64,000 bases of DNA from Ignavibacteriales bacterium (GTDB taxonomy: Bacteria; Bacteroidota; Ignavibacteria; Ignavibacteriales; SURF-24), in the NCBI GenBank assembly GCA_003599415.1, contig QZKB01000167.1, positions 1 through 64,000 on the forward strand, given 5' to 3'. Below the pieces are notes generated by a model. The model saw only the letters and a list, made by a program, of their open reading frames with translations, did no database searches and had not been told where the DNA came from. Positions 1-64,000 of this stretch are shown piece by piece. How positions within the stretch are numbered: the first letter of the stretch is position 1; each line of letters opens with the position of its first letter. The position numbers and the translations under genes were made by a program.

Positions 1-293
1 TGAAATCCGAAATAAGGATTAGCTGAGTAAAGCAGGCTAAGAGCAGGGAGAAATATAAGTCCTGCAAGAGTAAAATAAAATTTTTTATTTATCCGAGATG
101 CGAATAATTCTTTGCTATTAATACTGTTTGCTTTTATATCAATTATTATAAGTACGAATACAATTATAAATGATAAGGCTTTAAGAATAAATGAAACGGT
201 TGAATAATTTGAAATGGTTGATACAAGAACCTGGAGAATGACAGAGTTAATTAATATAATTTCAAAAAATAAACTGCCTGCTGGTTTTTTCAT
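1..293 (-). CDS. O-antigen ligase/polymerase-like membrane protein, N-terminal part only
   Basis: An open frame starts at the ATG complementary to 291-293 and runs off the left edge, giving the first 97 residues. It begins MKKPAGSLFFEI and has three hydrophobic stretches, the last followed by LPALSLLYSANPYFGF. That kind of turn after the third helix is familiar from the O-antigen ligase/polymerase (WaaL/Wzy-like) superfamily, which joins or polymerises lipid-linked glycans on the periplasmic face of the inner membrane. It is divergent from the flippase gene, which suits a polysaccharide locus. The catalytic periplasmic loop lies outside the window, so the family call rests on the N-terminus and context. 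Confidence 0.6.
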   Translation of the reverse strand, partial: MKKPAGSLFFEIILINSVILQVLVSTISNYSTVSFILKALSFIIVFVLIIIDIKANSINSKELFASRINKKFYFTLAGLIFLPALSLLYSANPYFGF

Positions 294-569
294 TTATAAT
301 TTTTAAATACTTTTTCATTGCAAATTAAAATCATTACTAAATTACAAAAGACATTATTATTTTGGTAGTCGAATTTTGAAAGTCGGAAGTGATCAATTTG
401 CAATCGGCAGTATACAGTATTGAGCAGATAGTATATAATCGGCAGATAAATTTACGATAAGCAATGAGCGAAATGTCGCCCGTAAATATTTCTAATTTAT
501 CATTCTCAATTTATAATTTATAATTTCTAATTTATCATTTATCAATTATAATTTTTAATTAAACTTCTT
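294..569. other. Divergent spacer with AT-rich low-complexity repeat
   Basis: The spacer lies between the divergent ligase-like and flippase genes. From about 495 to 560 it consists of imperfect units of 8-10 bases built on TAATTTAT and ATTTATCA, and part of 385-450 repeats ATCGGCAG. No convincing promoter boxes or coding sequence were found. It resembles the other low-complexity spacers in the window but has a different unit. Confidence 0.45.
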
Positions 570-1910
570 TTGAAGAAAATTTTACAAAAGATTGAGCACC
601 AGCTTACCGATATTAACTTTAAGGAGATAATTAAGGGAGCGGGCATTAGTTTCTGGATAAGGATTGCGGGATTAATCCTTGGTTACTTATTTACATTAAT
701 CTCCGCAAGATGTTTTGGCGCTGAAGCGATTGGAAATTTTGCCCTGGCATTTATTATCGTAAGTTTTATCTCTTCAGTCTCAATGCTTGGAATGGATACA
801 GCTGTAACTATCCTAGTAGCAAAGAACTATTTTGTTAATGGCGTCGAATCGATTAACGGGTTGTTAAGAAAAGTTTTTACCTTTGCGTTGGTATCCGGGG
901 TTATTTCCAATTTAATATTATTTATTACTGCTGATTTTATATCGACTGGAATATTTCACAATTCAGGCTTAAGGCAATATATAGAAATAATGTCCTTTGC
1001 TATTATTCCATTATCATTACGAAGAATCACTTTTGATTTTTACAGGGGATTAAAGAAAATAAAAGAGTATTCATTATTCAGCAGCTTTTTGGTTTACCTG
1101 GTCGGAATGGTAATACTATCAGCTTTGAGCTTGATGTTTAATAGTAATTTTATAATTCCGATATCATATTTATCTGCTGCGGTAATTGCTTTTATAATCA
1201 GTTTCATTTCTTTAATAAAGTATCACTCAAATGTTTTAATTGGCAGGTCTGTTATTAAATTTAAAGAGATATTCAATTTCTCTATTCCGATATTATTTTC
1301 TGATTCATTAAAATATGTTACAAATTCAGGGGGAATATTCTTCGTGGGTTATTTTCTTGCAGGTGCCGAAGCCGGTATTTATAACATTGCTTTAAAGCTT
1401 GCAACTGTAACCACATTAATAGTAGAATCCACTGCTTCCATAACAATGCCTAAGTTCGGAGAAGATTACAGTAAAAAAGAATTATCATCTATTCAAAAAT
1501 CCCTGACAAATTCAGGTAAAATAATTTTCTGGTCCGCTGTACCAATACTATTTATAGTTCTTGCTGCATCAAAATTAATATTTGCTTTCCTTGGAAGTGA
1601 ATTTGAAAAAGGTTTTTTGCCATTAATAATACTTTCGGCCGCACAATTCATATTCCTGCTTTCCGGAACTTCTGATTATATACTTCAAATGATAGATAAG
1701 CAGAAAAGATATCTGCAGATAACTTTTCTAAGTACTTTTTTATTTGTTCTGTTTAATTTAATATTCGTCCCCGCATATGGTATAGAGGGAGCGGGGCTTG
1801 CATTGTTAGCCGGCAATACAATGCAGACGTGTATGCTTTTTTTCTATTTATATAGATTCAGGAAATTAAATGCTTTATATATTCCGGGATTTTTAAAGAG
1901 AATAACATGA
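570..1910 (+). CDS. Polysaccharide flippase (Wzx/PST family)
   Basis: This is a 446-residue, almost entirely hydrophobic protein with roughly a dozen membrane helices. Its start, FWIRIAGLILGYLFTLISAR, followed by a small-residue FGAEAIGNFALA segment, is characteristic of the oligosaccharide flippase family, which moves undecaprenyl-linked sugar units across the inner membrane. The start is a TTG at 570; the frame has a stop at 549 and no ATG between, and I see no clear Shine-Dalgarno. The stop overlaps the next gene's start (ATGA), implying co-translation with the Wzi-like gene. Substrate cannot be inferred. Confidence 0.85.
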   Translation: MKKILQKIEHQLTDINFKEIIKGAGISFWIRIAGLILGYLFTLISARCFGAEAIGNFALAFIIVSFISSVSMLGMDTAVTILVAKNYFVNGVESINGLLRKVFTFALVSGVISNLILFITADFISTGIFHNSGLRQYIEIMSFAIIPLSLRRITFDFYRGLKKIKEYSLFSSFLVYLVGMVILSALSLMFNSNFIIPISYLSAAVIAFIISFISLIKYHSNVLIGRSVIKFKEIFNFSIPILFSDSLKYVTNSGGIFFVGYFLAGAEAGIYNIALKLATVTTLIVESTASITMPKFGEDYSKKELSSIQKSLTNSGKIIFWSAVPILFIVLAASKLIFAFLGSEFEKGFLPLIILSAAQFIFLLSGTSDYILQMIDKQKRYLQITFLSTFLFVLFNLIFVPAYGIEGAGLALLAGNTMQTCMLFFYLYRFRKLNALYIPGFLKRIT

Positions 1911-3703
1911 ACAAAAAATTTATCTTTATAATTTTTTTAATAACTCTTATCAGCAGCATTTCAAACGCACAGGTTGTTTATGTACCATTAGATAATTCTG
2001 TATATGATTTTCTGGAAAGAATGACTGTAAAAGGAGTAATCAATACAAATAATGAAGTAAAACCATATTCAAGAAAATATGTAGCAGAAAAACTATTTGA
2101 TGTAAAATTGAAAACATCCCGCAAACGGGATCAGTCTGCGGCTGAAAAATTGGGAGCCGCCTACGACGGAGGGAAAAGGGAAGAAAATTATTTAACTGAT
2201 ATTGATAGAGAGGAGTTGGAATTTTACCTGAAGGATTATGGAACAGAATTCAATTTGCAACAGGCAAATCAGAATTCAGAATTCAGAAAAGAAAATCTCC
2301 CGCACGAAGAAACTAATAAAAATATTAAATCATTTACCGGTAAATTGTCAATTGTAAATAATCAATTGGGGCGGTGGAATTTAATTGAGTATTCAGATTC
2401 TCTTTTTCATTTCAGGGCAAATCCAATTGCAGGGTACGGAGTTTCTAAAACGGGTGATAAAAGCGGTCATACTCAATGGTGGGGTGCAAATATGTGGGGG
2501 ACATATTCTGATTGGTTCGGTGCACAGATGGATTTCAGGGATAAAGGTGAATACGGCGATAACGTGGATGATAAAAAATCATTTACTGCTGAAAGAGGAT
2601 ACTGGATAAATCACAGAGATGCTGATGGTATTGAATTCAGTGATGTTAAAGGCGGAATTAATTTTAACTGGTCCTGGGGTTCAGTTTCGTTAATTAAAGA
2701 TTATAACCGGTGGGGGCATGGAAAATTCGGCCAACTGATTTTATCTGATAAGGCTTCTTCTTATCCTCACATAAAAATTTTCCTTCATCCGGTTGAATGG
2801 TTAAGATTCTATTATATTCATGGCTGGCTTACTTCAAATGTACCGGATTCAGTTTATTTCTTTCCTTCTGGGTCTACAAGAAACGGTGAGCCTGTTTTAA
2901 GAAAAAAATACGTTGATAAATACATTGCGGCAAATTTATTAACAGTATCTCCATGGAATTTTTTAGATGTTTCAGTTGGTAACTCGGTTATTTACAGCTA
3001 TCCTACTGTTCGTCCCGAGTATTTCATTCCGTTTCTGTTATACAAGTTCCAGGATCATAATGCAGGAAGAGACAATAATTACGGAAATAATGGGCAGTTA
3101 TTTGCTGATCTTCAGGTTCGGTATCCTGAAAATTATTCTTTCTATAGCACTTTGTTTGTTGAGATGATGGATAATACTCATTTATATGAGGGGAAAGTAT
3201 TTGATACCTGGATTGGCTATACATTAGGACTTTCGAGAATGGATTTATTAATAGATAATCTTGATTTGTATTTTGAATATACAAGAATTAATCCCTGGGT
3301 GTATGAACATTATATTAAAGCTACTGACTATAAGCATATTGATTTTCCGTTGGGGCATTGGCTGGGGCAGAATGCCGACCAGATCAGAGTTCAATTAAAT
3401 TATAAACCAATTCCACGTTTAAGCATATCAGGTTATGTTGAAAGATTAAGGAAAGGAGGTTTGTTGGATATATCTTTGGCCTATGATAATGGCGAAGAAA
3501 AAATCTATCCTTTTTTATATTCACCGGTAAGAAAAGATTTTAATTTCGGATTTGAAGCTAAGTATGAAATTGTGCATGATTTAAATATTAAAGGGAAATA
3601 CTGTTACTCGGATATAACTGATGAAGCAGGTACTTACAGGACATACGATTTTATGCTTGGAAAGAAAAATAATTTTAGTTTAATAGTATACTACGGATTA
3701 TAG
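1907..3703 (+). CDS. Wzi-like capsule assembly outer-membrane protein
   Basis: A 598-residue protein with a signal peptide (first about 21 residues ending SNA-Q) and a body rich in alternating aromatic/polar beta-strands, as expected of an outer-membrane barrel. The opening VYVPLDNSVYDFLERM and the later LGHWLGQNADQIR resemble the capsule-assembly Wzi family, which anchors surface polysaccharide at the outer membrane. It overlaps the flippase gene by four bases. Residues about 70-92 are a low-hydrophobicity patch encoded by a palindromic DNA segment that looks inserted between FDVKLKT and YLTDIDREELEFY. The barrel itself appears intact. Family assignment is by pattern, not alignment. Confidence 0.75.
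   Translation: MNKKFIFIIFLITLISSISNAQVVYVPLDNSVYDFLERMTVKGVINTNNEVKPYSRKYVAEKLFDVKLKTSRKRDQSAAEKLGAAYDGGKREENYLTDIDREELEFYLKDYGTEFNLQQANQNSEFRKENLPHEETNKNIKSFTGKLSIVNNQLGRWNLIEYSDSLFHFRANPIAGYGVSKTGDKSGHTQWWGANMWGTYSDWFGAQMDFRDKGEYGDNVDDKKSFTAERGYWINHRDADGIEFSDVKGGINFNWSWGSVSLIKDYNRWGHGKFGQLILSDKASSYPHIKIFLHPVEWLRFYYIHGWLTSNVPDSVYFFPSGSTRNGEPVLRKKYVDKYIAANLLTVSPWNFLDVSVGNSVIYSYPTVRPEYFIPFLLYKFQDHNAGRDNNYGNNGQLFADLQVRYPENYSFYSTLFVEMMDNTHLYEGKVFDTWIGYTLGLSRMDLLIDNLDLYFEYTRINPWVYEHYIKATDYKHIDFPLGHWLGQNADQIRVQLNYKPIPRLSISGYVERLRKGGLLDISLAYDNGEEKIYPFLYSPVRKDFNFGFEAKYEIVHDLNIKGKYCYSDITDEAGTYRTYDFMLGKKNNFSLIVYYGL
2114..2181 (+). repeat. Palindromic cassette inside the Wzi-like gene
   Basis: The segment begins with the perfect hairpin ATCCCG-CAAA-CGGGAT (2116-2131) and continues with GC-rich CTGCGGCTG and CCGCCTACGACGGAGGG. 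The start TCCCGCAAA and the string GGGATCAG recur in the intergenic repeat at 22430-22475. It preserves the reading frame and adds about 23 residues. I infer an in-frame insertion of a dispersed element; homologue alignment would prove it. Confidence 0.5.
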
Positions 3704-3705
3704 TA

Positions 3706-3825
3706 TTAATATTTTTTATGAATAAAAATTTCGTCGCTGTCTTCAATGATGGGAGCATTTTTGAAGGCAGTAATAACTTTGTAGATTGTATAAATTGTTA
3801 AAGTACCGATTAGCAGATATAACAT
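3706..3825 (-). CDS. Candidate 39-residue membrane protein
   Basis: An ATG complementary to 3823-3825 opens a 39-residue frame ending at TAA 3706-3708. A purine-rich stretch, GAGAAGAGAAA, sits directly upstream. The peptide starts MLYLLIGTLTIYTIYKVI, a single helix, followed by a short charged tail with EDSDE and HKKY. This layout of a helix plus a short acidic/basic cytoplasmic tail looks like a real small membrane protein rather than chance. It is convergent with the Wzi-like gene. No function can be named; conservation in related genomes would decide. Confidence 0.4.
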   Translation of the reverse strand: MLYLLIGTLTIYTIYKVITAFKNAPIIEDSDEIFIHKKY

Positions 3826-3986
3826 TTTCTCTTCTCAACTAGTATGAAATTTAGGAACCTAATTTTATTATCGGTAGTTCATTTGAATTTTTTAAGGGGG
3901 AAAGAAAAAAGGGGAAAATAATTATAAATTTATATCGTACGTGTATCTAAATAATTGCAGGAATTATGCATGCGGGTTTGTGAAGT

Positions 3987-4050
3987 TGCAAGGTTGCAAG
4001 AATGCAAGGTTGCAAGAATGCAAGGTTGAAAGGTTGCAAGGTTGCAATTC
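3987..4050 (+). repeat. Octamer array, TGCAAGGT/TGCAAGAA units
   Basis: Eight consecutive 8-base units: TGCAAGGT and TGCAAGAA alternate for five units, then TGAAAGGT, TGCAAGGT and TGCAATTC. The period is exactly eight throughout. On the minus strand this reads TTGCAACC-type, matching the arrays at 22526, 24111 and 24360. It lies in a stretch of about 0.77 kb without genes. Confidence 0.85.
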
Positions 4051-4089
4051 ACCTTTCAATTATGAGTAGCCATTAACTTAAAATAGACA

Positions 4090-4147
4090 AAATTTCCAAT
4101 TTCCAATTTCAAATTACCAATTTCCTGATTTCCAATTTCTACTTTCC
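4090..4147. repeat. AATTTCC/AATTACC low-complexity array
   Basis: Repeated AATTTCC and AATTACC words fill this stretch. The complementary form, AATTGGAAATTGG, occurs at 22394-22420, 24270-24310 and 42419-42445. On the minus strand it precedes a spacer and then the TTGC octamer array, the same order as near 24270-24410. Confidence 0.7.
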
Positions 4148-4319
4148 TATCTCTGTAAATATCGAATATCGAATAAGGAATTTCGAACACGGATTGATCT
4201 CCGCTTTAGCCTGCGCCTCAGCCTTAATGATTGTCTATTTTCGATTGAAGGATTGAATTTTGAAACTGATACCTACAAGGATGAGGTCAAAAGTGAGAGG
4301 TCAAATGTCAAAGGTCAAA

Positions 4320-4467
4320 CATCAGAACCTTACAATTGAATTACTACGGAGTTACTACTGAATTACAATCGTATCACCATCATTCAACCATTCAATCATT
4401 CCATCATTCAATCATTCAAACATTCCATCATTCAATCATTCAAACATTCAATCATTCAATCATTTAG
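4320..4467 (-). repeat. TTGAATGA octamer array followed by 11-bp GTAAT units
   Basis: From 4380 to 4467 there are eleven consecutive octamers (plus strand TCATTCAA, CCATTCAA, TCATTCCA, ACATTCCA and so on) with no break in the 8-base phase. On the minus strand they run into TGGTGATACGATTGTAATTC and further GTAAT/GTAAC units spaced by 11 bases down to about 4320. The same junction, TTGAATGA-TGG-GTAAT, is at 22582-22600 and 24400-24415. No gene is seen in 3826-4591. Confidence 0.85.
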
Positions 4468-4591
4468 CAATTCAAAATCCCTAAATCAAGTTTCCGCCTA
4501 CCTTCGCATTAACTCAATTTGAAGCTTAGCCATGAAATCTTTAGATTTTGCAGGTGGTAATTTGTCATTCATTTGAGACGGAGATATTACT

Positions 4592-5590
4592 TTGAAACTT
4601 AAAACCATCTTGTTTCTTCTGCTTGGATCTTTAATGTTTGCACAGGAAAATATTGAATTCAGCGGTTATGGCGCTACCGGCTTTATAATATACAACAGAA
4701 ACCGGCTGAAAAAATTTAACCAGGAAGTTTACTATGAAGGGAAACTGCAGGCAGACGTTAAAATAAATAAAGATATTGAAGCTCAGGTTGATATGCGCGG
4801 AAGTTCTGAGGATGGAAAAGTAACTTTCCGGGAATTCTCTGCAAAGTTTGAGTACTGGAAACACATGAAAATAAAAGTAGGAAATATTAAGAAACCGTTC
4901 GGACTTGAACAGCTTGTGAACAAGGAAGAATTAATTTCAATTGACAGAAGCTATATTCAAAGAACTATTTCTGATCTTGGCTATGGCGGCAGAAGCGTGA
5001 GTGTAATGGCTTACTATAATTACAAAAAGAAAGATCCTGAATTTCCTTATTCCTATTTCTTTTCTGTAATGAAGGATAATTCCCAGAACAATGGTATAGC
5101 CGGAAGGTTTAGCTATCATAATAATGATTTTGTATACTCTGCGAATTACATGTACCTGAATAAGGGAGGAGAAATTCCTTTTAATTCTCATGCATTTTCG
5201 GCAGATGCGGGAATTGAAACAGATAATTATTCTCTTAATCTTGAAGTGTTATATGTACAGGATCCGGTTGAAGGTATACGCAGAAAGCAAATAGGAATTG
5301 ATGATAAAATATTTTTATCAGGGGCAAAGATAAATTCATCTATAGCTTTTGAAATTGGCGGTGATGTTGTAAAGAAAATTGAACCTTCATTGCTGCTGGG
5401 ATTTTTTGCTCCAAACTCGAAAGAGATGAAATATCATACTCTTGAAGCAATGGGAGGTGTTAATGTTTATTTCGACAAGGATGCAAGGTTAAGACTTTTC
5501 GGTGACGGATTGTTTACAAAGTATATCTATAATGATGAATATACAACTATCGGTTCAAGGTTCATTCTTGAAATGCAAATTTTCTTTTAA
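4592..5590 (+). CDS. Porin of the phosphate-selective O/P type
   Basis: A 332-residue protein with a signal peptide ending MFAQ, then an outer-membrane barrel: IEFSGYGATGFIIY opens the barrel, and KVTFREFSAKFEYWKHMKIK with VGNIKKPFGLEQLV is the segment typical of OprO/OprP-like porins. The last residue is an aromatic Phe, usual for barrel insertion. The start is TTG at 4592 with GGAGA about 8 bases upstream. It is followed after 7 bases by the CotH gene, so the two are probably co-transcribed. Phosphate selectivity is inferred from the family name only. Confidence 0.75.
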   Translation: MKLKTILFLLLGSLMFAQENIEFSGYGATGFIIYNRNRLKKFNQEVYYEGKLQADVKINKDIEAQVDMRGSSEDGKVTFREFSAKFEYWKHMKIKVGNIKKPFGLEQLVNKEELISIDRSYIQRTISDLGYGGRSVSVMAYYNYKKKDPEFPYSYFFSVMKDNSQNNGIAGRFSYHNNDFVYSANYMYLNKGGEIPFNSHAFSADAGIETDNYSLNLEVLYVQDPVEGIRRKQIGIDDKIFLSGAKINSSIAFEIGGDVVKKIEPSLLLGFFAPNSKEMKYHTLEAMGGVNVYFDKDARLRLFGDGLFTKYIYNDEYTTIGSRFILEMQIFF

Positions 5591-5597
5591 ATCCTTT

Positions 5598-6794
5598 ATG
5601 CGGCAAATTTATTTGAATATATTAATATTAAGAGATTGGCTTAAAAAGTCCCTTCCCTTGGGGAAGGTCCGCCTGCGGCGGATTAGGAATGGGCTTTTTA
5701 TTCTACCTTTACTATTTATTTTAGGGTGTGATTCTCCTGTTGATAATAATCCTGCAGAAAAATTAACTTCACTTGTAAATCTTAATGTTTACATCGCAGA
5801 TGAATCTTACAAGACATTACTTGAAAATAAAAACTTCAACCTGAACGTACCGGCAGAGATTTTTTATTCTGATAAAAGGTACACGGGAACTATCGAAGCA
5901 CAGGGTGCCGGTTCAAGATATTTTCCTAAATGGGGATTTACAATAAACCTGACAGACGGAAATACAATTGAAGGATTAACAAATTTCAATTTATCAATCC
6001 AGCAATATGATAGGGCTAAAGTAAGAACTAAACTGGCGTCCTATCTTTACAGACAACTTGGATTTTATGTTTTTAATTCTTCCGCGGCTTTTTTAAGAAT
6101 TAACGATAATAACCGTGGACTGTATCTTCTTACTGAAAGGATTGATGAAAGCTTCTTTGCTGGAAGAGGCCTTAATGTTAACGAACTTGTTAAGGTTGCC
6201 TTCGGCGCTAAATTTTCTTTTGCTGATGAAAATCACCTGAGCGATAATTTTGAAAAGAAGATTCCGGATGATAACAATTTCAACGGGCTGGCAGAATTTA
6301 TTCACGCCCTGGATACTGTTCAGGTAAAAAATATTTTTTCATTGAACAGATATTTTGATATTGAGCAGTACATGCTTTATCATGCAGTTTCAAGTATAAT
6401 GAACAATACAGACGGATTAACTAATAATTTTTATCTTTATAAAAAAAATGCACGGGAAGCATTTTCAATAATTCCCTGGGACTTCGATAAGACCTTTGAC
6501 CCAAATGCCGGTTTCGGATTGTACGGAGAGAATGATATTTCAAAGAAACTATTCCGGAGTGATTCCTGTTATGGCATGTATAAATCGCTGGTAAAAAAAG
6601 TAATTGATCATTATTTTACGGCGGAGAATCTTTTCCCTATAATAGATTCCGAATATGAAAAAATAAAGGAAGCTTATTATCTTGATCCTTACCTTGGTCT
6701 GGCCGGGATGTCTCTTGAGAATGAGATTGGAATTCTGAAAAATTTTATAACTGAAAGGAGAAAACAAGTAGAGGAAATGCTACTAAACAATTAG
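5598..6794 (+). CDS. CotH-kinase family lipoprotein
   Basis: 398 residues from the ATG at 5598, chosen because it follows the porin stop by 7 bases. The protein has a long N-terminus, then LLFILGC at residues 38-44 as a lipobox, then a CotH domain with GSRYFPKWGFTI, LLTERIDESF and IIPWDFDKTFD; the last Asp-rich motif is the metal/ATP-binding signature of the family. CotH proteins are atypical protein kinases. Bacterial copies are often exported and found near polyphosphate or surface-protein genes. Residues 16-34 (KSLPLGKVRLRRIRNG) are encoded by a dispersed palindromic cassette sitting in the signal-peptide region, adding positive charge before the hydrophobic core. Confidence 0.8.
   Translation: MRQIYLNILILRDWLKKSLPLGKVRLRRIRNGLFILPLLFILGCDSPVDNNPAEKLTSLVNLNVYIADESYKTLLENKNFNLNVPAEIFYSDKRYTGTIEAQGAGSRYFPKWGFTINLTDGNTIEGLTNFNLSIQQYDRAKVRTKLASYLYRQLGFYVFNSSAAFLRINDNNRGLYLLTERIDESFFAGRGLNVNELVKVAFGAKFSFADENHLSDNFEKKIPDDNNFNGLAEFIHALDTVQVKNIFSLNRYFDIEQYMLYHAVSSIMNNTDGLTNNFYLYKKNAREAFSIIPWDFDKTFDPNAGFGLYGENDISKKLFRSDSCYGMYKSLVKKVIDHYFTAENLFPIIDSEYEKIKEAYYLDPYLGLAGMSLENEIGILKNFITERRKQVEEMLLNN
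5644..5698 (+). repeat. Dispersed palindromic cassette inside the CotH gene
   Basis: The outer arms are AAAAG-t-CCC and GGGCTTTT. Inside are two hairpins: CCCTTCCCTTGGGGAAGG (5650-5667) and TCCGCCTGCGGCGGA (5668-5682). The same outline occurs in spacers at 12631, 12895, 13890 and 59078, so the cassette is a mobile or amplifiable repeat that here forms part of a coding region and keeps the frame. Confidence 0.75.
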
Positions 6795-6803
6795 GAAGAT
6801 TTA

Positions 6804-7640
6804 ATGTTCAGAAAGTTTTTATTTATTCATATTCAAATCTTTACCGTTATTACTTTATCTCAGTCAATTTCTTTTACTGAAAAAGTAAACCGAACCGGTG
6901 AGCACATTTTACAGGGATTGAATGAATCGCTTGAGTGGTATGATGCTCCGATTATGACAGTATTTTTAACCACGCGCTATTTAGAACTTTCCGATAACAA
7001 TAAAATAAAAATCAAAACACCTTTTTTTGAATCCTCCTTTCAATCTGAAATTGGGAACAGCGGGCACTTTACACTTGGAAGCATTGATAAAAACACGTTG
7101 CCGTTTGCAATTATGTTTGCAAGAGGCGCATATGTTTTAGGAAAAGATCTTTTTACAGAACAAGGTTCAACAGCAGAAGCTTACAAACACGCTGCACTTT
7201 TTCAGAAATCCTTAATCTATACTTATACGCTTACAGAACTTGTAAAAAATATTACTGCGAGAAAGCGGCCGGATAATTCTGATAGCAAAAGTTTCTTCAG
7301 CGGACACGCTTCAACTACATTTACAGCCGCTTCATTTATTTACCGTGAAGTAGACAGTTACTTTGACGAGTGTTCATTAACCGCAAATGATTTTACATTA
7401 AGAACAACATTGAAAACCTTATCTTTCGCAACTCTGTATGGCTGGGCAGGATTTGTCGGTTACAGCAGGATTCATGATAACAAGCATTATCTTAGCGATG
7501 TACTTGTTGGCGCTGCCGTTGGAATTTTTATGGGCAATATGATGTACCGCAGTTACTTTTCCAATGATGACAGGAAGTTTGATCTTGGTTTAAACTATAT
7601 TCATACCGTTCCTTCCTTAACCGTGCAGTATAAATTTTAA
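6804..7640 (+). CDS. PAP2-superfamily phosphatase
   Basis: 278 residues. The three PAP2 signatures are present: K-NITARKRP, FFSGHAST, and SRIHDNKHYLSD, giving the catalytic His of SGH and the His/Asp pair of the third motif. PAP2 enzymes hydrolyse lipid pyrophosphates or phosphatidic acid. The N-terminus (MFRKFLFIHIQIFTVIT) looks like a signal peptide and the middle is amphipathic, so it is probably exported or an outer-membrane form. It starts 9 bases after CotH with AGGA upstream. Together with the porin this suggests phosphate or phospho-ester handling, which is inference only. Confidence 0.85.
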   Translation: MFRKFLFIHIQIFTVITLSQSISFTEKVNRTGEHILQGLNESLEWYDAPIMTVFLTTRYLELSDNNKIKIKTPFFESSFQSEIGNSGHFTLGSIDKNTLPFAIMFARGAYVLGKDLFTEQGSTAEAYKHAALFQKSLIYTYTLTELVKNITARKRPDNSDSKSFFSGHASTTFTAASFIYREVDSYFDECSLTANDFTLRTTLKTLSFATLYGWAGFVGYSRIHDNKHYLSDVLVGAAVGIFMGNMMYRSYFSNDDRKFDLGLNYIHTVPSLTVQYKF

Positions 7641-7752
7641 CTTTATTTAATACAAAAAAATTCTCTGCCTTAAATTTTTGCTTGCTCTTATTTGTTCCAT
7701 AAAGTATTTTGACCGTGAGAAACAAATTCCTTCTTAAATAGAGAGCAAAAAA

Positions 7753-9258
7753 ATGAAAATAAAACTTCCGCATTCGGTAACAAACTGGATTTCCCTTATT
7801 GGTGCAACAATAGCATTAATCAGTTTCTTCATGATTCTGTTTCTTTTTGCAATAACCACCTTTCTTAACAGGGGAAGTTCTTATCTTGGTTTGATAATCT
7901 ATATTGTTCTTCCGGCCTTTCTTATAGTAGGATTAATTCTTATTCCGCTTGGTATGTATTTAAAAGTTCGTAAAGAAAAAAAATTAAGAAGAGAGATAGA
8001 AACTAAATGGCCGGAAATAAACCTGAATGATGTCCGTCATCGCAATGCATTCATGATATTCACAATAGGAACAACAATATTTTTATTTGTCTCTGCTATG
8101 GGAAGCTATGAGGCATTTCATTACACAGAATCAGTTGAATTCTGCGGAACCACCTGCCACAAGGTAATGTATCCTGAACATACTGCTTACCAGCATTCTC
8201 CGCATGCAAGAGTAGCATGTGTGGATTGCCATGTAGGCTCCGGCGCAGATTGGTATGTTAAATCAAAATTATCCGGACTTTACCAGGTTTATGCAGTAAC
8301 ACTCGGCAGTTATCCAAAACCGATTCCAACACCAATAACAAGTTTAAGACCTGCAAGAGAAACCTGTGAAGAATGCCACTGGCCGGAAAAATTTTATGAC
8401 AGGAAACTCCGCCTTGAAAAACATTATCTTGCAGATGAAACCAATACGGAGTGGGATATAAGTCTTGCTCTTAAAATTGGCGGCAGTCATAGCGCTCAGG
8501 GATTACAGGAAGGAATTCACTGGCACATTAACAAGGATATATTAATTGAATATAAAGCCGTGGACAAACAGCGGCAGAAAATTCCATGGGTAAAATATAC
8601 AAACCTTAAAACGGGCAAGGCAGTTATCTTCGAAGATCAGAATGAACCTTTAAAGAAAGAACAGCTCGACTCACTTGAAACCAGAGTTATGGATTGCATT
8701 GATTGCCATAACCGTCCATCCCATAACTATAAACCGCCGGCATTTTTTGTTAATAATGCTTTAACTGCAGGTACAATTCCTGTTGAACTGCCGATGATAA
8801 AATCTCTTGCAATGGATTTAACAGGAAAGGATTATTCAACGACTGATTCCGCTATGCTTGCAATTAAGAATGGTATCAATAGTTATTATAAAGATAACTA
8901 TCCGGATATTTATAACTCTAAAGGACAGCTTGTTAAAAGAGCGATAAATGGCTTACAGGCAGAGTATAAACAAAATATCTTTCCTGAAATGAAAGTTAAG
9001 TGGAATGCATATCCGAACAATATTGGTCACCTTGAATTTATCGGCTGTTTCCGTTGTCATAATGATCAGCACACGAGCAAGGAAGGTAAAGTTATTTCGA
9101 AAAACTGCAACCTTTGCCACATTATCAATGCGCAGGGCCCTCCGAATAATCTTGAACTTGCGAACGTAAATACTCCGCTTGAATTTAAACATCCTGATGG
9201 AGATGAAAGCTGGAAAGAGATGAATTGCGTTGAGTGCCATACGGGATTAAATCCTTAA
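7753..9258 (+). CDS. NapC/NirT-like multihaem cytochrome c, seven haem sites
   Basis: 501 residues with three membrane helices (about 12-38, 43-70, 98-116) and then seven haem motifs: CGTTCH at 131-136, followed by CVDCH, CEECH, CIDCH, CFRCH, CNLCH and CVECH. The first is CX3CH rather than CX2CH and is followed by KVM, reminiscent of the first haem of NrfH/NapC. VKSKLSGLYQVY and YPKPIPTPI are family-typical. Such proteins take electrons from the quinol pool to periplasmic reductases or extracellular acceptors. No partner reductase is adjacent. It begins 112 bases after the PAP2 gene. Confidence 0.88.
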   Translation: MKIKLPHSVTNWISLIGATIALISFFMILFLFAITTFLNRGSSYLGLIIYIVLPAFLIVGLILIPLGMYLKVRKEKKLRREIETKWPEINLNDVRHRNAFMIFTIGTTIFLFVSAMGSYEAFHYTESVEFCGTTCHKVMYPEHTAYQHSPHARVACVDCHVGSGADWYVKSKLSGLYQVYAVTLGSYPKPIPTPITSLRPARETCEECHWPEKFYDRKLRLEKHYLADETNTEWDISLALKIGGSHSAQGLQEGIHWHINKDILIEYKAVDKQRQKIPWVKYTNLKTGKAVIFEDQNEPLKKEQLDSLETRVMDCIDCHNRPSHNYKPPAFFVNNALTAGTIPVELPMIKSLAMDLTGKDYSTTDSAMLAIKNGINSYYKDNYPDIYNSKGQLVKRAINGLQAEYKQNIFPEMKVKWNAYPNNIGHLEFIGCFRCHNDQHTSKEGKVISKNCNLCHIINAQGPPNNLELANVNTPLEFKHPDGDESWKEMNCVECHTGLNP

Positions 9259-9268
9259 TATAATTTGT

Positions 9269-9298
9269 GTGCATCCTGAGCGGAGTCGAAGGATGCAC
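9269..9298 (+). terminator. Hairpin after the cytochrome gene, with dispersed core
   Basis: Perfect 9-bp arms GTGCATCCT (9269-9277) and AGGATGCAC (9290-9298) enclose GAGCGGAGTCGA, followed by TTTCC. It could act as a terminator. The inner string CCTGAGCGGAGTCGAAGG recurs in reverse, with one change, at 22350-22369, so the hairpin is also a repeat copy. Confidence 0.55.
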
Positions 9299-9372
9299 TT
9301 TCCTTCTTTCAATTCTTTCAATTTCTTTTCATATATTTTCTTCACAAAAAATCTATTCATCACGGAGAAATA

Positions 9373-12015
9373 ATGAAGTTAACCATAATGATATCTGTCT
9401 TCTTTTGTTTATCGTTTTGTTTTGCACAGCAGGAAATTTATAAATCAAAAAGCTTCTCAATTCAAAGTGACAAAGTAATCCAGGGGAAATATGAAGCTGT
9501 TGCAGAGTCAGATAAGGAAATAAATTCAAACTATGTAAGTGAATTTAAAAGAAAGACGCAGAATAAAATCATTTTTAAATTAGCAATTAACGGACTTGAT
9601 AATGAAGCAGTCCCGGGGCAGGATCATATTTGGTTTATTACTCCTGTTAATGGGAAAGATACAACAATAACATTTGAATTTGGCAAGCCGGATCCCGTAA
9701 GAGATGAAAAAGCAGGGTTGGGTTATTTAAATGAACCGGTTGATCTTTTACTAAAAGTTGATTTTAGTAAAGTGAAAAAAGACTTTGCAGAGAATGGTTT
9801 TTATTTAACTTATGATGGAAAGAAAATAACTGCTGATGAGTTTAAAGGACTTTATATTGCCGGCGGAACTGCTCCGCTTACATGGGATTGGAATTCTCTT
9901 CCCCAAAGAAAAGATCTTCAACTGATTGATCCGGATGGTGATGGAATTTATGAGATACTTCTTCATATAGAAAAAGAATTTTCTCCGTTGCCCGATATAA
10001 AATCAAGCTGGAAATTAAGCAAAGATATTTCCGCTTTGCCCCAATACAAATCCGGTAGCATTTTAGTTGATGCTTTGTATAACATGTCTCTGGAAGAAAT
10101 GCTGATGGATATACGTGATGACGGCGCTTTTATGGCGGGCGAAAAATGGCCGGGCGTTTGGACGCGGGATGTAAGCTACAGCATTATACTTGCAATGGCA
10201 GCAGTTAATCCCGATGCATCAAAAACAACTTTGATGGCAAAAGTTAAAGACAGAAAGATTATTCAGGATACCGGAACAGGTGGCTCGTGGCCGGTTTCAT
10301 CAGACAGAATGGTTTGGGCTTTGGCTGCATGGGAAATTTATCTTGTTACCGGAGACAATGATTGGTTAAAGAAATCATATTCAATTATTAAAAATTCTGC
10401 TGCGGATGATATTGCTACCGTACTTGATCCGGAAACAAAATTGTTCAGAGGCGAATCTTCTTTCCTTGACTGGCGTGAGCAGACTTATCCAAAATGGATG
10501 TATCCCAAAGATATTTATCAGTCTAAAAATCTTGGGACGAACGCAGTTCAATACCAGACATATAAAATTCTTGCTGGGATGGCAAAATTATTAGGCGAAT
10601 CTCCCGATCAATATTTAAAAATTGCCGAGGGAATTAAAGATGGAATGAACAAATATCTCTGGATGAAAGATAAAGGCTACTTTGGGCAGTATCTTTATGG
10701 AAGAAATTATTTCTCTCTGTCGCCTCGTTCTGAAGCTTTGGGTGAAGCACTTACCGTTTTATATGATATTGCTGATGAAAACAAGAAAGAAAAAATTATA
10801 AATAATACTCCTATTATTGAATTTGGTGTTCCATGTATTTATCCACAGATTCCGGGTATACCTCCATATCATAATGATGCTGTATGGCCATTTGTGGAGG
10901 CTTATAAAGCATGGGCATCTGCTAAAGCAGGAAATACAAAATCCGTTGAAGCTTCTCTTGCTGCCATTTACAGGGCTGCAGGTTTATTCCTGACCAACAA
11001 AGAAAATTTTGTTGCTTCTTCAGGTGATTATCTTGGTACAGAAATTAATTCAAGCAGACAACTTTGGAGCGTTGCGGGAAATCTTGCTACAATTTACAGA
11101 ATAATATTCGGTATGGAGTTTACACCTGAAGGTTTGAAGTTTAATCCGTTTGTACCTAAATCTTATGACGGGCAAAAGGAGTTGAAAAATTTCAGGTATA
11201 GAAATTCAAACCTTGATATAACGCTGACTGGTTTTGGAAATAAAATAAAATCAGTAAAGCTTGATGGTAAGAATTTAAAGAATGCTTTTGTGTCAAAAGA
11301 TTTATCCGGCAATCATAAAATAGAAATACAGTTGATAAATATAATTCCTGCCGGTTCTAAAATTAATTTAGTTGAAAACAAGTATGCAGTTGAGACACCA
11401 CAACTTCATTTAGATGATAACAAATTTAAATGGAATTCTGTTGAAGGAGCAAAAGCTTATTTGGTAATTAAGAACGGTAAGAGATTTAAAGAAACCGAAA
11501 TGACATATTGTGAAGTTGAAACCGGAGATTATGCGGAATACCAGGTGGCTGCAATTGACAAAGAAGGCTATCAATCATTTCTGAGTGAACCGGTGCCTAT
11601 CTCTGTAAGGCCTTTTACTATTGTTGAAGCCAAAGGTTTGAAAAAAGAATTGACGAAAAGTTTTATTGATGAGATGAATAGTAAAAAAGCAATGTTTGAG
11701 TTTGAATGCGATATAACCGCCGATGGTGATTATTTAATTGATTTCCATTATGCTAACGGAAATGGTCCTGTTAACACAGATAATAAATGTGCAATCCGTT
11801 CTTTATTTGTTGATGAAAACAGGATTGGTACTGTTGTATTACCTCAAAGAGGAATGGACAACTGGAGCGATTGGGGATACTCAAATTCAATTAAAGTAAA
11901 TCTTACAAAAGGAAAACATAAGTTCAGTTTAAGATTTTTAAGTACGGATGAAAATATGAATGTTAAAATTAATTCTGCTATTGTAGATTATTTAAGATTG
12001 CAGCCTTTAAAATAA
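9373..12015 (+). CDS. Secreted six-hairpin glycoside hydrolase with C-terminal carbohydrate-binding domain
   Basis: 880 residues with a signal peptide ending CFAQ. Residues about 20-215 form a beta-rich domain; about 230-590 form an (alpha/alpha)6-barrel like glycogen-debranching or related glucosidases, with WPGVWTRDVSYSI, TGGSWPVSSDRMVWALAAW, FLDWREQTYP and IPPYHNDAVWPFVEAY. The C-terminal 130 residues (FEFECDITADGDYLIDFHY, then GMDNWSDWGYS) resemble CBM35/CBM6-type beta-sandwiches. It lacks a T9SS tail, so it is probably periplasmic. The exact GH family and bond specificity cannot be read. It heads a carbohydrate-use region with the GH13 and beta-helix genes. Confidence 0.7.
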   Translation: MKLTIMISVFFCLSFCFAQQEIYKSKSFSIQSDKVIQGKYEAVAESDKEINSNYVSEFKRKTQNKIIFKLAINGLDNEAVPGQDHIWFITPVNGKDTTITFEFGKPDPVRDEKAGLGYLNEPVDLLLKVDFSKVKKDFAENGFYLTYDGKKITADEFKGLYIAGGTAPLTWDWNSLPQRKDLQLIDPDGDGIYEILLHIEKEFSPLPDIKSSWKLSKDISALPQYKSGSILVDALYNMSLEEMLMDIRDDGAFMAGEKWPGVWTRDVSYSIILAMAAVNPDASKTTLMAKVKDRKIIQDTGTGGSWPVSSDRMVWALAAWEIYLVTGDNDWLKKSYSIIKNSAADDIATVLDPETKLFRGESSFLDWREQTYPKWMYPKDIYQSKNLGTNAVQYQTYKILAGMAKLLGESPDQYLKIAEGIKDGMNKYLWMKDKGYFGQYLYGRNYFSLSPRSEALGEALTVLYDIADENKKEKIINNTPIIEFGVPCIYPQIPGIPPYHNDAVWPFVEAYKAWASAKAGNTKSVEASLAAIYRAAGLFLTNKENFVASSGDYLGTEINSSRQLWSVAGNLATIYRIIFGMEFTPEGLKFNPFVPKSYDGQKELKNFRYRNSNLDITLTGFGNKIKSVKLDGKNLKNAFVSKDLSGNHKIEIQLINIIPAGSKINLVENKYAVETPQLHLDDNKFKWNSVEGAKAYLVIKNGKRFKETEMTYCEVETGDYAEYQVAAIDKEGYQSFLSEPVPISVRPFTIVEAKGLKKELTKSFIDEMNSKKAMFEFECDITADGDYLIDFHYANGNGPVNTDNKCAIRSLFVDENRIGTVVLPQRGMDNWSDWGYSNSIKVNLTKGKHKFSLRFLSTDENMNVKINSAIVDYLRLQPLK

Positions 12016-12044
12016 TGAAGGCGGGATAACCGGACCCGCCTTCA
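12016..12044. terminator. Bidirectional terminator between convergent genes
   Basis: Perfect 10-bp arms TGAAGGCGGG (12016-12025) and CCCGCCTTCA (12035-12044) with a 9-base loop. It lies directly behind the glycosidase stop and faces the convergent HEAT-like gene. Downstream on the minus strand is a T-rich tract; on the plus strand there is none. Confidence 0.75.
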
Positions 12045-12069
12045 TAAGGGGATTATAGGAAAGGATATC

Positions 12070-12519
12070 TTATAATGTAGCGTAGAGACTTGATCTGTCC
12101 TGTACATATTTATCGTAAATTGCTGTGCATCTTTTTCTTACTTTCAAGTTGTCATCATTATCTGACACAACTTTTACCAAGTACATTCCGCGTGCATCAC
12201 CTAATTCATACAAAGACAGTGCAATTAAAATTTTTGTTTCAATATCTTTTTCTTTTCTCAATTGAGCCATTAAAGGAAGTACGGCTTTTGATATTTTATA
12301 TTTACCTGCAAAGTAAATGCAGCTTTTTCTCAATCCGGTGTTCTCCGATTTAAGCCCGTTTAAAAAGTTTTGCTCGGCAACTTTACTAATTGCAGCAACG
12401 GAGCCGCAGATATTTCCATTCGTTTGAGCTTTTGTAACTGTTGATGGAATTGCGAACAATAAGGTAATTAACATTATTACCAAATAATTCTTTTGTCTTG
12501 TAGCGTTCATCGATTTCAT
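12070..12519 (-). CDS. Exported HEAT-like repeat protein, unknown role
   Basis: 149 residues from the ATG complementary to 12517-12519, chosen because GGAGG sits 5 bases upstream; a longer frame exists but has no such site. A signal peptide (MITLLFAIPSTVTKAQ) precedes a helical body with IYFAGKYKISKAVLPLMAQL and ALSLYELGDARGMYLVKVV, a pattern of HEAT-repeat helix pairs. Three cysteines are present after the signal. It is likely a periplasmic protein-binding helical protein. No specific homologue is recognised. Confidence 0.6.
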   Translation of the reverse strand: MKSMNATRQKNYLVIMLITLLFAIPSTVTKAQTNGNICGSVAAISKVAEQNFLNGLKSENTGLRKSCIYFAGKYKISKAVLPLMAQLRKEKDIETKILIALSLYELGDARGMYLVKVVSDNDDNLKVRKRCTAIYDKYVQDRSSLYATL

Positions 12520-12630
12520 AATTACCTCCGTCATTAGTTTGTTAACACAATTTTGTTTTCTATATGTTAAGACGGCAGGTTTGTATTGAGGTTTCCGAAA
12601 GTTTTGTCACGAATTGTCAAAAGATGTCAT

Positions 12631-12675
12631 AGCCCCATCCTGACCTTCCCCCAAGGGGAAGGTGGAAACTTTGTA
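12631..12675 (-). repeat. Dispersed palindromic cassette, first of three in this spacer
   Basis: Contains CCTTCCCCCAAGGGGAAGG with AGCCCCATCC on one side and GGTGGAAACTTTG on the other. Read on the minus strand it matches the CotH-embedded cassette, lacking the TCCGCC inner hairpin. The 410-base spacer 12535-12944 holds two more copies and no gene. Confidence 0.7.
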
Positions 12676-12783
12676 TATATTATTAGTAAAAGTTAAATAC
12701 TAGATATTCAGTGTTCGGAGTTTCTTGAACTCTGAATATCCAACACCGAATATTGAATTACGAAGTTACTCTGCTGTGCTGAT

Positions 12784-12815
12784 AACATTACCCCACGAGG
12801 AGAGGTGGAAGTTTA
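12784..12815 (-). repeat. Degenerate palindromic cassette, second copy
   Basis: ACCCCACGAGGAGAGGTGGAAGTTT shares its GGTGGAA-GTTT edge with the copy at 12631, but its central hairpin has decayed (key positions 12790-12812). Between it and the first copy, 12700-12765 has an imperfect inverted pair around TATTCAGTGTTCGG and CCAACACCGAATA. Confidence 0.45.
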
Positions 12816-12894
12816 GTCTTAATATTATTCAGAGTTTTACATTAGTATTTTTTTAACACTGAACAACTAACAGCAAATATCAAATGATGAATTT

Positions 12895-12942
12895 AAAAAG
12901 TCTCCCCCCTTGGGGAGGGAGATTTAGAGAGGGGCTTTTGTT
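12895..12942 (+). repeat. Dispersed palindromic cassette, TCTCCCCCC type
   Basis: Arms AAAAAGTCTCCCC and GAGGGGCTTTT bound a central CCCCCCTTGGGGAGGG hairpin and the linker AGATTTAGAGA. The copy inside the permease gene at 55153 has the same ending GAGGGGGCTTT. It ends at the 3' end of the M48 gene and could double as its terminator. Confidence 0.7.
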
Positions 12943-12944
12943 TT

Positions 12945-13748
12945 TTAATTCTTATAATACTTTAGTGCTTCGGGCAACGACTTTTGAATATCTTTAATTC
13001 TTGTTTCGTCACTTGGATGAGTGCTTAAAAATTCCGGTGGCTTTGCACCGCCGCTAAGTTTGGACATTCTTTGCCAGAAAGGTACAGCGAAGTTAGGATC
13101 ATATCCTGCCATAGCCATAAAAATTAATCCGAGTTTATCTGCTTCGCTTTCATGAAGCCTGCTGTAAGGCAACAGGACTCCAATCTGAGCACCAAGTCCG
13201 AAAGCCGTCATATATAAATTCCTTGTAGCCGCAGGTTTTGATTCTAACGCCTTTTCTAATGCTAATCCGCCAAGCTGTGTAACCAAGCCCTGACTCATTC
13301 TCTCATCACCATGCCGGGCAATAGCGTGCGCAATTTCATGTCCCATAACAACAGCTAAACCAATTTCATCCTGGGTAACCGGAAGGATACCTGTATAAAC
13401 CACAACTTTACCGCCGGGCATACACCAGGCATTTACATCTGAACTTTCAATAAGATTAAATTCCCATTTATATCCATCTAATTCTGATGACATTTTATTT
13501 TGTGAGAAGTACCTTTCAACAGCATATTGAATATTCTGCCCGACCTTTTTAACCAGTTGGGTATTTGCCTGGTCAGTACTTAGTTTGTTTGATTTTAGAA
13601 ATGTGCTGTACTCGCTATAGCTCATTGACTGAATTTGTGAAGATGGAATTAAACTTAACTGTTTTCTGCCTGTGAGTGGTACAGTGCTGCATTGATAAAA
13701 TAACACAGCTACAACAAACAATGCGATAATTCTTTTAAGTGCTTTCAT
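12945..13748 (-). CDS. M48-family metalloprotease lipoprotein
   Basis: 267 residues. A lipobox Cys at residue 20 (VAVLFYQC) follows a short signal. VPLTGRKQLSLIPSSQI is the standard opening of the LoiP/YggG-type M48 family. Zinc-site HEIAH lies at 137-141, with the third-ligand Glu in ESEADKLG downstream. It is probably a periplasm-facing quality-control protease anchored to a membrane. The gene is transcribed away from the kelch gene, with a 200-base spacer containing two palindromes. Confidence 0.92.
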   Translation of the reverse strand: MKALKRIIALFVVAVLFYQCSTVPLTGRKQLSLIPSSQIQSMSYSEYSTFLKSNKLSTDQANTQLVKKVGQNIQYAVERYFSQNKMSSELDGYKWEFNLIESSDVNAWCMPGGKVVVYTGILPVTQDEIGLAVVMGHEIAHAIARHGDERMSQGLVTQLGGLALEKALESKPAATRNLYMTAFGLGAQIGVLLPYSRLHESEADKLGLIFMAMAGYDPNFAVPFWQRMSKLSGGAKPPEFLSTHPSDETRIKDIQKSLPEALKYYKN

Positions 13749-13852
13749 AATAAAAACCCTCGTAAAATATGTTTATATCTTGTGAAAAGATAAGATTGAT
13801 TGAAATGAAATACAAGCATCAAAGCATCACCAGTCACAGCAAAACAATAAGT

Positions 13853-13875
13853 GAGACGTTCCACTGGAACGTCTC
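13853..13875. repeat. Near-perfect palindrome GAGACGTTCCA-C-TGGAACGTCTC
   Basis: Eleven-base arms separated by one base in the spacer between the M48 and kelch genes. It could form a cruciform or RNA hairpin. There is no T-tract on the minus strand after it, so terminator function for the kelch gene is doubtful. Confidence 0.7.
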
Positions 13876-13888
13876 TTCAAAAAATAAT

Positions 13889-13955
13889 ATTAAAAGCCCC
13901 TTCCCTTGGGCTTGCCTGCAGCATGCAGGGAATGGGTTTGGGGATAGGTTTTATT
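13889..13955 (+). repeat. Dispersed palindromic cassette, CCTTCCCTTGGG type
   Basis: AAAAGCCCCTTCCCTTGGG, then an inner TTGCCTGCAGCATGCAGGG hairpin, then AATGGGTTTGGGGATAGG and TTTTA. Same outer arms as the CotH copy but with a different inner hairpin. It abuts the 3' end of the kelch gene. Confidence 0.7.
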
Positions 13956-15879
13956 TTACTAACAACATCTTTTTAGACGAAGAGAAATTACCGGCAGTAA
14001 TTTTATATAAATACGTACCGCTTGTTAATCCACCTGCGGCGGAGGAAGCATCAAAATCAATATTGTAAACACCTGAGTTCAATGTTTCATTTACCAATGT
14101 AACAACTTCCTGTCCAAGCAGATTATAAACTTTTAATGTAACCAAACCGCTTTCAACAATACTAAATTTTATTTTTGTTGCCGGATTAAACGGATTAGGA
14201 TAGTTCTGTTCTAATGAAAAGTCTTCTGGCAAAGCATCTACAGTTACAAAGGCTTCTCTGCTGTAAGAATAACTTCCGTCAAAATCAATCTGTTTTAAGC
14301 GATAGATATAAGAACCAGGGATGATATTTTTATCAATGAGTATATAATTCGAAAGCTGCGATGTTGTACCTTTACCCTCTATCTTTCCAACATTCAGCCA
14401 TGCGGATTCACCTTGCTGCTTTCTCTCAATAATATATTCTTTATTGTTAAGTTCTGATGCAGTTGACCATCTTAAAGTTACGTTGAAATTTTCAACTGAG
14501 GCATTGAAAGAAACCAACTCAACCGGAACAATTTCCGTAATATCGATACTCCACAAGTCATTCATTAAATAGCCGCTATTTTCAAACGAATATACACCGG
14601 CGAACACCCAGAGATTTCCAACTTTATCATTCAACATAACTGCAGAATATTTATTTGCCGGAGTGTTAAGGGAGTCCGGAACATTTTTAGTCCCGTATAC
14701 TCCTGCCGGATTTTTATTGCTGCTGCCTTTAACCCATGTCCATTGATCAGATTGAATGTTATAGAACCACAGATCATTTAAATCACCTGAAGAACCGGAA
14801 GCCGGAAATCCTGAACCGCCAAACAACCAGAGATTGTTAAATTCATCTTTGCAACCTGATGCTGACTGTCTTGATCCCGGAAAATTAGCAGAAGATGGAA
14901 TGCCTCTGGTTCCATAAATTCCATTCTGATCTCCTGTACTGCCGCCACTTACCCATGTCCATAACCCTGAAGCAACATTGTATTTCCACAGGTCACCCAG
15001 AAGTGCATAAACGCTTGCATCATAACCCCAACCGCCAAAGAGCCAAAGATTTCCATCGTTGTCTTTCCACCCAACAGCATCTTGTCTGGCTCCAGGTCTA
15101 TTATAAGTGGAAGCAATTTTTTTAGTACCATAAGAACCGCCAGGGGAAAATTGATCACCCATTATCCATGTCCAGTTTCCGGTGGCAACATCATATTTCC
15201 ATAAATCATTTAGCTGGGTTATGTTAGCGGATGAAGTATAACCATAGCCACCAAATAGCCAAAGGTTTCCTGTATCATCAATCCAGGTTGTAGAACCTGC
15301 TCTTGCACCCGGATTGTTTGCTGCATTGGCTACTCCAATTGTACCATAAACACCCGGACTGTTAGGAGTGTTACTGCCCTTTATCCATGTCCAGTTTCCG
15401 GTGTTAATATCATATTTCCAGAGATCATTATAATAAAAATCATTTCCGATCCAGGACTTTCCTCCAAACAACCAAAGATTATTTGAATTATCAATCCACA
15501 TCACCGCTTTTTCCCTGCAGGGAGGAATATTATTTGGATCAGCTATACCCAATGTACCATAAGCACCAGCCGGATTGGGTGCTTTGGTTCCATGCATCCA
15601 CGTCCAGTTTTTTGATTGCGGATTAAACTTCCATAAATCACTGGAGTAACCCCAGTTGGTTGAAATTAAACCATGGCCACCAAAAATCCAGAATTCTCCG
15701 GAATTGTCACATACAGCGGCAGGAGACTCAAGACCGGGAGGAGTGTTGGCAGCATCCTCTATTCCTTTGGTTCCAAACGTTCCGGGTGAATTACCTGTGC
15801 TTGATCCTTTTACCCATATCCAATCCTGAGCTAACATAGTGACACATAAAAAAGAAATGAAAAGTAACATTTTCTTCAT
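13951..15879 (-). CDS. T9SS-secreted kelch-type beta-propeller protein
   Basis: 642 residues with a signal peptide ending LAQ. Six consecutive repeats of about 70 residues follow, each with WTW, GxYGTxG, NLWLFGG and DLWKY positions, making a six-bladed kelch-like propeller (about residues 18-455). Next come a fibronectin-type segment beginning VPVELVSFNASV and a T9SS type A sorting domain with NYPNPFNPATKIKF and the end SSKKMLLVK. It is exported across the outer membrane and released or anchored. No catalytic residues were identified. In the sorting domain an expected DASGLTSG reads DASSAAGGLTSG, caused by a small palindromic DNA insertion. Confidence 0.85.
   Translation of the reverse strand: MKKMLLFISFLCVTMLAQDWIWVKGSSTGNSPGTFGTKGIEDAANTPPGLESPAAVCDNSGEFWIFGGHGLISTNWGYSSDLWKFNPQSKNWTWMHGTKAPNPAGAYGTLGIADPNNIPPCREKAVMWIDNSNNLWLFGGKSWIGNDFYYNDLWKYDINTGNWTWIKGSNTPNSPGVYGTIGVANAANNPGARAGSTTWIDDTGNLWLFGGYGYTSSANITQLNDLWKYDVATGNWTWIMGDQFSPGGSYGTKKIASTYNRPGARQDAVGWKDNDGNLWLFGGWGYDASVYALLGDLWKYNVASGLWTWVSGGSTGDQNGIYGTRGIPSSANFPGSRQSASGCKDEFNNLWLFGGSGFPASGSSGDLNDLWFYNIQSDQWTWVKGSSNKNPAGVYGTKNVPDSLNTPANKYSAVMLNDKVGNLWVFAGVYSFENSGYLMNDLWSIDITEIVPVELVSFNASVENFNVTLRWSTASELNNKEYIIERKQQGESAWLNVGKIEGKGTTSQLSNYILIDKNIIPGSYIYRLKQIDFDGSYSYSREAFVTVDALPEDFSLEQNYPNPFNPATKIKFSIVESGLVTLKVYNLLGQEVVTLVNETLNSGVYNIDFDASSAAGGLTSGTYLYKITAGNFSSSKKMLLVK
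14029..14043 (-). repeat. 15-bp palindromic micro-insert in the kelch sorting domain
   Basis: TCCACCTGCGGCGGA differs at one base from the inner hairpin TCCGCCTGCGGCGGA of the CotH cassette (5668-5682). On the coding strand it gives Ser-Ala-Ala-Gly-Gly at residues 613-617, within the otherwise standard FDAS-GLTSG-YLYK motif. Confidence 0.55.
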
Positions 15880-15970
15880 TGCGACACCTCTTGAAAAGTT
15901 TATTTAGTCTGAGTAATAACTTTAAGATTTCACTTACGAGGTTCAATCACATAAAGATGTGATAGTATCG

Positions 15971-16003
15971 CCCTGACTCCTTATGCGGTATTTGGAGTCA
16001 GGG
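15971..16003 (-). terminator. Hairpin after the GH13 gene
   Basis: Perfect 10-bp arms CCCTGACTCC (15971-15980) and GGAGTCAGGG (15994-16003) around a 13-base loop, 19 bases past the stop of the GH13 gene. No clear T-tract follows, so it may be a pause or processing hairpin. Confidence 0.55.
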
Positions 16004-16021
16004 ATAAAAATTCAGGAAGTT

Positions 16022-19000
16022 TTATTTTACCAGAACCATTTTCCTAACTGAGTTAAAATTCTTTCCACCTGTTAATGAGATTGCTTCAATATTATAGATG
16101 TAAATTCCTGATGCATAATTGCCGGCATTCCAAATAACATTATGGTAGCCTGCGCTTACATCTTTGTTAATTAACTCATCAACTTTCTGTCCCACAACAT
16201 TGTAAACAGTAATCTTAACATGCGCTGCAGAAGGTAAAGAATATTTTATTGTTGTTGACGGATTAAACGGGTTAGGATAATTCTGTGCTAAATTAAATTG
16301 TACGGGAATATACTTCTTGTCTTTCTCAACATCAGTCAGTGGTTCATCGGACAAAATTAAAATCTGTCCGCTGTTTGGAGGGAGTGAAACCGCATAGTTT
16401 TTAAGGTCTGTTCCTTTAACTTCCCACGATGTTGTGTTTAAATGATCAACAAGATAAAATGTTGCGTTGGAATCATAACTTATTTTATTCATCGGAACTG
16501 AAATGTTTGTGTTCACGGTTGATTCGCTGAAATTAAGATTAACAATAACGTTGCTGTTGCCTTCGGTTCTTAAGTAAGAATAAATTTTATCAGAGGCGCC
16601 ATTTGTTAATCTTGTAAAATCTCCATAAGCAAGAGCAGGATTATTTTTTCTTATATCAATTAAAGCTTTATAGAAAGGACGCAAACTATAAGGATCGCTC
16701 CAGTCAATGTTACCACGGTTTGTTGTTTCGCCAACTTCCTGTCCCGCATATAACATCGGAACGCCGGGAGTTGTTAAAAGCTGAATAGCGGAAACCTGTG
16801 TGCTTCCAATACCGTATGCTTTAATAAACCGTTCTTCATCCTGGTTCTCAAGGAATTTAAACGTGAGTGCATTCTGCGGAAAACCGGAACTGTAATATGA
16901 AGTAATCCATTTATTCAGATTATCAATGCTTTGAGTCTCTGTTACAACTCCTTTAATAGCGCCAAACCATTTCCAGTCGTAAGCTGCATCAAATTTTTTG
17001 TTGAATAATTTTGTCTGCCATGCATCGCCTTCGGCTAAAAGGAAAATATCAGGTTTCATATTTTTAAGGTCACTTCTCCAGCGCTGCCAGTAAGCAGGTC
17101 CTTCTTCTCTAAGCGAATCGATTGCCCAGGCAACATCGCATCGGTAGCCGTCAATTTTAAATTCCTGCATCCAGTACTTCGCCATTCGTACAAGATAATC
17201 TCTAGTAGTTTGCTGGCTATAGTTAATTGATGGCAAATCCACCCAGGTAAACAGGTATTGGAAATTTTCATTTGCATCCCAGTAGTAGAACGGATAATAA
17301 GGAGATGCTTCTTTATATAAATTTGCATCTTTCATAAAAGGATGAAGATCTGAAGTATGCTGAATTACATGATCCATTATAACTCTTATTCCATACTTGT
17401 GAGCTTCATTTACAAATTCTCTGAAATCTTCTTTGGTGCCGTAATCTGAAAGTATGTCTAAGTAATTTGTAATCGCGTAACCGGGATTATCCGGGCCCAT
17501 ATTTCCTGTTGATGGATGTACAGGCAGCAACCAGATTCCGTTAACCCCAAGATCTTTTATTTCCTGCATTCTTTCTGTTATTCCCCTGAACGTACCTGAT
17601 GCATCAAACGTTCGGACAAAGATGCAGTAAAATACTGCACTGTCTGCCCATGCCGGGTGCCAGGTTGAAAAATCAGGTGACGTTGCATTTCCATCCTTAA
17701 TCTGAATTACAGTTCTTGCCCACGCTGTATCACCATCGCCGTCTTTTACTCTTAATGTAAAATAATATTCTCCCGCCTTTGCTGGTTTGGGAAAGGATGT
17801 TGGTGTACCAATATTATTAGTAAACTTAATTTGTTCCGGATTGTCACTATCCTGGTACCAGTTGAACATCAGACTTGTACCGTCAAGAGAATATGAACTA
17901 TCTCCCCGGAGTTCGATTGAACTTCCTGAAATGTTTGAATAAATTTTTGCAACGGGAGCATGATCAACAATATAATTATAAATAACCTGGCTGCTCTTGC
18001 TTATAAGACCGTCACCATAACCAACAGTAGCATAAACTAAGTTGGAACCTTCAGCCAACGGAACCATGACTTCAAATTCATGCTGGTCATTAACTTTAAC
18101 ATTTTCTCCCCACCAGCCGCAGTAAACATAAACATCTGTTCCTGAAGGTACATCAGCAAAGCCTTTTACTTTTACAGGCTGGTATAAAAGATCTCCGCCG
18201 CTTGCATACAATTTAATTTGCGGAGCAGAACCTAAACCTGAGTTAATATCTGTCGGTAATACTGCACCGTAACCTCTCTCTTCACTTCCAATAACTGCAA
18301 TGCGTGGCCCGCCGGTTTGATCTGCTGAACTGTAATTACTTAGCAGCCTTTCCTGGAATCTTGTATCTGAAAAGAAAGTAACATCATAAACGTCAGGATC
18401 TTCTTCTATATCTGATGCACCGTTTGCTGCAGCAGCTTCAATAGTGCCGTCCTGGTTTTTAAGATACGAATATGCTCCGAAGTACCATTCATTTTTGTAA
18501 GTGCCAAGAACGGTCTCAAGCAAATTTAAAGGAATAGCAAAACGGAATTCATTATTTGCAATACTTGCTTCATCAGGTGAAATATACATTGCGCTTGCCA
18601 GAGGATCTCTCATTGTATAAAGAATATTTTCTGTGGCGGGATTGAGATAATCTGAATTAGGTGGAGCAATTATAGCAAATACACCATATCCGTTCCACTC
18701 GGGAATTCTCAACTCAACCGCATCAGGTGCTTCAACATATTCACCGCTTAGTTTGTTTACTAATCCAAAACCAATTCTGGTATTCTTTGTAATCAATTCC
18801 ATTTTTATAATGATAATGAGCGAATCCAGTGTTGAATTAGCCTGTATATTTAACTCACGTATGTCTGCACAGTTCGCAGTAATTCCATAAGGATAAGTAT
18901 AAGTGCCTGTTCCTTTGTCATCATTCTCCCCGTCAGGATAGTGAAAGCCGCTGTTGGCAGGATAAATTCCAAATGTATAATATGAAGTCCAGGAATTATT

Positions 19001-20218
19001 TCCATGGTCATCTTTACCATTCCATTCAACGACGTGTCTACCTTCAGCAGGATTCATAACTTTAGCTTTCACTTCCACCATATTCCCGATTGCAGTTTTT
19101 GTCGGGCGTAAAATTGAGCCGTCATACTTTAAGAAAATACCGGATTGATTAATTGCATAAGCTGAATCGCTTGGATGAAGATAAGCTTTAATCTCAATGC
19201 TTGAAAGGGGAGAGGTATAGCTCATTCCCGAAGCGGGTGTAAAGTTTTTATATCTTGATCTCGGATCGAGTGTTTTTGTAATCGTTGTTCTGTGTCGCGA
19301 AGATAAATTCGGGTTATCAGGATCATTAATATAAGAGCCGCCATTTACAATGTAAGTGTATTGTTCTTCCTGTCCAACCATTAAATCTTTAGTAACAGAA
19401 TAAACTCCATTGCTGTCAACCATTTCATCCAACCCTTCAGTGTTAAATGTAGCTTTTAATCCTACGTTTTTAACTTCACTTTGAAAATTGAAGCTTGGGC
19501 TTTTAGAATCAAATACAAAAGTATAGGGGGCAGTACTTATACCGCTTGCAATTGAAAAAGTCGTAGTCTGCTCATTGGAATTCCCGGCGGTATTATAAAT
19601 TTTTACAGTAGCAGTATGAGTGCCGGGTAAAAGCTCATCGGTTAAATTATAAGTAAAGATTTTTGAGGCAGCATCATAATAATCTTTAGCATTAGGAACA
19701 GCAGTGCCATCAAGTGTAAATTCTATCTTATCAACATCAAGCTGACTTTGGTTTGCCACAGCAAAGTTTGCCATAAAAACCGGTTTAGTGTTTGATGTAA
19801 CGGATCCGTTCTTCGGAAGCAGATAATAAATCATCGGGTCGGTAACGTCCATATAAGAATCATTAAAAGGACCGCCGAAATTTGAATTGAGCGGATCAGT
19901 AAAATAACCGGTTACACCGCTTTGCCCAACGGTGTCAATGTACTTTACAATTTTATATGTATAAGATCCGGGTTGAAGTTCCAGCGTTACTTTCCAGAGG
20001 TTCGGCTCAACTTCTTTCATTTTATAAACGCCGTTTAACCACCCGTTCATACTTCCGTTAACCCCGATTCCGGAATCAGTAGGACTTAAATCCCATGTAA
20101 ACCTGAATTCAATCGGAACTGCAAGAGGGTCACCGGGAGTAACCTGGGCAAAATTCAAACCTGTACAAATAAATAAAAGAAAAGATAAAAGCAGGTAATT
20201 AGTAAATCTTAAATTCAT
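16022..20218 (-). CDS. Large T9SS-secreted GH13 alpha-amylase-family enzyme
   Basis: 1398 residues; the ATG is preceded by AGGAGG. Order: signal peptide; CBM48-like sandwich (RFTWDLSPTDSGIGVNG); second E-set-type domain with YTYIVNGG; an extracellular module around 400-650; a PKD-like segment; GH13 barrel about 857-1230; C-terminal sheet; T9SS tail with NYPNPFNPSTTIKY and VRKMVLVK. Catalytic Asp1028 (GYRCDVA), Glu1063 (LLAEGDAW) and Asp1127 (ENQDEER) are all present, so it should be active. It acts outside the cell on starch-like glucans, probably releasing maltodextrins. It is divergent from the beta-helix lipoprotein gene across a 294-base spacer. Confidence 0.9.
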   Translation of the reverse strand: MNLRFTNYLLLSFLLFICTGLNFAQVTPGDPLAVPIEFRFTWDLSPTDSGIGVNGSMNGWLNGVYKMKEVEPNLWKVTLELQPGSYTYKIVKYIDTVGQSGVTGYFTDPLNSNFGGPFNDSYMDVTDPMIYYLLPKNGSVTSNTKPVFMANFAVANQSQLDVDKIEFTLDGTAVPNAKDYYDAASKIFTYNLTDELLPGTHTATVKIYNTAGNSNEQTTTFSIASGISTAPYTFVFDSKSPSFNFQSEVKNVGLKATFNTEGLDEMVDSNGVYSVTKDLMVGQEEQYTYIVNGGSYINDPDNPNLSSRHRTTITKTLDPRSRYKNFTPASGMSYTSPLSSIEIKAYLHPSDSAYAINQSGIFLKYDGSILRPTKTAIGNMVEVKAKVMNPAEGRHVVEWNGKDDHGNNSWTSYYTFGIYPANSGFHYPDGENDDKGTGTYTYPYGITANCADIRELNIQANSTLDSLIIIIKMELITKNTRIGFGLVNKLSGEYVEAPDAVELRIPEWNGYGVFAIIAPPNSDYLNPATENILYTMRDPLASAMYISPDEASIANNEFRFAIPLNLLETVLGTYKNEWYFGAYSYLKNQDGTIEAAAANGASDIEEDPDVYDVTFFSDTRFQERLLSNYSSADQTGGPRIAVIGSEERGYGAVLPTDINSGLGSAPQIKLYASGGDLLYQPVKVKGFADVPSGTDVYVYCGWWGENVKVNDQHEFEVMVPLAEGSNLVYATVGYGDGLISKSSQVIYNYIVDHAPVAKIYSNISGSSIELRGDSSYSLDGTSLMFNWYQDSDNPEQIKFTNNIGTPTSFPKPAKAGEYYFTLRVKDGDGDTAWARTVIQIKDGNATSPDFSTWHPAWADSAVFYCIFVRTFDASGTFRGITERMQEIKDLGVNGIWLLPVHPSTGNMGPDNPGYAITNYLDILSDYGTKEDFREFVNEAHKYGIRVIMDHVIQHTSDLHPFMKDANLYKEASPYYPFYYWDANENFQYLFTWVDLPSINYSQQTTRDYLVRMAKYWMQEFKIDGYRCDVAWAIDSLREEGPAYWQRWRSDLKNMKPDIFLLAEGDAWQTKLFNKKFDAAYDWKWFGAIKGVVTETQSIDNLNKWITSYYSSGFPQNALTFKFLENQDEERFIKAYGIGSTQVSAIQLLTTPGVPMLYAGQEVGETTNRGNIDWSDPYSLRPFYKALIDIRKNNPALAYGDFTRLTNGASDKIYSYLRTEGNSNVIVNLNFSESTVNTNISVPMNKISYDSNATFYLVDHLNTTSWEVKGTDLKNYAVSLPPNSGQILILSDEPLTDVEKDKKYIPVQFNLAQNYPNPFNPSTTIKYSLPSAAHVKITVYNVVGQKVDELINKDVSAGYHNVIWNAGNYASGIYIYNIEAISLTGGKNFNSVRKMVLVK

Positions 20219-20512
20219 AACTCCTCCTTAAATAAAATCACTGCCTTAAAATCCGAAAGTTTATTTATTGATTCAATATAAAAACGGTGGAAAAGAAAAT
20301 TTGTATGGTAACCCAAATTTACTAAAGAGAAAGCATTCTTCGAATTAAAAAAATTACAACGCTAAAAATGATTTTAATAAATTCAGCCGGATATGACCTG
20401 CAAAGGGAGAAAAATAAATCCTCTCATCTAATGAAATAAAATAAACATGAAAGATGTCTAATATTCAGTATTATCCTAAATAAAGAAAATATGTTACAAA
20501 AAAGGAAAAGCT

Positions 20513-22237
20513 ATGTTAAGAATAAAAGATTATGTATTACTGGTATGTTTGTGCTGTGCCGCCCTGTTTATTGCATGTAACAAGTCAACGGAACCTGAAG
20601 ATAAGACAACTACATCAGGTGCGGATACATCAACTGCAAATGTAAGCGACCATGAAGACAATGATGATTATACGTGGGATGTCGCCAGCGCAATTCCTGT
20701 TGTTTTGAACGGTGCTTCCATTACATCAAATGCAAGCGGTGTAACCGTAAGCGGAAGCAAAGCTACAATTAATGCAGCAGGTGTTTACAAACTGAGCGGT
20801 TCACTTACAGACGGACAGATAATTGTTGAAGCCGGTACTGATGCAGTTGTAAAACTGGTTATGGACGGAGCAAATATTACTTGTTCCAACAGTGCGCCTG
20901 TTTATATTAAAAGTTCTAAAAAGACAATTTTAATTCTTGTGAAGAATACAAGCAATTCTCTAACTGACGGAAGCACGTACGTCTTGGAAAATTCTGCAGT
21001 TGATGAACCTAATGCAGCTTTGTACAGCAAATCAGATCTTTCGATTGCCGGCGAAGGTTCGCTTACGGTAACAGGAAAATATAATGATGGAATAGCAAGC
21101 ATAGATGGATTTATAATTAACGGCGGAAAGATTACTGTCAATTCACTTGATGACGGAATTCGCGGAAAAGATTATATGATTGTTAAAGCCGGTGATATTT
21201 CAGTGACAGCAAAAGGCAATGGAATAAAATCAGACAATGCTGAAGATGCTTCAAGAGGATATGTTTCTATTAATGATGGAACAGTTACTATCACAGCAAC
21301 AGGTGATGGAATTACAGCACAAACTGATGCCATTATAAACGGAGGTACTCTTAATATTACAACCGGTGGTGGCAGCGGTAAAACAGTTTCGGGAACTGCA
21401 TCTGCCAAAGCACTTAAGGGAATTGTAAGTACAATAATTAATGGTGGAGTAATTACTGTAAGCGCTGCAGATGATGCAATTCACTCCAATGGCTATGTAA
21501 AAATAAATGGCGGCACATCTTCTGTCTCTTCCGGAGATGACGGGATTCATGCAGATGCTGCCGTTGTAATTAATGGCGGGCAGACAGATATTACAAAATC
21601 TGTTGAAGGCGTTGAAGGTCCTGCAATTACTGTTAACGGCGGAACGCTGAACATAGTTTCTACAGATGATGGTTTTAATGCAACAAAAGGAGACGGTGGC
21701 GAATCCAATGACGGAAGTACCTTAACTCTGAACGGCGGTAATGTTTCCGTTAACTCATCAAACGGCGACGGACTTGACAGCAATGGTAATATAGTAATGA
21801 CTGGTGGGACAGTAGTAACTCATGGACCAAAATCCAATCCCGAAGTCGGAACGGATTATAACGGTACATTTAATATTTCAGGTGGTTTGCTTGTTTTGAC
21901 AGGTCCTAATTCAGGAAATATGATTGAGGCAACAAGTACAAGTTCATCACAATACTCAGTTAAGGCTACATCAAGTTCATCTCTTACAACAACAAATCTA
22001 TTTCATGTTGAAGATGAAAGCGGGAATGATATTGTCACTTTTAAGCCGGTTAGAAATGCATATTATATCGTCTTATCTTCACCAAATTTGAAAAGCGGTG
22101 CCACTTATTCAATCTATATAGGTGGATCTACAACCGGAACTGAATTTCATGGTTTGTACACCGGTGGATCTTACTCCGGCGGTACACTTAAAAAGACTTT
22201 CACTGTTTCCGGTAAGGTAACAAGCATTTCATTTTAA
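20513..22237 (+). CDS. Cthe_2159-like carbohydrate-binding beta-helix lipoprotein
   Basis: 574 residues. A signal ends LFIAC-N, so it is likely lipid-anchored. The rest consists of repeated short strands with INGG, DDGI and DGIxA motifs (ITVNSLDDGIRGKDYMIVK, VTITATGDGITA), the pattern of the Cthe_2159-type carbohydrate-binding family, a right-handed beta-helix that binds acidic or cellulosic polysaccharide. The last 130 residues form a sandwich-like cap. AAGGA precedes the ATG. Long antisense frames inside it are by-products of the repetitive composition. Its neighbour GH13 suggests surface glycan capture. Confidence 0.82.
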   Translation: MLRIKDYVLLVCLCCAALFIACNKSTEPEDKTTTSGADTSTANVSDHEDNDDYTWDVASAIPVVLNGASITSNASGVTVSGSKATINAAGVYKLSGSLTDGQIIVEAGTDAVVKLVMDGANITCSNSAPVYIKSSKKTILILVKNTSNSLTDGSTYVLENSAVDEPNAALYSKSDLSIAGEGSLTVTGKYNDGIASIDGFIINGGKITVNSLDDGIRGKDYMIVKAGDISVTAKGNGIKSDNAEDASRGYVSINDGTVTITATGDGITAQTDAIINGGTLNITTGGGSGKTVSGTASAKALKGIVSTIINGGVITVSAADDAIHSNGYVKINGGTSSVSSGDDGIHADAAVVINGGQTDITKSVEGVEGPAITVNGGTLNIVSTDDGFNATKGDGGESNDGSTLTLNGGNVSVNSSNGDGLDSNGNIVMTGGTVVTHGPKSNPEVGTDYNGTFNISGGLLVLTGPNSGNMIEATSTSSSQYSVKATSSSSLTTTNLFHVEDESGNDIVTFKPVRNAYYIVLSSPNLKSGATYSIYIGGSTTGTEFHGLYTGGSYSGGTLKKTFTVSGKVTSISF

Positions 22238-22294
22238 AAATAAACTTGTGAACTACAGTTAACTAAATCTCCCTTATTAGTTACTGGCTTAATA

Positions 22295-22333
22295 GAAACG
22301 GGCAGATAAATTTTATTTGCCTGTTTCTGTTTT
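22295..22333 (+). terminator. Terminator after the beta-helix gene
   Basis: GAAACGGGCA (22295-22304) pairs with TGCCTGTTTC (22318-22327), with one G-U pair and a 13-base loop, followed by TGTTTT. It lies 58 bases past the stop codon. Confidence 0.75.
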
Positions 22334-22500
22334 ATGGGAAGGCCTAGGCGCCCTTCGACTACGCTCAGGGTAAAGGTGGAGATGAACAGCGACTTAATTG
22401 GAAATTGGGAAATGGTAATTGTCCCGCAAATTTATGAGACGAAGGCTTACGGGATCAGCCTTAGCCAGGGGCTAATAAATCTGGCTGAGTAATTGCGAGT
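22334..22500 (+). repeat. Composite intergenic repeat, first part
   Basis: Order: GGGAAGGCCTAGGCG; CCCTTCGACTACGCTCAGGG (related to the hairpin at 9269); GGTGGAGATGAACAGCGACT; AATTGG repeats; then TCCCGCAAA to GGGATCAG, as in the Wzi insert, and CTTAGCCAGGGGCT. The string GTGGAGA-GAACAGCGACTTAATTGG also occurs at 24258-24285, so this is a copy of a larger modular element. Confidence 0.75.
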
Positions 22501-22525
22501 TGTTAATTCATCAAAAAGAGGTTAC

Positions 22526-22660
22526 TTGCAACCTTGCTTCCTTGCAACTTTGCAACCTTGCGTGCTTGACTGGTTGCGTGATTGAATGATGGTAATACAA
22601 TTGTAATTCAGTAGTAACTCGATGGTAATTCAATTGTCATTTGTGGTCATCTATCGTCAT
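22526..22660 (+). repeat. Octamer array running into 11-bp GTAAT array
   Basis: Eight phased octamers (TTGCAACC, TTGCTTCC, TTGCAACT, TTGCAACC, TTGCGTGC, TTGACTGG, TTGCGTGA, TTGAATGA) cover 22526-22589. From 22590 there are GTAAT/GTAAC units every 11 bases, then GTCAT units every 10. Module order matches 4320-4467 on the other strand. 22661-22840 has no gene of its own. Confidence 0.85.
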
Positions 22661-22793
22661 TTATAATTCACAACTGAATTCTGTCTTCTGAGTCCTGAAT
22701 TCTGTTTTCTCAGTTCTACTTTGAACTTTAATTTACTGTGCTGTGCACAAGGTTTATTCCTGTGATACTATACTTAGGTTAAAAAAAATGTAT

Positions 22794-22801
22794 TATATTT
22801 G
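22794..22801 (+). promoter_or_regulatory. Possible Bacteroidota-type -7 box of the OmpA-family gene
   Basis: TATATTTG fits the TAnnTTTG element of Bacteroidota promoters and lies 40 bases before the ATG. I could not find a convincing -33 TTTG at the usual distance, so this is a weak call. Confidence 0.3.
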
Positions 22802-22840
22802 CGCACATAGTTCATTCAAAACAAATTTGTGGTGTTCAAA

Positions 22841-24088
22841 ATGAAAAAGTTATTAGTTTCCTCTTTACTTTTATTAATAATGGGATTTAATGTAAATACT
22901 TACCCGCAATTTCTGGATAAGCTTAAAGATAAAGTTAAAAAGGAAGCAGAAAAAAAAGTTTTTGATGAAACAAATGGAAAAAAAGAAGAGAGCAAAAAGG
23001 ATACAACAGTAAAATCAAACGATAAGACCAAAGTTGAAAAAGAGAATAAAGTTGATGAATCTATTGTGAAAGAAGATAAAAATACTCCGCTTATTGCCAC
23101 ATCAAAATATGATTTTGTCCCTGGTGATAAGATTATTCTATTTGATGATTTCAGTCAGGATGCGGTTGGTGATTTCCCGGCATTATGGACTGCAAATACT
23201 CCCGGTGAAATTAATACGTTAAACATCGCCCCCGGCAACTGGTTCAATCTTAATAGTACAGACGGAAATTATTTTTTGCTAAAGAATATTGATTTCCCCA
23301 AGAATTTTATAATTGAATTTGATATCGTTCCAAAGAAAACCGGCGGACGTATTGCGGCTGGACTTGTGTTATACGGAGAAGATAAACCGAAAGAAATGGA
23401 TAACAGTGCTTATCCCGGAAATGGCGGTATATTCATATCAATTGAAAAAGAAAACTGGAATACTTATGGATACAAGAAAGGTGAAAACGAACAGATCAGG
23501 GGAAACTCAAAGATAAATCCCGTTGAACCGGAAAAAGTAAATCATGTAATTATCTGGGTGCAAAACCGCCGGGTAAGGATTTACCACAAGGAAGCAAAAG
23601 TACTTGATATGCCGACAAACATTTATTCAGACATTAAGCTTTCTAAGGTAAGTTTAAGGTTAGCCAGAGGTGCATCCTGCGGGTCATACATAACGAATTT
23701 CAAAATTACTGATGCATCACCCGATATGAGAAGCAAGCTTCTTACCGAGGGAAAGATTGTTAGCTACGGAATATACTTTGATGTAAATTCAGATAAGATA
23801 AAACCGGAATCTGCCGGAACCATTAAAGGTATTGCAGATATACTAAAAGAAAATCCAAACGTTAAAATAAAAATTGTTGGACATACAGATGCTGACGGCG
23901 AGGATAAGTCAAATCTTGATTTATCAAAACGCCGTGCTGCTTCGGTTAAAAATGCCCTTGTAACAAGCTTTGGCATTGACGCAGCTTTGATTGAAACGGA
24001 TGGTAAAGGTGAAAGCGAACCGGTGGCTCCAAACGACAATCCGACAAACAAAGCGCTGAACAGAAGAGTAGAGTTCATTAAAATGTAA
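22841..24088 (+). CDS. OmpA-family protein with N-terminal laminin-G-like region
   Basis: 415 residues from the ATG at 22841; a GTG 12 bases upstream is in frame but no better. A signal peptide is followed by a highly charged Lys/Glu region (about 25-75), a concanavalin-like domain of about 190 residues (FDDFSQDAVGDFPALW), and a C-terminal OmpA domain with YFDVNSDKIKPESAGTI, VGHTDADG and NRRVEFIKM, which binds peptidoglycan. It probably links the outer membrane or a surface ligand to the wall. Both flanking spacers are rich in repeats. Confidence 0.88.
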   Translation: MKKLLVSSLLLLIMGFNVNTYPQFLDKLKDKVKKEAEKKVFDETNGKKEESKKDTTVKSNDKTKVEKENKVDESIVKEDKNTPLIATSKYDFVPGDKIILFDDFSQDAVGDFPALWTANTPGEINTLNIAPGNWFNLNSTDGNYFLLKNIDFPKNFIIEFDIVPKKTGGRIAAGLVLYGEDKPKEMDNSAYPGNGGIFISIEKENWNTYGYKKGENEQIRGNSKINPVEPEKVNHVIIWVQNRRVRIYHKEAKVLDMPTNIYSDIKLSKVSLRLARGASCGSYITNFKITDASPDMRSKLLTEGKIVSYGIYFDVNSDKIKPESAGTIKGIADILKENPNVKIKIVGHTDADGEDKSNLDLSKRRAASVKNALVTSFGIDAALIETDGKGESEPVAPNDNPTNKALNRRVEFIKM

Positions 24089-24110
24089 ATGCGGATGCGG
24101 GCATTCATCC

Positions 24111-24200
24111 TTGCAGCTTTGCAACCTTGCATTCTTTCACAATTGAATGATTGAATGATGGTGACACAGTTGTAATTCAATTGCCATTCGCTAACGCGTC
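24111..24200 (+). repeat. Octamer array after the OmpA gene
   Basis: Six phased octamers from 24111 (TTGCAGCT, TTGCAACC, TTGCATTC, TTTCACAA, TTGAATGA, TTGAATGA) then TGGTGACACAGTTGTAATTC. Same module order as the copy at 22526 but shorter. Confidence 0.8.
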
Positions 24201-24221
24201 ATTAGGTTGACATTATGTTGA

Positions 24222-24440
24222 AAAAGGCGAAGGCTAAGCCTGACTGCCGCAGGCAGGGTGGAGAAGAACAGCGACTTAATTGGTAATTTGAAATTGGTAA
24301 TTGGAAATTTTTTCCTACTTTAAGTAAAGTTAGTTGGTTACTCTTAATTGAAGTGTGACTTGCAACCTTGCACTCTTGCCTGCTTGCATCTTTGCCAAGT
24401 TGAATGATAGTAATTCCATGGTAATTAATTCACTTTTCAC
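24222..24440 (+). repeat. Second composite repeat copy with octamer array
   Basis: AAGGCGAAGGCTAAGCCTGA, the hairpin CTGCCGCAGGCAG, GTGGAGAAGAACAGCGACTT, AATTGG repeats, a linker (24300-24359) that closely matches the minus strand of about 4050-4090, then six octamers at 24360-24407 ending TTGAATGA and a GTAATTCCATGGTAATT tail. It shows the full element order best. Confidence 0.8.
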
Positions 24441-24893
24441 CGTTGACAGTTCACCACATAACAGCTGATAATGTTGTTCAAACTTTTAAACTTTCACAAA
24501 TTCTGTTTGACTCTTGCCGCCGAAACATTTAATTTGCTCACAAGTTTTACGGGAGTAAAATTTTGTTACTCTGGTTTTCATCCCATGGTACTTGTGCACT
24601 TAAGGTTTCAGAGAGGGGAAAGACCATACTTGCCCCAACATTTACTACTTAGAAAAAGCAGAACGAAAATATAAATTGGTTATTACATAACTCTGTTTAA
24701 CAGAATACATTCTTTGCCAGAAGCCTGCTGGAAGAAATGCGGCGAGCATGTTTATGTATATGCCCACAGGCAACTATGTTAGTTAAACATAAGTAATGGT
24801 TATAAGTTTTGATAAAATATTAGAAAAGACCATTTCCGTCACTTATAAAGGACTTGTAATAAAATCACTATCCGAACAATTAGTCTCAATATT
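24441..24893. other. Gene-poor stretch without identified function
   Basis: About 450 bases with no coding frame that looks real. The only frame present lacks any recognisable domain, ribosome-binding site or biased codon use. An imperfect stem is visible around 24748-24800 (CATGTTTATG ... TTAAACATAA). It may be decayed sequence. I assign nothing to it. Confidence 0.4.
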
Positions 24894-24927
24894 CCATTGG
24901 CCGTCAAGGTCCATACCTTGACAATGG
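24894..24927. repeat. Bulged inverted repeat upstream of the AhpD-like gene
   Basis: Inner arms GTCAAGGT (24903-24910) and ACCTTGAC (24915-24922), loop CCAT, with outer CCATT and AATGG arms separated by a GGCC bulge. It lies 78 bases before the next start. It could be an operator, a leader hairpin or another repeat copy; I cannot tell which. Confidence 0.5.
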
Positions 24928-25004
24928 TTAATGATAAACGGTGTTGTTATGGAATATTTCTTAACAACCCGTAAAATATTTTTCACATAAATAATCGTTT
25001 AAAT

Positions 25005-25373
25005 ATGGAGGAGCAATTGGATTCAATAGATGAAAGAATTAATGAGATAAATAAGAAAAGAAAATGGGCGAATGGGAAATTAATAAAATCTAGTTCTAAA
25101 GTTTTTAAGATAATCCAGGAACTGGAAAAAGCGACTTTTGCTGACGGCTCATTAACAAAAAAACAAAAGGAATTAATTGCCGTCGGAATTAGCGTTATAA
25201 CTAACTGCGAGTCCTGCATGCAGTGGCATATATCTGAGGCTGTGAATGACGGCGCAAGTGAGCAGGAAATTCTGGAAGCAATTGAAGTTGCATTTGAAAT
25301 GGGAATTGGTCCTGCAACGGTTAACGGGCGGTTTGCTCTTGAAGTTATGGATTCTTTATTTCATAAAAAGTAA
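25005..25373 (+). CDS. AhpD-like carboxymuconolactone decarboxylase-family protein
   Basis: 122 residues with the CMD core: FADGSLTKKQKELIAVGISV, then CESCMQWH with Cys68 and Cys71 and the following His, the peroxidase-type redox motif of AhpD-like proteins. It probably acts in cytoplasmic peroxide or thiol redox chemistry. The start is ambiguous: ATG at 25005 has no ribosome-binding site, whereas a TTG at 25017 is preceded at 5 bases by GGAGG; the domain is unaffected. A lipoprotein gene follows after 18 bases. Confidence 0.85.
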   Translation: MEEQLDSIDERINEINKKRKWANGKLIKSSSKVFKIIQELEKATFADGSLTKKQKELIAVGISVITNCESCMQWHISEAVNDGASEQEILEAIEVAFEMGIGPATVNGRFALEVMDSLFHKK

Positions 25374-25391
25374 AGCATAGCAAATGATTTT

Positions 25392-25901
25392 ATGAAAAAA
25401 TATCTGCTGCTGTTTGGAATTATTATTTTCATACTTGCCGGATGTAAGAAAGAAAGCAATCCTGTGTCTAACGATAATGAAAATAATCCGGTGGTAAGTG
25501 ATACCGGGAAGTATCCTGTTGTTGTAAATAGGTATCTGGTAATTGATAGTTTGAAAATTAATGCAACAGTTAAAAAATGTTTGTGGTGGGATACAATTGC
25601 TACCGCCGTTACACTAAACTTGACTGTTCATTTTCAGGGGAAAGAAGGAAGATTCAGCGGCTTTTCAGTTTGCCCCGGTAAATATTGCAACGTTCTTCTC
25701 TTGGAAACTCGCACACCAATACCCGTTGGGCAACAAATTGTCTATGACGATGAATACTGGTTCAGGGACTTGTTTGAAGGACAGGATTCAATTTTTGTAA
25801 AATATGGGTTCGGCGGAGTGTTCTATGGAATTGATGATACCACAGCAAACGCAGACAGGTTTTCATTTGATGACAGTGCCTGGGTAAAGATACAGAGATG
25901 A
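25392..25901 (+). CDS. Lipoprotein of unknown function
   Basis: 169 residues. Signal and lipobox FILAGC-KK are clear, followed by an Asn/Asp-rich linker (ESNPVSNDNENNP) usual in exported lipoproteins. The mature part is predicted mostly beta, with three cysteines (KKCLWW, SVCPGKYC) that could form a disulfide. It is close behind the AhpD-like gene, perhaps in one transcript. I do not recognise the family. Confidence 0.65.
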   Translation: MKKYLLLFGIIIFILAGCKKESNPVSNDNENNPVVSDTGKYPVVVNRYLVIDSLKINATVKKCLWWDTIATAVTLNLTVHFQGKEGRFSGFSVCPGKYCNVLLLETRTPIPVGQQIVYDDEYWFRDLFEGQDSIFVKYGFGGVFYGIDDTTANADRFSFDDSAWVKIQR

Positions 25902-25979
25902 TACTCATTTGTATAGTTACGCAGAGCAGCAAATAAAAATTATGATGAATGCAATCAATCAAATAAATAGAAAGGGAAC

Positions 25980-26438
25980 ATGGAATTATTTACTAAGCGC
26001 CTTTTAATTATTGCTTCCATCGGTCATTTCATCGTGGCGATGCTGCATTATGTTATGCCATTTCTTGGTCCGTGGGCATATGCATATTTCGGCGCACCGG
26101 AACTAACCAAAATGGCAGAAGCCGGTTCACAGCTTCCGGCAATTGAAGCTTTTATTCTTGCAATCATCTTTTCAATCTTTGGATTCATGGGCTTATCTGC
26201 TGCGGGAATCATTCAGCATCTAAAAATTATCAGGAATATACTTTGGGTGGTAGGAAGCATTTATATGCTGAGAGGTCTTTTGGTTATAGTGCAGATATAT
26301 TTATTAGCGCAGGGAACAGAGACACAAATTAAAGATATAATTTATTCTTTAGTCTCTCTTGTAATTGGTGCAATCCAGTTGCTTGGTCTATGGTTTAGCC
26401 GGGATGTTAAATTGTCGACACAGTTTAATAAAGTCTGA
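25980..26438 (+). CDS. Four-helix membrane protein, unknown role
   Basis: 152 residues with four hydrophobic segments and short loops; the first loop has FLGPWAYAYFGAPELTKMAE. AAGGGAAC precedes the ATG. This size and layout match several small uncharacterised inner-membrane families. The gene sits in a run of plus-strand membrane genes (this, DUF4395, UbiA). No active-site motif is visible. Confidence 0.65.
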   Translation: MELFTKRLLIIASIGHFIVAMLHYVMPFLGPWAYAYFGAPELTKMAEAGSQLPAIEAFILAIIFSIFGFMGLSAAGIIQHLKIIRNILWVVGSIYMLRGLLVIVQIYLLAQGTETQIKDIIYSLVSLVIGAIQLLGLWFSRDVKLSTQFNKV

Positions 26439-26555
26439 CCGGTAGTTTATTTACTATTCATGCTCTTAATTAATGATTTTTGTTGAATGATAAAAATGTC
26501 AATATAACCTACGGAATTATCCAAACGTCATACATAGCGTAAAAAGAGGAGTCTC

Positions 26556-27233
26556 ATGAGTAGTATATTTAAATTCGGGGAAGATGTTGAGGGATATAAT
26601 ATTCCTGTATTAAATGAGCGTGAAGTAAGAGCTGCTGCAGGACTTTTATTTGTTATGATGTTTGTTGCCATTTCAACCGCTGCAATTAAACAGGATTTTT
26701 CATTGCTTAAATACTCGATAATAATATTCCTTCTTGATTTTATAATCCGTGTTTTTGTGAATCCGAAATATTCGCCCACATTAATTTTAGGACGCCTGAT
26801 TGTAAGAAACCAGGTTCCTGAATATGTAGGTGCACCGCAGAAAAAGTTTGCATGGGCAATCGGTTTTTCGTTAGGTGCAATTATGTTTGTTCATTTGATA
26901 GTTGTGAATGCCTACAGCCCTATAACCGGGATTATATGCTTTATCTGCCTTGTGTTCTTATTCTTCGAAACATCTTTCGGTATCTGTCTTGGCTGTAAAT
27001 TTTATCCGTTGTTCTTTAAAGAAAAAGTGCAGCTTTGCCCGGGTGAAGTCTGCGATATAAAAGCTAAACAGGAAATTCAAAAAACATCAGCCGCACAGGT
27101 GGTTATTGTTTTGGTATTCGTCGCATACATTTTTGTGTCCGCATTTTTATTTAAGGATAATTTCAGCAAGCAACCATATGATTTATTTGGAATAGACAAT
27201 CCTGAACGATCCGAATTGCAGAAACAAAACTAG
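26556..27233 (+). CDS. DUF4395 membrane protein
   Basis: 225 residues. FVNPKYSPTLILGRLIVR, then VPEYVGAPQKKFAWAIG, and the segment FGICLGCKFYPLFF with a CxxC pair, are the recognisable DUF4395 pattern. Four to five membrane helices are visible. The family has no settled biochemical role; the CxxC suggests a redox or metal function, which is inference. GAGGAG lies 7 bases before the ATG. A second Cys pair (LCPGEVC) follows the core. Confidence 0.78.
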   Translation: MSSIFKFGEDVEGYNIPVLNEREVRAAAGLLFVMMFVAISTAAIKQDFSLLKYSIIIFLLDFIIRVFVNPKYSPTLILGRLIVRNQVPEYVGAPQKKFAWAIGFSLGAIMFVHLIVVNAYSPITGIICFICLVFLFFETSFGICLGCKFYPLFFKEKVQLCPGEVCDIKAKQEIQKTSAAQVVIVLVFVAYIFVSAFLFKDNFSKQPYDLFGIDNPERSELQKQN

Positions 27234-27254
27234 TTAAACAAAATATTTAAGGTG

Positions 27255-28103
27255 ATGAAAAAAATAAAAGGACTTATCAGGCTGCTCCGGTTTGAACTAC
27301 CGTTCTCAGCCGGGGTGTGTGTTGTGATGGGTCAGCTTTTGGCTCTTGGAAAATTTACATCACTTGTTGTAACCGTCTTTGGTTTTGCATCAGTATTTTT
27401 TATATCAGCTTCTATACTGGTGTTAAATGATTACTTTGATATTGAAACGGACAAAGTAAATGCCCCACACCGGCCAATACCTTCAGGACTTGTAGCTCCC
27501 GTTGATGCGCTGATGTTCTCAATCATCCTGATGTTCGCAGGCCTGTTTCTTAGTTATATGATTAGTATTGCCACATTGATTTGTTCGGTAGTTTTAATAA
27601 TCATCGGTTTTCTCTATAACAGAAAGTTAAAGAAGAGCGGCTGGCCGGGAAATGTAATGGTGAGCTTTTCAGTTGGAATGACGTTTATTTACGGTGGTAT
27701 TTCAGTTGGATTACCTTACAATAAGGAAGTAATTGTCTTTGCATTAATTGCTGCACTAATTGATCTTGGCGAAGAAATTGCTGCCGATGCCATGGATATG
27801 GATGGTGACAAACTTATAAATTCCAATTCGCTTGCAATAAAGTACGGTAAACAGGCAGCGCTTAAAACAAGCAGTTACATATTCATTTTGGTTATTCTGC
27901 TTACTTCTGTTCCGTTTATTTTAAACTGGTTCGCAGCAATTTATCTTGTTCCTATACTGATTATGGATACAGCTATTGTTTATTCATTGCTTAAACTATT
28001 AAAGTCCGAAAATGATAAAGGGCGTAAATACATCCGCTGGATTTATCTTGGAGCAACATTCGGAATAATTGTATTTGTTATGATAAAATTTATTAACGGA
28101 TAA
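27255..28103 (+). CDS. UbiA-family prenyltransferase
   Basis: 282 residues, about eight membrane helices. Two Asp-rich magnesium/prenyl-diphosphate motifs are present: LNDYFDIETDKVNAPHRPIP (about 57-75) and the less canonical EEIAADAMDMDGD. These place it in the UbiA superfamily, which attaches prenyl chains to aromatic or glycerol-phosphate acceptors. The first motif looks closest to digeranylgeranylglycerol-phosphate-synthase-like members, but acceptor identity cannot be fixed. The ATG at 27255 was chosen over an adjacent GTG. It follows the DUF4395 gene by 21 bases. Confidence 0.85.
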   Translation: MKKIKGLIRLLRFELPFSAGVCVVMGQLLALGKFTSLVVTVFGFASVFFISASILVLNDYFDIETDKVNAPHRPIPSGLVAPVDALMFSIILMFAGLFLSYMISIATLICSVVLIIIGFLYNRKLKKSGWPGNVMVSFSVGMTFIYGGISVGLPYNKEVIVFALIAALIDLGEEIAADAMDMDGDKLINSNSLAIKYGKQAALKTSSYIFILVILLTSVPFILNWFAAIYLVPILIMDTAIVYSLLKLLKSENDKGRKYIRWIYLGATFGIIVFVMIKFING

Positions 28104-28179
28104 AATAATTTGAAAAAGTAAACAATAAACAGTATACTAATGGCCATCAAAATGCTTAATAAGGTTTAACGGGAATTAC

Positions 28180-28548
28180 ATGGACTGGGAAATCAAAATT
28201 GATCAGGGAGATCAGTATGTGGGTGTTAGCACTACTGGCATTGCTGATACAGAGAATTCATTAAAAATGGCAAGGGCAATTTTTCTAGAATGCCAGCGAT
28301 TAAAAATAACGCGGGTTTTAATTGACCATAAGAACCTTGAAGATGTCGTCGGAAGCATGCCGGATATTTACACACGCCCCAAGGAATTCCATAACATTGG
28401 TGTACCTGTAATAATGAGGATAGCGGTGGTTATAAGGAAAGAGCATTGCGAACATTTTAAATTCCTGGAATTGGTGCTGAAGAACCAGGGATTTAACTAT
28501 GCATTATTCTATAAAAAGGATTTAGCCCTGAATTGGTTGTTAGATTGA
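28180..28548 (+). CDS. Small cytosolic protein, possibly STAS/SpoIIAA-like
   Basis: 122 residues with no signal or membrane helix. The alternation of short strands and helices (YVGVSTTGIAD, RVLIDHKNLEDVV, VPVIMRIAVVIRKE, FNYALFYKKDLALNWL) resembles the STAS/SpoIIAA-like fold seen in anti-sigma antagonists and lipid-binding proteins. A conserved phosphorylatable Ser could not be assigned. It stands alone between the UbiA and TetR genes. Confidence in it being a real gene is high, in the fold moderate. Confidence 0.6.
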   Translation: MDWEIKIDQGDQYVGVSTTGIADTENSLKMARAIFLECQRLKITRVLIDHKNLEDVVGSMPDIYTRPKEFHNIGVPVIMRIAVVIRKEHCEHFKFLELVLKNQGFNYALFYKKDLALNWLLD

Positions 28549-28695
28549 AAGTTCAACCATTCTGAAACCTTCAGTGTGTTAATACAATAATGGAAGTAAA
28601 AGAATAAATTATTAACTACGGGTATCTAGAAAATATTCTGAGGTAACCCTAGGTAATTGTATTTTAATCTTATTAACATTTTTTTAAATTGAATC

Positions 28696-28746
28696 TTGAC
28701 TCGTGTTAAAAGATTCTCTATGTTTGACATACCAAACGGTCGGTTT
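28696..28746 (+). promoter_or_regulatory. Promoter and overlapping operator of the TetR gene
   Basis: TTGACT at 28696-28701, a 17-base spacer, and TATGTT at 28719-28724 form a good sigma-70-type promoter. Just after it, AAACGGTCGGTTT (28734-28746) is an imperfect palindrome of the sort bound by TetR repressors, directly touching the start codon at 28747. Transcription would begin around 28731, so the leader is short and a bound repressor would block initiation. Autoregulation is inferred. Confidence 0.6.
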
Positions 28747-29349
28747 ATGAATAAAACCAAAGAACACATACTTAATACCTGTTTCAGTCTTTTCCTTAGC
28801 AAGAGTTTTAAAGAAGTTACCATGCGGGAAATTGTAAGTGCAACAGGTCTTTCAAAGGGCGCATTCTACCATTATTTCAAAAGTAAAGAACAACTTTTTA
28901 TTGAAGTGGTGAATACCTTCTATTTTGACAAAATGGTAATTGATTACGGGAAATTAAATAGTGATTCCCTCTTGAAGTTTTATCACGAGTATGTTGATCT
29001 GATTAAAGAATACATGGTTGCTTTTAAATCCTTTATTAATTTTAACGATCCAAAAGCTCATATAAATTACTTAACAATGATGTTTGATGCGCTTAAGCTT
29101 TTTCCCGGATTCAGAGAGAAAGTAAAAGAACATCACAAACATGAACTTAATGCCTGGATTTCGGTTATTAAAAAAGCCCGGAAAGCGGGCGAGTTTTCCT
29201 CGCCAATGTCTGATACGCAAATAGCAAGATTCTTTATATATACAAATGACGGAGTAAGTTTGCACCATTTACTGCATGGAAATCTTAACGTTGCCGTTAC
29301 TGAGATGCTTAAAATATGGAATACTTTCTATAAAGAACTTAAAGATTGA
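28747..29349 (+). CDS. TetR-family transcriptional regulator
   Basis: 200 residues from the ATG at 28747. Longer frames start upstream, but they would overlap the promoter, so this start is preferred. The N-terminal helix-turn-helix reads SFKEVTMREIVSATGLSKGA-FYHYFKSKEQLF, standard for TetR. The rest is the all-helical ligand-binding part. It is encoded just before a TolC/MFP/RND efflux operon, so it is likely the local repressor of the pump, responding to a substrate. The operator found upstream of it has no clear copy in the spacer before the TolC gene. Confidence 0.9.
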   Translation: MNKTKEHILNTCFSLFLSKSFKEVTMREIVSATGLSKGAFYHYFKSKEQLFIEVVNTFYFDKMVIDYGKLNSDSLLKFYHEYVDLIKEYMVAFKSFINFNDPKAHINYLTMMFDALKLFPGFREKVKEHHKHELNAWISVIKKARKAGEFSSPMSDTQIARFFIYTNDGVSLHHLLHGNLNVAVTEMLKIWNTFYKELKD

Positions 29350-29396
29350 TCAAATGTCTTTGATATTGATGAAAGTTCGATCTTTATAAAAATATT

Positions 29397-29418
29397 AGTA
29401 AGAGTAGCTCGTCTTACT
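29397..29418. promoter_or_regulatory. Inverted repeat before the efflux operon
   Basis: AGTAAGA (29397-29403) and TCTTACT (29412-29418), spaced by eight bases, in the spacer between the TetR and TolC genes. It might be an operator for the efflux operon or a weak terminator of the TetR gene; no T-tract follows. Confidence 0.4.
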
Positions 29419-29482
29419 TGTTGCATTATTAATCTAACTGTTTAAGGAAGTTAAATAATTCGTAGGACTACAGAGGTGGCTT

Positions 29483-30829
29483 ATGATTAGAGTCAGGTCT
29501 TTTTGTGTTATTTTTTTATTGATTCCATTTTGGTTGGGTTCTTTACATGGGCAAAGTGAAAAAAGGATTGTTCATTTATCCTGGAAAAATGTAGTTGATA
29601 TTTCCCTGAAAGATAATCCCGATCTCAAATCAAAAATGCTCGATTATGAAGCCCAGAACCTTGAAACATGGAAAGCACTTACTTATTTCTTACCAACTTT
29701 CAGCTACCAGGGAATAGCGCAGAAAAGCATTGAACTTCCGGTTTATGTTTTCATGGGACAAAGATTTGTAGTAGGTACACCTTATACCTTCCAGCATTCA
29801 CTGCTTCTTTCTCTTCCTGTTTACATAGGAGGCAGCAGATGGTATAACCATGATATTCAAAGCAACCTTAAAAAATCTCTTAGCGAAGAATTAAAAGGAA
29901 AGGAAGAAGAAACTGTGTTGAATTCTATGCAGGCATACTACGGTATTATTCTTTCCGATGAGCTGGCAAAATCTGCAGAGGAAGCGGTTAATGTAGCTAA
30001 ACAAAATTTAGAGCAGGTACAAAAATTTTATAATGCCGGAACAGCAACTGAATTAGATTTACAGAGAGCCAAGGCGCAATATTCTTCTACACTTCCTATG
30101 CTTGAATCGGCTTTATCAAATAAAAAGCTTTCCGCTCAAAAATTAAAAACACTGTTGGATATTCCACTGCAAGATTCACTTGTCGTTGATGATGTCCTGG
30201 ATAAATCAGATTTTCTTAATGAGTATTCCGGTATCTCTCTTGATGAATTTAAAACTCTTTCAAAAGAAAACAGAAATGATATTAAAGCACTTGATTTTAA
30301 ACGGGAAGCAATTAAAGATGGAGAAAAAATCGCACTCGGTCAATTTACACCAACTATAAATATAGCTGCAAGTGTAGATCATGCAGCACCGTTGGAAAAT
30401 ACTAAAGTAAGATGGTCTGATTATATACGTTCGAAATCGGTTACTCTTTCATTATCCTGGCCTTTGTTTGAAGGAGGCAGAAGAATTCTTGATTACCAGA
30501 TCGCAAAGATTAAAACCGATCAGATGGATTTACTAGTTAAGCAGGCGAATATGGGAATTGAACTGGACGTTGAGCAAAGCTATTATAACTTCATTGAATC
30601 AGCAAGAAGTTTACAAAGTCTTAAGGATGCGTTGGATCAGTATAAAGAAAGTCTCAGAATTTCTAACCTGTTGTACACACAGGGAATGAGCAGCCAGTTA
30701 GATGTTTTAAATGCACAGCTTCTTTATACAAAAAGTAAAATTGATTACCAGCAGGGAATCTATAATTACAATATAAGCCAGCTAACTTTATTAAAATCGG
30801 TTGGTTTATTAGATAAAATCTGGAAATAA
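29483..30829 (+). CDS. TolC-family outer-membrane efflux protein
   Basis: 448 residues with a signal peptide (ends LHGQ). The long helical repeats and the strand SVTLSLSWPLFEGGRRILDY are typical of TolC-type channels, with duplicated coiled-coil segments (AGTATELDLQRAKAQY, and QGMSSQLDVLNAQLLYTKSK). GAGGTGG lies 5 bases before the ATG. It is first in an operon with the fusion protein and RND pump and forms the trans-periplasm exit duct. Confidence 0.92.
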   Translation: MIRVRSFCVIFLLIPFWLGSLHGQSEKRIVHLSWKNVVDISLKDNPDLKSKMLDYEAQNLETWKALTYFLPTFSYQGIAQKSIELPVYVFMGQRFVVGTPYTFQHSLLLSLPVYIGGSRWYNHDIQSNLKKSLSEELKGKEEETVLNSMQAYYGIILSDELAKSAEEAVNVAKQNLEQVQKFYNAGTATELDLQRAKAQYSSTLPMLESALSNKKLSAQKLKTLLDIPLQDSLVVDDVLDKSDFLNEYSGISLDEFKTLSKENRNDIKALDFKREAIKDGEKIALGQFTPTINIAASVDHAAPLENTKVRWSDYIRSKSVTLSLSWPLFEGGRRILDYQIAKIKTDQMDLLVKQANMGIELDVEQSYYNFIESARSLQSLKDALDQYKESLRISNLLYTQGMSSQLDVLNAQLLYTKSKIDYQQGIYNYNISQLTLLKSVGLLDKIWK

Positions 30830-30865
30830 AGTTTTTAAAAATTTACCGCTTTGCGGGAGGATAAA

Positions 30866-31972
30866 ATGAACAAGAGAATATTTGTTTTACTTTCACTTAC
30901 ATTGCTCGCGTTTGCCGGTTGTTCACAAAAAGAAGAAGAGACTACTGAAAAGTCAGTTCCTGTTAAAATATACCAGGTTAAATCAGAATCAATTTCAAAA
31001 TATATTCGTGCAACAGGTACTATAACCGGTGATGAGGATGTAATCCTTTATAGTAAGGTTGCCGAAAGGATTGAAAAAATAAATTTTGTACCGGGGCAGT
31101 CAGTTGCAAAAGATCAGATTCTTTTAGTACAAAAAAATGATATTCTTAAACAGGGATTGGATATAGCGAGTGCTTCTTTGAAAACAGCCGAAGCACAATC
31201 AAAATTAGCCACTATAGAATTTGATCGTTTAAGCAAGCTTCATTCGGAAAAGGCAATTAGTCCGCAGCAGTTTGACCAGTCAAAGACCGCGAAGGAAACC
31301 GCAGAGCACGCGTTCGAGCAGGCTAAATCAATGTATGAACAGGCAAAAGAGCAATACGAGAATAGTTTTGTTAAAGCTCCTTTCGGCGGTGTTGTTGCGG
31401 CGGTTTATGTCGAAAAAAACCAGACAATAAATATCGGTCAGCAGGTTATCCAGATAATCTCACCTTCAAAAATGAAATCGAAAATTTATTTAACGGGTGA
31501 GGATGTTCAGAATGTCAGGAACGGTCAGAAAGTGCAAATAAAATTTCCAACAATTCCAAATCAGGTGTTTGAAGGAAGAGTAGATAAAATCAATGCCGCA
31601 ATTGATCAGGTGTCAAAATCACTTGAGGTTGAAATTGTCCTGATTTCAAAGGAAAGCAGAATTAAATCCGGAATTTTCGGTGAGTTTTTTATCGAAACCG
31701 AAAAGAACATTAACAGTCTCGTTATACCGGAAGTAGCATTAATTCCCCAGACAGAAATTAAGATTGACCGGCAAACCGGTCTTCAGAATACGTTTAAGAA
31801 ATATTATGTGTTCGTTCTTGAGAACAAAAAAGCAAAAATGAAAGAAGTAAAAACCGGCATTGCAAATAATGGTCAGATAGAAATTACGGAAGGACTTAAC
31901 ACCGGAGAGTCAGTAATAATCATCGGGCAGAATATCGTAAAGGAAGGTCAAAACGTTAATGTAATTGAATAA
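30866..31972 (+). CDS. RND efflux membrane-fusion lipoprotein
   Basis: 368 residues from the ATG at 30866, 5 bases after GGGAGG; a GTG/other longer frame is not needed. LLAFAGC is the lipobox. Then a biotinyl-lipoyl-like segment, a coiled-coil hairpin (KTAEHAFEQAKSMYEQAKEQ), SFVKAPFGGVVAAVYVEKN, and beta-barrel domains ending in GESVIIIGQN. It connects the inner-membrane pump to TolC. It overlaps the next gene's region closely, consistent with co-translation. Confidence 0.92.
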   Translation: MNKRIFVLLSLTLLAFAGCSQKEEETTEKSVPVKIYQVKSESISKYIRATGTITGDEDVILYSKVAERIEKINFVPGQSVAKDQILLVQKNDILKQGLDIASASLKTAEAQSKLATIEFDRLSKLHSEKAISPQQFDQSKTAKETAEHAFEQAKSMYEQAKEQYENSFVKAPFGGVVAAVYVEKNQTINIGQQVIQIISPSKMKSKIYLTGEDVQNVRNGQKVQIKFPTIPNQVFEGRVDKINAAIDQVSKSLEVEIVLISKESRIKSGIFGEFFIETEKNINSLVIPEVALIPQTEIKIDRQTGLQNTFKKYYVFVLENKKAKMKEVKTGIANNGQIEITEGLNTGESVIIIGQNIVKEGQNVNVIE

Positions 31973-31985
31973 GGAAACTGAAATT

Positions 31986-34900
31986 ATGTTACTTACAAAA
32001 TTTTCAATTAAAAGACAGATTACACTTGTAATGATTTACGCGGTGATAATCATTTTTAGTTTCTTCTCCTTTTCACAATTGAAGATAGATTTCTTTCCGG
32101 ATATAACTTTTCCTTTTGCGGGAGTAATAACAAGCTATACAGGTGTTGGTCCCGAAGATATTGAAAACCTTATAACAAGACCGGTGGAAGAAGCAGTTTC
32201 ATCTGTAAAGAATATTGAAAAAGTAAGTTCACAGTCTTTCAAAGGTTCTTCGGTTGTTATGCTTGAATTTAAGTATGGAACCGACATGGATAAAGCTGAA
32301 AATGATATAAGGAAGAATCTTGATTATATAAGGGATTATTTACCAACTGATGCAACTGAGCCGGTTGTTTTTGTCTTCGATCCGTCTATGATGCCGATAA
32401 CCTATTTCAGCATAAGCTCTCCATATCTTGGTCCCGCTGAACTTAGAAGGTTATCAGAAGATAAGATTGAACCTTTGCTTGAAAGAGTTGACGGTGTTGC
32501 ATCAGTTCAAACAATGGGCGGGCAACAAAGACAAATTAACATAAGTATTAATCCGGTACTGCTTGCTTCATATGATTTATCTCCCAATGATGTTATGATG
32601 TCAATTCAGCAGGGGAGCGGTTTAATGCCTGCCGGGGCTATTCAAACCTCCGGTAAAAATTATAACCTACGTGTCCTAAGCGAATATTCGTCGCTGGATC
32701 AAATAAAGAAGACTATTATAACATATAAGAACGGGGTGCCGGTTTATATAAATGATGTTGCAAGTGTGGAGGATGGTTTCAAGGAAAACACAAACGAAGT
32801 TAGAGCAGATTACGGTGAAGGTGTAATGTTGTTTGTGATGAAACAATCTGATGCTAATACTGTTCTTACATGCAGAAAAGTAAAAGAAGCTGTTCCTGAT
32901 ATTATTGCAAGCCTGCCGCAGGGAACAAAGGTAAGTATAATGTGGGATCAATCTGATTTCATCATGCAATCTGTAACCAACCTGCGGGACTCGGCAGTAA
33001 TCGCATTTATTTTATCCTTTGCAGTTTTGTATTTCTTTCTGCTTAATATACGCGGCAGTATTATAATGGGCGTATCAATTCCACTTTCCGTAATAGCAAC
33101 ATTTGCCGTTATGTATGCTGCTAATATTACTATGAACATAATTTCGATGGCTGGCCTTGCTCTTGCAATCGGAATGCTTGTCGATAACTCAATAGTTGTT
33201 CTTGAAAATATTTATCGACATCATGAAATGAATGAGAGTTTAATTGATTCGGCTGAAATCGGGACAACTGAAGTTGGTATGGCAATAACAGCTTCAACAT
33301 TAACTACAATTTCAGTTTTCGTTCCTGTTTTATTTGTGCCTAACATTACCGGGCAGTTGTTCAAAGATATGGTGCTCACAATTACATACAGCCTTTTAGT
33401 TTCTTTAATTGTAGCCGTTACATTTGTTCCAATGATGGCAACAAGAATACTAAAACGAAGTTCTAAAAAGAAAGATAACCGGTTTACAAAAATCAAAGAT
33501 AGGATGTCTGGATGGTTAATTAAGATGTCCGATAGTTACAGCAAAGCTTTGCACTGGTCAGTCTATCATAAAAAAACGGTTTTGATTTCAGTAACGATTC
33601 TTTTCATTTTATCATGCGGATTAGCTGCTTTACTTGGCGGAGAATTTCTGCCAAAGTCAGATCAGGGAATTATTGATGTTCTTTTGGAATCGCCATCAGG
33701 AACACCAATTGAGCAAACAAGAATTTATGCTTACAAAATTGAAGACATTGTAAAAGAAGTCGTCGGTGAAGAAAATTTTGAGTCAATGGCAATATTTTAT
33801 GGTGAGAGGGAAGGGCTTGCAGCATTCGGAATGACGGCAAGTACTATAGAATTGTTTTTGAAACTGAAACCAAAAGAACAAAGAAAAACTTCCCAGTTCG
33901 AAATACAGGATAGATTAAGAGAAAAATTTGATAAACTGCCCGGTGTTACATACGCATTTCAGGAGAACGCATCATTTTCAACTGAAAAAGATATTGAAGT
34001 TAAAATCTTAGGATTTGATATAGCAGGAGCGAAAGTAATTGCAAATGAATTAAAGCGTAAGATGGAAAAAGTAAAAGGTTTGGTTGATATTTCTCTTAAT
34101 ACAAAAGAAGAAACTCCTGAACTCCAGGTTCATCTTAACAAGGATTTATTGAATCATTATAATTTAACTACGCTTCAGGTTGCAGGTAATATCTCAACTG
34201 CAATCCAGGGAAAAGTCGCATCACAATTCCGTGAACAAGGAGACGAATATGATATCTATGTTCAGTTTGCCAAAGAATACCGCAACAAAAAAGAGTCGTT
34301 GGAGCAAATTGAACTTGCTTTACCAACAGGCGGCAGAATAAAGTTAAAAGATGTTGCAACAATTGCAGAGGAACAGGCAAGCCCAACAATTTACAGGGAA
34401 AATCAAAACAGGTTTGTATCTGTTGGATGCGGATTATCGGGTATTGACCTTTCTGCCGCAGTAAGCGAAATAAAAAAAATTATTGCATCCACACCTGTTC
34501 CGTCTGAATACCAGGTGGTTCTTGGAGGCACTGCAGAAGATCAGCAGGAAGCATTCTTCTATTTGGGATTAGCTTTTATTGCTGCAGTGTTATTGGTTTA
34601 TATGATAATGGCTTCTCAGTTTGAATCTCTGGTGGATCCGTTTATTATTATGTTTACAGTTCCTCTTTCGGTAATTGGTGTTTTTATTTTTCTTGCAATT
34701 ACAGGAACCAAGCTGGGCGTAATGGCTCTGGTTGGACTTGTAATGCTTGTTGGAATTGCGGTTAACAACGGAATTGTTTTGGTTGATTACATTAATCAGC
34801 AAAGACATAAAGGAATGGAACTGTATGAAGCGGTTGAATTCGGATGCAAGGCAAGATTAAGACCAGTACTTATGACTGCCTTAACAACAATTCTTGGTAT

Positions 34901-35099
34901 GGTTCCGCTTGCAATTGAAATGGGTTCCGGTTCGGAAACATGGTCACCGCTTGCAAGGGCAGTAATTGGTGGTTTAACCGCTACTACATTTCTTACGCTG
35001 ATTGTAATACCAGTGCTATATATTGTTTTTGAACATGCAGGTGAAAGAGTAAAAAATTATTTAAAGAAAAGAAGAGAAACCAAACTTCAGGTGAATTGA
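31986..35099 (+). CDS. RND efflux pump, HAE1 type
   Basis: 1037 residues from the ATG at 31986 (AAGGA upstream; a TTG 21 bases earlier is less likely). Twelve membrane helices in two halves, with large periplasmic loops. Signatures are IDFFPDITFPFAGVITSYTG, GMLVDNSIVVLENIYRH in helix 4 and VGIAVNNGIVLVDYINQ in helix 10. These mark the AcrB/HAE1 class that exports hydrophobic compounds with proton uptake. Partner genes sit immediately upstream. The canonical helix-4 Asp pair appears as a single DN, so proton coupling may use a variant layout. Confidence 0.93.
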   Translation: MLLTKFSIKRQITLVMIYAVIIIFSFFSFSQLKIDFFPDITFPFAGVITSYTGVGPEDIENLITRPVEEAVSSVKNIEKVSSQSFKGSSVVMLEFKYGTDMDKAENDIRKNLDYIRDYLPTDATEPVVFVFDPSMMPITYFSISSPYLGPAELRRLSEDKIEPLLERVDGVASVQTMGGQQRQINISINPVLLASYDLSPNDVMMSIQQGSGLMPAGAIQTSGKNYNLRVLSEYSSLDQIKKTIITYKNGVPVYINDVASVEDGFKENTNEVRADYGEGVMLFVMKQSDANTVLTCRKVKEAVPDIIASLPQGTKVSIMWDQSDFIMQSVTNLRDSAVIAFILSFAVLYFFLLNIRGSIIMGVSIPLSVIATFAVMYAANITMNIISMAGLALAIGMLVDNSIVVLENIYRHHEMNESLIDSAEIGTTEVGMAITASTLTTISVFVPVLFVPNITGQLFKDMVLTITYSLLVSLIVAVTFVPMMATRILKRSSKKKDNRFTKIKDRMSGWLIKMSDSYSKALHWSVYHKKTVLISVTILFILSCGLAALLGGEFLPKSDQGIIDVLLESPSGTPIEQTRIYAYKIEDIVKEVVGEENFESMAIFYGEREGLAAFGMTASTIELFLKLKPKEQRKTSQFEIQDRLREKFDKLPGVTYAFQENASFSTEKDIEVKILGFDIAGAKVIANELKRKMEKVKGLVDISLNTKEETPELQVHLNKDLLNHYNLTTLQVAGNISTAIQGKVASQFREQGDEYDIYVQFAKEYRNKKESLEQIELALPTGGRIKLKDVATIAEEQASPTIYRENQNRFVSVGCGLSGIDLSAAVSEIKKIIASTPVPSEYQVVLGGTAEDQQEAFFYLGLAFIAAVLLVYMIMASQFESLVDPFIIMFTVPLSVIGVFIFLAITGTKLGVMALVGLVMLVGIAVNNGIVLVDYINQQRHKGMELYEAVEFGCKARLRPVLMTALTTILGMVPLAIEMGSGSETWSPLARAVIGGLTATTFLTLIVIPVLYIVFEHAGERVKNYLKKRRETKLQVN

Positions 35100-35199
35100 T
35101 TTTTTCCGAAAAGATGAGCCGGTTAAAAATTCAAGGATAAGCGGATTACTGATTTATTCGTTAATAAGAATGAAAAATTAAAAACGGAATTCATTACTA

Positions 35200-36318
35200 A
35201 TGAAATTAAAATGCATTGAAAATAACCTGTTAAGTGTAAATTCTTCTTTTTTCTTTTTAAAATTCATTGTGAAATGTCTTTTCACTGTAATTTTAATGAT
35301 ATGTAAATTCAGTAGCTATTCATATTCTCAATCGCTTAATACTTCTGTTGAAGTAATTGTTGATACAACCATTTTCCCGGACGGTACATTCAAAGCATGC
35401 CACGCCAGTACAATTGTTGAATTATCTCCGGGTAAATTTATGGCAGCATGGTTTGCAGGCTCAAATGAAGGAGCAAACGATGTCGGAATCTGGGCTTCCG
35501 TTTTATATGATAAGAAATGGAGGACACCAATTGAGATTGCTAAAGGAATAGATTCAAACGGTAATCAACTACCTTGCTGGAATCCGGTTCTCTTTAAAGC
35601 TTACAATAATAATTTATTTCTCTTTTATAAAGTTGGTGTCAATCCACGTGAATGGTGGGGAATGGTTAGGCAATCAACCGATGATGGAAAAACATGGACT
35701 GAACCGCAGGCATTACCAAAAGATTTTCTTGGCCCAATAAAGAATAAACCAATTCAACTGGCCGATGGGAATATTCTTTGTCCTTCAAGTGTGGAAAGCT
35801 TAGATACTAAAAGATGGACAATTCATTTAGAGATTACTGATGAAAATCTTTCAGCCTGGAAGAAAATAGAATTTGAAGAAGACACAACTATTGGTGTAAT
35901 TCAACCTACTATTTTGAAACACATAGACGGAAAACTGCAGATGCTTTGCCGCAGCAGGCAGAACTTGATTTATCAAACCTGGTCAGCAGATAATGGTTTG
36001 CTCTGGAGCAGGTTGACTAAAACAAATTTACCAAATCCAAATTCCGGTATTGACGCTGTTACACTGGATGATGGTTCATTCCTTTTAATCTACAATCCTT
36101 TATTGCAGGGAAGCGATTGGTTTTACGGCAGGAATGTTCTTAACGTCGCAATATCAGATGATGGGCTGGAGTGGAAGGATATTTATCAACTTGAAAATGA
36201 GAAAGATGGTGAGTTTAGTTACCCGGCAGTAATTCAGGCTGCGGATAAAACAATTCATATTACTTATACAGACAAAAGAAAAAATATAAAGTATGTAGTT
36301 CTTAAGTTGATTAAGTAA
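35200..36318 (+). CDS. Exported sialidase/BNR-type protein
   Basis: 372 residues. An N-terminal hydrophobic signal (KFIVKCLFTVILMICKF) precedes a six-bladed propeller: FKACHASTIVELSPGKFMAA, WFAGSNEGANDVGIW, Asp-box-like STDDGKTWTEPQ, LCRSRQNLIYQTWSADNGLLW. It matches the BNR_2/sialidase-like superfamily, which includes exo-hydrolases and lyases. The Arg triad of true sialidases was not traced with confidence, so specificity is open. It stands alone between the efflux operon and an unknown gene. Confidence 0.75.
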   Translation: MKLKCIENNLLSVNSSFFFLKFIVKCLFTVILMICKFSSYSYSQSLNTSVEVIVDTTIFPDGTFKACHASTIVELSPGKFMAAWFAGSNEGANDVGIWASVLYDKKWRTPIEIAKGIDSNGNQLPCWNPVLFKAYNNNLFLFYKVGVNPREWWGMVRQSTDDGKTWTEPQALPKDFLGPIKNKPIQLADGNILCPSSVESLDTKRWTIHLEITDENLSAWKKIEFEEDTTIGVIQPTILKHIDGKLQMLCRSRQNLIYQTWSADNGLLWSRLTKTNLPNPNSGIDAVTLDDGSFLLIYNPLLQGSDWFYGRNVLNVAISDDGLEWKDIYQLENEKDGEFSYPAVIQAADKTIHITYTDKRKNIKYVVLKLIK

Positions 36319-36435
36319 TCCTTTCATATTAAATTTTATTAAGTACTGATGTAGAGGGGTTTTCAATTATACTGGTATATCTCTGAAGAATAATTAAAAT
36401 TAACTTTTAACAGTTAAAACAGAAAGAATTATTAA

Positions 36436-37608
36436 ATGGACTCCTTACATTATCCGGGTATTGATGATGTAATACAGATTGCTTCAATTGATGACCCTCA
36501 AATTCGAAATCTACTTATTACACAATGTTATTATGAAATATCAAGGGCATTTGCAGAACGAATTGCTGTTGATGCGAACTGGTGTACTTTTGCCACATGG
36601 GCATCAAAACAGGCGGGACAAACAATCCGCAAAGAAGATTTTATTAAAGCTGTAAAATCTAAACTTAACATTCAACCCTGGACGGAAGAGGCGATCAATA
36701 AAATAATTCTGGCTGCTTTTGATATTGGATCAAAACAAAATGAGAATTATTTACAGAAATCAATCTGGAAAGCATTAAATATAACTGCACTTGATAAAGC
36801 AAGTGATTCTGTAGCAAGGGGGAATAAAAAAGTTTTTGAAGAAATAGGGAAAGAATTTGTGCGATTCATCTTAAGATGCTTTCCCGATGAAGTATATAAT
36901 CAAAATTCTATAAATGAATTTTGTGCCGGTCTTAAACCTGGTCTGCCTCCTGATGGACAACAATATCTCCTTAATGCATTCACCAGATATTATCAGGCTT
37001 TGTTTGAGGAGGATAATAAAAAGAAAGCAGAACTTATTCTGCTGGCCAACCTTGAAGTTGGTTTTCATGAGCAGACAAGACTGCAGCCGGAAATTGCAGA
37101 TTCACTGAACGTAGCTTTAGTGGAGCCGAAAGAATTCAGGAATAAATTTTATGATGAAATTTATCCCACTAATACTTTCTGGAACAGGATTAAAACTTTC
37201 TTCCTGCGGTTATTCGGCAGACTAACCGACCTTGATTCTGCTATTGAACAGTTTGTAAATTTTTCTCAGCACAATCTTCGCCTTATAATTACAGAGCATC
37301 TGATGTCGATAAGTTTTCCACCCGATATTCGCATTCAATTAGGAAAGGACTTGACGGCAGAATTCCCTGTAATACTACAAAAGCTGGAAAATACAGAACT
37401 AAATATGTTGCTTAATAAAGTTGATCCTACCCCAAACAGCCTTTTAGAAAGTGGGGCAATTGACTGGGCAGATTTACCGGAAAGAATACATTTTATTGCC
37501 GACCTGTTTAGGTGTTATCAGGAATCAAACAATCTTTTTAAAGAACCATTTAGTCCCGAACAGGTTATGGAAATAAGAGCAGGCAGTTTACCTGCAGGTA
37601 AATTATAA
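36436..37608 (+). CDS. Unrecognised 390-residue cytosolic protein
   Basis: No signal peptide or transmembrane helix. The N-terminus reads MDSLHYPGIDDVIQIASIDD, followed by the well-formed segment ANWCTFATWASKQAGQTIRK with a Trp-Cys pair that looks like a conserved core. Largely helical throughout, with a Phe/Leu-rich amphipathic stretch (FWNRIKTFFLRLFGRL) near 250-265. It ends facing the thiolase gene. I do not recognise a family, and no catalytic motif is evident. Length and codon use look like a normal gene. Confidence 0.7.
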   Translation: MDSLHYPGIDDVIQIASIDDPQIRNLLITQCYYEISRAFAERIAVDANWCTFATWASKQAGQTIRKEDFIKAVKSKLNIQPWTEEAINKIILAAFDIGSKQNENYLQKSIWKALNITALDKASDSVARGNKKVFEEIGKEFVRFILRCFPDEVYNQNSINEFCAGLKPGLPPDGQQYLLNAFTRYYQALFEEDNKKKAELILLANLEVGFHEQTRLQPEIADSLNVALVEPKEFRNKFYDEIYPTNTFWNRIKTFFLRLFGRLTDLDSAIEQFVNFSQHNLRLIITEHLMSISFPPDIRIQLGKDLTAEFPVILQKLENTELNMLLNKVDPTPNSLLESGAIDWADLPERIHFIADLFRCYQESNNLFKEPFSPEQVMEIRAGSLPAGKL

Positions 37609-37631
37609 ATTACTGCAGTTTTATAAGAGAT

Positions 37632-38810
37632 TTATTCATATCTCTTAAATATTACAGCCGATGCTTCTCCTCCACCGATGCAAAGTGAAGCGAGACCAAA
37701 TTTTGAGTTTCTTTTTTTCATCTCGTGTAAAAGCGTGACAGTAATCCTTGCACCACTTGCACCAATCGGATGACCCAAAGCAATTGCTCCGCCGTTTACG
37801 TTTACATTCTCTGTAGTAAGTCCTGTTAGCTTATTTACAGCAAGTGATACAACTGCAAAAGCTTCATTTATTTCATAGAGGTCTATGTCTGAAGTATTCA
37901 TACTTGCTTTGCCAAGCACTTTTTTAATTGCATCTGCAGGGGCAGTAGTGAATTCAATGGGTGCTTTTGCCGCAGAGCTTTGAGCAACAATTTCTACAAT
38001 CGGATTTATTCCAAGTTGCTTTGCTTTTTCTTCACTCATTATTAATACTGCCGCAGCGCCGTCATTTATTTTTGATGAATTTGCAGCGGTTACAATACCG
38101 TGCTTGTCGAATGCGGGTTTTAGTAAAGGAATCTTTTCGAACTTTACCTTTTCAGGCTCTTCATCTTTAGTTACAATTGAATTGCCATGTTTTGTCTCAA
38201 TTTTAATTGGAATAATCTCGTCATTAAATTTACCCTGCTGCTGTGCATCCAAAGCGCGTCTGTATGATAATTCAGCAAACTTGTCTACATCATTACGCGT
38301 AAAATTCATGTCTTTTGCACAGGCTTCTGCACAGTTGCCCATATGTATGTTGTTATACACATCAGTCAATCCGTCAACAAGAATTGTATCAAACAAATTG
38401 GAGTGACCAAGCCTAAGCCCGTTCCTGGCATCTTGTAAAAAGTGCGGAGCATTGCTCATGCTTTCCTGTCCTCCGGCAATAATAACATCTGCATCACCAA
38501 GTTGAATTGCCTGGTGAGCAAGCATAATTGCTTTCAACCCGCTGCCGCACATTTTGTTTATGGTAAGACATTCGGTTTTGTCCGGTAAACCGGCATTAAG
38601 CGCTGCCTGCCTTGCCGGCGCTTGTCCTAAACCTGCTGTTAATACATTTCCCATTATTACTTCATCAACCAAAGAGGGATCGATAAGTGATTCATCAAGG
38701 ATTGATTTAATTGCTATGCTTCCAAGCTGCGGCGCTGTAAGGTTTGATAATAACCCGTTGAAAGCTCCAATTGGAGTTCTTTTTGCATGCGTTATTACAA
38801 CTTTTTTCAT
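37632..38810 (-). CDS. Thiolase (acetyl-CoA acetyltransferase)
   Basis: 392 residues. Nucleophile Cys88 in INKMCGSGLKA, GGAIALGHPIGASGAR with the catalytic His, and the final ASLCIGGGEASA with the second Cys are all intact. Full length for a biosynthetic/degradative thiolase that interconverts two acetyl-CoA and acetoacetyl-CoA, or acts in beta-oxidation. AAGGAAG sits 7 bases upstream. It is convergent with the unknown gene; a short hairpin (AAGAGAT-ATCTCTT) straddles the stop. No other fatty-acid gene is adjacent. Confidence 0.96.
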   Translation of the reverse strand: MKKVVITHAKRTPIGAFNGLLSNLTAPQLGSIAIKSILDESLIDPSLVDEVIMGNVLTAGLGQAPARQAALNAGLPDKTECLTINKMCGSGLKAIMLAHQAIQLGDADVIIAGGQESMSNAPHFLQDARNGLRLGHSNLFDTILVDGLTDVYNNIHMGNCAEACAKDMNFTRNDVDKFAELSYRRALDAQQQGKFNDEIIPIKIETKHGNSIVTKDEEPEKVKFEKIPLLKPAFDKHGIVTAANSSKINDGAAAVLIMSEEKAKQLGINPIVEIVAQSSAAKAPIEFTTAPADAIKKVLGKASMNTSDIDLYEINEAFAVVSLAVNKLTGLTTENVNVNGGAIALGHPIGASGARITVTLLHEMKKRNSKFGLASLCIGGGEASAVIFKRYE

Positions 38811-39328
38811 TAGTCTTCCTTATAAATTGTTGCGGCGTTTTAACATTGATATCATAATTAAAAAGAGAATGAAAGTAAAGATGTATTTCTCAAATGTTCT
38901 TACTACTACTATTCAAAATAAAGTTAAAAGTAAATAAAAGATTCAAGAGAATTTATTTTGAACAAATTATTTTCAGTTTCAAATCAATTTCTCTTTTTCT
39001 GTTTAACCTGCCTCAGACTTAGGTTGATATATCCAGTTAGGCTGACAAATGCAGATTAATTTTTTAACGAATTTCTTTTATGTGCCTGAATTTTTATATG
39101 TGTTTGCGACAGGTAAGAGAAAAATATATTGCAACGGTAAGATTCTGCTCCGTCTGTTGAAATTAACTTTGTAATGATTTAATTTGCAACAGAAACAAAC
39201 GGGATAAATAATAAGAGCGGGGAATTCTTTCAGTATGTCTTCGCATGAAAAGAGATTATAATAACAAATGAAATTTTTTTAATTATTACCCCATTACTTA
39301 TCTATTTTAAAAGCGATAAAGGTGGCAG
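38811..39328. other. Divergent spacer, no feature identified
   Basis: About 520 AT-rich bases between the thiolase and DUF4097 genes. It should carry both promoters, but no -35/-10 pair stood out. None of the dispersed cassettes or octamer arrays is present, in contrast to the other long spacers. Confidence 0.5.
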
Positions 39329-40123
39329 ATGAAAGTTGTAATAAAGCATTGTTCTTTTATATTTTTAATCCCTGCATTTCTGTTGCTTCCGGGATGCTCT
39401 GATAAATCTGTTAACAACGATACCTGGTTTGAATATTCAGAACGTGTGAATGGTTCAGATGTTATTCCTGATAGCCTTAAAAAGATTTTCATTACTAACC
39501 AGATTGGCGTCATTTCATTAAATGGTACTAATAGCGCAAGTGCAGTTTCATTTCTTCTTGATAGAACTGTCCGGGTAACTTCACAATCCTTGGCACGAAC
39601 AGAATTTGAAAAAATTATTTTATTGTCAAACCATTATAAAGACTCAGTGTTTTACTCAATTGAATCGCCATCAGGTGATTACAATTTTTACCGGTGTAAT
39701 TTGACTCTCTTCATTCCGTATATCGCTAATGTTTATATGAATAAACCGAACAGGGGAATATTTACTACAAATCTTGAATCTGATCTGTTTGCCGAAAGTG
39801 AATCCGGAGATTGTAATATTGAACAGCATACAGGCTCAGTTGAAGTACATACCGGGACGGGAAATATAAATGCAGTTATTGATATACCGGAAACCGGATT
39901 TTGTAAATGCTATTCCGAAACAGGAGATATAACAATAAAAATTCCAACTGGAATTTCTGCCATTGTAAACATTAAAACAGTATCGGGTTCAATTTCAATT
40001 AAGAATTTAAATGTAAACTACAGTATCAATACCAGTACTTCTAAAACCGGTAACCTGGGAAATGGCGAAGCGACTATTTATCTTGAAAGTAAAAAAGGGA
40101 AAATTACTTTAGAAGGAATGTAA
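39329..40123 (+). CDS. DUF4097-like lipoprotein
   Basis: 264 residues. Signal and lipobox LLLPGC-SD, then repeated short strands with alternating Gly/Ser (ESGDCNIEQHTGSVEVHTGTG, and YSETGDITIKIP, TVSGSISIKN), the pattern of DUF4097/putative adhesin beta-helices. It is probably anchored at the cell envelope. The ATG follows AAAGGTGG by 4 bases. It is followed 19 bases later by the M23 gene and could be co-transcribed. Function is unknown for the family. Confidence 0.72.
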   Translation: MKVVIKHCSFIFLIPAFLLLPGCSDKSVNNDTWFEYSERVNGSDVIPDSLKKIFITNQIGVISLNGTNSASAVSFLLDRTVRVTSQSLARTEFEKIILLSNHYKDSVFYSIESPSGDYNFYRCNLTLFIPYIANVYMNKPNRGIFTTNLESDLFAESESGDCNIEQHTGSVEVHTGTGNINAVIDIPETGFCKCYSETGDITIKIPTGISAIVNIKTVSGSISIKNLNVNYSINTSTSKTGNLGNGEATIYLESKKGKITLEGM

Positions 40124-40142
40124 TTCTACAGGGAATAATTTT

Positions 40143-40793
40143 ATGAACAATTTAATATTGCTGCTGGTTATCATTTTTAATCTCTTTCAGATTAAAGACA
40201 AACCTCAAAGTTATATTGAAAGAACGCGATTAAGGTTTGAACCCGCATATTCAGATAATAATCCTGCAGAGGTAGTTAAAAGCTGGAAAGTGCCTTTCAA
40301 AACAACTGATCGAAATAAGTTAAAAACTATTAAAGTAATTAGTACATTCGGAGCAAAAAGAGATACATATTTAAAAGGGCATATTCATACGGCAATAGAT
40401 ATCATTCCGTCAAAACCGGAAAACTATAATTATGTTTATCCAATTGCAGACGGGGTTATTTGTTCAATTCATCTTGGACATCCGCATAAGACGATAGTAA
40501 TAAAACATAAACTGCCGGATAGTACATATGTCTTTTCTTCGTATAAACACCTACAGGAAATTTATGTTGAGACTGGCGATAATGTGAAACAGGAGACAAA
40601 ACTTGCCAGATTGTACACCCATGCTGAAGCCAAAAAACAGGGCGGCAATTATGATCATCTTCATCTGGAAATAAGAAAATCATTTAACGATTACGGATGT
40701 GCAAGCTGGCTTACAATGACAAAAGAGGAATTAAATAAATACTTTTTTGATCCCCTGGATTTTCTGAAAAAGAATCTTGGAGAAATTAAATAG
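40143..40793 (+). CDS. M23-family (LytM-like) peptidase domain protein
   Basis: 216 residues with an N-terminal hydrophobic segment. The zinc site is visible as HIHTAIDI (His and Asp of the first motif) and DHLHLEIR (HxH), with the intervening strand VFSSYKHLQEI. Most M23 members cut peptidoglycan cross-bridges; a few are inactive scaffolds. Both motifs look complete here. It is likely periplasmic. It is convergent with the nitroreductase gene. Confidence 0.85.
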   Translation: MNNLILLLVIIFNLFQIKDKPQSYIERTRLRFEPAYSDNNPAEVVKSWKVPFKTTDRNKLKTIKVISTFGAKRDTYLKGHIHTAIDIIPSKPENYNYVYPIADGVICSIHLGHPHKTIVIKHKLPDSTYVFSSYKHLQEIYVETGDNVKQETKLARLYTHAEAKKQGGNYDHLHLEIRKSFNDYGCASWLTMTKEELNKYFFDPLDFLKKNLGEIK

Positions 40794-40839
40794 CTCAGAT
40801 GATCTTACCGATTCTAAAATATTTGCTGCCTTCAATAAA

Positions 40840-41361
40840 TTAAAACTTTTCCTTATGCAGAATCATCTCCATCGGTTTTCTTTTTGATGAATGTCTTTCT
40901 GTATCCGCAACATCAGCTGGATAACCAAGCGGAAGTATAACCATCGGTTCAATATTATCGGGAAGATTCAGAATCTCAATTACCTTTTGTTTATCGAAAT
41001 TGCATACCCAGCATGTGCCAAGTCCCTGTTCGGTTGCCATCAGCGTTATATGATCTACAGTTATAGCAATATCAATATCGCAATGATCTTTACCGTCAGA
41101 TCTTTTCCAGGATGCCGAATGATCTCCGCAGACAACAATTATAACAGGCGCCTGTTGCAGCCAATCTCTTTTGTATGCAGAGCATATTTCCTTCCTGTTC
41201 CCTTCATCCTGTATAACAACAAAATGCCAGGGCTGGTAATTAACCGCAGAAGGAGCAATTCTTCCGGCTTCAAGAACTTTGTAAAGTTTTCCTTCATCAA
41301 CTGCTTTATTTAGATAACTGCGGCAGGAGAATCTTTCTCTTGCGAGTTCTATAAAATCCAT
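40840..41361 (-). CDS. Nitroreductase-family FMN oxidoreductase
   Basis: 173 residues. FSCRSYLNKAVDEGKLYKVL and RIAPSAVNYQPWHFVVIQD are the FMN-binding opening of nitroreductases; ATEQGLGTCWVCNFD and ILPLGYPADV complete the family pattern. It reduces nitro or quinone compounds with NAD(P)H. It is downstream of an aldo/keto reductase by 17 bases, so the two form a small redox operon. Substrate is not predictable. Confidence 0.92.
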   Translation of the reverse strand: MDFIELARERFSCRSYLNKAVDEGKLYKVLEAGRIAPSAVNYQPWHFVVIQDEGNRKEICSAYKRDWLQQAPVIIVVCGDHSASWKRSDGKDHCDIDIAITVDHITLMATEQGLGTCWVCNFDKQKVIEILNLPDNIEPMVILPLGYPADVADTERHSSKRKPMEMILHKEKF

Positions 41362-41378
41362 AATTATTTAATCTCCAT

Positions 41379-42347
41379 TTAACTATAAAAATTTCTTATC
41401 CATCTGTGCGCTTTTAACTTTTCCATTAATGCAGAAGATAGCTTTCCTTTCTCAACAGCAGCTTTATTAAGGAGTAGATTCTTTTCGCTTCTCATTCCCG
41501 GAATTACAGAAGTAACAGCATCAAAGCTAATTAAATATCTTAACGCCGCTTCGGCAACTGAACCTGTTTCACCTTTGGTGTCTTCAATTATTTTTTCAAC
41601 TCTTAAAGCCACTTCTTTTTTCCTGTCTCCTCGGAAATAATTATTACGCCAATCACCACCAGGAAAAGTTGTTTTCTCATTTATAGTTCCGGTAAGACCG
41701 CCTTCATCAAACGGAACACGTGCAAGAATGCTTATTTTATTTTCTTCACAGAAGCCTAAAAGTTTATCAGCTGGCGATTGATCAAAAATATTGAAGATAA
41801 CCTGGTAGCAGTCTATCAATCCGGTTTTGCCTGCTTCAATTCCATTCCAAGGCTGATGGTCATTAATTGAAATTCCAAAGAAGCGGACTTTACCCTCACT
41901 CTTCAATTTTAATATACCTTCTTTCCATTCATCCTGTTCTGCCCATTTATCATTCCACACATGAAACTGCTGCAAGTCAAGGTAATCTCTCTTTAGATTT
42001 CTTAAACTTTGTTCGGTTGATTTTATTATATGTTCTTTAGTAAAGGATTCTTTTAGTGTTGAAGAATCCTTAGCCGGCCATTCATATTTCATAGAAGGAA
42101 TTTTGCTTGCAACAAATATTTTCCTGCCGGATTCTTTTTCAACTTCACCTACTAATTTTTCGCTATGTCCATTTCCATAAACGAGTGCAGTATCAAAAAG
42201 AGTTATGCCTTCATCAATAGCTTTGTGCAGCGCTTTTTTAGATTCTGCATCTTCTGCACCTATCCACATAGATTTACCGATGCCCCAGCACCCGAAACCA
42301 AGCAGCGATACTTTTTCTTCTGACTTAGCGAAGTTTTTGTCTATCAT
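41379..42347 (-). CDS. Aldo/keto reductase
   Basis: 322 residues with the (beta/alpha)8 AKR pattern: FGCWGIGKSMW, GITLFDTALVYGNGHSEKL with the catalytic Asp and Tyr, FVASKIP with the Lys, and a His in LDLQQFHVWND. The NADPH-binding end PGMRSEKNLLLN is present. It reduces aldehydes or ketones in the cytoplasm. It is first gene of the pair with the nitroreductase. The upstream spacer carries GGTAATT repeats. Confidence 0.93.
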   Translation of the reverse strand: MIDKNFAKSEEKVSLLGFGCWGIGKSMWIGAEDAESKKALHKAIDEGITLFDTALVYGNGHSEKLVGEVEKESGRKIFVASKIPSMKYEWPAKDSSTLKESFTKEHIIKSTEQSLRNLKRDYLDLQQFHVWNDKWAEQDEWKEGILKLKSEGKVRFFGISINDHQPWNGIEAGKTGLIDCYQVIFNIFDQSPADKLLGFCEENKISILARVPFDEGGLTGTINEKTTFPGGDWRNNYFRGDRKKEVALRVEKIIEDTKGETGSVAEAALRYLISFDAVTSVIPGMRSEKNLLLNKAAVEKGKLSSALMEKLKAHRWIRNFYS

Positions 42348-42411
42348 TTTATATTTTCCTCATTTTGAAAACAAAATTAATGAATCTTACTGATATGAAA
42401 AATCAGAAATT

Positions 42412-42445
42412 AGAAAATGGTAATTGGTAATTGGTAATTGGAAAC
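42412..42445. repeat. GGTAATT heptamer array
   Basis: Three perfect GGTAATT units at 42419-42439 followed by GGAAAC, embedded in AGAAAATGG and AACATAAAAATTCC. It is related to the AATTGG modules of the composite repeats but has a 7-base period. Confidence 0.65.
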
Positions 42446-42477
42446 ATAAAAATTCCAATTTAGTTTCTAAGGGTAAT

Positions 42478-43302
42478 TTACTCTATTGTTCCTTTGGTGC
42501 CATACCATCTTCTAAGCCAGGCACCCAATCCATCCAAACCCGGAAACATAACCCGTTCGGTTATATTTACCTGATCTAGTTTATCCCGTATTTCCCATTT
42601 CATCTTAGCAGGAATTATAATCCTGTAATACAAATCTTTCTTCTGCGAAAGCCAGGTATCTAGATTTAAAGTTGAATTAGAAAGCACAGAGAAAAGTGCA
42701 AACTGGTTTATAATTCTTTGATCAAGTGAAGGCGGCTCAAAGAAAATTACAAAATCATCTTCACCATGTTTCAAGTTTTCAAATTCATCAAGATTAGGAC
42801 AAATCTTATTCAGCATTTCTACAGTAAAGCCAAGAGATTTTTCCTGTTCAATTTCATCCTGTAATATTTTGGGCATGAACTCACGTATCTTAATATAGTT
42901 GATGCACCATATTACGCCGTCCTGGTCAAACTTCTCACGGTTAGCGGTTGCAAAGTGTAACGCAACATAAGGAGAAAATGTCCAGTCAAGCAGCCGTGTT
43001 GGTAAACCATGATGCTGTGCTACAGATAACCAGTTCCAGATTAAATCTTTCGAAACGGATTCCGGTCCTGCATATTTACGGAAATTTCTTAGGAGATGCT
43101 TTTCCATTTTATAGTAGCTTCCGCCAAGCCGAATAAGTGTTGTTTTCAGTTCATAGGAATTATCGCTTAATCCTCTGTAAACAAAAGAAGATCGGAAACG
43201 ATCGATTGAGGGATCGTAGCAATCCTGGAATAAAAGGTCCTGAAGATGAATCCAGCTATCGGCTGTTTTATCGTTTGAGGTATTTATCATTTTAGTTTCC
43301 AT
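42478..43302 (-). CDS. FRG-domain protein
   Basis: 274 residues, cytosolic. FRSSFVYRGLSDNSYELKTT gives the eponymous arginine-glycine motif (here Y-R-G), followed by WLSVAQHHGLPTRLLDWTFSP and YVALHFATA, the conserved core of FRG proteins. The family is found in phage, plasmid and defence-related contexts, but its enzymatic role is not settled. It follows the second SnoaL-like gene by 16 bases in an apparent operon started by a DNA methyltransferase gene, which is compatible with a defence role. Confidence 0.85.
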   Translation of the reverse strand: METKMINTSNDKTADSWIHLQDLLFQDCYDPSIDRFRSSFVYRGLSDNSYELKTTLIRLGGSYYKMEKHLLRNFRKYAGPESVSKDLIWNWLSVAQHHGLPTRLLDWTFSPYVALHFATANREKFDQDGVIWCINYIKIREFMPKILQDEIEQEKSLGFTVEMLNKICPNLDEFENLKHGEDDFVIFFEPPSLDQRIINQFALFSVLSNSTLNLDTWLSQKKDLYYRIIIPAKMKWEIRDKLDQVNITERVMFPGLDGLGAWLRRWYGTKGTIE

Positions 43303-43318
43303 ATAGAATTTTTATCGT

Positions 43319-43777
43319 TTATTTATTTCGCCCGGCGGCATTCCAGATATCAACATTTAATTTCCAGTTGCCGTTAATATCTTTTTTCCAGATGTGAACG
43401 TTTTTGGTTTTATGCCAAACAGGTTCACTGCCTTTAAGATGATAAGTGTAAAAATAAGTGTTCACAGTATAAGCAATACTACCGGAGATATCTATAGAAA
43501 CAATTTCTTTATCCTTAATTTTGAATACATAATTCGTGTCCATGACAACCTCAGTTATGTCTTTTATCCCTTTTACAATTCCGGCACCAGGCGGCATCAT
43601 AATAGCATCGTCTGCAAAAAGAGCAAGCCGTGTTTTTGTGTCTCCTTTTTCAATAGCCAGATAGAATTTATTGATGGCTTCTTTTAACAAATCAGGTTCA
43701 ATGGATTTGTCCTGGCAAAAAACATTTAATGAAAGTAATAGCAGAACTGAAAAAATTTTTCGAAAAGATAATTTCAT
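43319..43777 (-). CDS. Exported SnoaL/NTF2-like protein, copy 1
   Basis: 152 residues from the ATG after GGAGG; an ATG 15 bases further upstream lacks that site. A signal peptide ends VFCQ. The NTF2-like fold is seen in AINKFYLAIEKGDTKTRLAL, FADDAIMMPPGAGIV and WKLNVDIWNAAG. It is about half identical by eye to the neighbouring copy, so the two are tandem duplicates. Fold members bind small ligands or act as isomerases; function is unknown here. Confidence 0.72.
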   Translation of the reverse strand: MKLSFRKIFSVLLLLSLNVFCQDKSIEPDLLKEAINKFYLAIEKGDTKTRLALFADDAIMMPPGAGIVKGIKDITEVVMDTNYVFKIKDKEIVSIDISGSIAYTVNTYFYTYHLKGSEPVWHKTKNVHIWKKDINGNWKLNVDIWNAAGRNK

Positions 43778-43805
43778 GATTCCTCCATGCATTGATTCAA
43801 ATAAA

Positions 43806-44276
43806 TTAAAGCAATTCGGAAAACTTTTTTATCTCATTGCTGTTCCAGATGTCTGCCTGAATTTTCCAATCTCCGGATTTATTCTTTTTCCATACGTGCA
43901 GACTTTTAGTACTTTGCCATTCCTCAACTCCGCCCTTAAGATAGAAAGCAAACTTATAATTATTAACAATGTAAGCAAGGTCATCGCTCATATAAATATC
44001 CACGGCTCTTCTATCTTTAACTTTAAAAACATAAGAAGTGTCTCCGAGAAATTTTGCAATTTCATTTTTACCCCTTAGTATAGAAGCATTATTGGGCATC
44101 AGAATAGCATCCTCATTATAAAAATTTAATCTTCCCTTATAATCTCTGCTTCCTATTGATGAATAGTAACGGGCGATTTCCCTTGTAAGTAATTTGAAAT
44201 CGTTTTTTTTGTTTTGGCAGGCAGGTGCAAAAATAAATGATAAGATCAACAACGCGTACATAAGTTGTCTTTTCAT
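43806..44276 (-). CDS. Exported SnoaL/NTF2-like lipoprotein, copy 2
   Basis: 156 residues. FIFAPAC-QN is the lipobox. The core pattern repeats that of the next gene: IARYYSSIGSRDYKGRLNF, YNEDAILMPNNASIL, then LHVWKKNKSGDWKIQADIWN. Its gene begins 9 bases after the methyltransferase stop. The pairing of a methyltransferase with exported lipoproteins is odd. Ancestral duplication followed by a change of export type is the simplest view. Confidence 0.74.
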   Translation of the reverse strand: MKRQLMYALLILSFIFAPACQNKKNDFKLLTREIARYYSSIGSRDYKGRLNFYNEDAILMPNNASILRGKNEIAKFLGDTSYVFKVKDRRAVDIYMSDDLAYIVNNYKFAFYLKGGVEEWQSTKSLHVWKKNKSGDWKIQADIWNSNEIKKFSELL

Positions 44277-44285
44277 TATAACCTT

Positions 44286-45248
44286 CTAATAATTTATTAT
44301 CCTTTGAAGTTTTTTATCTTTCAGAATTTCTTTCTCAAAGGGATTACTGTTCTGCCAGCCTGTTTCGCCGGTTTTTCTGTAATGCTCTAATCTTCTGATT
44401 GCAATTTCACAGTACAATGGATCTGAATCAATGGTGTAGCATTTTCTTTTATTCAATTCAGAAGCCATTAGCGTTGAACCTGAATGGCAGAAGAAATCAA
44501 TTACAATATCATTCTCATTTGAGCTTGCTCGTATAATACGCTCTGCAGATTTAAGAGGTTTCTGCGCATAGCAACCATTTACATTTTCTTCCATCCTGTA
44601 AAAAACCTGCTGGATATCAACCCACACATTACCTGCGCGAATATTTTCCGATTTGCTTCTCTCAAGATTCTCAGTCACTTTTCCGTTCACCTCTTTGTAG
44701 TAACCACGTAGAATTTTGGGAATGTCTGTATACTCAGCGTTTATATTAAAAACATGTTTTCCTTTTGTGTAATAGAGTAGTTCCTGTCTAACAGCCATCC
44801 AGTTATTTTGTGTGCCGTAGCCGCGCTGGTTACGCATCGTAATAAAACTTCTGGTTGTAAAAGGAAAGTCGCGCATCATAATCATGAAATCCGGTAATGG
44901 CTGGAAACCATTGTTCTGATCGGCTCCAAGCCAGATATAAAGTGAACTGTTTTCAGCTAAAGCAGTATTTGTGTTATGCATCCATTTACGGCACCAGTCA
45001 ATAAAACTTTTTACTTCGTGAATCTGGAACATCACAAGATTATACGGCGGGTCGTGAACAGCAAGTGAAGCTTTCTTTCTTGCCATTAACTTCTTAATAT
45101 CTTTAGGTTCTGCGGCATCCAGACAGCCGATTTTATGACCGGATTGTTTATCAGTCCAGATTTCTCCATTACTTAAGCGGCAGTACTTAAGAAGATAATT
45201 ATGAAGCTTAATATGTTTGTCAAGCCGGGGTAATTCGTGATTTTTCAT
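44286..45248 (-). CDS. DNA methyltransferase, beta-class N4/N6
   Basis: 320 residues. Motif IV VHDPPYNLVM (DPPY) comes before motif I IVIDFFCHSGSTLMAS; that order marks the beta class of amino-methyltransferases, modifying adenine-N6 or cytosine-N4. The target-recognition region lies between them (about 90-230). No restriction endonuclease is adjacent; the nearest partners are two exported SnoaL-like genes and an FRG gene downstream. It may be an orphan methyltransferase. Confidence 0.85.
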   Translation of the reverse strand: MKNHELPRLDKHIKLHNYLLKYCRLSNGEIWTDKQSGHKIGCLDAAEPKDIKKLMARKKASLAVHDPPYNLVMFQIHEVKSFIDWCRKWMHNTNTALAENSSLYIWLGADQNNGFQPLPDFMIMMRDFPFTTRSFITMRNQRGYGTQNNWMAVRQELLYYTKGKHVFNINAEYTDIPKILRGYYKEVNGKVTENLERSKSENIRAGNVWVDIQQVFYRMEENVNGCYAQKPLKSAERIIRASSNENDIVIDFFCHSGSTLMASELNKRKCYTIDSDPLYCEIAIRRLEHYRKTGETGWQNSNPFEKEILKDKKLQRIINY

Positions 45249-45339
45249 AGGGCAAAGCTACGAAAAAAATATTACAGGTTTTTACTGGCGAGATAAAGAG
45301 ATGGAGAATAATTGTTTTTCTCCGTGGCTCTCTGAGGTG

Positions 45340-45396
45340 CTCCGTGGTTCTCTGTGTAACTTTCTTTCCTAAAAACTTACACGGAGAACCACAGAG
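45340..45396. repeat. Inverted repeat with CTCCGTGGTTCTCTGTGTAA arms
   Basis: The 21-base arms at 45340-45360 and 45376-45396 are complementary with two mismatches, around a 15-base loop. A partial direct copy, TCTCCGTGGCTCTCTGAGG, precedes at 45320. It fills the spacer between the methyltransferase and MEMO genes, both on the minus strand, and could form a strong RNA hairpin after the MEMO gene. Confidence 0.75.
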
Positions 45397-45401
45397 AAAA
45401 A

Positions 45402-46454
45402 TTATCTCAAATAAAATCCGGCAGAGAGAAATCCAACCCAGTGCTTTAACGAGAAGGGAGCAGTTATTCCAAGACTAGTATTTTGTAACGGAATTACTTT
45501 TTCTGTCCAGGTATCGGAGTATCTTAAGACTTTTCCTTCAATATCTTTTCCTGTTACATTCTTAATAACTTTTGTTGTGGTTAATAGTCCAAACGGAATT
45601 GAGTATCTACCGCACCAGAGCGGCTTAGGCTCATTGCTTAATGAATCCGGCCAGAGTTCATTAGTAAACTTTTCTATTTTTTCTTTGTTTATGCTTCCGT
45701 TAAAATAAGTATCGGCAATTCTTTTATCGTTAGCTGTTCCTTTAAGATGAGCGGCTTTATCTTCGCCGTAAGGAGTGTTGGAGAAATCTTTGCCGAAATG
45801 GTTTGCATCCGATGAAAACAAAAAGAAAATATCTTTGCCCAGTTTTAATTTGTTTTCATTTATATAAGAAGAAATAATTTCCGAGAGTTTACTGCTTATC
45901 TCATCCATTCTTTCCAAAGAAGAAGCGGTTACCATTATTGGAGTAATTTTTATGTCTCTATTGTAATACTGCAGAAATGGGAGCAAAGCTTCTATTGAAT
46001 GCTCAAGGCTTTGCGCTTTGTTGTTTATTACAAAATATTGTTTGCCAAGTTCCTTTTTAATTTTTTCTCTTAAAGGTGAAACAGAAATATTGCCGAACGG
46101 ACCTTTCCAATAGTCAAACTCATCAAGAATTAAAATATCTTTCGGGTCGCCAATTTCTTTACGTACAGTTCCGTGAGTTAATCCGAAGATTACAACTTCC
46201 TTTGTGTTAATCATTCTGAATAAAGGAAAGTAAACTCTGCCCGCATAAAGAAAATCATCGTGCGGAGAAATTCCTGCCACAAGATTATCTCCGGAGAAAT
46301 CGGAGGTTTCCTGCTTCTCAAGATATTTCATCAGGCTGGTAATATCGTTAGCATTCCAGCAGAAGCCGACATCATCACAAACAGGGCGGACAGACTGAGC
46401 ATAATTAAAGTTTAGGAACTGCAGGAGTATAAATGTCAGAATAATCTTTTTCAC
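45402..46454 (-). CDS. Exported MEMO1-like protein (AmmeMemoRadiSam protein B type)
   Basis: 350 residues with a signal peptide (NFNYAQ). MEMO signatures: GISPHDDFLYAG, IFGLTHGTVR, LEHSIEALLPFLQYY, SSDANHFGKD and PLWCGRYSIPFGLL, which place the His/His/Cys metal site. MEMO domains are related to extradiol dioxygenases but lack proven bacterial activity. This copy is divergent from the second, fused MEMO gene 1.7 kb away. Its separate signal peptide puts it in the periplasm or outside. Confidence 0.88.
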   Translation of the reverse strand: MKKIILTFILLQFLNFNYAQSVRPVCDDVGFCWNANDITSLMKYLEKQETSDFSGDNLVAGISPHDDFLYAGRVYFPLFRMINTKEVVIFGLTHGTVRKEIGDPKDILILDEFDYWKGPFGNISVSPLREKIKKELGKQYFVINNKAQSLEHSIEALLPFLQYYNRDIKITPIMVTASSLERMDEISSKLSEIISSYINENKLKLGKDIFFLFSSDANHFGKDFSNTPYGEDKAAHLKGTANDKRIADTYFNGSINKEKIEKFTNELWPDSLSNEPKPLWCGRYSIPFGLLTTTKVIKNVTGKDIEGKVLRYSDTWTEKVIPLQNTSLGITAPFSLKHWVGFLSAGFYLR

Positions 46455-46720
46455 ATTGAAGCCTGAATTTTTGTGTGAAGTTTAAAACTTATTTAGCATT
46501 AAATCAATTTGAGAAGAATTAATTTTACGTGGCGCGGGATTAGTCTTAATTATGAATTCACTACTGAAAAAAGGATTAATGAAAACAAAACCCATTTAAT
46601 TTTTATTAAAAAAAAGTGATTTAGTATGTGAAATAAATCTTTGTTTTAACGTATGTTTGTTTTTATAAAAAGAGAAATTATAAGCTATGAGCAGGGGATA
46701 AAAACATTAGCCTTAATCAA

Positions 46721-48067
46721 ATGAAAAAAACTCTATTCTTTCTTTTAGTTTCGATAACTTATTCGCAATTCTTATATGCTGATGCAAGCAAAGAAGTAAG
46801 TCATCCGTTTACCATTTCTCTGCCAGAGAATTGGATTGAAATTCCGAGAGACAGTATTAGTGAATCTGATATTAAAAATTCTCCGGGTGAAACTTTTGAT
46901 TTTCTTTGTAAGCTTAGAAGTTCACCTGGTATGTTTGAACCGCCTTTCATTTTGATAAAAATAAATCACTCTGAACATTTTTTTGATAAACCTCTAAAGG
47001 AGTACTCAGATAAGACATTTCCTAAAGTTGATTTTAACATTCTAGCAAATAATGATAATAAATTTTGTTTTGAAGAAAGCTCAGGATGGCTATGGCAAAA
47101 ATCCTTGCTTATGGGATACGCAAGGATTAATATACTTGTACCTGGCAAAATTGTTATACTTAATGTTTCCTGCTTTACTTCTGAAACAGAATATGAAAAT
47201 CACTTAACAGAAGTGAACAAAATTGTGAAATCCATTAAAGTTGTTGAGAGCAAGCAGGTTATTTACAATCTCTTGGGTAATGATAATCTCAAAAACACCA
47301 ATTGTACAAGAGCAGTTTTATATTTCTATTATTTAATCATTGGGTTGCCTTTTATAGCTGTTTTACTTTTGATAATATATAAAAAACAGTATAAGCTACT
47401 ATTGCGGTTATTAAATGTTCTTGTATTGGTTGCAGTTATTAATTTTCTCTCTGTGCTAATTCCAACCCTTATATTTAAGAATCAGTATTTGCTATTTTTA
47501 ATATCATCTCAAATACTATCACTAATCTTTTCATTTGTTCTAATATATTTTTTCAGCAAAGGAAATTTATCTGGTTACGGGTTTAATAAACTTCCTCCGA
47601 GTAAAGTTGTTATGCCATTAATTTATTCTATCGTATTCACTTTTCTTGTAGGTAGCTTGGTTACTTATGTGTTCAAGTTTTTTAGAATTGAATTGGTCTC
47701 ATCTATATCGCCATCAGTAAATAAAAACTTTTTATGGTTTACTGCTCTATTTGCGGGAGTCGTTGAGGAGGTTGAATTCCGGGGACTGTTACAGAGTTAT
47801 CTTTCTCCATTAAAAATATTTTCTATAAAAGTGAAAAACATATCTGTAAGTGTGCCGGTAATTATAAGTGCTACATTATTTAGTTTACTTCATTTTAATT
47901 TGGGAGGTCCGTCATTATATACAGGCTTTTCAATAAAAGTAGCATTAGGAGCTTTAGCTACTGGATTCTTCCTTGCATATTACAGAGAGAAGTTTGACAG
48001 CATTATACCGTGCATTATAATTCATATGACAATAAATTTCATTTATATACTACTGGCAAGTATATAA
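46721..48067 (+). CDS. CPBP-family intramembrane protease with extracytoplasmic N-domain
   Basis: 448 residues. A signal peptide ends LYAD-A, then about 170 residues of an exported alpha/beta domain, then eight membrane helices. The CPBP motifs are EEVEFR (about residues 349-354), LLHFNLGG and IIHMTINF, giving the Glu/Glu/Arg and two His positions. These proteins cleave within the membrane or process prenylated or bacteriocin peptides. The fused soluble domain is unusual for the family. It lies between the two MEMO genes. Confidence 0.87.
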   Translation: MKKTLFFLLVSITYSQFLYADASKEVSHPFTISLPENWIEIPRDSISESDIKNSPGETFDFLCKLRSSPGMFEPPFILIKINHSEHFFDKPLKEYSDKTFPKVDFNILANNDNKFCFEESSGWLWQKSLLMGYARINILVPGKIVILNVSCFTSETEYENHLTEVNKIVKSIKVVESKQVIYNLLGNDNLKNTNCTRAVLYFYYLIIGLPFIAVLLLIIYKKQYKLLLRLLNVLVLVAVINFLSVLIPTLIFKNQYLLFLISSQILSLIFSFVLIYFFSKGNLSGYGFNKLPPSKVVMPLIYSIVFTFLVGSLVTYVFKFFRIELVSSISPSVNKNFLWFTALFAGVVEEVEFRGLLQSYLSPLKIFSIKVKNISVSVPVIISATLFSLLHFNLGGPSLYTGFSIKVALGALATGFFLAYYREKFDSIIPCIIIHMTINFIYILLASI

Positions 48068-48203
48068 CAGAGGCTTATCGAATTAGCCAACCGCCGGAAC
48101 GAATATAATACTACTAAAGAATGATCATCAGCGACTTCACAAAGATTCATTGACCGCCAATTCCTTTTATCTTAAATTTCAGGTGAAAGAAATTGGTGAT
48201 TGT

Positions 48204-49739
48204 ATGAAGAATTCGATTCTAAAATTTCTCCTGGCGCTTCTTGTTTTATTTGCCACCGATTGTAAATCCCAGCCAAAATTAATTGACAGACAGCCTGTTG
48301 TTGCCGGACAGTTTTATCCTGCTGACCCGAATGAATTGAAGAATGATTTACAGAAGTATTTTTCATCAGCAGTTCAGAGTAAAAACATTTCCAATGTAGC
48401 TGCGGTTATAGTTCCGCATGCAGGTTATGTCTTTTCCGCAGAAGTTGCTGCTTCATCGTTCAATCAAATTGATGCAGAGAAAGAATATGAGAATATTTTT
48501 ATCCTTGCAATAAGCCACCGTGTTGCTTTTTACGGTGCATCGGTTTATACGCAGGGAAATTACATTACTCCTCTTGGTAAAGTAAAAGTGAACATTGAAC
48601 TTGGAAAAAAGCTTGTTAAGGAAAACGGATTATTTTCTTCAAGAACAGATGCTCATATGTATGAGCACAGTCTTGAAGTTCAGCTTCCTTTTCTTCAATA
48701 TAAAATGAAAAAAGATTTTAAGATTGTGCCGATTGTTCTTGGTTCAGATTCTCCTGAGATTTGTGAGAAGATTGCTGAGGTGCTTAAACCATACTTTAAT
48801 ACAAAAAATCTTTTCGTAATCAGCACAGACTTTTCACATTACCCGGAATATAAAAACGCAGTTGAAGTTGATAAAGCAACGGCAGAGGCAGTGCTGAGCA
48901 ATTCTCCTGATAAGCTGATTGAAACGATTAAGAATTATGAGAATAAAAATATTCCAGATCTTGCGACCTGTATGTGCGGGGAATCTGCTGTGCTGACTTT
49001 GCTATACATGACGGAAAATAATCCCGCTATTAAAACAGAATTTATACAATATAAAAATTCGGGCGATTCACAATACGGCGAAAAGAATAAAGTAGTGGGA
49101 TACAATGCGATTGTGTTTTACCGGGAGGAGAGTAAGAACATGAGTAAGAGTAAGAATATGAGCAAGAGTAAGAACGAATTTCAATTGAATGATAATGAGA
49201 AAAAAGAATTGCTTGCAATTGCCCGGAATACTGTTAGGGAATATGTTACAAATCATAAGGTCCTGACTGTAGACGAAACTAAGTTGACAGAAAATATTAA
49301 GACTAAGTGCGGTGCTTTTGTTACGTTGCACGAAGACGGGGATTTGCGCGGCTGCATCGGCAGGTTTGATGCAAGCGAACCTCTTTATAAAGTAATTCAG
49401 CAAATGGCTGTGGCTTCTTCAACGGAAGATTACCGCTTTTCTCCTGTCCGCCCGGATGAAATAGATAAACTTGAAATAGAGATTTCTGTGCTTACGCCGA
49501 TGAGAAAAATTAATTCTATTGATGAGATTGAGCTTGGCAGGCATGGAATCTACATAAAGAAAGGATTAAACGGCGGTACATTTTTGCCGCAGGTTGCAAC
49601 AGAAACCGGGTGGAGCAAAGAAGAATTTCTTGGACATTGTTCCCGCGATAAAGCCGGCATTGGCTGGGACGGCTGGAAGAACGCGGACATTTATGTTTAT
49701 GAAGCGCTTGTATTCAGCGAGAAGGAATTTGAGAAGTAA
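48204..49739 (+). CDS. MEMO-AMMECR1 fusion protein (AmmeMemoRadiSam B and A)
   Basis: 511 residues from the ATG at 48204, chosen because the preceding 54 bases add only a non-signal tail. A signal ends FATDC-KS; the Asp before Cys makes the lipobox non-standard. The MEMO domain (about 25-305) has VPHAGYVFSAE, EHSLEVQLPFLQY, STDFSHYPEY and CGESAVLTLLY. A linker of repeated SKSKN units (310-325) leads to AMMECR1 (about 330-511) with LRGCIGRFDASEPLYKVIQ and FSPVRPDEI. The linker start is preceded by GGAGGAG, so an internal start at 49140 could also make free AMMECR1. Partner genes lie downstream. Confidence 0.9.
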   Translation: MKNSILKFLLALLVLFATDCKSQPKLIDRQPVVAGQFYPADPNELKNDLQKYFSSAVQSKNISNVAAVIVPHAGYVFSAEVAASSFNQIDAEKEYENIFILAISHRVAFYGASVYTQGNYITPLGKVKVNIELGKKLVKENGLFSSRTDAHMYEHSLEVQLPFLQYKMKKDFKIVPIVLGSDSPEICEKIAEVLKPYFNTKNLFVISTDFSHYPEYKNAVEVDKATAEAVLSNSPDKLIETIKNYENKNIPDLATCMCGESAVLTLLYMTENNPAIKTEFIQYKNSGDSQYGEKNKVVGYNAIVFYREESKNMSKSKNMSKSKNEFQLNDNEKKELLAIARNTVREYVTNHKVLTVDETKLTENIKTKCGAFVTLHEDGDLRGCIGRFDASEPLYKVIQQMAVASSTEDYRFSPVRPDEIDKLEIEISVLTPMRKINSIDEIELGRHGIYIKKGLNGGTFLPQVATETGWSKEEFLGHCSRDKAGIGWDGWKNADIYVYEALVFSEKEFEK

Positions 49740-49772
49740 AATATTTTTTAAATCAGAATTCATTAAGTTGAA

Positions 49773-51929
49773 TTGAACATCCGTATAGAAAATAAAATTT
49801 CTGTTTTGCCAATCTTATTGCTTGGCTTTACTTCAACAATTACACAAATAATTCTGCTGCGGGAATTTCTTTCCGTCTTTTACGGGAATGAACTTGTTAT
49901 AGGAATTATTCTTGGTAACTGGATGATAATTACCGGGCTTGGTTCATTCTTTGGAAAAATTTCTGAAAAGATTAAAAATCAAAACGCGTTAATAATTCTG
50001 TTAAGTATTTTGCTGGGTGCGCTTCCTCTTGTTACTGTTTATTTGTTAAGGTATTTAAGGAACGTAGTTTTTCTTACTGGTGAGATGATTGGAATTTACC
50101 AAATCATTTACAGTTCGTTTGTGTTGCTTTTGCCTTTCTGTGTTGTTTCTGGTTTTGCATTTACATTTTTAGCGGTAAATGCTTCGGGAAAGAATGAATC
50201 AAATTTAATAAGTAAAGTTTATTCAGTTGAATCTTTGGGCAGCCTGATTGGTGGTTTCTTGTTTAGTGTTGTTTTGATATTCTTTCTTTCAACATTCCAG
50301 AGTTTGAAGTTATTGTTGTTTGTAAACTTTGTTGTTGCTGCAATCCTAACCCGGAAAAATTTTGGAAAGATAATTCAAACGATTACAGTATTAATACTTG
50401 TGTTTATAACAGTGGCTTTGTGTTTAAGTGATTTTGATTATCTAACAAGAAAATATCTTTTTCCTGAGCAGCAGATTATTTTTTATAAAGATACTCCGTA
50501 CGGAAATCTTACAATAACAGAACTGGGCGAACAGAAAAACTTTTTTGAGAACGGCGCTTTACTATTCTCTACAAATAATGCTGCCGTTAATGAAGAAGCT
50601 GTTCATTATGCGATGATACAACATCAGAAGCCAAAACACATTTTGCTAATCGGCGGAGGAATTTCCGGAACCACAAATGAAATACTGAAATACAATATTG
50701 AAAGAATTGATTACGTGGAAATAAATCCCTGGATTATAAAAGCAGGTGAGCAGTTTACAAATTCACTACAAGATAAAAGGATAAATGTTATAAGTGAAGA
50801 TGCAAGAATGTTTGTAAGAAAAACTGCCGGGAAGTATGATGTTGTTCTTGTAAACTTGCCGGAACCGCTTACGGCGCAGTTCAACAGGTTTTACACAAAA
50901 GAGTTTTTTGAAGAACTTAAGCAAAGGCTGAATAGTGATGCGGTTGTTTCTCTTAGTCTTCTTCCGGCCACGGATTACGTTTCAGCAAAAGCGGGAAATA
51001 TAAATTCAACAATTTACAGCACGCTTAAAACATCATTTAAAAATATTCTTATTGTTCCCGGGCTAAAAGATTTTTATCTCGCTTCAGATTCAAAGCTAAA
51101 CATAAACATCGGCAAAATGATTTCCGCGAGAGGAATAGATAATCTTTATGTAAATCAATATTACCTTGATGATGAAAGTCTTAATCAGCGAAGCCAGTAT
51201 CTTCAAAGCAGGATAAACAAAACGTCTTACATCAATAAAGATTTTAATCCGGTTTCTTATTACCTGCAGTTGGTTCAGTGGCTGGACTATTTTGAATTTA
51301 ACTATTGGATTCCTGCTGCTATAATCCTGTTGATAATTATTCTTGTGTTGTATAAAACCAATCTGGTTGGAGCTGGAATATTCTGTGCGGGATTATCAGC
51401 TTCATCAATTGAAGTTATTCTCCTGATTTCGTTCCAGATTATTTACGGTTACGTTTACCAGGTAACGGGAATTATAATTACAATATTTATGGCTGGTCTG
51501 GCTGCCGGGTCAAAGTATTTTGAAAAGATAATTAAAAAATGTGACACGCAAAGTTTTAGTAAAGTACAATTTTCACTTGCTGTTTATTCTTTCCTTTTCC
51601 CTTTGATAATGCAAGCGCTTTGCCTTGATAAAGATAATATTATTCTTGTTCATTCTGTTTTCTACGTGATGACGTTTTCAATTGCGTTTTTAACCGGCGT
51701 TGCCTTTGCACTTGCAACCAAAATAGAAAAAGGAAAAGTCAGCTCAATTGTTTCAAGGCTTTACAGCGTAGATTTGATTGGCTCTGCTCTTGGAGCTTTA
51801 CTTGTTTCTGCTTTGTTTATTCCGCTTGTTGGAGTTAACCGTGTTGCAATAATAATTGGAGCAGTTAATTTTATTTCCGGAGTATATACAGTTGTAAACA
51901 AAAAGAAAGAATCGGCTTTAACGAAATAA
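49773..51929 (+). CDS. Spermidine-synthase-like polytopic membrane protein
   Basis: 718 residues. Seven helices, then a Rossmann-type aminopropyltransferase-like domain at about 230-450 (LLIGGGISGTTNEIL, YVEINPWIIKAG, DVVLVNLPEPLTAQFNRFY), then about six more helices. It combines a SAM/dcSAM-binding-type fold with a membrane pore-like frame. Starts with TTG at 49773. It often travels with AmmeMemoRadiSam genes, and here lies between the fusion and the radical SAM gene. Whether it makes polyamines is doubtful; the second Asp of true synthases was not identified. Confidence 0.78.
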   Translation: MNIRIENKISVLPILLLGFTSTITQIILLREFLSVFYGNELVIGIILGNWMIITGLGSFFGKISEKIKNQNALIILLSILLGALPLVTVYLLRYLRNVVFLTGEMIGIYQIIYSSFVLLLPFCVVSGFAFTFLAVNASGKNESNLISKVYSVESLGSLIGGFLFSVVLIFFLSTFQSLKLLLFVNFVVAAILTRKNFGKIIQTITVLILVFITVALCLSDFDYLTRKYLFPEQQIIFYKDTPYGNLTITELGEQKNFFENGALLFSTNNAAVNEEAVHYAMIQHQKPKHILLIGGGISGTTNEILKYNIERIDYVEINPWIIKAGEQFTNSLQDKRINVISEDARMFVRKTAGKYDVVLVNLPEPLTAQFNRFYTKEFFEELKQRLNSDAVVSLSLLPATDYVSAKAGNINSTIYSTLKTSFKNILIVPGLKDFYLASDSKLNINIGKMISARGIDNLYVNQYYLDDESLNQRSQYLQSRINKTSYINKDFNPVSYYLQLVQWLDYFEFNYWIPAAIILLIIILVLYKTNLVGAGIFCAGLSASSIEVILLISFQIIYGYVYQVTGIIITIFMAGLAAGSKYFEKIIKKCDTQSFSKVQFSLAVYSFLFPLIMQALCLDKDNIILVHSVFYVMTFSIAFLTGVAFALATKIEKGKVSSIVSRLYSVDLIGSALGALLVSALFIPLVGVNRVAIIIGAVNFISGVYTVVNKKKESALTK

Positions 51930-51976
51930 GAGAGAAAAACATTCATTCTAAGAAAACTTATTTTTCATTATATTAA

Positions 51977-52224
<248 letters not shown>

Positions 52225-52225
<1 letters not shown>

Positions 52226-52596
52226 TGATTTTCTTTTTAGATGAAAATATTCCTAAAATTGCAGAAGTAGTATTAAGAAATCAGGGACATCAAACCATAG
52301 ATATTCGAGGTACTAATAAAGAAGGTTTAGATGATCATTCTTTATTTGAACTTGCTCTGGAGAATAAGGCTGTTTTTCTTACAACAGATAGAGATTTCTT
52401 TCACACCATTCCTTTTTCTTATCTAAAACATTATGGCTCAATTGTTATAAATCTTTCTCAACCAAACAGAAAAAACATTATTGAAAAACTCACATGGTTT
52501 TTAGAAAATATTACATCAAACAATATTGAAAATAAAATTTTCTTGTTAAGAGATAATACCATTTCAGTAATTGATTCAAGTAAAGGCAAAAAATAG
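52225..52596 (+). CDS. DUF5615 PIN-like toxin
   Basis: 123 residues. FFLDENIPKIAEVVLRNQGH and VFLTTDRDFF give the acidic PIN-like/Mut7-C residues (Asp6, Glu7, Asp near 53). PIN-like members are predicted RNases that act on tRNA or mRNA. Its start overlaps the DUF433 stop. The module has inserted into, or been captured by, the AmmeMemoRadiSam locus, as it separates the membrane synthase-like gene from the radical SAM gene. Confidence 0.9.
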
Positions 52597-52625
52597 TTTT
52601 AAAGTAGAAATAGAAAACATTTCTT

Positions 52626-53792
52626 ATGTCAGATATAATTGAGTTTAATCGGATTTCAAAGCGGCAGTTCCTTAAGTTCTGCTCTCTTGGCGCTGCGGGA
52701 TTGTGCTTTGGTTTGGAAAATGCTGATGCGCTTGCCGGAACAGTTTTTAATAAAATTTCTCCAAAGCCAAATGATGATTTATGGAAGTGGAGTAAAGAAG
52801 CTCTTTACTATGAAAAGACTTCTACAGGGTTGTATTGCAAAAAATGTCCGAACGAATGCTCACTTGATGAAGGTGAAACCGGAATTTGCCGGAACAGGGT
52901 AAACTATAAAAATAAATTATATTCTATTGCTTATGGAAATCCCTGCGCTGTTTACATTGATCCTGTTGAGAAGAAACCGTTGTTTCATTTTATGCCGACG
53001 GCAAAAGCATTTTCAATTGCATGTGCCGGATGTAACCTGAGGTGTCTTAACTGCCAGAATTGGGAAATCTCCCAATCAAATCCAAAGGACACTCAGAACT
53101 ATGATATGATGCCTTCAAAAGTTATTCAGCTTGTAAAACAAAACAACTGCGAAACTATTGCATACACGTATTCCGAACCTACAACTTTTTACGAGTATGC
53201 CCTTGATACTTCTAAGATTGCTCATCAGAATGGAATTAAAAATATTCTTAAATCCAACGGGTATATAAATGAAGCGCCACTAAGGGAACTGGCAAAACAA
53301 CTTGATGCCGCAAACATCGATCTGAAAACCTTTGACAAAAATACATTTGAAAAATTAAGCCAGGGTAAACTTGATACTGTTCTGCAGACGTTGAAAATTC
53401 TGAAAGAAGAAAAAGTATGGCTTGAGGTTACTAACCTTGTAATTCCGGGCTGGACAGACAATGTTGATATTATAAAGAAAATGTGTAATTGGCTTGTTAA
53501 AAATAATTTGTATGAATGTCCGCTTCACTTTACAAGGTTTTCTCCTCTTTATAAATTAACTCATCTTCCGGTAACTCCGGTTCAAACATTGGAAAAAGCA
53601 AGAGATATTGCTGTTAAAGCCGGAATGAAATTCGTTTATATTGGTAATGTGCCGGGGCATTGGGCAGAGAACACTTATTGCCCCAAGTGTTATAAAATGT
53701 TAATTGAAAGAAAAGGCTTTTCAATTCTTAACAATTACATCAGTAAAGGTAAATGCAAATTCTGCGGAGAAAAAATTGCGGGAGTGTGGTAA
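52626..53792 (+). CDS. AmmeMemoRadiSam-type radical SAM enzyme with Tat-like leader
   Basis: 388 residues. The N-terminus has ISKRQFLKFCSLGAAGLCFG, close to a twin-arginine leader but with Lys-Arg. Four N-terminal Cys (CKKCPNECSLDEGETGIC) form a probable metal site. The [4Fe-4S]/SAM motif is C136-x3-C140-x2-C143 (CAGCNLRCLNCQNW). A C-terminal zinc-ribbon-like segment has CPKCY and CKFCGE. It belongs to the pyruvate-formate-lyase-activase-like group of the AmmeMemoRadiSam system. If the leader works, the enzyme sits outside the cytoplasm, which is unusual for SAM chemistry. Confidence 0.9.
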   Translation: MSDIIEFNRISKRQFLKFCSLGAAGLCFGLENADALAGTVFNKISPKPNDDLWKWSKEALYYEKTSTGLYCKKCPNECSLDEGETGICRNRVNYKNKLYSIAYGNPCAVYIDPVEKKPLFHFMPTAKAFSIACAGCNLRCLNCQNWEISQSNPKDTQNYDMMPSKVIQLVKQNNCETIAYTYSEPTTFYEYALDTSKIAHQNGIKNILKSNGYINEAPLRELAKQLDAANIDLKTFDKNTFEKLSQGKLDTVLQTLKILKEEKVWLEVTNLVIPGWTDNVDIIKKMCNWLVKNNLYECPLHFTRFSPLYKLTHLPVTPVQTLEKARDIAVKAGMKFVYIGNVPGHWAENTYCPKCYKMLIERKGFSILNNYISKGKCKFCGEKIAGVW

Positions 53793-53856
53793 GAAATTGC
53801 CCAGACACTAATCCCTAACTAGACAACAAATTATATAATTACAAGGTGTTATATTG

Positions 53857-54849
53857 ATGAGACTCACAAGGTTCATTTTATTGATGTTTATTTTTACTTT
53901 TTACGGATGTAAGGAAAAAATAATAGAAACAAAAAATGAAACTGGTATATGGACTAAAATTGAAAGTGGTATAACCAATGCATTATATGACATTGATTTT
54001 ATAGACGAAAAAAATGGTTGGATTGTAGGTGATGGTAGTGTAATCATTCATACAAAGGATGGCGGTGATTCATGGCAACTTCAATTATGTCCTGCTGAAG
54101 AAATACTTTGGGCTGTAGACTTTATTGATACTGAAAATGGCTGGATATGTAGTCAGAATTCAATACTAAAAACAACTGATGGAGGGGAGAATTGGGAAAT
54201 AAAATACAACGAAAATTTAGGTGAAGGACGATTCCGGGATATCAAGTTTCTAAATAGAGATAAAGGATTTGTTGTTGGAGGAAGAGGTTCTTTTGGAGCC
54301 AATGGTATTTTATTGACTACTGAAGATGGAGGAGAAACTTGGACACAAACTACAATAAATAATTTAAGTACCCTTACTCATATTTCTATTGTAGATGAAG
54401 GAATTATCTGGATCTGTGGCTATGGCGGAACAACTCTTTCTTCTAAGGACAAAGGTTACAATTGGTATAAAAACGATTTTAATTTTTCTCCAGCTCCATC
54501 TTTAACTTCAATACAATTCATTGATAATAATTTTGGATACACTTCAAGTAGAGACGACTATTTGGGTTTTTACATCACAACTGATGGTGGAATTAGTTGG
54601 ACTCAAGTGAATGAAGAAGGTTTTAAAATTATCGGAGGTGTACAAGCTTTTATTTTTATTACTCAAAAAAAAGGCTGGCTGTGCAATTTTCCTTTTGGTC
54701 GGTTACTAAAAACAGAGGATGGTGGAAAATCTTGGAATTACGATTCGGAATTTCGTGAAAGAATAAATTCGTTTCATTTCATAAATTCTGGATTAGGATG
54801 GGGTGTGGGTAGTAAGGGCTATATTTTAAAATATTCAATAAATAATTAA
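53857..54849 (+). CDS. Ycf48/BNR-repeat lipoprotein
   Basis: 330 residues. TFYGC is a lipobox. Repeated FIDxxNGW and TKDGGDSWQ/TTDGGENWE/TEDGGETWT Asp-box motifs make a beta-propeller of the Ycf48/HCF136-like type. Best known in photosystem assembly, but in heterotrophs such proteins are common exported propellers of unknown role. The ATG at 53857 is 8 bases after AAGGTG; a TTG just before is less likely. It probably ends at the hairpin at 54853. Confidence 0.82.
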   Translation: MRLTRFILLMFIFTFYGCKEKIIETKNETGIWTKIESGITNALYDIDFIDEKNGWIVGDGSVIIHTKDGGDSWQLQLCPAEEILWAVDFIDTENGWICSQNSILKTTDGGENWEIKYNENLGEGRFRDIKFLNRDKGFVVGGRGSFGANGILLTTEDGGETWTQTTINNLSTLTHISIVDEGIIWICGYGGTTLSSKDKGYNWYKNDFNFSPAPSLTSIQFIDNNFGYTSSRDDYLGFYITTDGGISWTQVNEEGFKIIGGVQAFIFITQKKGWLCNFPFGRLLKTEDGGKSWNYDSEFRERINSFHFINSGLGWGVGSKGYILKYSINN

Positions 54850-54852
54850 TTC

Positions 54853-54895
54853 TATCATGTCATCTCGTGGAAGTAGATTACTTCCTGATATGATA
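54853..54895. terminator. Hairpin between convergent propeller and permease genes
   Basis: GGAAGTA (54869-54875) and TACTTCC (54879-54885) enclose GAT; outer TATCAT and ATGATA add a second arm. It lies 3 bases after the propeller stop and 43 before the permease stop on the other strand, suiting a bidirectional terminator. No long T-tract is present. Confidence 0.5.
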
Positions 54896-54938
54896 AATAA
54901 ACACTCTTCCACCTGGTATATCTTAGTCAGTCAAGAAT

Positions 54939-56318
54939 TTAGTCCGGGTTGAATTTTCTCATCAACAGAAATACGGGATATCCGGCTATAAAAATTATTA
55001 ATCCAATAAATGCTGATTCAATATTTGAAACGAAAACGCTGTAAGAAACAAATAAAAGAAATAATATGAAAATTATTGGAAGCAGCGGGAATAACGGTAA
55101 TTTGTAACCATTATATTCTTCAGTTACTCTTTCCTTATTTAGTCTCAATTGTTCTCCCCCTTGGGGGGAGCAAGAGGGGGCTTTCGTTTTTTTACGAAGC
55201 ACAAAAATTGTTGAAGCAACAAGGGCAATATTTGCAGCATCAAAAAACATAACGTAGTTAACAATCTTCTCAAACGTTCCAAGCAGGTTAATCATTAACA
55301 GAATTACAATCCCGAAAAACACCAAACCGAATTCCTGCGTTTGGGTTTTGCCGTTCACTTTACCAAAAATTTTTGGCAGTGTCTTATCCTCTGCCATTGC
55401 ATAATATGAACGGGGGACCTGCAAAAGTATTGCATTCAAAAATCCAATTGCTGACAAGAATATTGCTGCGGATATAAGCATATATCCTGAATTACCGAAA
55501 ACAATTTTTGCCACATCTGCTGCAACGAGTTTTGAACTTGCTAATGCGGAGAAACCAAGAACTTTATAATATGCAAAGTTTATAGACAGATAACACATGA
55601 TTACAATTGCTATTCCCATAAATATTGCAAGCGGAATTTTCTTCTTTGCATTTTTAACATCTTCTCCGAAGTTAATTACCATCTGATAACCACCATAAGA
55701 AAAGATTATAGAAATTAAACTAATTCCCAATGCCGAAATCAAATTAACAGAAGCGGCTGGTGGTAATATATCTGTTGTAAAAGAATTTCCTTTAACAGTA
55801 AGAGCGATCATAGCAAAAATCAAAATCATAAAAATCTTTAGCATTGATAAAATATTTTGTGCCCATGCACCTGTTTTAATGCCAAGATAATTGATGAGAA
55901 GAAGAAATATTACAACTCCTGAAGCAGTTAACTGAATAACAATTGGAGTAATTGCCTCTTTAGGCATGAATAATGGCAGAATATATTCGGCTCCTATCAT
56001 TGCAACTCCGGCTCCGCTTGCAGGATTGACAAGCATAACATTAGTCCAGTTAAACATAAAAGCAATATCAGAACGGTAACAATGTGCAACTACCAGGTAG
56101 AAGCCTCCCGCCGAAGGAAAACGTGAACCAATCTCTGCAAAAGTTAGTGCTCCAAACAAACTTATAATTCCGCCAAGAATCCATGCAGTAAAAAATAATT
56201 CAACGGATTGTGTTGAAGATGCAACCATTGATGGAGTGCGGAAAATCCCGATTCCGATTACAAGGCTGACCACAATCATTGTGGTATCAAATGTTGAAAG
56301 CTTAGGTTTGATTGACAT
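54939..56318 (-). CDS. APC-family amino-acid permease, copy 1
   Basis: 459 residues, twelve helices. Opening MIVVSLVIGIGIFRTPS is the APC helix-1 motif with the unwound GIG. It is a likely amino-acid transporter or exchanger. Between helices 10 and 11 an extra cytosolic stretch APSCSPQGGEQLRLN (about 378-390) appears that the neighbouring paralogue lacks; its DNA is a dispersed palindromic cassette. The start follows the previous stop by 15 bases. It is last in a run of four genes for peptide and amino-acid use. Confidence 0.9.
   Translation of the reverse strand: MSIKPKLSTFDTTMIVVSLVIGIGIFRTPSMVASSTQSVELFFTAWILGGIISLFGALTFAEIGSRFPSAGGFYLVVAHCYRSDIAFMFNWTNVMLVNPASGAGVAMIGAEYILPLFMPKEAITPIVIQLTASGVVIFLLLINYLGIKTGAWAQNILSMLKIFMILIFAMIALTVKGNSFTTDILPPAASVNLISALGISLISIIFSYGGYQMVINFGEDVKNAKKKIPLAIFMGIAIVIMCYLSINFAYYKVLGFSALASSKLVAADVAKIVFGNSGYMLISAAIFLSAIGFLNAILLQVPRSYYAMAEDKTLPKIFGKVNGKTQTQEFGLVFFGIVILLMINLLGTFEKIVNYVMFFDAANIALVASTIFVLRKKTKAPSCSPQGGEQLRLNKERVTEEYNGYKLPLFPLLPIIFILFLLFVSYSVFVSNIESAFIGLIIFIAGYPVFLLMRKFNPD
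55153..55184 (-). repeat. Palindromic cassette inside the APC permease gene
   Basis: TCTCCCCCTTGGGGGGA then GCAAGAGGGGGCTTT, matching the TCTCCCCCC-type spacer copy at 12895. It gives the extra loop Ala-Pro-Ser-Cys-Ser-Pro-Gln-Gly-Gly-Glu. Frame is kept. Confidence 0.75.
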
Positions 56319-56333
56319 GAATTTACATCATCA

Positions 56334-57809
56334 TTAAGTTGAAAATTTTTTCCAGAGAGAATAAACCGGTATTCCCATTAAGACAATTATCATTCCCGGC
56401 CAGGTATAAGTTGGTTTAAAGATTAAAAGATCAATACAAATTGCAAGTGCAATAGCAAGATAAATTATCGGAACAACAGGATAACCAAAAGTTTTATACG
56501 AACGTTCTGCATCCGGTCTCTTTTTACGAAGTATGAATATGCCTGCGATTGTAAGGATGTAAAAAATCAAAACTGCAAACACAACATAATCGAGCAGATC
56601 CCCGTAGGTGCCGGATAAACATAATAAGCTTGCCCAGACTGCCTGAAGAATAAGTGCAGTACCTGGAACAGAATGCCTGTTAAGCGTACCGACTTTCTTA
56701 AAGAAAAGTTTATCCTTAGACATTGCGAAAAACACTCTTGCACCGGAAAGCACCAGTCCGTTGTTGCATCCGAACGTAGAGATCATAATAAGTACGGCCA
56801 TAAATGCTGCTGCGGATACACCGAACATTTCTGCTGCCGCTGCAACACCAACTCTGTCGCTTACAGCAAACTGAATTCCGCGGGCAATTTCTGTTGCTCC
56901 TTCCGGCATTCCTCTAACAGGCAGTATAAGCACATAAACAACATTTGCAAGAATGTAAAGTATAGTTACAGTTCCTGTTCCTATAATTAAACTAAGAGGA
57001 ATGTTCCGTTTGGGATTAACAACTTCGCCGGCAATAAAAGTAATACTCTCAAATGCTATGGAAGAAAATAATGAACCAACCATTGCTACTCCGATAGCGG
57101 CAATTATCATGGAACCGGAAAGATTTTTTATGGAAAGTATTTGCCCGTTTTCAATTGTAGTCCACGTACCTTCGCAGAAATAACGTAGGTTTGCTGAAAT
57201 TGATTCAGCATTTCTTCCGATTAAGATACCAAGAAGTATTAATCCAATTAAGGCAAGTGTTTTTGTGATTGTAAAAATGTTCTGTGTTAACTTACCACTT
57301 CTTATACCTATTAGATTTATATAAGTAAGAATAATTATGCTTCCAATAGCCAGCATTTGCGCGGCAGAGATATTCAACCCTGCAATGGATAACAGAATAT
57401 TTTTTTCACTGAACCAGGGAATAAGAACAGAGGTAAATTTTGCAAATGCAACTGCCACCGCGGCAATTGTTCCTGTTTGTATAACAAGGAACATTGTCCA
57501 TCCGTATAGAAATCCAATTAACGGGTTATAAGCTTCTCTTAAGTAAACATATTGCCCGCCGGCATTAGGCATCATTCCTGCCAGCTCTCCATAGCTTAGC
57601 GCAGCAGTAACTGTAACAAGTCCTGTAATAACCCAAACCAGAATTAAATAACCGGGTGATCCCACCGTTCTTGCAATATCTGCACTGACAATAAAGATTC
57701 CTGAGCCGATCATCGAGCCTACGACAATCATTGTTGAATCGAAAAGTTTTAATTCTTTTTTAAAGGAAGGAGGATCTGACTTTGTGCTAATGAATTTCTG
57801 TCCGTCCAT
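56334..57809 (-). CDS. APC-family amino-acid permease, copy 2
   Basis: 491 residues, twelve to thirteen helices, with the same helix-1 motif (MIVVGSMIGSGIFIVSADI). Its loop between helices 10 and 11 reads FILRKKRPDAERSYKTFGYP, the normal length for the family and without the palindromic insert. It probably carries amino acids with proton symport or exchange. It lies between the aminotransferase and the first permease, spaced by 58 and 15 bases. Confidence 0.92.
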   Translation of the reverse strand: MDGQKFISTKSDPPSFKKELKLFDSTMIVVGSMIGSGIFIVSADIARTVGSPGYLILVWVITGLVTVTAALSYGELAGMMPNAGGQYVYLREAYNPLIGFLYGWTMFLVIQTGTIAAVAVAFAKFTSVLIPWFSEKNILLSIAGLNISAAQMLAIGSIIILTYINLIGIRSGKLTQNIFTITKTLALIGLILLGILIGRNAESISANLRYFCEGTWTTIENGQILSIKNLSGSMIIAAIGVAMVGSLFSSIAFESITFIAGEVVNPKRNIPLSLIIGTGTVTILYILANVVYVLILPVRGMPEGATEIARGIQFAVSDRVGVAAAAEMFGVSAAAFMAVLIMISTFGCNNGLVLSGARVFFAMSKDKLFFKKVGTLNRHSVPGTALILQAVWASLLCLSGTYGDLLDYVVFAVLIFYILTIAGIFILRKKRPDAERSYKTFGYPVVPIIYLAIALAICIDLLIFKPTYTWPGMIIVLMGIPVYSLWKKFST

Positions 57810-57867
57810 ATTTCTTTCCGGTTATTCTTATAACTGGTTTGCAATATGCAATTTGAGATCAATAATA

Positions 57868-59058
57868 TCAACCGAAAATTTCTTTTAGCGCATCAGCAAG
57901 TTTTTGGTATTGCTCAAGAAAATTATAAATCTGTACTGATGTTCTTATAAGTCTGTTAGGCGGTGCCGGAAAGAACATCACAGGTATTTCAATTTTATAA
58001 TCAACATAAAGTAAATCCTGTACAGGATCAATATAATCAAATGGAAAGGGACCGGGATCGCTGCCATCAGGCAAGGGGAAAGAACAGAGTGATGCTAACA
58101 TATCCTTTGGTGCTGCAGGTTCAATGCTTAGTACCTCGGAGATCATTTCTCTGACTTTAAGAGAAAGATTTCTATTTCTTCCCATCAACTTCTTTATTCC
58201 GCCTTCCATTAAGGAATCCATAAACTTAATTGCTTCGGGTACACAAAGGTATGCGGAAAAATCATTTGTGCCTGTCCAGTAAAACTCACTTTGAAATTGT
58301 GAATGCGGATTGGCAGGATGATCAACATGCGGATGACTTATAATAGCAGGATGAATTTCTTTTTGCTTATCGGGTCTTACATAAAGAAAGGCAGCACCTT
58401 TTGGAGCACACAGCCATTTATGGCAATTAGCTGTGTAGTATGCTGCACCAATAGATTCGACATTAAGTGGAATTGATCCCAGGGCATGAGCACCATCTAC
58501 AATCGTATCAATTCCTTTGGCAGATAGTTCTTTTACAATCTGTTCAACCGGAAAAATTAATCCTGTTGGAGAAGTGATATGGTCAATCAATGCGATTTTT
58601 GTTTTATCATTTACTTTTGATAAAACAGCTTCCGTAACTTCTTCATCTTTTTTAATTGGAAAAGGAACATCGGCAATAACAAGTTTTGCCCCGGTTCTTT
58701 TGCAGATGTAATTCATTAAATTTTTACAAGCGCCGTAAACATGGTTTGTTGTAAGCAGTTCGTCATCCGGATTGAAATTAAGCGAATGCAGAATAGCATT
58801 TACACCATGTGTAGCATTCGGAACGAAAACTATGTCATCAGTATTAGCAGAGACAAATTCAGCAAGAGCCTTCTTTGCATTATAATACAGTTCATCAAAC
58901 TTACGTATGAAATATGCGACAGGCTCTTTCTCCATCAGTTCACGGTAATAATTCTGTTTTTCCAAAACCGGAATTGGGCTAGCGCCGAATGAACCATGAT
59001 TTAGAAAATCTATTTCGCTATCAAGCAGCCAGTGTTTAGAGTATTCGTTTGTAATCAT
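57868..59058 (-). CDS. Class V aminotransferase, isopenicillin-N-epimerase-like
   Basis: 396 residues. IDFLNHGSFGASPIPVLEKQ is the typical opening; THGVNAILHSL, then DGAHALGSIP, and NCHKWLCAPKGAAFLY hold the PLP site with the Schiff-base Lys in HKW. Group members include isopenicillin-N epimerase, cysteine desulfurase-like enzymes and racemases. Its operon position, with a permease downstream and M28 peptidase upstream, suggests amino-acid conversion. True substrate is unknown. Confidence 0.9.
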   Translation of the reverse strand: MITNEYSKHWLLDSEIDFLNHGSFGASPIPVLEKQNYYRELMEKEPVAYFIRKFDELYYNAKKALAEFVSANTDDIVFVPNATHGVNAILHSLNFNPDDELLTTNHVYGACKNLMNYICKRTGAKLVIADVPFPIKKDEEVTEAVLSKVNDKTKIALIDHITSPTGLIFPVEQIVKELSAKGIDTIVDGAHALGSIPLNVESIGAAYYTANCHKWLCAPKGAAFLYVRPDKQKEIHPAIISHPHVDHPANPHSQFQSEFYWTGTNDFSAYLCVPEAIKFMDSLMEGGIKKLMGRNRNLSLKVREMISEVLSIEPAAPKDMLASLCSFPLPDGSDPGPFPFDYIDPVQDLLYVDYKIEIPVMFFPAPPNRLIRTSVQIYNFLEQYQKLADALKEIFG

Positions 59059-59077
59059 TTTGGTTTCTTCCGTTTTA

Positions 59078-59140
59078 AAAGTTCCCTTCCTTTGGAAGGG
59101 GATAATCCCAAAGGGATGCCTTCGGCAAGGGGTAGGCTTT
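59078..59140 (+). repeat. Nested palindromic cassette between peptidase and aminotransferase genes
   Basis: AAAAGTTCCCTTCC opens the element; inside are CCTTCCTTTGGAAGG, ATCCCAAAGGGAT and GCCTTCGGC as three separate hairpins; it closes with AAGGGGTAGGCTTTTT. The outer arms match the CotH copy, but the inner hairpins differ, showing that modules can be exchanged. Confidence 0.75.
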
Positions 59141-59144
59141 TTAT

Positions 59145-60626
59145 TTATTTAATTTTTTCTTTCTGATAATTTCCGTTCGCAACTTCTGATGCAGTCAAGT
59201 AAGCAAGCCGTACTACCTTTTCAAATAAATCTTTATTTAATGTTTCTGCCGTATCTGTTATACTATGAAGATAAGCATAACTGTTTGTTGTAACAAAGTA
59301 TGCACACGGAATTCCTTTCTGATGAAAGGGAGTAGCGTCAGCACCGCCGCCAAGCCAGGTGTTATTTGTTATCATTTTAGTGTAGAGAGAATCATTAGAT
59401 CTTGCAATCCGCCACAAAGCGGGGGCACTTTTTCCATTACCAACCTGGATCGAATCGCCATAACCAACACAATCAAGATTAATCATTGCCGCAATCTTTT
59501 CAAGAGGCACAGGTGAGTTATCCACAAAATGCTTTGCACCATACAATCCAATTTCCTCGCAGGCAAATAAAACGAATATGATCGATCGCTTAGGTTTGAT
59601 TTTGCTTTTTGCGAACGTCCTTGCCATTTCAAGTACAGCTGCGGAACCCGAAGCATTATCATTTGCACCCGGCGCATAAATTTCTCCTGCCTGGCTGCCT
59701 ACGTGATCAAGGTGAGCACCAACTACAAGATATTCATTTTTTAATATGGGATCGGAACCTTCGAGCATGCCAACCACATTCATGGTTTCCATTTCCTCAT
59801 AATACTTTGCTGTTGCTAGAATTTCTGCTGTGGTTGTTAATGGAATTGAGAATGGTCTCCTGGTTGAATCAATTCTTGTCTGTAAATCTTTTAGCGTGTA
59901 ACCGCTACCTGCAAGAAATTCATCTGCTACAGGAATATCAATATGCATCGATGGAAAAGTTTCATTTTGCTTACCTTCACCATCAAGAACGCTCAGGATC
60001 GGCTCCTGCGGTTTTGCATCGTTTGGAAAAGAGACAAACAATATAGCAACAGCGCCATGCGTATATGCGTTGGAAATTTTTTCTCTTAAGGACAAATCAC
60101 CAAGATGATATTTATCTTCTAATCTCCATTTTGGACTGTATTTAAAAGCAATAACTATTTTGCCCTTTACATCAATGCCGGCATATTCATCATAATTAAG
60201 TTTGGTGTTTGTAATCCCGTATCCAACAAAAGCTAAAGGGGCGGTTATATGTCCTGAACCGGTGAAGCCGCGGAAAACGTAATCCTTGCCGAGATTAAAT
60301 TCTTTTTTAACCTGGTTGTTCTCAATCAGATTCAGTTTTGCCGGTGCAAGTATTTCATTGTACTCAACGTTGAAATATTGAAAATATTTTTTATCACCCA
60401 TGGGTTTAAAATCAAGGTACGCAAACTCATTTGCCATAAAGCTGGCGGCTTTATTATAACCGTCGCTGCCTGAAAGTCTGCCTTCAAGTTCTTTGGATGA
60501 TAAATACCTTACCACTTTAATAAGATTTTCATTTTTTATTTCTAAGTAAGAATCCTTTAAGCTTAAATGTTGGGCAGTTAACGAATTAAATATTAATACA
60601 ATAAGTAAGAATAATTTTATGCGCAT
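59145..60626 (-). CDS. Exported M28-family metallopeptidase
   Basis: 493 residues with a signal peptide (SLTAQ). A PA-type domain at about 110-250 is followed by the M28 core: VVGAHLDHVGSQ, GANDNASGSAA, FACEEIGLYGAK, MINLDCVGYGD and a late His in LHSITDT, covering both zincs. Aminopeptidase or carboxypeptidase action in the periplasm is expected, feeding the permeases downstream. The stop is close to the cassette at 59078. Confidence 0.95.
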   Translation of the reverse strand: MRIKLFLLIVLIFNSLTAQHLSLKDSYLEIKNENLIKVVRYLSSKELEGRLSGSDGYNKAASFMANEFAYLDFKPMGDKKYFQYFNVEYNEILAPAKLNLIENNQVKKEFNLGKDYVFRGFTGSGHITAPLAFVGYGITNTKLNYDEYAGIDVKGKIVIAFKYSPKWRLEDKYHLGDLSLREKISNAYTHGAVAILFVSFPNDAKPQEPILSVLDGEGKQNETFPSMHIDIPVADEFLAGSGYTLKDLQTRIDSTRRPFSIPLTTTAEILATAKYYEEMETMNVVGMLEGSDPILKNEYLVVGAHLDHVGSQAGEIYAPGANDNASGSAAVLEMARTFAKSKIKPKRSIIFVLFACEEIGLYGAKHFVDNSPVPLEKIAAMINLDCVGYGDSIQVGNGKSAPALWRIARSNDSLYTKMITNNTWLGGGADATPFHQKGIPCAYFVTTNSYAYLHSITDTAETLNKDLFEKVVRLAYLTASEVANGNYQKEKIK

Positions 60627-60675
60627 AAGAAAATCCTTGTCTGAATTACTATATATTGTGGTCTTCTAAATACAA

Positions 60676-61842
60676 TTAATCATCATTAAAAATTCCTGTG
60701 GCATTATTCCATGGAAAAATTTTTGCAGCTAAACGTGATTGATACTTATCTCCCCCATAAATAATATATGAGCGGGTTGAATCATCTGCTGAAATGCTCT
60801 TGTAATAATTTAGTCCTTTAAAAAATTCTTCAGTAATAGTTTTTCCGGCTTTAATTTCTATAATTTTTTTATTTATGCCAAAATCTGCCAGGCAGTCAAT
60901 TTCTCTTCCTAACTTATCCCTCCAGAAGAATAAATTATTATCAAGGCCTTTATTAAATCGGAATTTAATCAAATCTGCAATAACTAAATTCTCAAACAAG
61001 GAACCGAGCTGATAATAAGTATTTGTTTGATTGATATCTGATAAACCCAAAAGCGAACAAGCAAGCCCGGTATCATAGAAATACAGCTTAGGCATTTTTA
61101 CAAGACGCTTATTAAAGTTTTGATGATGCGGCATTAAACGGAAGATTATAAAACTTGCCTCAAGCACACTAATCCATGATTTTGCCGTATTAATTGAAAT
61201 TCCAACTTCGTTTGCAAGTGAAGAAAGATTTAATAACTGTCCGACTCTACCTGCGCATAATTTAACAAACATCGAAAACGAATTTATATCCGGGATGCTT
61301 TTTATTTGTCTTACATCTCTTTCAAGATATGTGTGAATATAATTGGGAAACCAGTCTACCGGTTCAATCTGCCTGTCATAAATTGGCGGATAAAATCCTT
61401 TGAACACGTATGTAGTAAAATTCTCATTTGCTTTAGGGGAAATTATTTCATTCATACTAAATGGAAGAAGAACCTGGATTGCAACGCGACCTGCTAACGT
61501 CTGGGAAATTTTTTGGTGCATCAGAAAATTCTGCGAACCCGTAAGAATAAAATTTCCTTGGATTTTTTTTTCATCCACAATTGTTTGAATATAAGAAAAT
61601 AATTCCGGGACTCTTTGTGCTTCATCTATTATCATTCCCCCGTTATGCTGATTAAGAAAAGAGCGCGGATCACTAATGGCGAACAGGCGCGTGTCTGGAT
61701 CCTCTAAATTTGTATAAATATATTTTTCGAAAATTGACTTAACCAAAGTTGTTTTACCGGATTGTCTTGGACCGATAAGAGCTATCACAGGAAATTTTCC
61801 CGTAAGCTGCAACAGTTTATTTTTCATTTCACGTTGAATCAT
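60676..61842 (-). CDS. AAA ATPase with DUF4143
   Basis: 388 residues from the ATG complementary to 61840-61842, since family proteins start MIQREMxxKLL. Walker A is GPRQSGKTT; Walker B is GMIIDEAQ; FILTGSQN is the sensor; the C-terminal half is DUF4143, ending with a nuclease-like DREIDCLADFG strand and EIKAG. Role unknown; such genes are frequent and often patchily distributed. An unusual 35-base inverted repeat lies 20 bases upstream of the start. Confidence 0.93.
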   Translation of the reverse strand: MIQREMKNKLLQLTGKFPVIALIGPRQSGKTTLVKSIFEKYIYTNLEDPDTRLFAISDPRSFLNQHNGGMIIDEAQRVPELFSYIQTIVDEKKIQGNFILTGSQNFLMHQKISQTLAGRVAIQVLLPFSMNEIISPKANENFTTYVFKGFYPPIYDRQIEPVDWFPNYIHTYLERDVRQIKSIPDINSFSMFVKLCAGRVGQLLNLSSLANEVGISINTAKSWISVLEASFIIFRLMPHHQNFNKRLVKMPKLYFYDTGLACSLLGLSDINQTNTYYQLGSLFENLVIADLIKFRFNKGLDNNLFFWRDKLGREIDCLADFGINKKIIEIKAGKTITEEFFKGLNYYKSISADDSTRSYIIYGGDKYQSRLAAKIFPWNNATGIFNDD

Positions 61843-61861
61843 ATGCAAAAATATATGTATC

Positions 61862-61896
61862 TGGACAAATTTGCAATCCGGTTGCATAATTGTCCA
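61862..61896. promoter_or_regulatory. Inverted repeat upstream of the DUF4143 gene
   Basis: Fifteen-base arms, 13 of 15 complementary: TGGACAAATTTGCAA (61862-61876) and TTGCATAATTGTCCA (61882-61896) around TCCGG. The position fits an operator or 5' hairpin of the ATPase gene, 20 bases from its start. Confidence 0.65.
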
Positions 61897-62032
61897 CAAG
61901 ACCGCTGAAATTCTAATGAAAAAGAAGCTTTAATTTTTATAGGTTAGTTTTTAAATTCAAATGAGACGGTGAACTAAACTTTTTCTTTTAGTATTTTGCA
62001 TTCAAAATTTTTGAAAGGTAACGAAACCGGTG

Positions 62033-63427
62033 ATGAAAAATTTATTTGTTGTAATGTTTTTCTTTGTTTTAACTCAAATGAGCTGTAAATATTATTCACA
62101 ATCATCTGATCTGGATTTATTAAGAAAGTATGAAAAGCAGACAAAAGAAATCCTCGATTCAGCACTTGAAAACAGAAAAGGATATAATTACCTGACTGAG
62201 CTTTGCGGATTCGGTCATCGTCTTAGCGGTTCAGACAATTCTATTAAAGCAATTAAATGGGCAGAAGCTAAAATGAAGGAACTCGGCTTTGATAATGTTT
62301 GGCTTCAGCCGGTTATGGTACCTCGTTGGGTTCGCGGTAATGTTGAAAAAGCAACAATAGTTAATTCAAGGCAATTCAACGGTAGAAAACTTTCAATCTC
62401 TGCTTTGGGAAGAAGTATAGGGACAGAAAAGAATGGAATAACTGCAGGGGTTCTTGAAGTAAAATCAACGAAAGAATTAAAAGCATTAGGTTATAAGGTA
62501 AAAGGAAAAATTATATTTGTAAATAAACACTTCAATGAAACAAATTTTAATACTTTTACAAGTTACGGTGAAGTTGCTAATGAAAGATATAACGGTCCGC
62601 TTGAATGTGCAAAATACGGGGCTGTTGCAATGATACTTCGCTCTGCAACATCCAAATATGATAACATCCCTCATACTGGTGTTACTGCACCTTTTGATTC
62701 GCTTAAAGCTATTCCATCTGCTGCAATTGGTTTAATTGATGCTGACTTCCTAAGTAAAGCTTTGCAGAAAGATCCGGATCTTAAAATCAAATTAAACCTG
62801 TCCTGCAAAAATGAAGATGAAGTTCAATCCTATAACGTGATTGGTGAAATTAAGGGAAGTGAATTTCCCGAAGAAGTAATTGTTATAGGAGGACACTTTG
62901 ATTGCTGGGATGTTTCCTGCGGCGCACATGATGACGGTGCGGGATGCATTCAAACTATGGAAGTGCTTGATTTATTTAAAAGACTGAACATCAAACCGAA
63001 AAGAACAGTGAGATGTGTATTCTTTATTAATGAAGAGAATGGTACACGTGGCGGAATTGAATACGGTAAGTATGCAAAGGCATCAGGTGAAAAACATATT
63101 GCTGCAATCGAGTCAGACAGGGGAGCTTTTACTCCAAGAGGTTTTTATGTGGATTCCGATTCTGTAAAGTATGGTAAAATTAAAATGTGGCTACCACTGC
63201 TTGAGGAAACCGGTATCGATTGGATTAAAAAAGGCGGAAGCGGTGTTGATATTTCTAAAATTGAAAGCTGCAAAACAAAAATTGGATTTGTGCCTGACTG
63301 GCAGCACTACTTCGATTATCATCATTCGGCAAATGATGAAATTGATGCCGTTAGCCCAAGAGAACTTGAACTTGGTACTGCTGCAATTGCAATTATGACT
63401 TTATTACTTAGCGAAGAAGGGATATGA
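62033..63427 (+). CDS. Exported M28-family peptidase, second copy
   Basis: 464 residues from the ATG at 62033. A signal segment ends MSC-KY, perhaps a weak lipobox. A PA-like domain is around 130-230, then zinc ligands: GGHFDCWDVSCGAHDDGAG, FFINEENGTRGG, AIESDRGAF and DYHHSANDEIDAV. It differs in detail from the copy at 59145, so not a recent duplicate. The next gene overlaps its stop (ATGA), implying translational coupling with a DNA glycosylase, which is an odd partner. Confidence 0.93.
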   Translation: MKNLFVVMFFFVLTQMSCKYYSQSSDLDLLRKYEKQTKEILDSALENRKGYNYLTELCGFGHRLSGSDNSIKAIKWAEAKMKELGFDNVWLQPVMVPRWVRGNVEKATIVNSRQFNGRKLSISALGRSIGTEKNGITAGVLEVKSTKELKALGYKVKGKIIFVNKHFNETNFNTFTSYGEVANERYNGPLECAKYGAVAMILRSATSKYDNIPHTGVTAPFDSLKAIPSAAIGLIDADFLSKALQKDPDLKIKLNLSCKNEDEVQSYNVIGEIKGSEFPEEVIVIGGHFDCWDVSCGAHDDGAGCIQTMEVLDLFKRLNIKPKRTVRCVFFINEENGTRGGIEYGKYAKASGEKHIAAIESDRGAFTPRGFYVDSDSVKYGKIKMWLPLLEETGIDWIKKGGSGVDISKIESCKTKIGFVPDWQHYFDYHHSANDEIDAVSPRELELGTAAIAIMTLLLSEEGI

Positions 63428-64000
63428 AAACATTTGCTGCAAGGGCAATTAGCTACTTTAACAATTTAAACGCTCTTGAAAATATGCCCCCAGGTATTGA
63501 AGTAATGAATCCCTATCCGGATAAAACTGTTAAGGCAATCGTTAAAGAGTTCTTTACAAAATATTATAATGATAACAATCCTCGGGTTTTTATTTTCGGA
63601 ATTAATCCCGGGCGTTACGGCGGTGGCCTTACAGGCATATCATTTACTGATCCTGTTGCACTTAAAAATGAATGTTGTATTGATAACTCTCTAAGCAACA
63701 GGAAAGAAATATCGAGTGAGTTTGTTTACAAAGTTATAAATGAATTCGGCGGTACCGGAAAATTTTTCAGCGGTTTTTATCTTACCGCGTTATATCCTCT
63801 TGCAATAATTAAAGACGGGAAGAACTGTAATTATTACGACAGCAAAGAGCTTATCGATACTTTCAAAACAGAAATTTATTCTTCAGTGAGTAAACAAATG
63901 TCTTTTGGCAGCAGGAAAGATGTTGTTATTTCCTTTGGTAAGAAGAACGGTGCATTTCTTAAACATATTAATGATGAAATGAAATTGTTCGGAAGGATTG
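63424..64000 (+). CDS. SMUG2-like uracil-DNA glycosylase family protein, truncated by window end
   Basis: 192 residues visible, running off the right edge. It starts MKTFAARAISYFNNLNALEN. VFIFGINPGRYGGGLTGISF and TDPVALKNEC are the active-site-type segment of the SMUG2/DUF4918 group of uracil-DNA glycosylases, and SGFYLTALYPLAII continues the fold. It would remove uracil or related lesions from DNA. Its ATG overlaps the preceding peptidase stop. Confidence 0.82.
   Translation, partial: MKTFAARAISYFNNLNALENMPPGIEVMNPYPDKTVKAIVKEFFTKYYNDNNPRVFIFGINPGRYGGGLTGISFTDPVALKNECCIDNSLSNRKEISSEFVYKVINEFGGTGKFFSGFYLTALYPLAIIKDGKNCNYYDSKELIDTFKTEIYSSVSKQMSFGSRKDVVISFGKKNGAFLKHINDEMKLFGRI

Follow-up and report, generated by a model that had tools for sequence, protein, structure and literature searches.

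The locus lies in a stretch of 64,000 nucleotides, hereafter the window, and holds two neighbouring amino-acid permease genes. The host gene (54939–56318, minus strand) encodes a 459-residue APC-type transporter, recognised by its match to PF13520 (Pfam E = 1.2e-49) and with orthologues at 40–49% identity. Within it, an extra stretch of about 19 codons, APSCSPQGGEQLRLNKERV, forms residues 380–398 of a loop (55125–55181, minus strand; ends approximate, from the alignment with 81 relatives). This stretch overlaps a solo repeat element, ATTGTTCTCCCCCTTGGGGGGAGCAAGAGGGGGCTTTC, at 55148–55185 on the plus strand, opposite to the permease gene, and the in-frame peptide that the element encodes is TKAPSCSPQGGEQL. 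On the permease coding strand, CTTCGTAAAAAAACGAAAGCCCCCTCTTGCTCCCCCCAAGGGGGAGAACAATTG is read as LRKKTKAPSCSPQGGEQL with the frame unbroken. At about 57 nucleotides, the extra loop stretch is longer than the conserved 38-nucleotide unit of the repeat.

An earlier note on this DNA had proposed an insertion into a coding gene at 55153–55184, citing a tandem paralogue with a normal loop. The neighbouring permease (56334–57809, minus strand; open reading frame, Pfam and alignment) does have a short loop, FILRKKRPDAERSYKTFGYP, but it is only 25% identical to the host permease and is by itself weak evidence for insertion; outgroups were therefore tested. Counted between the alignment marks chosen, the loop spans 55 residues in the window permease versus 34–40 in 81 relatives (52 from a scan of genome contigs and about 30 from a search of 59 genomes), with one exception of 48. 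An ancestral long loop was not found in this alignment, and the outgroup loop lengths support the proposed insertion. In an AlphaFold2 model (22 sequences, pLDDT 84.8), the insert, at residues 381–399, has a pLDDT below 50, and this disordered segment falls between two late transmembrane helices, 349–379 and 412–431. No empty site for the permease insert was found; the window genome is the sole member of its genus among the genomes examined. The 48-residue exception, a permease from a Chryseobacterium MAG (L069, 5107–5196), carries a different repeat-like insert in the same loop, GCTTCGACAAGCTCAG, which reads as ALRQAQPP and is unrelated to the window element.

A repeat family with a mirrored third arm

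The element is built from three arms on the plus strand. A pyrimidine arm, CTCCCCC (55154–55160), is followed by its reverse complement, the purine arm GGGGGAG (55164–55170), evident in both sequence and fold, and then by a third arm, GAGGGGG (55174–55180), which is an exact mirror of the purine arm, with 7/7 mirror-arm positions in our triplex finder. The earlier description of the unit as a palindrome holds for the two complementary arms but is incomplete, as the last G-rich block is the mirror and not the complement of the purine arm, as in GGAGAGGG then GGGAGAGG, or GGGGGAG then GAGGGGG. The element matches the whole of a covariance model of the family, R1 (46.9 bits, E = 2.0e-9, with this copy in the training set). 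In the genome (5.03 Mb, 88.5% complete), R1 finds about 38 copies at E < 0.01, of which the window copy, itself used in training, is second best, and about 50 copies in all; read in context, the copies give a family consensus near AAAAGCCCTTCCCTTTGGGAAGGGTTTGGGATGGGCTTTT. The arms co-vary: over 43 copies of the window genome, the third arm matches the mirror of the purine arm at 0.896, against 0.752 ± 0.014 when third arms are reassigned among the copies (2000 shuffles, maximum 0.795). The leftover mismatches are often T opposite A, which is permitted in the purine triplex motif. Folded as a simple DNA hairpin, the element has an unremarkable energy (z −1.05; RNA z −2.23) because the third arm lies outside the fold model, and Rfam gives no family match at the permease region.

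Within the window, CCCCCTTGGGGG occurs three times with at most one mismatch, against 0.10 expected. Further copies of the element lie at 12628–12667 (minus strand, E = 1.4e-8) and 12897–12939 (plus strand, E = 6.2e-9), each identified by both the covariance model and the triplex finder, and at 5645–5698 (plus strand, covariance model E = 4.5e-4), where a second small hairpin, TCCGCCTGCGGCGGA, sits between the purine arm and the third arm. A probable diverged copy at 59084–59144 (plus strand), absent from the covariance model list, was picked up by a hairpin scan and has extra hairpins in its spacer. Second hairpins of the TCCGCCTGCGGCGGA type at this position are thus seen in both of these copies, at window positions 13890–13960 and at two further loci (L125, L140); such a second hairpin resembles an element nested within the copy.

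Intrastrand triplex motifs of bacteria, the PIT elements, were reportedly treated by Hoyne in 2000. A class II intrastrand triplex has, all on the same strand, a pyrimidine arm, a purine arm and a further purine arm that mirrors the preceding one (Holder 2015, PMC4666352), PIT and BoxC being earlier names, with the E. coli consensus CCCTCNCCCN3-6GGGNGAGGGN3GGGNGAGGG (PMC4666352). Judged by its letters, the window repeat is a motif of this class (PIT/BoxC/TM), and a triplex fold is predicted for it: it has the pyrimidine arm, the complementary purine arm and the mirrored purine arm with a stem of at least 6 (7/7 triads), its loops, TTG and CAA, fall within the range of 1–6 nucleotides, and it combines high copy number with co-varying arms. 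Oligonucleotides of the E. coli elements (TMECO) form a stable triplex in vitro, whereas in vivo footprinting in E. coli did not show one (PMC4666352). The E. coli sites are reported as strictly intergenic, with neither an enzyme nor a mobile element linked to them (PMC4666352). The window copy departs from this trait in lying inside the permease frame; 'always intergenic' is what has been reported for the E. coli TMECO set and stands outside the structural definition of the class.

Other genic copies, which the earlier note had suggested looking for, do occur. In-frame members of the R1 family are found in two T9SS C-terminal sorting domains, in two other secreted proteins and, twice, in MetH, and a pattern search adds eight T9SS sorting-domain copies of sister subtypes, all in one common loop between IKYTIP and LKVYDILG. 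As for the frame preference that the note had raised, 15 genic copies use five of the six combinations of orientation and phase, and a fixed coding frame was rejected on this count. With five frames in use, no single reading constrains the translated peptide, which is itself probably not under selection, and tolerance of the insertion site is the simplest explanation for the genic copies. Family copies have on average 4.8 of 6 frames open versus 4.3 in composition-matched shuffles, a margin so slight that we do not claim special stop avoidance. In-frame peptides such as LPLGEGLGEA or PSPYKGEG, an oddity of bacterial proteins, are explained in this way as translated triplex DNA.

The T9SS sorting-domain loop is a hotspot, with at least three element subtypes at ten loci. 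Some of these copies probably share one junction through duplication of paralogues, but for one loop to hold three subtypes, elements must have arrived there at least three times. The window genome also contains solo copies that belong to other cognate subtypes.

DUF559 genes and triplex elements in at least five phyla

Pfam still lists DUF559, a large family, under 'unknown function'. The two MetH copies flank an inserted DUF559 domain (PF04480), and this enzyme lead was followed with a triplex finder that was applied unchanged. In the window genome, a triplex-type element lies near all six DUF559 matches, one of them a fragment. Across the order, 64 of 74 DUF559 loci, from 42 genomes, have an element within 250 bp, 40 of them on both sides, and 10 have no detectable element; these loci were taken down the score ranking, and repeats played no part in their choice. 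Element density there is 3.94 per kb within 250 bp of DUF559 versus 0.12 per kb beyond 500 bp. A second genome set (Bacteroidia, others and one Syntrophaceae) gives 23 of 27 loci with an element and four without. Among ten named records, which bring in three further phyla, eight have an element within 250 bp of DUF559 (N. gonorrhoeae, Synechocystis, Picosynechococcus PCC 7003, Pseudanabaena, Deinococcus, Sphingomonas and two Azospirillum), and the finder returned none within that distance in the other two, Picosynechococcus PCC 7002 and Sinorhizobium. Densities in the named records are 4.2 per kb near DUF559, 0.25 far from it and 0.006 in Markov shuffles; unrelated loci have 0.008–0.010 per kb. 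The association of DUF559 with triplex elements thus spans at least five phyla. Over 96 genomes, R1 copy number follows DUF559 number with a Spearman coefficient of 0.55, a figure that ignores phylogeny and counts the flanking copies in (mean 4.5 copies with DUF559, 0.47 without), and 8 of the 38 genomes without DUF559 still hold a few R1 copies.

E. coli K-12 itself shows the pairing: 168 bp separate the end of its DUF559 gene, ycjD, from TMECO no. 9 in the published list, a proximity with a chance of about 0.4% by our own arithmetic (18 sites in 4.64 Mb). In the literature searched, which takes in few of the subscription journals, we found no prior report linking DUF559 or YcjD with triplex repeats. 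The association is an apparent new point, the triplex motif class itself being already published, and it ties triplex repeats to DUF559, so that both can be put to the test in E. coli K-12 (ycjD, TMECO no. 9). ycjD is present or absent between E. coli strains (PMC12817139). At adk–hemH, 2912 of 5395 E. coli genomes have a match over 80% or more of the query, copy included; the site is polymorphic, without a clean insertion. Between pstB and pstA, a 92-bp stretch with a TMECO is present in some E. coli strains and absent from others (L331 versus L332 and L333), bounded by a 7-bp direct repeat, AACCGTG. This pattern, observed at one site, fits an insertion with target duplication and could also be a deletion by microhomology.

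DUF559 domains with their elements are embedded in frame inside MetH, HsdR, the LeuRS editing region, MiaB, an AddB-like nuclease and a DNA methylase (MiaB, LeuRS, HsdR and a PDDEXK_1 protein identified by Pfam, MetH and the methylase by sequence). The host gene largely matches the DUF559 clade, as with homing endonucleases. In LeuRS, DUF559 and elements lie in frame beside the editing domain at six loci, from Bacteroidia and one other genome. The MetH insert of the window genome (contig C2, 119768–120257) is an in-frame DUF559 (119825–120145) between two inverted triplex elements of the R1 family, at 119768 and 120216. Of the 59 genomes searched, 47 have an uninterrupted MetH linker and 11 an insert or relic in it, two of the latter (G025 and G006) with short element-like remnants only; relatives thus carry both interrupted and uninterrupted alleles, in a linker too variable for an exact junction. 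As the only DUF559 of this genome whose flanks exceed 20 bits in the R1 family, the MetH-embedded domain is the candidate enzyme for the window copy, which has the same subtype as these flanks in the same genome, and it is the likeliest partner of the window family there.

Grouping the elements on their 3′ ends gives six types, and type follows the nuclease. Elements on the two sides of one DUF559 gene are of the same type in 38 of 49 cases, versus 13.4 expected (5000 shuffles, maximum 24). On a DUF559 tree built from few columns and with many unresolved forks, the types need 18 changes versus at least 39 in 300 shuffles, and for stand-alone DUF559 genes 14 versus at least 27. Different DUF559 genes of one genome have different element types (G076, for example), and the subtype matching is therefore more than genome relatedness. 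In the DUF559 domain, D, E, D and H are near-invariant, nuclease-type acidic and histidine residues; its PDB matches are 3HRL (6e-20) and, weakly, the mobile-intron protein 3R3P (0.0027). YcjD has already been assigned to the PD-(D/E)XK superfamily (PMC1189080).

How the repeats may spread

A DUF559 nuclease probably spread the permease insert as a non-autonomous solo copy, which was tolerated because it landed in frame in a loop; its insertion and the association of its family with DUF559 are observed, and mobilisation is the step that we infer from them. The nuclease, with a Vsr-like PD-(D/E)XK fold, would bind the folded single strand of an element, probably exposed during replication, and would cut at or near it, a copy of the element then being pasted elsewhere, in trans. 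Elements without a DUF559 gene would be its non-autonomous copies. Solo copies landing in a loop with the frame kept would survive, most others being intergenic, and the permease copy would have landed in frame between the helices of residues 349–379 and 412–431, in a loop that tolerates extra residues. We lean, if less firmly, towards the general form of this reading: in five or more phyla, the intrastrand-triplex repeats of bacteria would owe their mobility to DUF559 proteins, in an arrangement like the REPtron but with an unrelated nuclease, and could enter essential proteins (MetH, LeuRS, MiaB) in frame, alone or together with the nuclease gene. The place of the repeats beside DUF559 genes makes this uncharacterised nuclease family the first candidate for an enzyme that moves triplex repeats.

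The strongest competitor, though still an unlikely one, makes DUF559 a guest that homes into existing triplex repeats, or into genes while carrying repeats along as recognition sites, the repeats themselves spreading otherwise, for example by replication slippage or recombination. Homing-endonuclease-like behaviour is suggested by the embedding in six protein types with host gene and clade largely in step, and by a MetH that is uninterrupted in most relatives. However, the two flanks share a subtype and the subtype follows the enzyme even within one genome, which makes random invasion improbable unless the enzyme chooses the subtype.

A reading in which RAYT (TnpA-REP, HUH tyrosine transposases) moves the elements as REP sequences, with the insert as an ordinary intragenic REP, is very unlikely. 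The window genome does have four Y1_Tnp genes, and REP insertions into coding genes with the frame kept are published (PMC3733652, PMC6006769). Yet the four RAYT loci, 13 kb in all, contain no triplex element and have hairpins of other kinds on their flanks, the triplex elements go with DUF559, and the GTAG/GTGG (or CGTC) foot of REP is replaced by TTGTT and CAAGA beside the hairpin at 55154, which vary in the family. The four RAYT-like loci have their own, different hairpins, such as CTGTCAAGG...CCTTGACAG around one of them (L012).

We give scarcely any weight to the idea that the elements are GC-rich hairpins acting as bidirectional transcription terminators or mRNA-stability elements that lie in genes by chance. 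Many copies are intergenic near gene ends and have AAAAG...CTTTT ends, as this idea would have it, but at least 15 lie inside long open frames, the mirrored third arm is needless for termination, and E. coli PIT elements are reported to lack terminator activity (PMC4666352). Least credible of all is an ancestral long loop, a chance low-complexity expansion or a MAG assembly error, the estimated contamination of 7.3% notwithstanding, given 81 relatives without the insert, an intact frame and an element family with about 50 copies in the genome and others in relatives.

Spread by a DUF559 nuclease, our preferred reading, can be set against four known systems. The present family shares with PIT/BoxC/TM the three-arm Y-R-R plan, GC-rich class II (purine motif) triads, short loops, tens of copies per genome and inverted pairs, and the TMECO consensus has the same architecture; TMECO differs in being reported as always intergenic and as having no link to mobile elements, whereas the present family has in-frame genic copies and a tie to DUF559. 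Rickettsia palindromic elements (RPE) likewise are palindromic repeats in frame in protein genes, at residue-tolerant sites, and the window family resembles them in its in-frame insertion within protein genes; to our knowledge they differ in sequence and structure, and we know of no DUF559 link. EDxHD or Vsr-like homing endonucleases (3R3P) have a distant sequence relation to DUF559 and share insertion in conserved genes and matching of clade to site, but 3R3P is annotated from a mobile intron, whereas the DUF559 inserts that we read have no intron or intein module and keep the protein frame. REP/REPIN sequences with RAYT (the REPtron) also consist of short, multi-copy, non-autonomous palindromes that flank a presumed enzyme gene, with matching of enzyme and repeat subtype and with in-frame genic copies tolerated in loops. 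Their enzyme is an HUH tyrosine transposase, whereas the candidate here is a PD-(D/E)XK Vsr-like domain, and the present family lacks the GTAG foot and has a third, mirrored arm. If mobilisation by DUF559 is true, these repeats and their dedicated nuclease would form a system like REP/RAYT that acts on triplex-forming single-stranded DNA.
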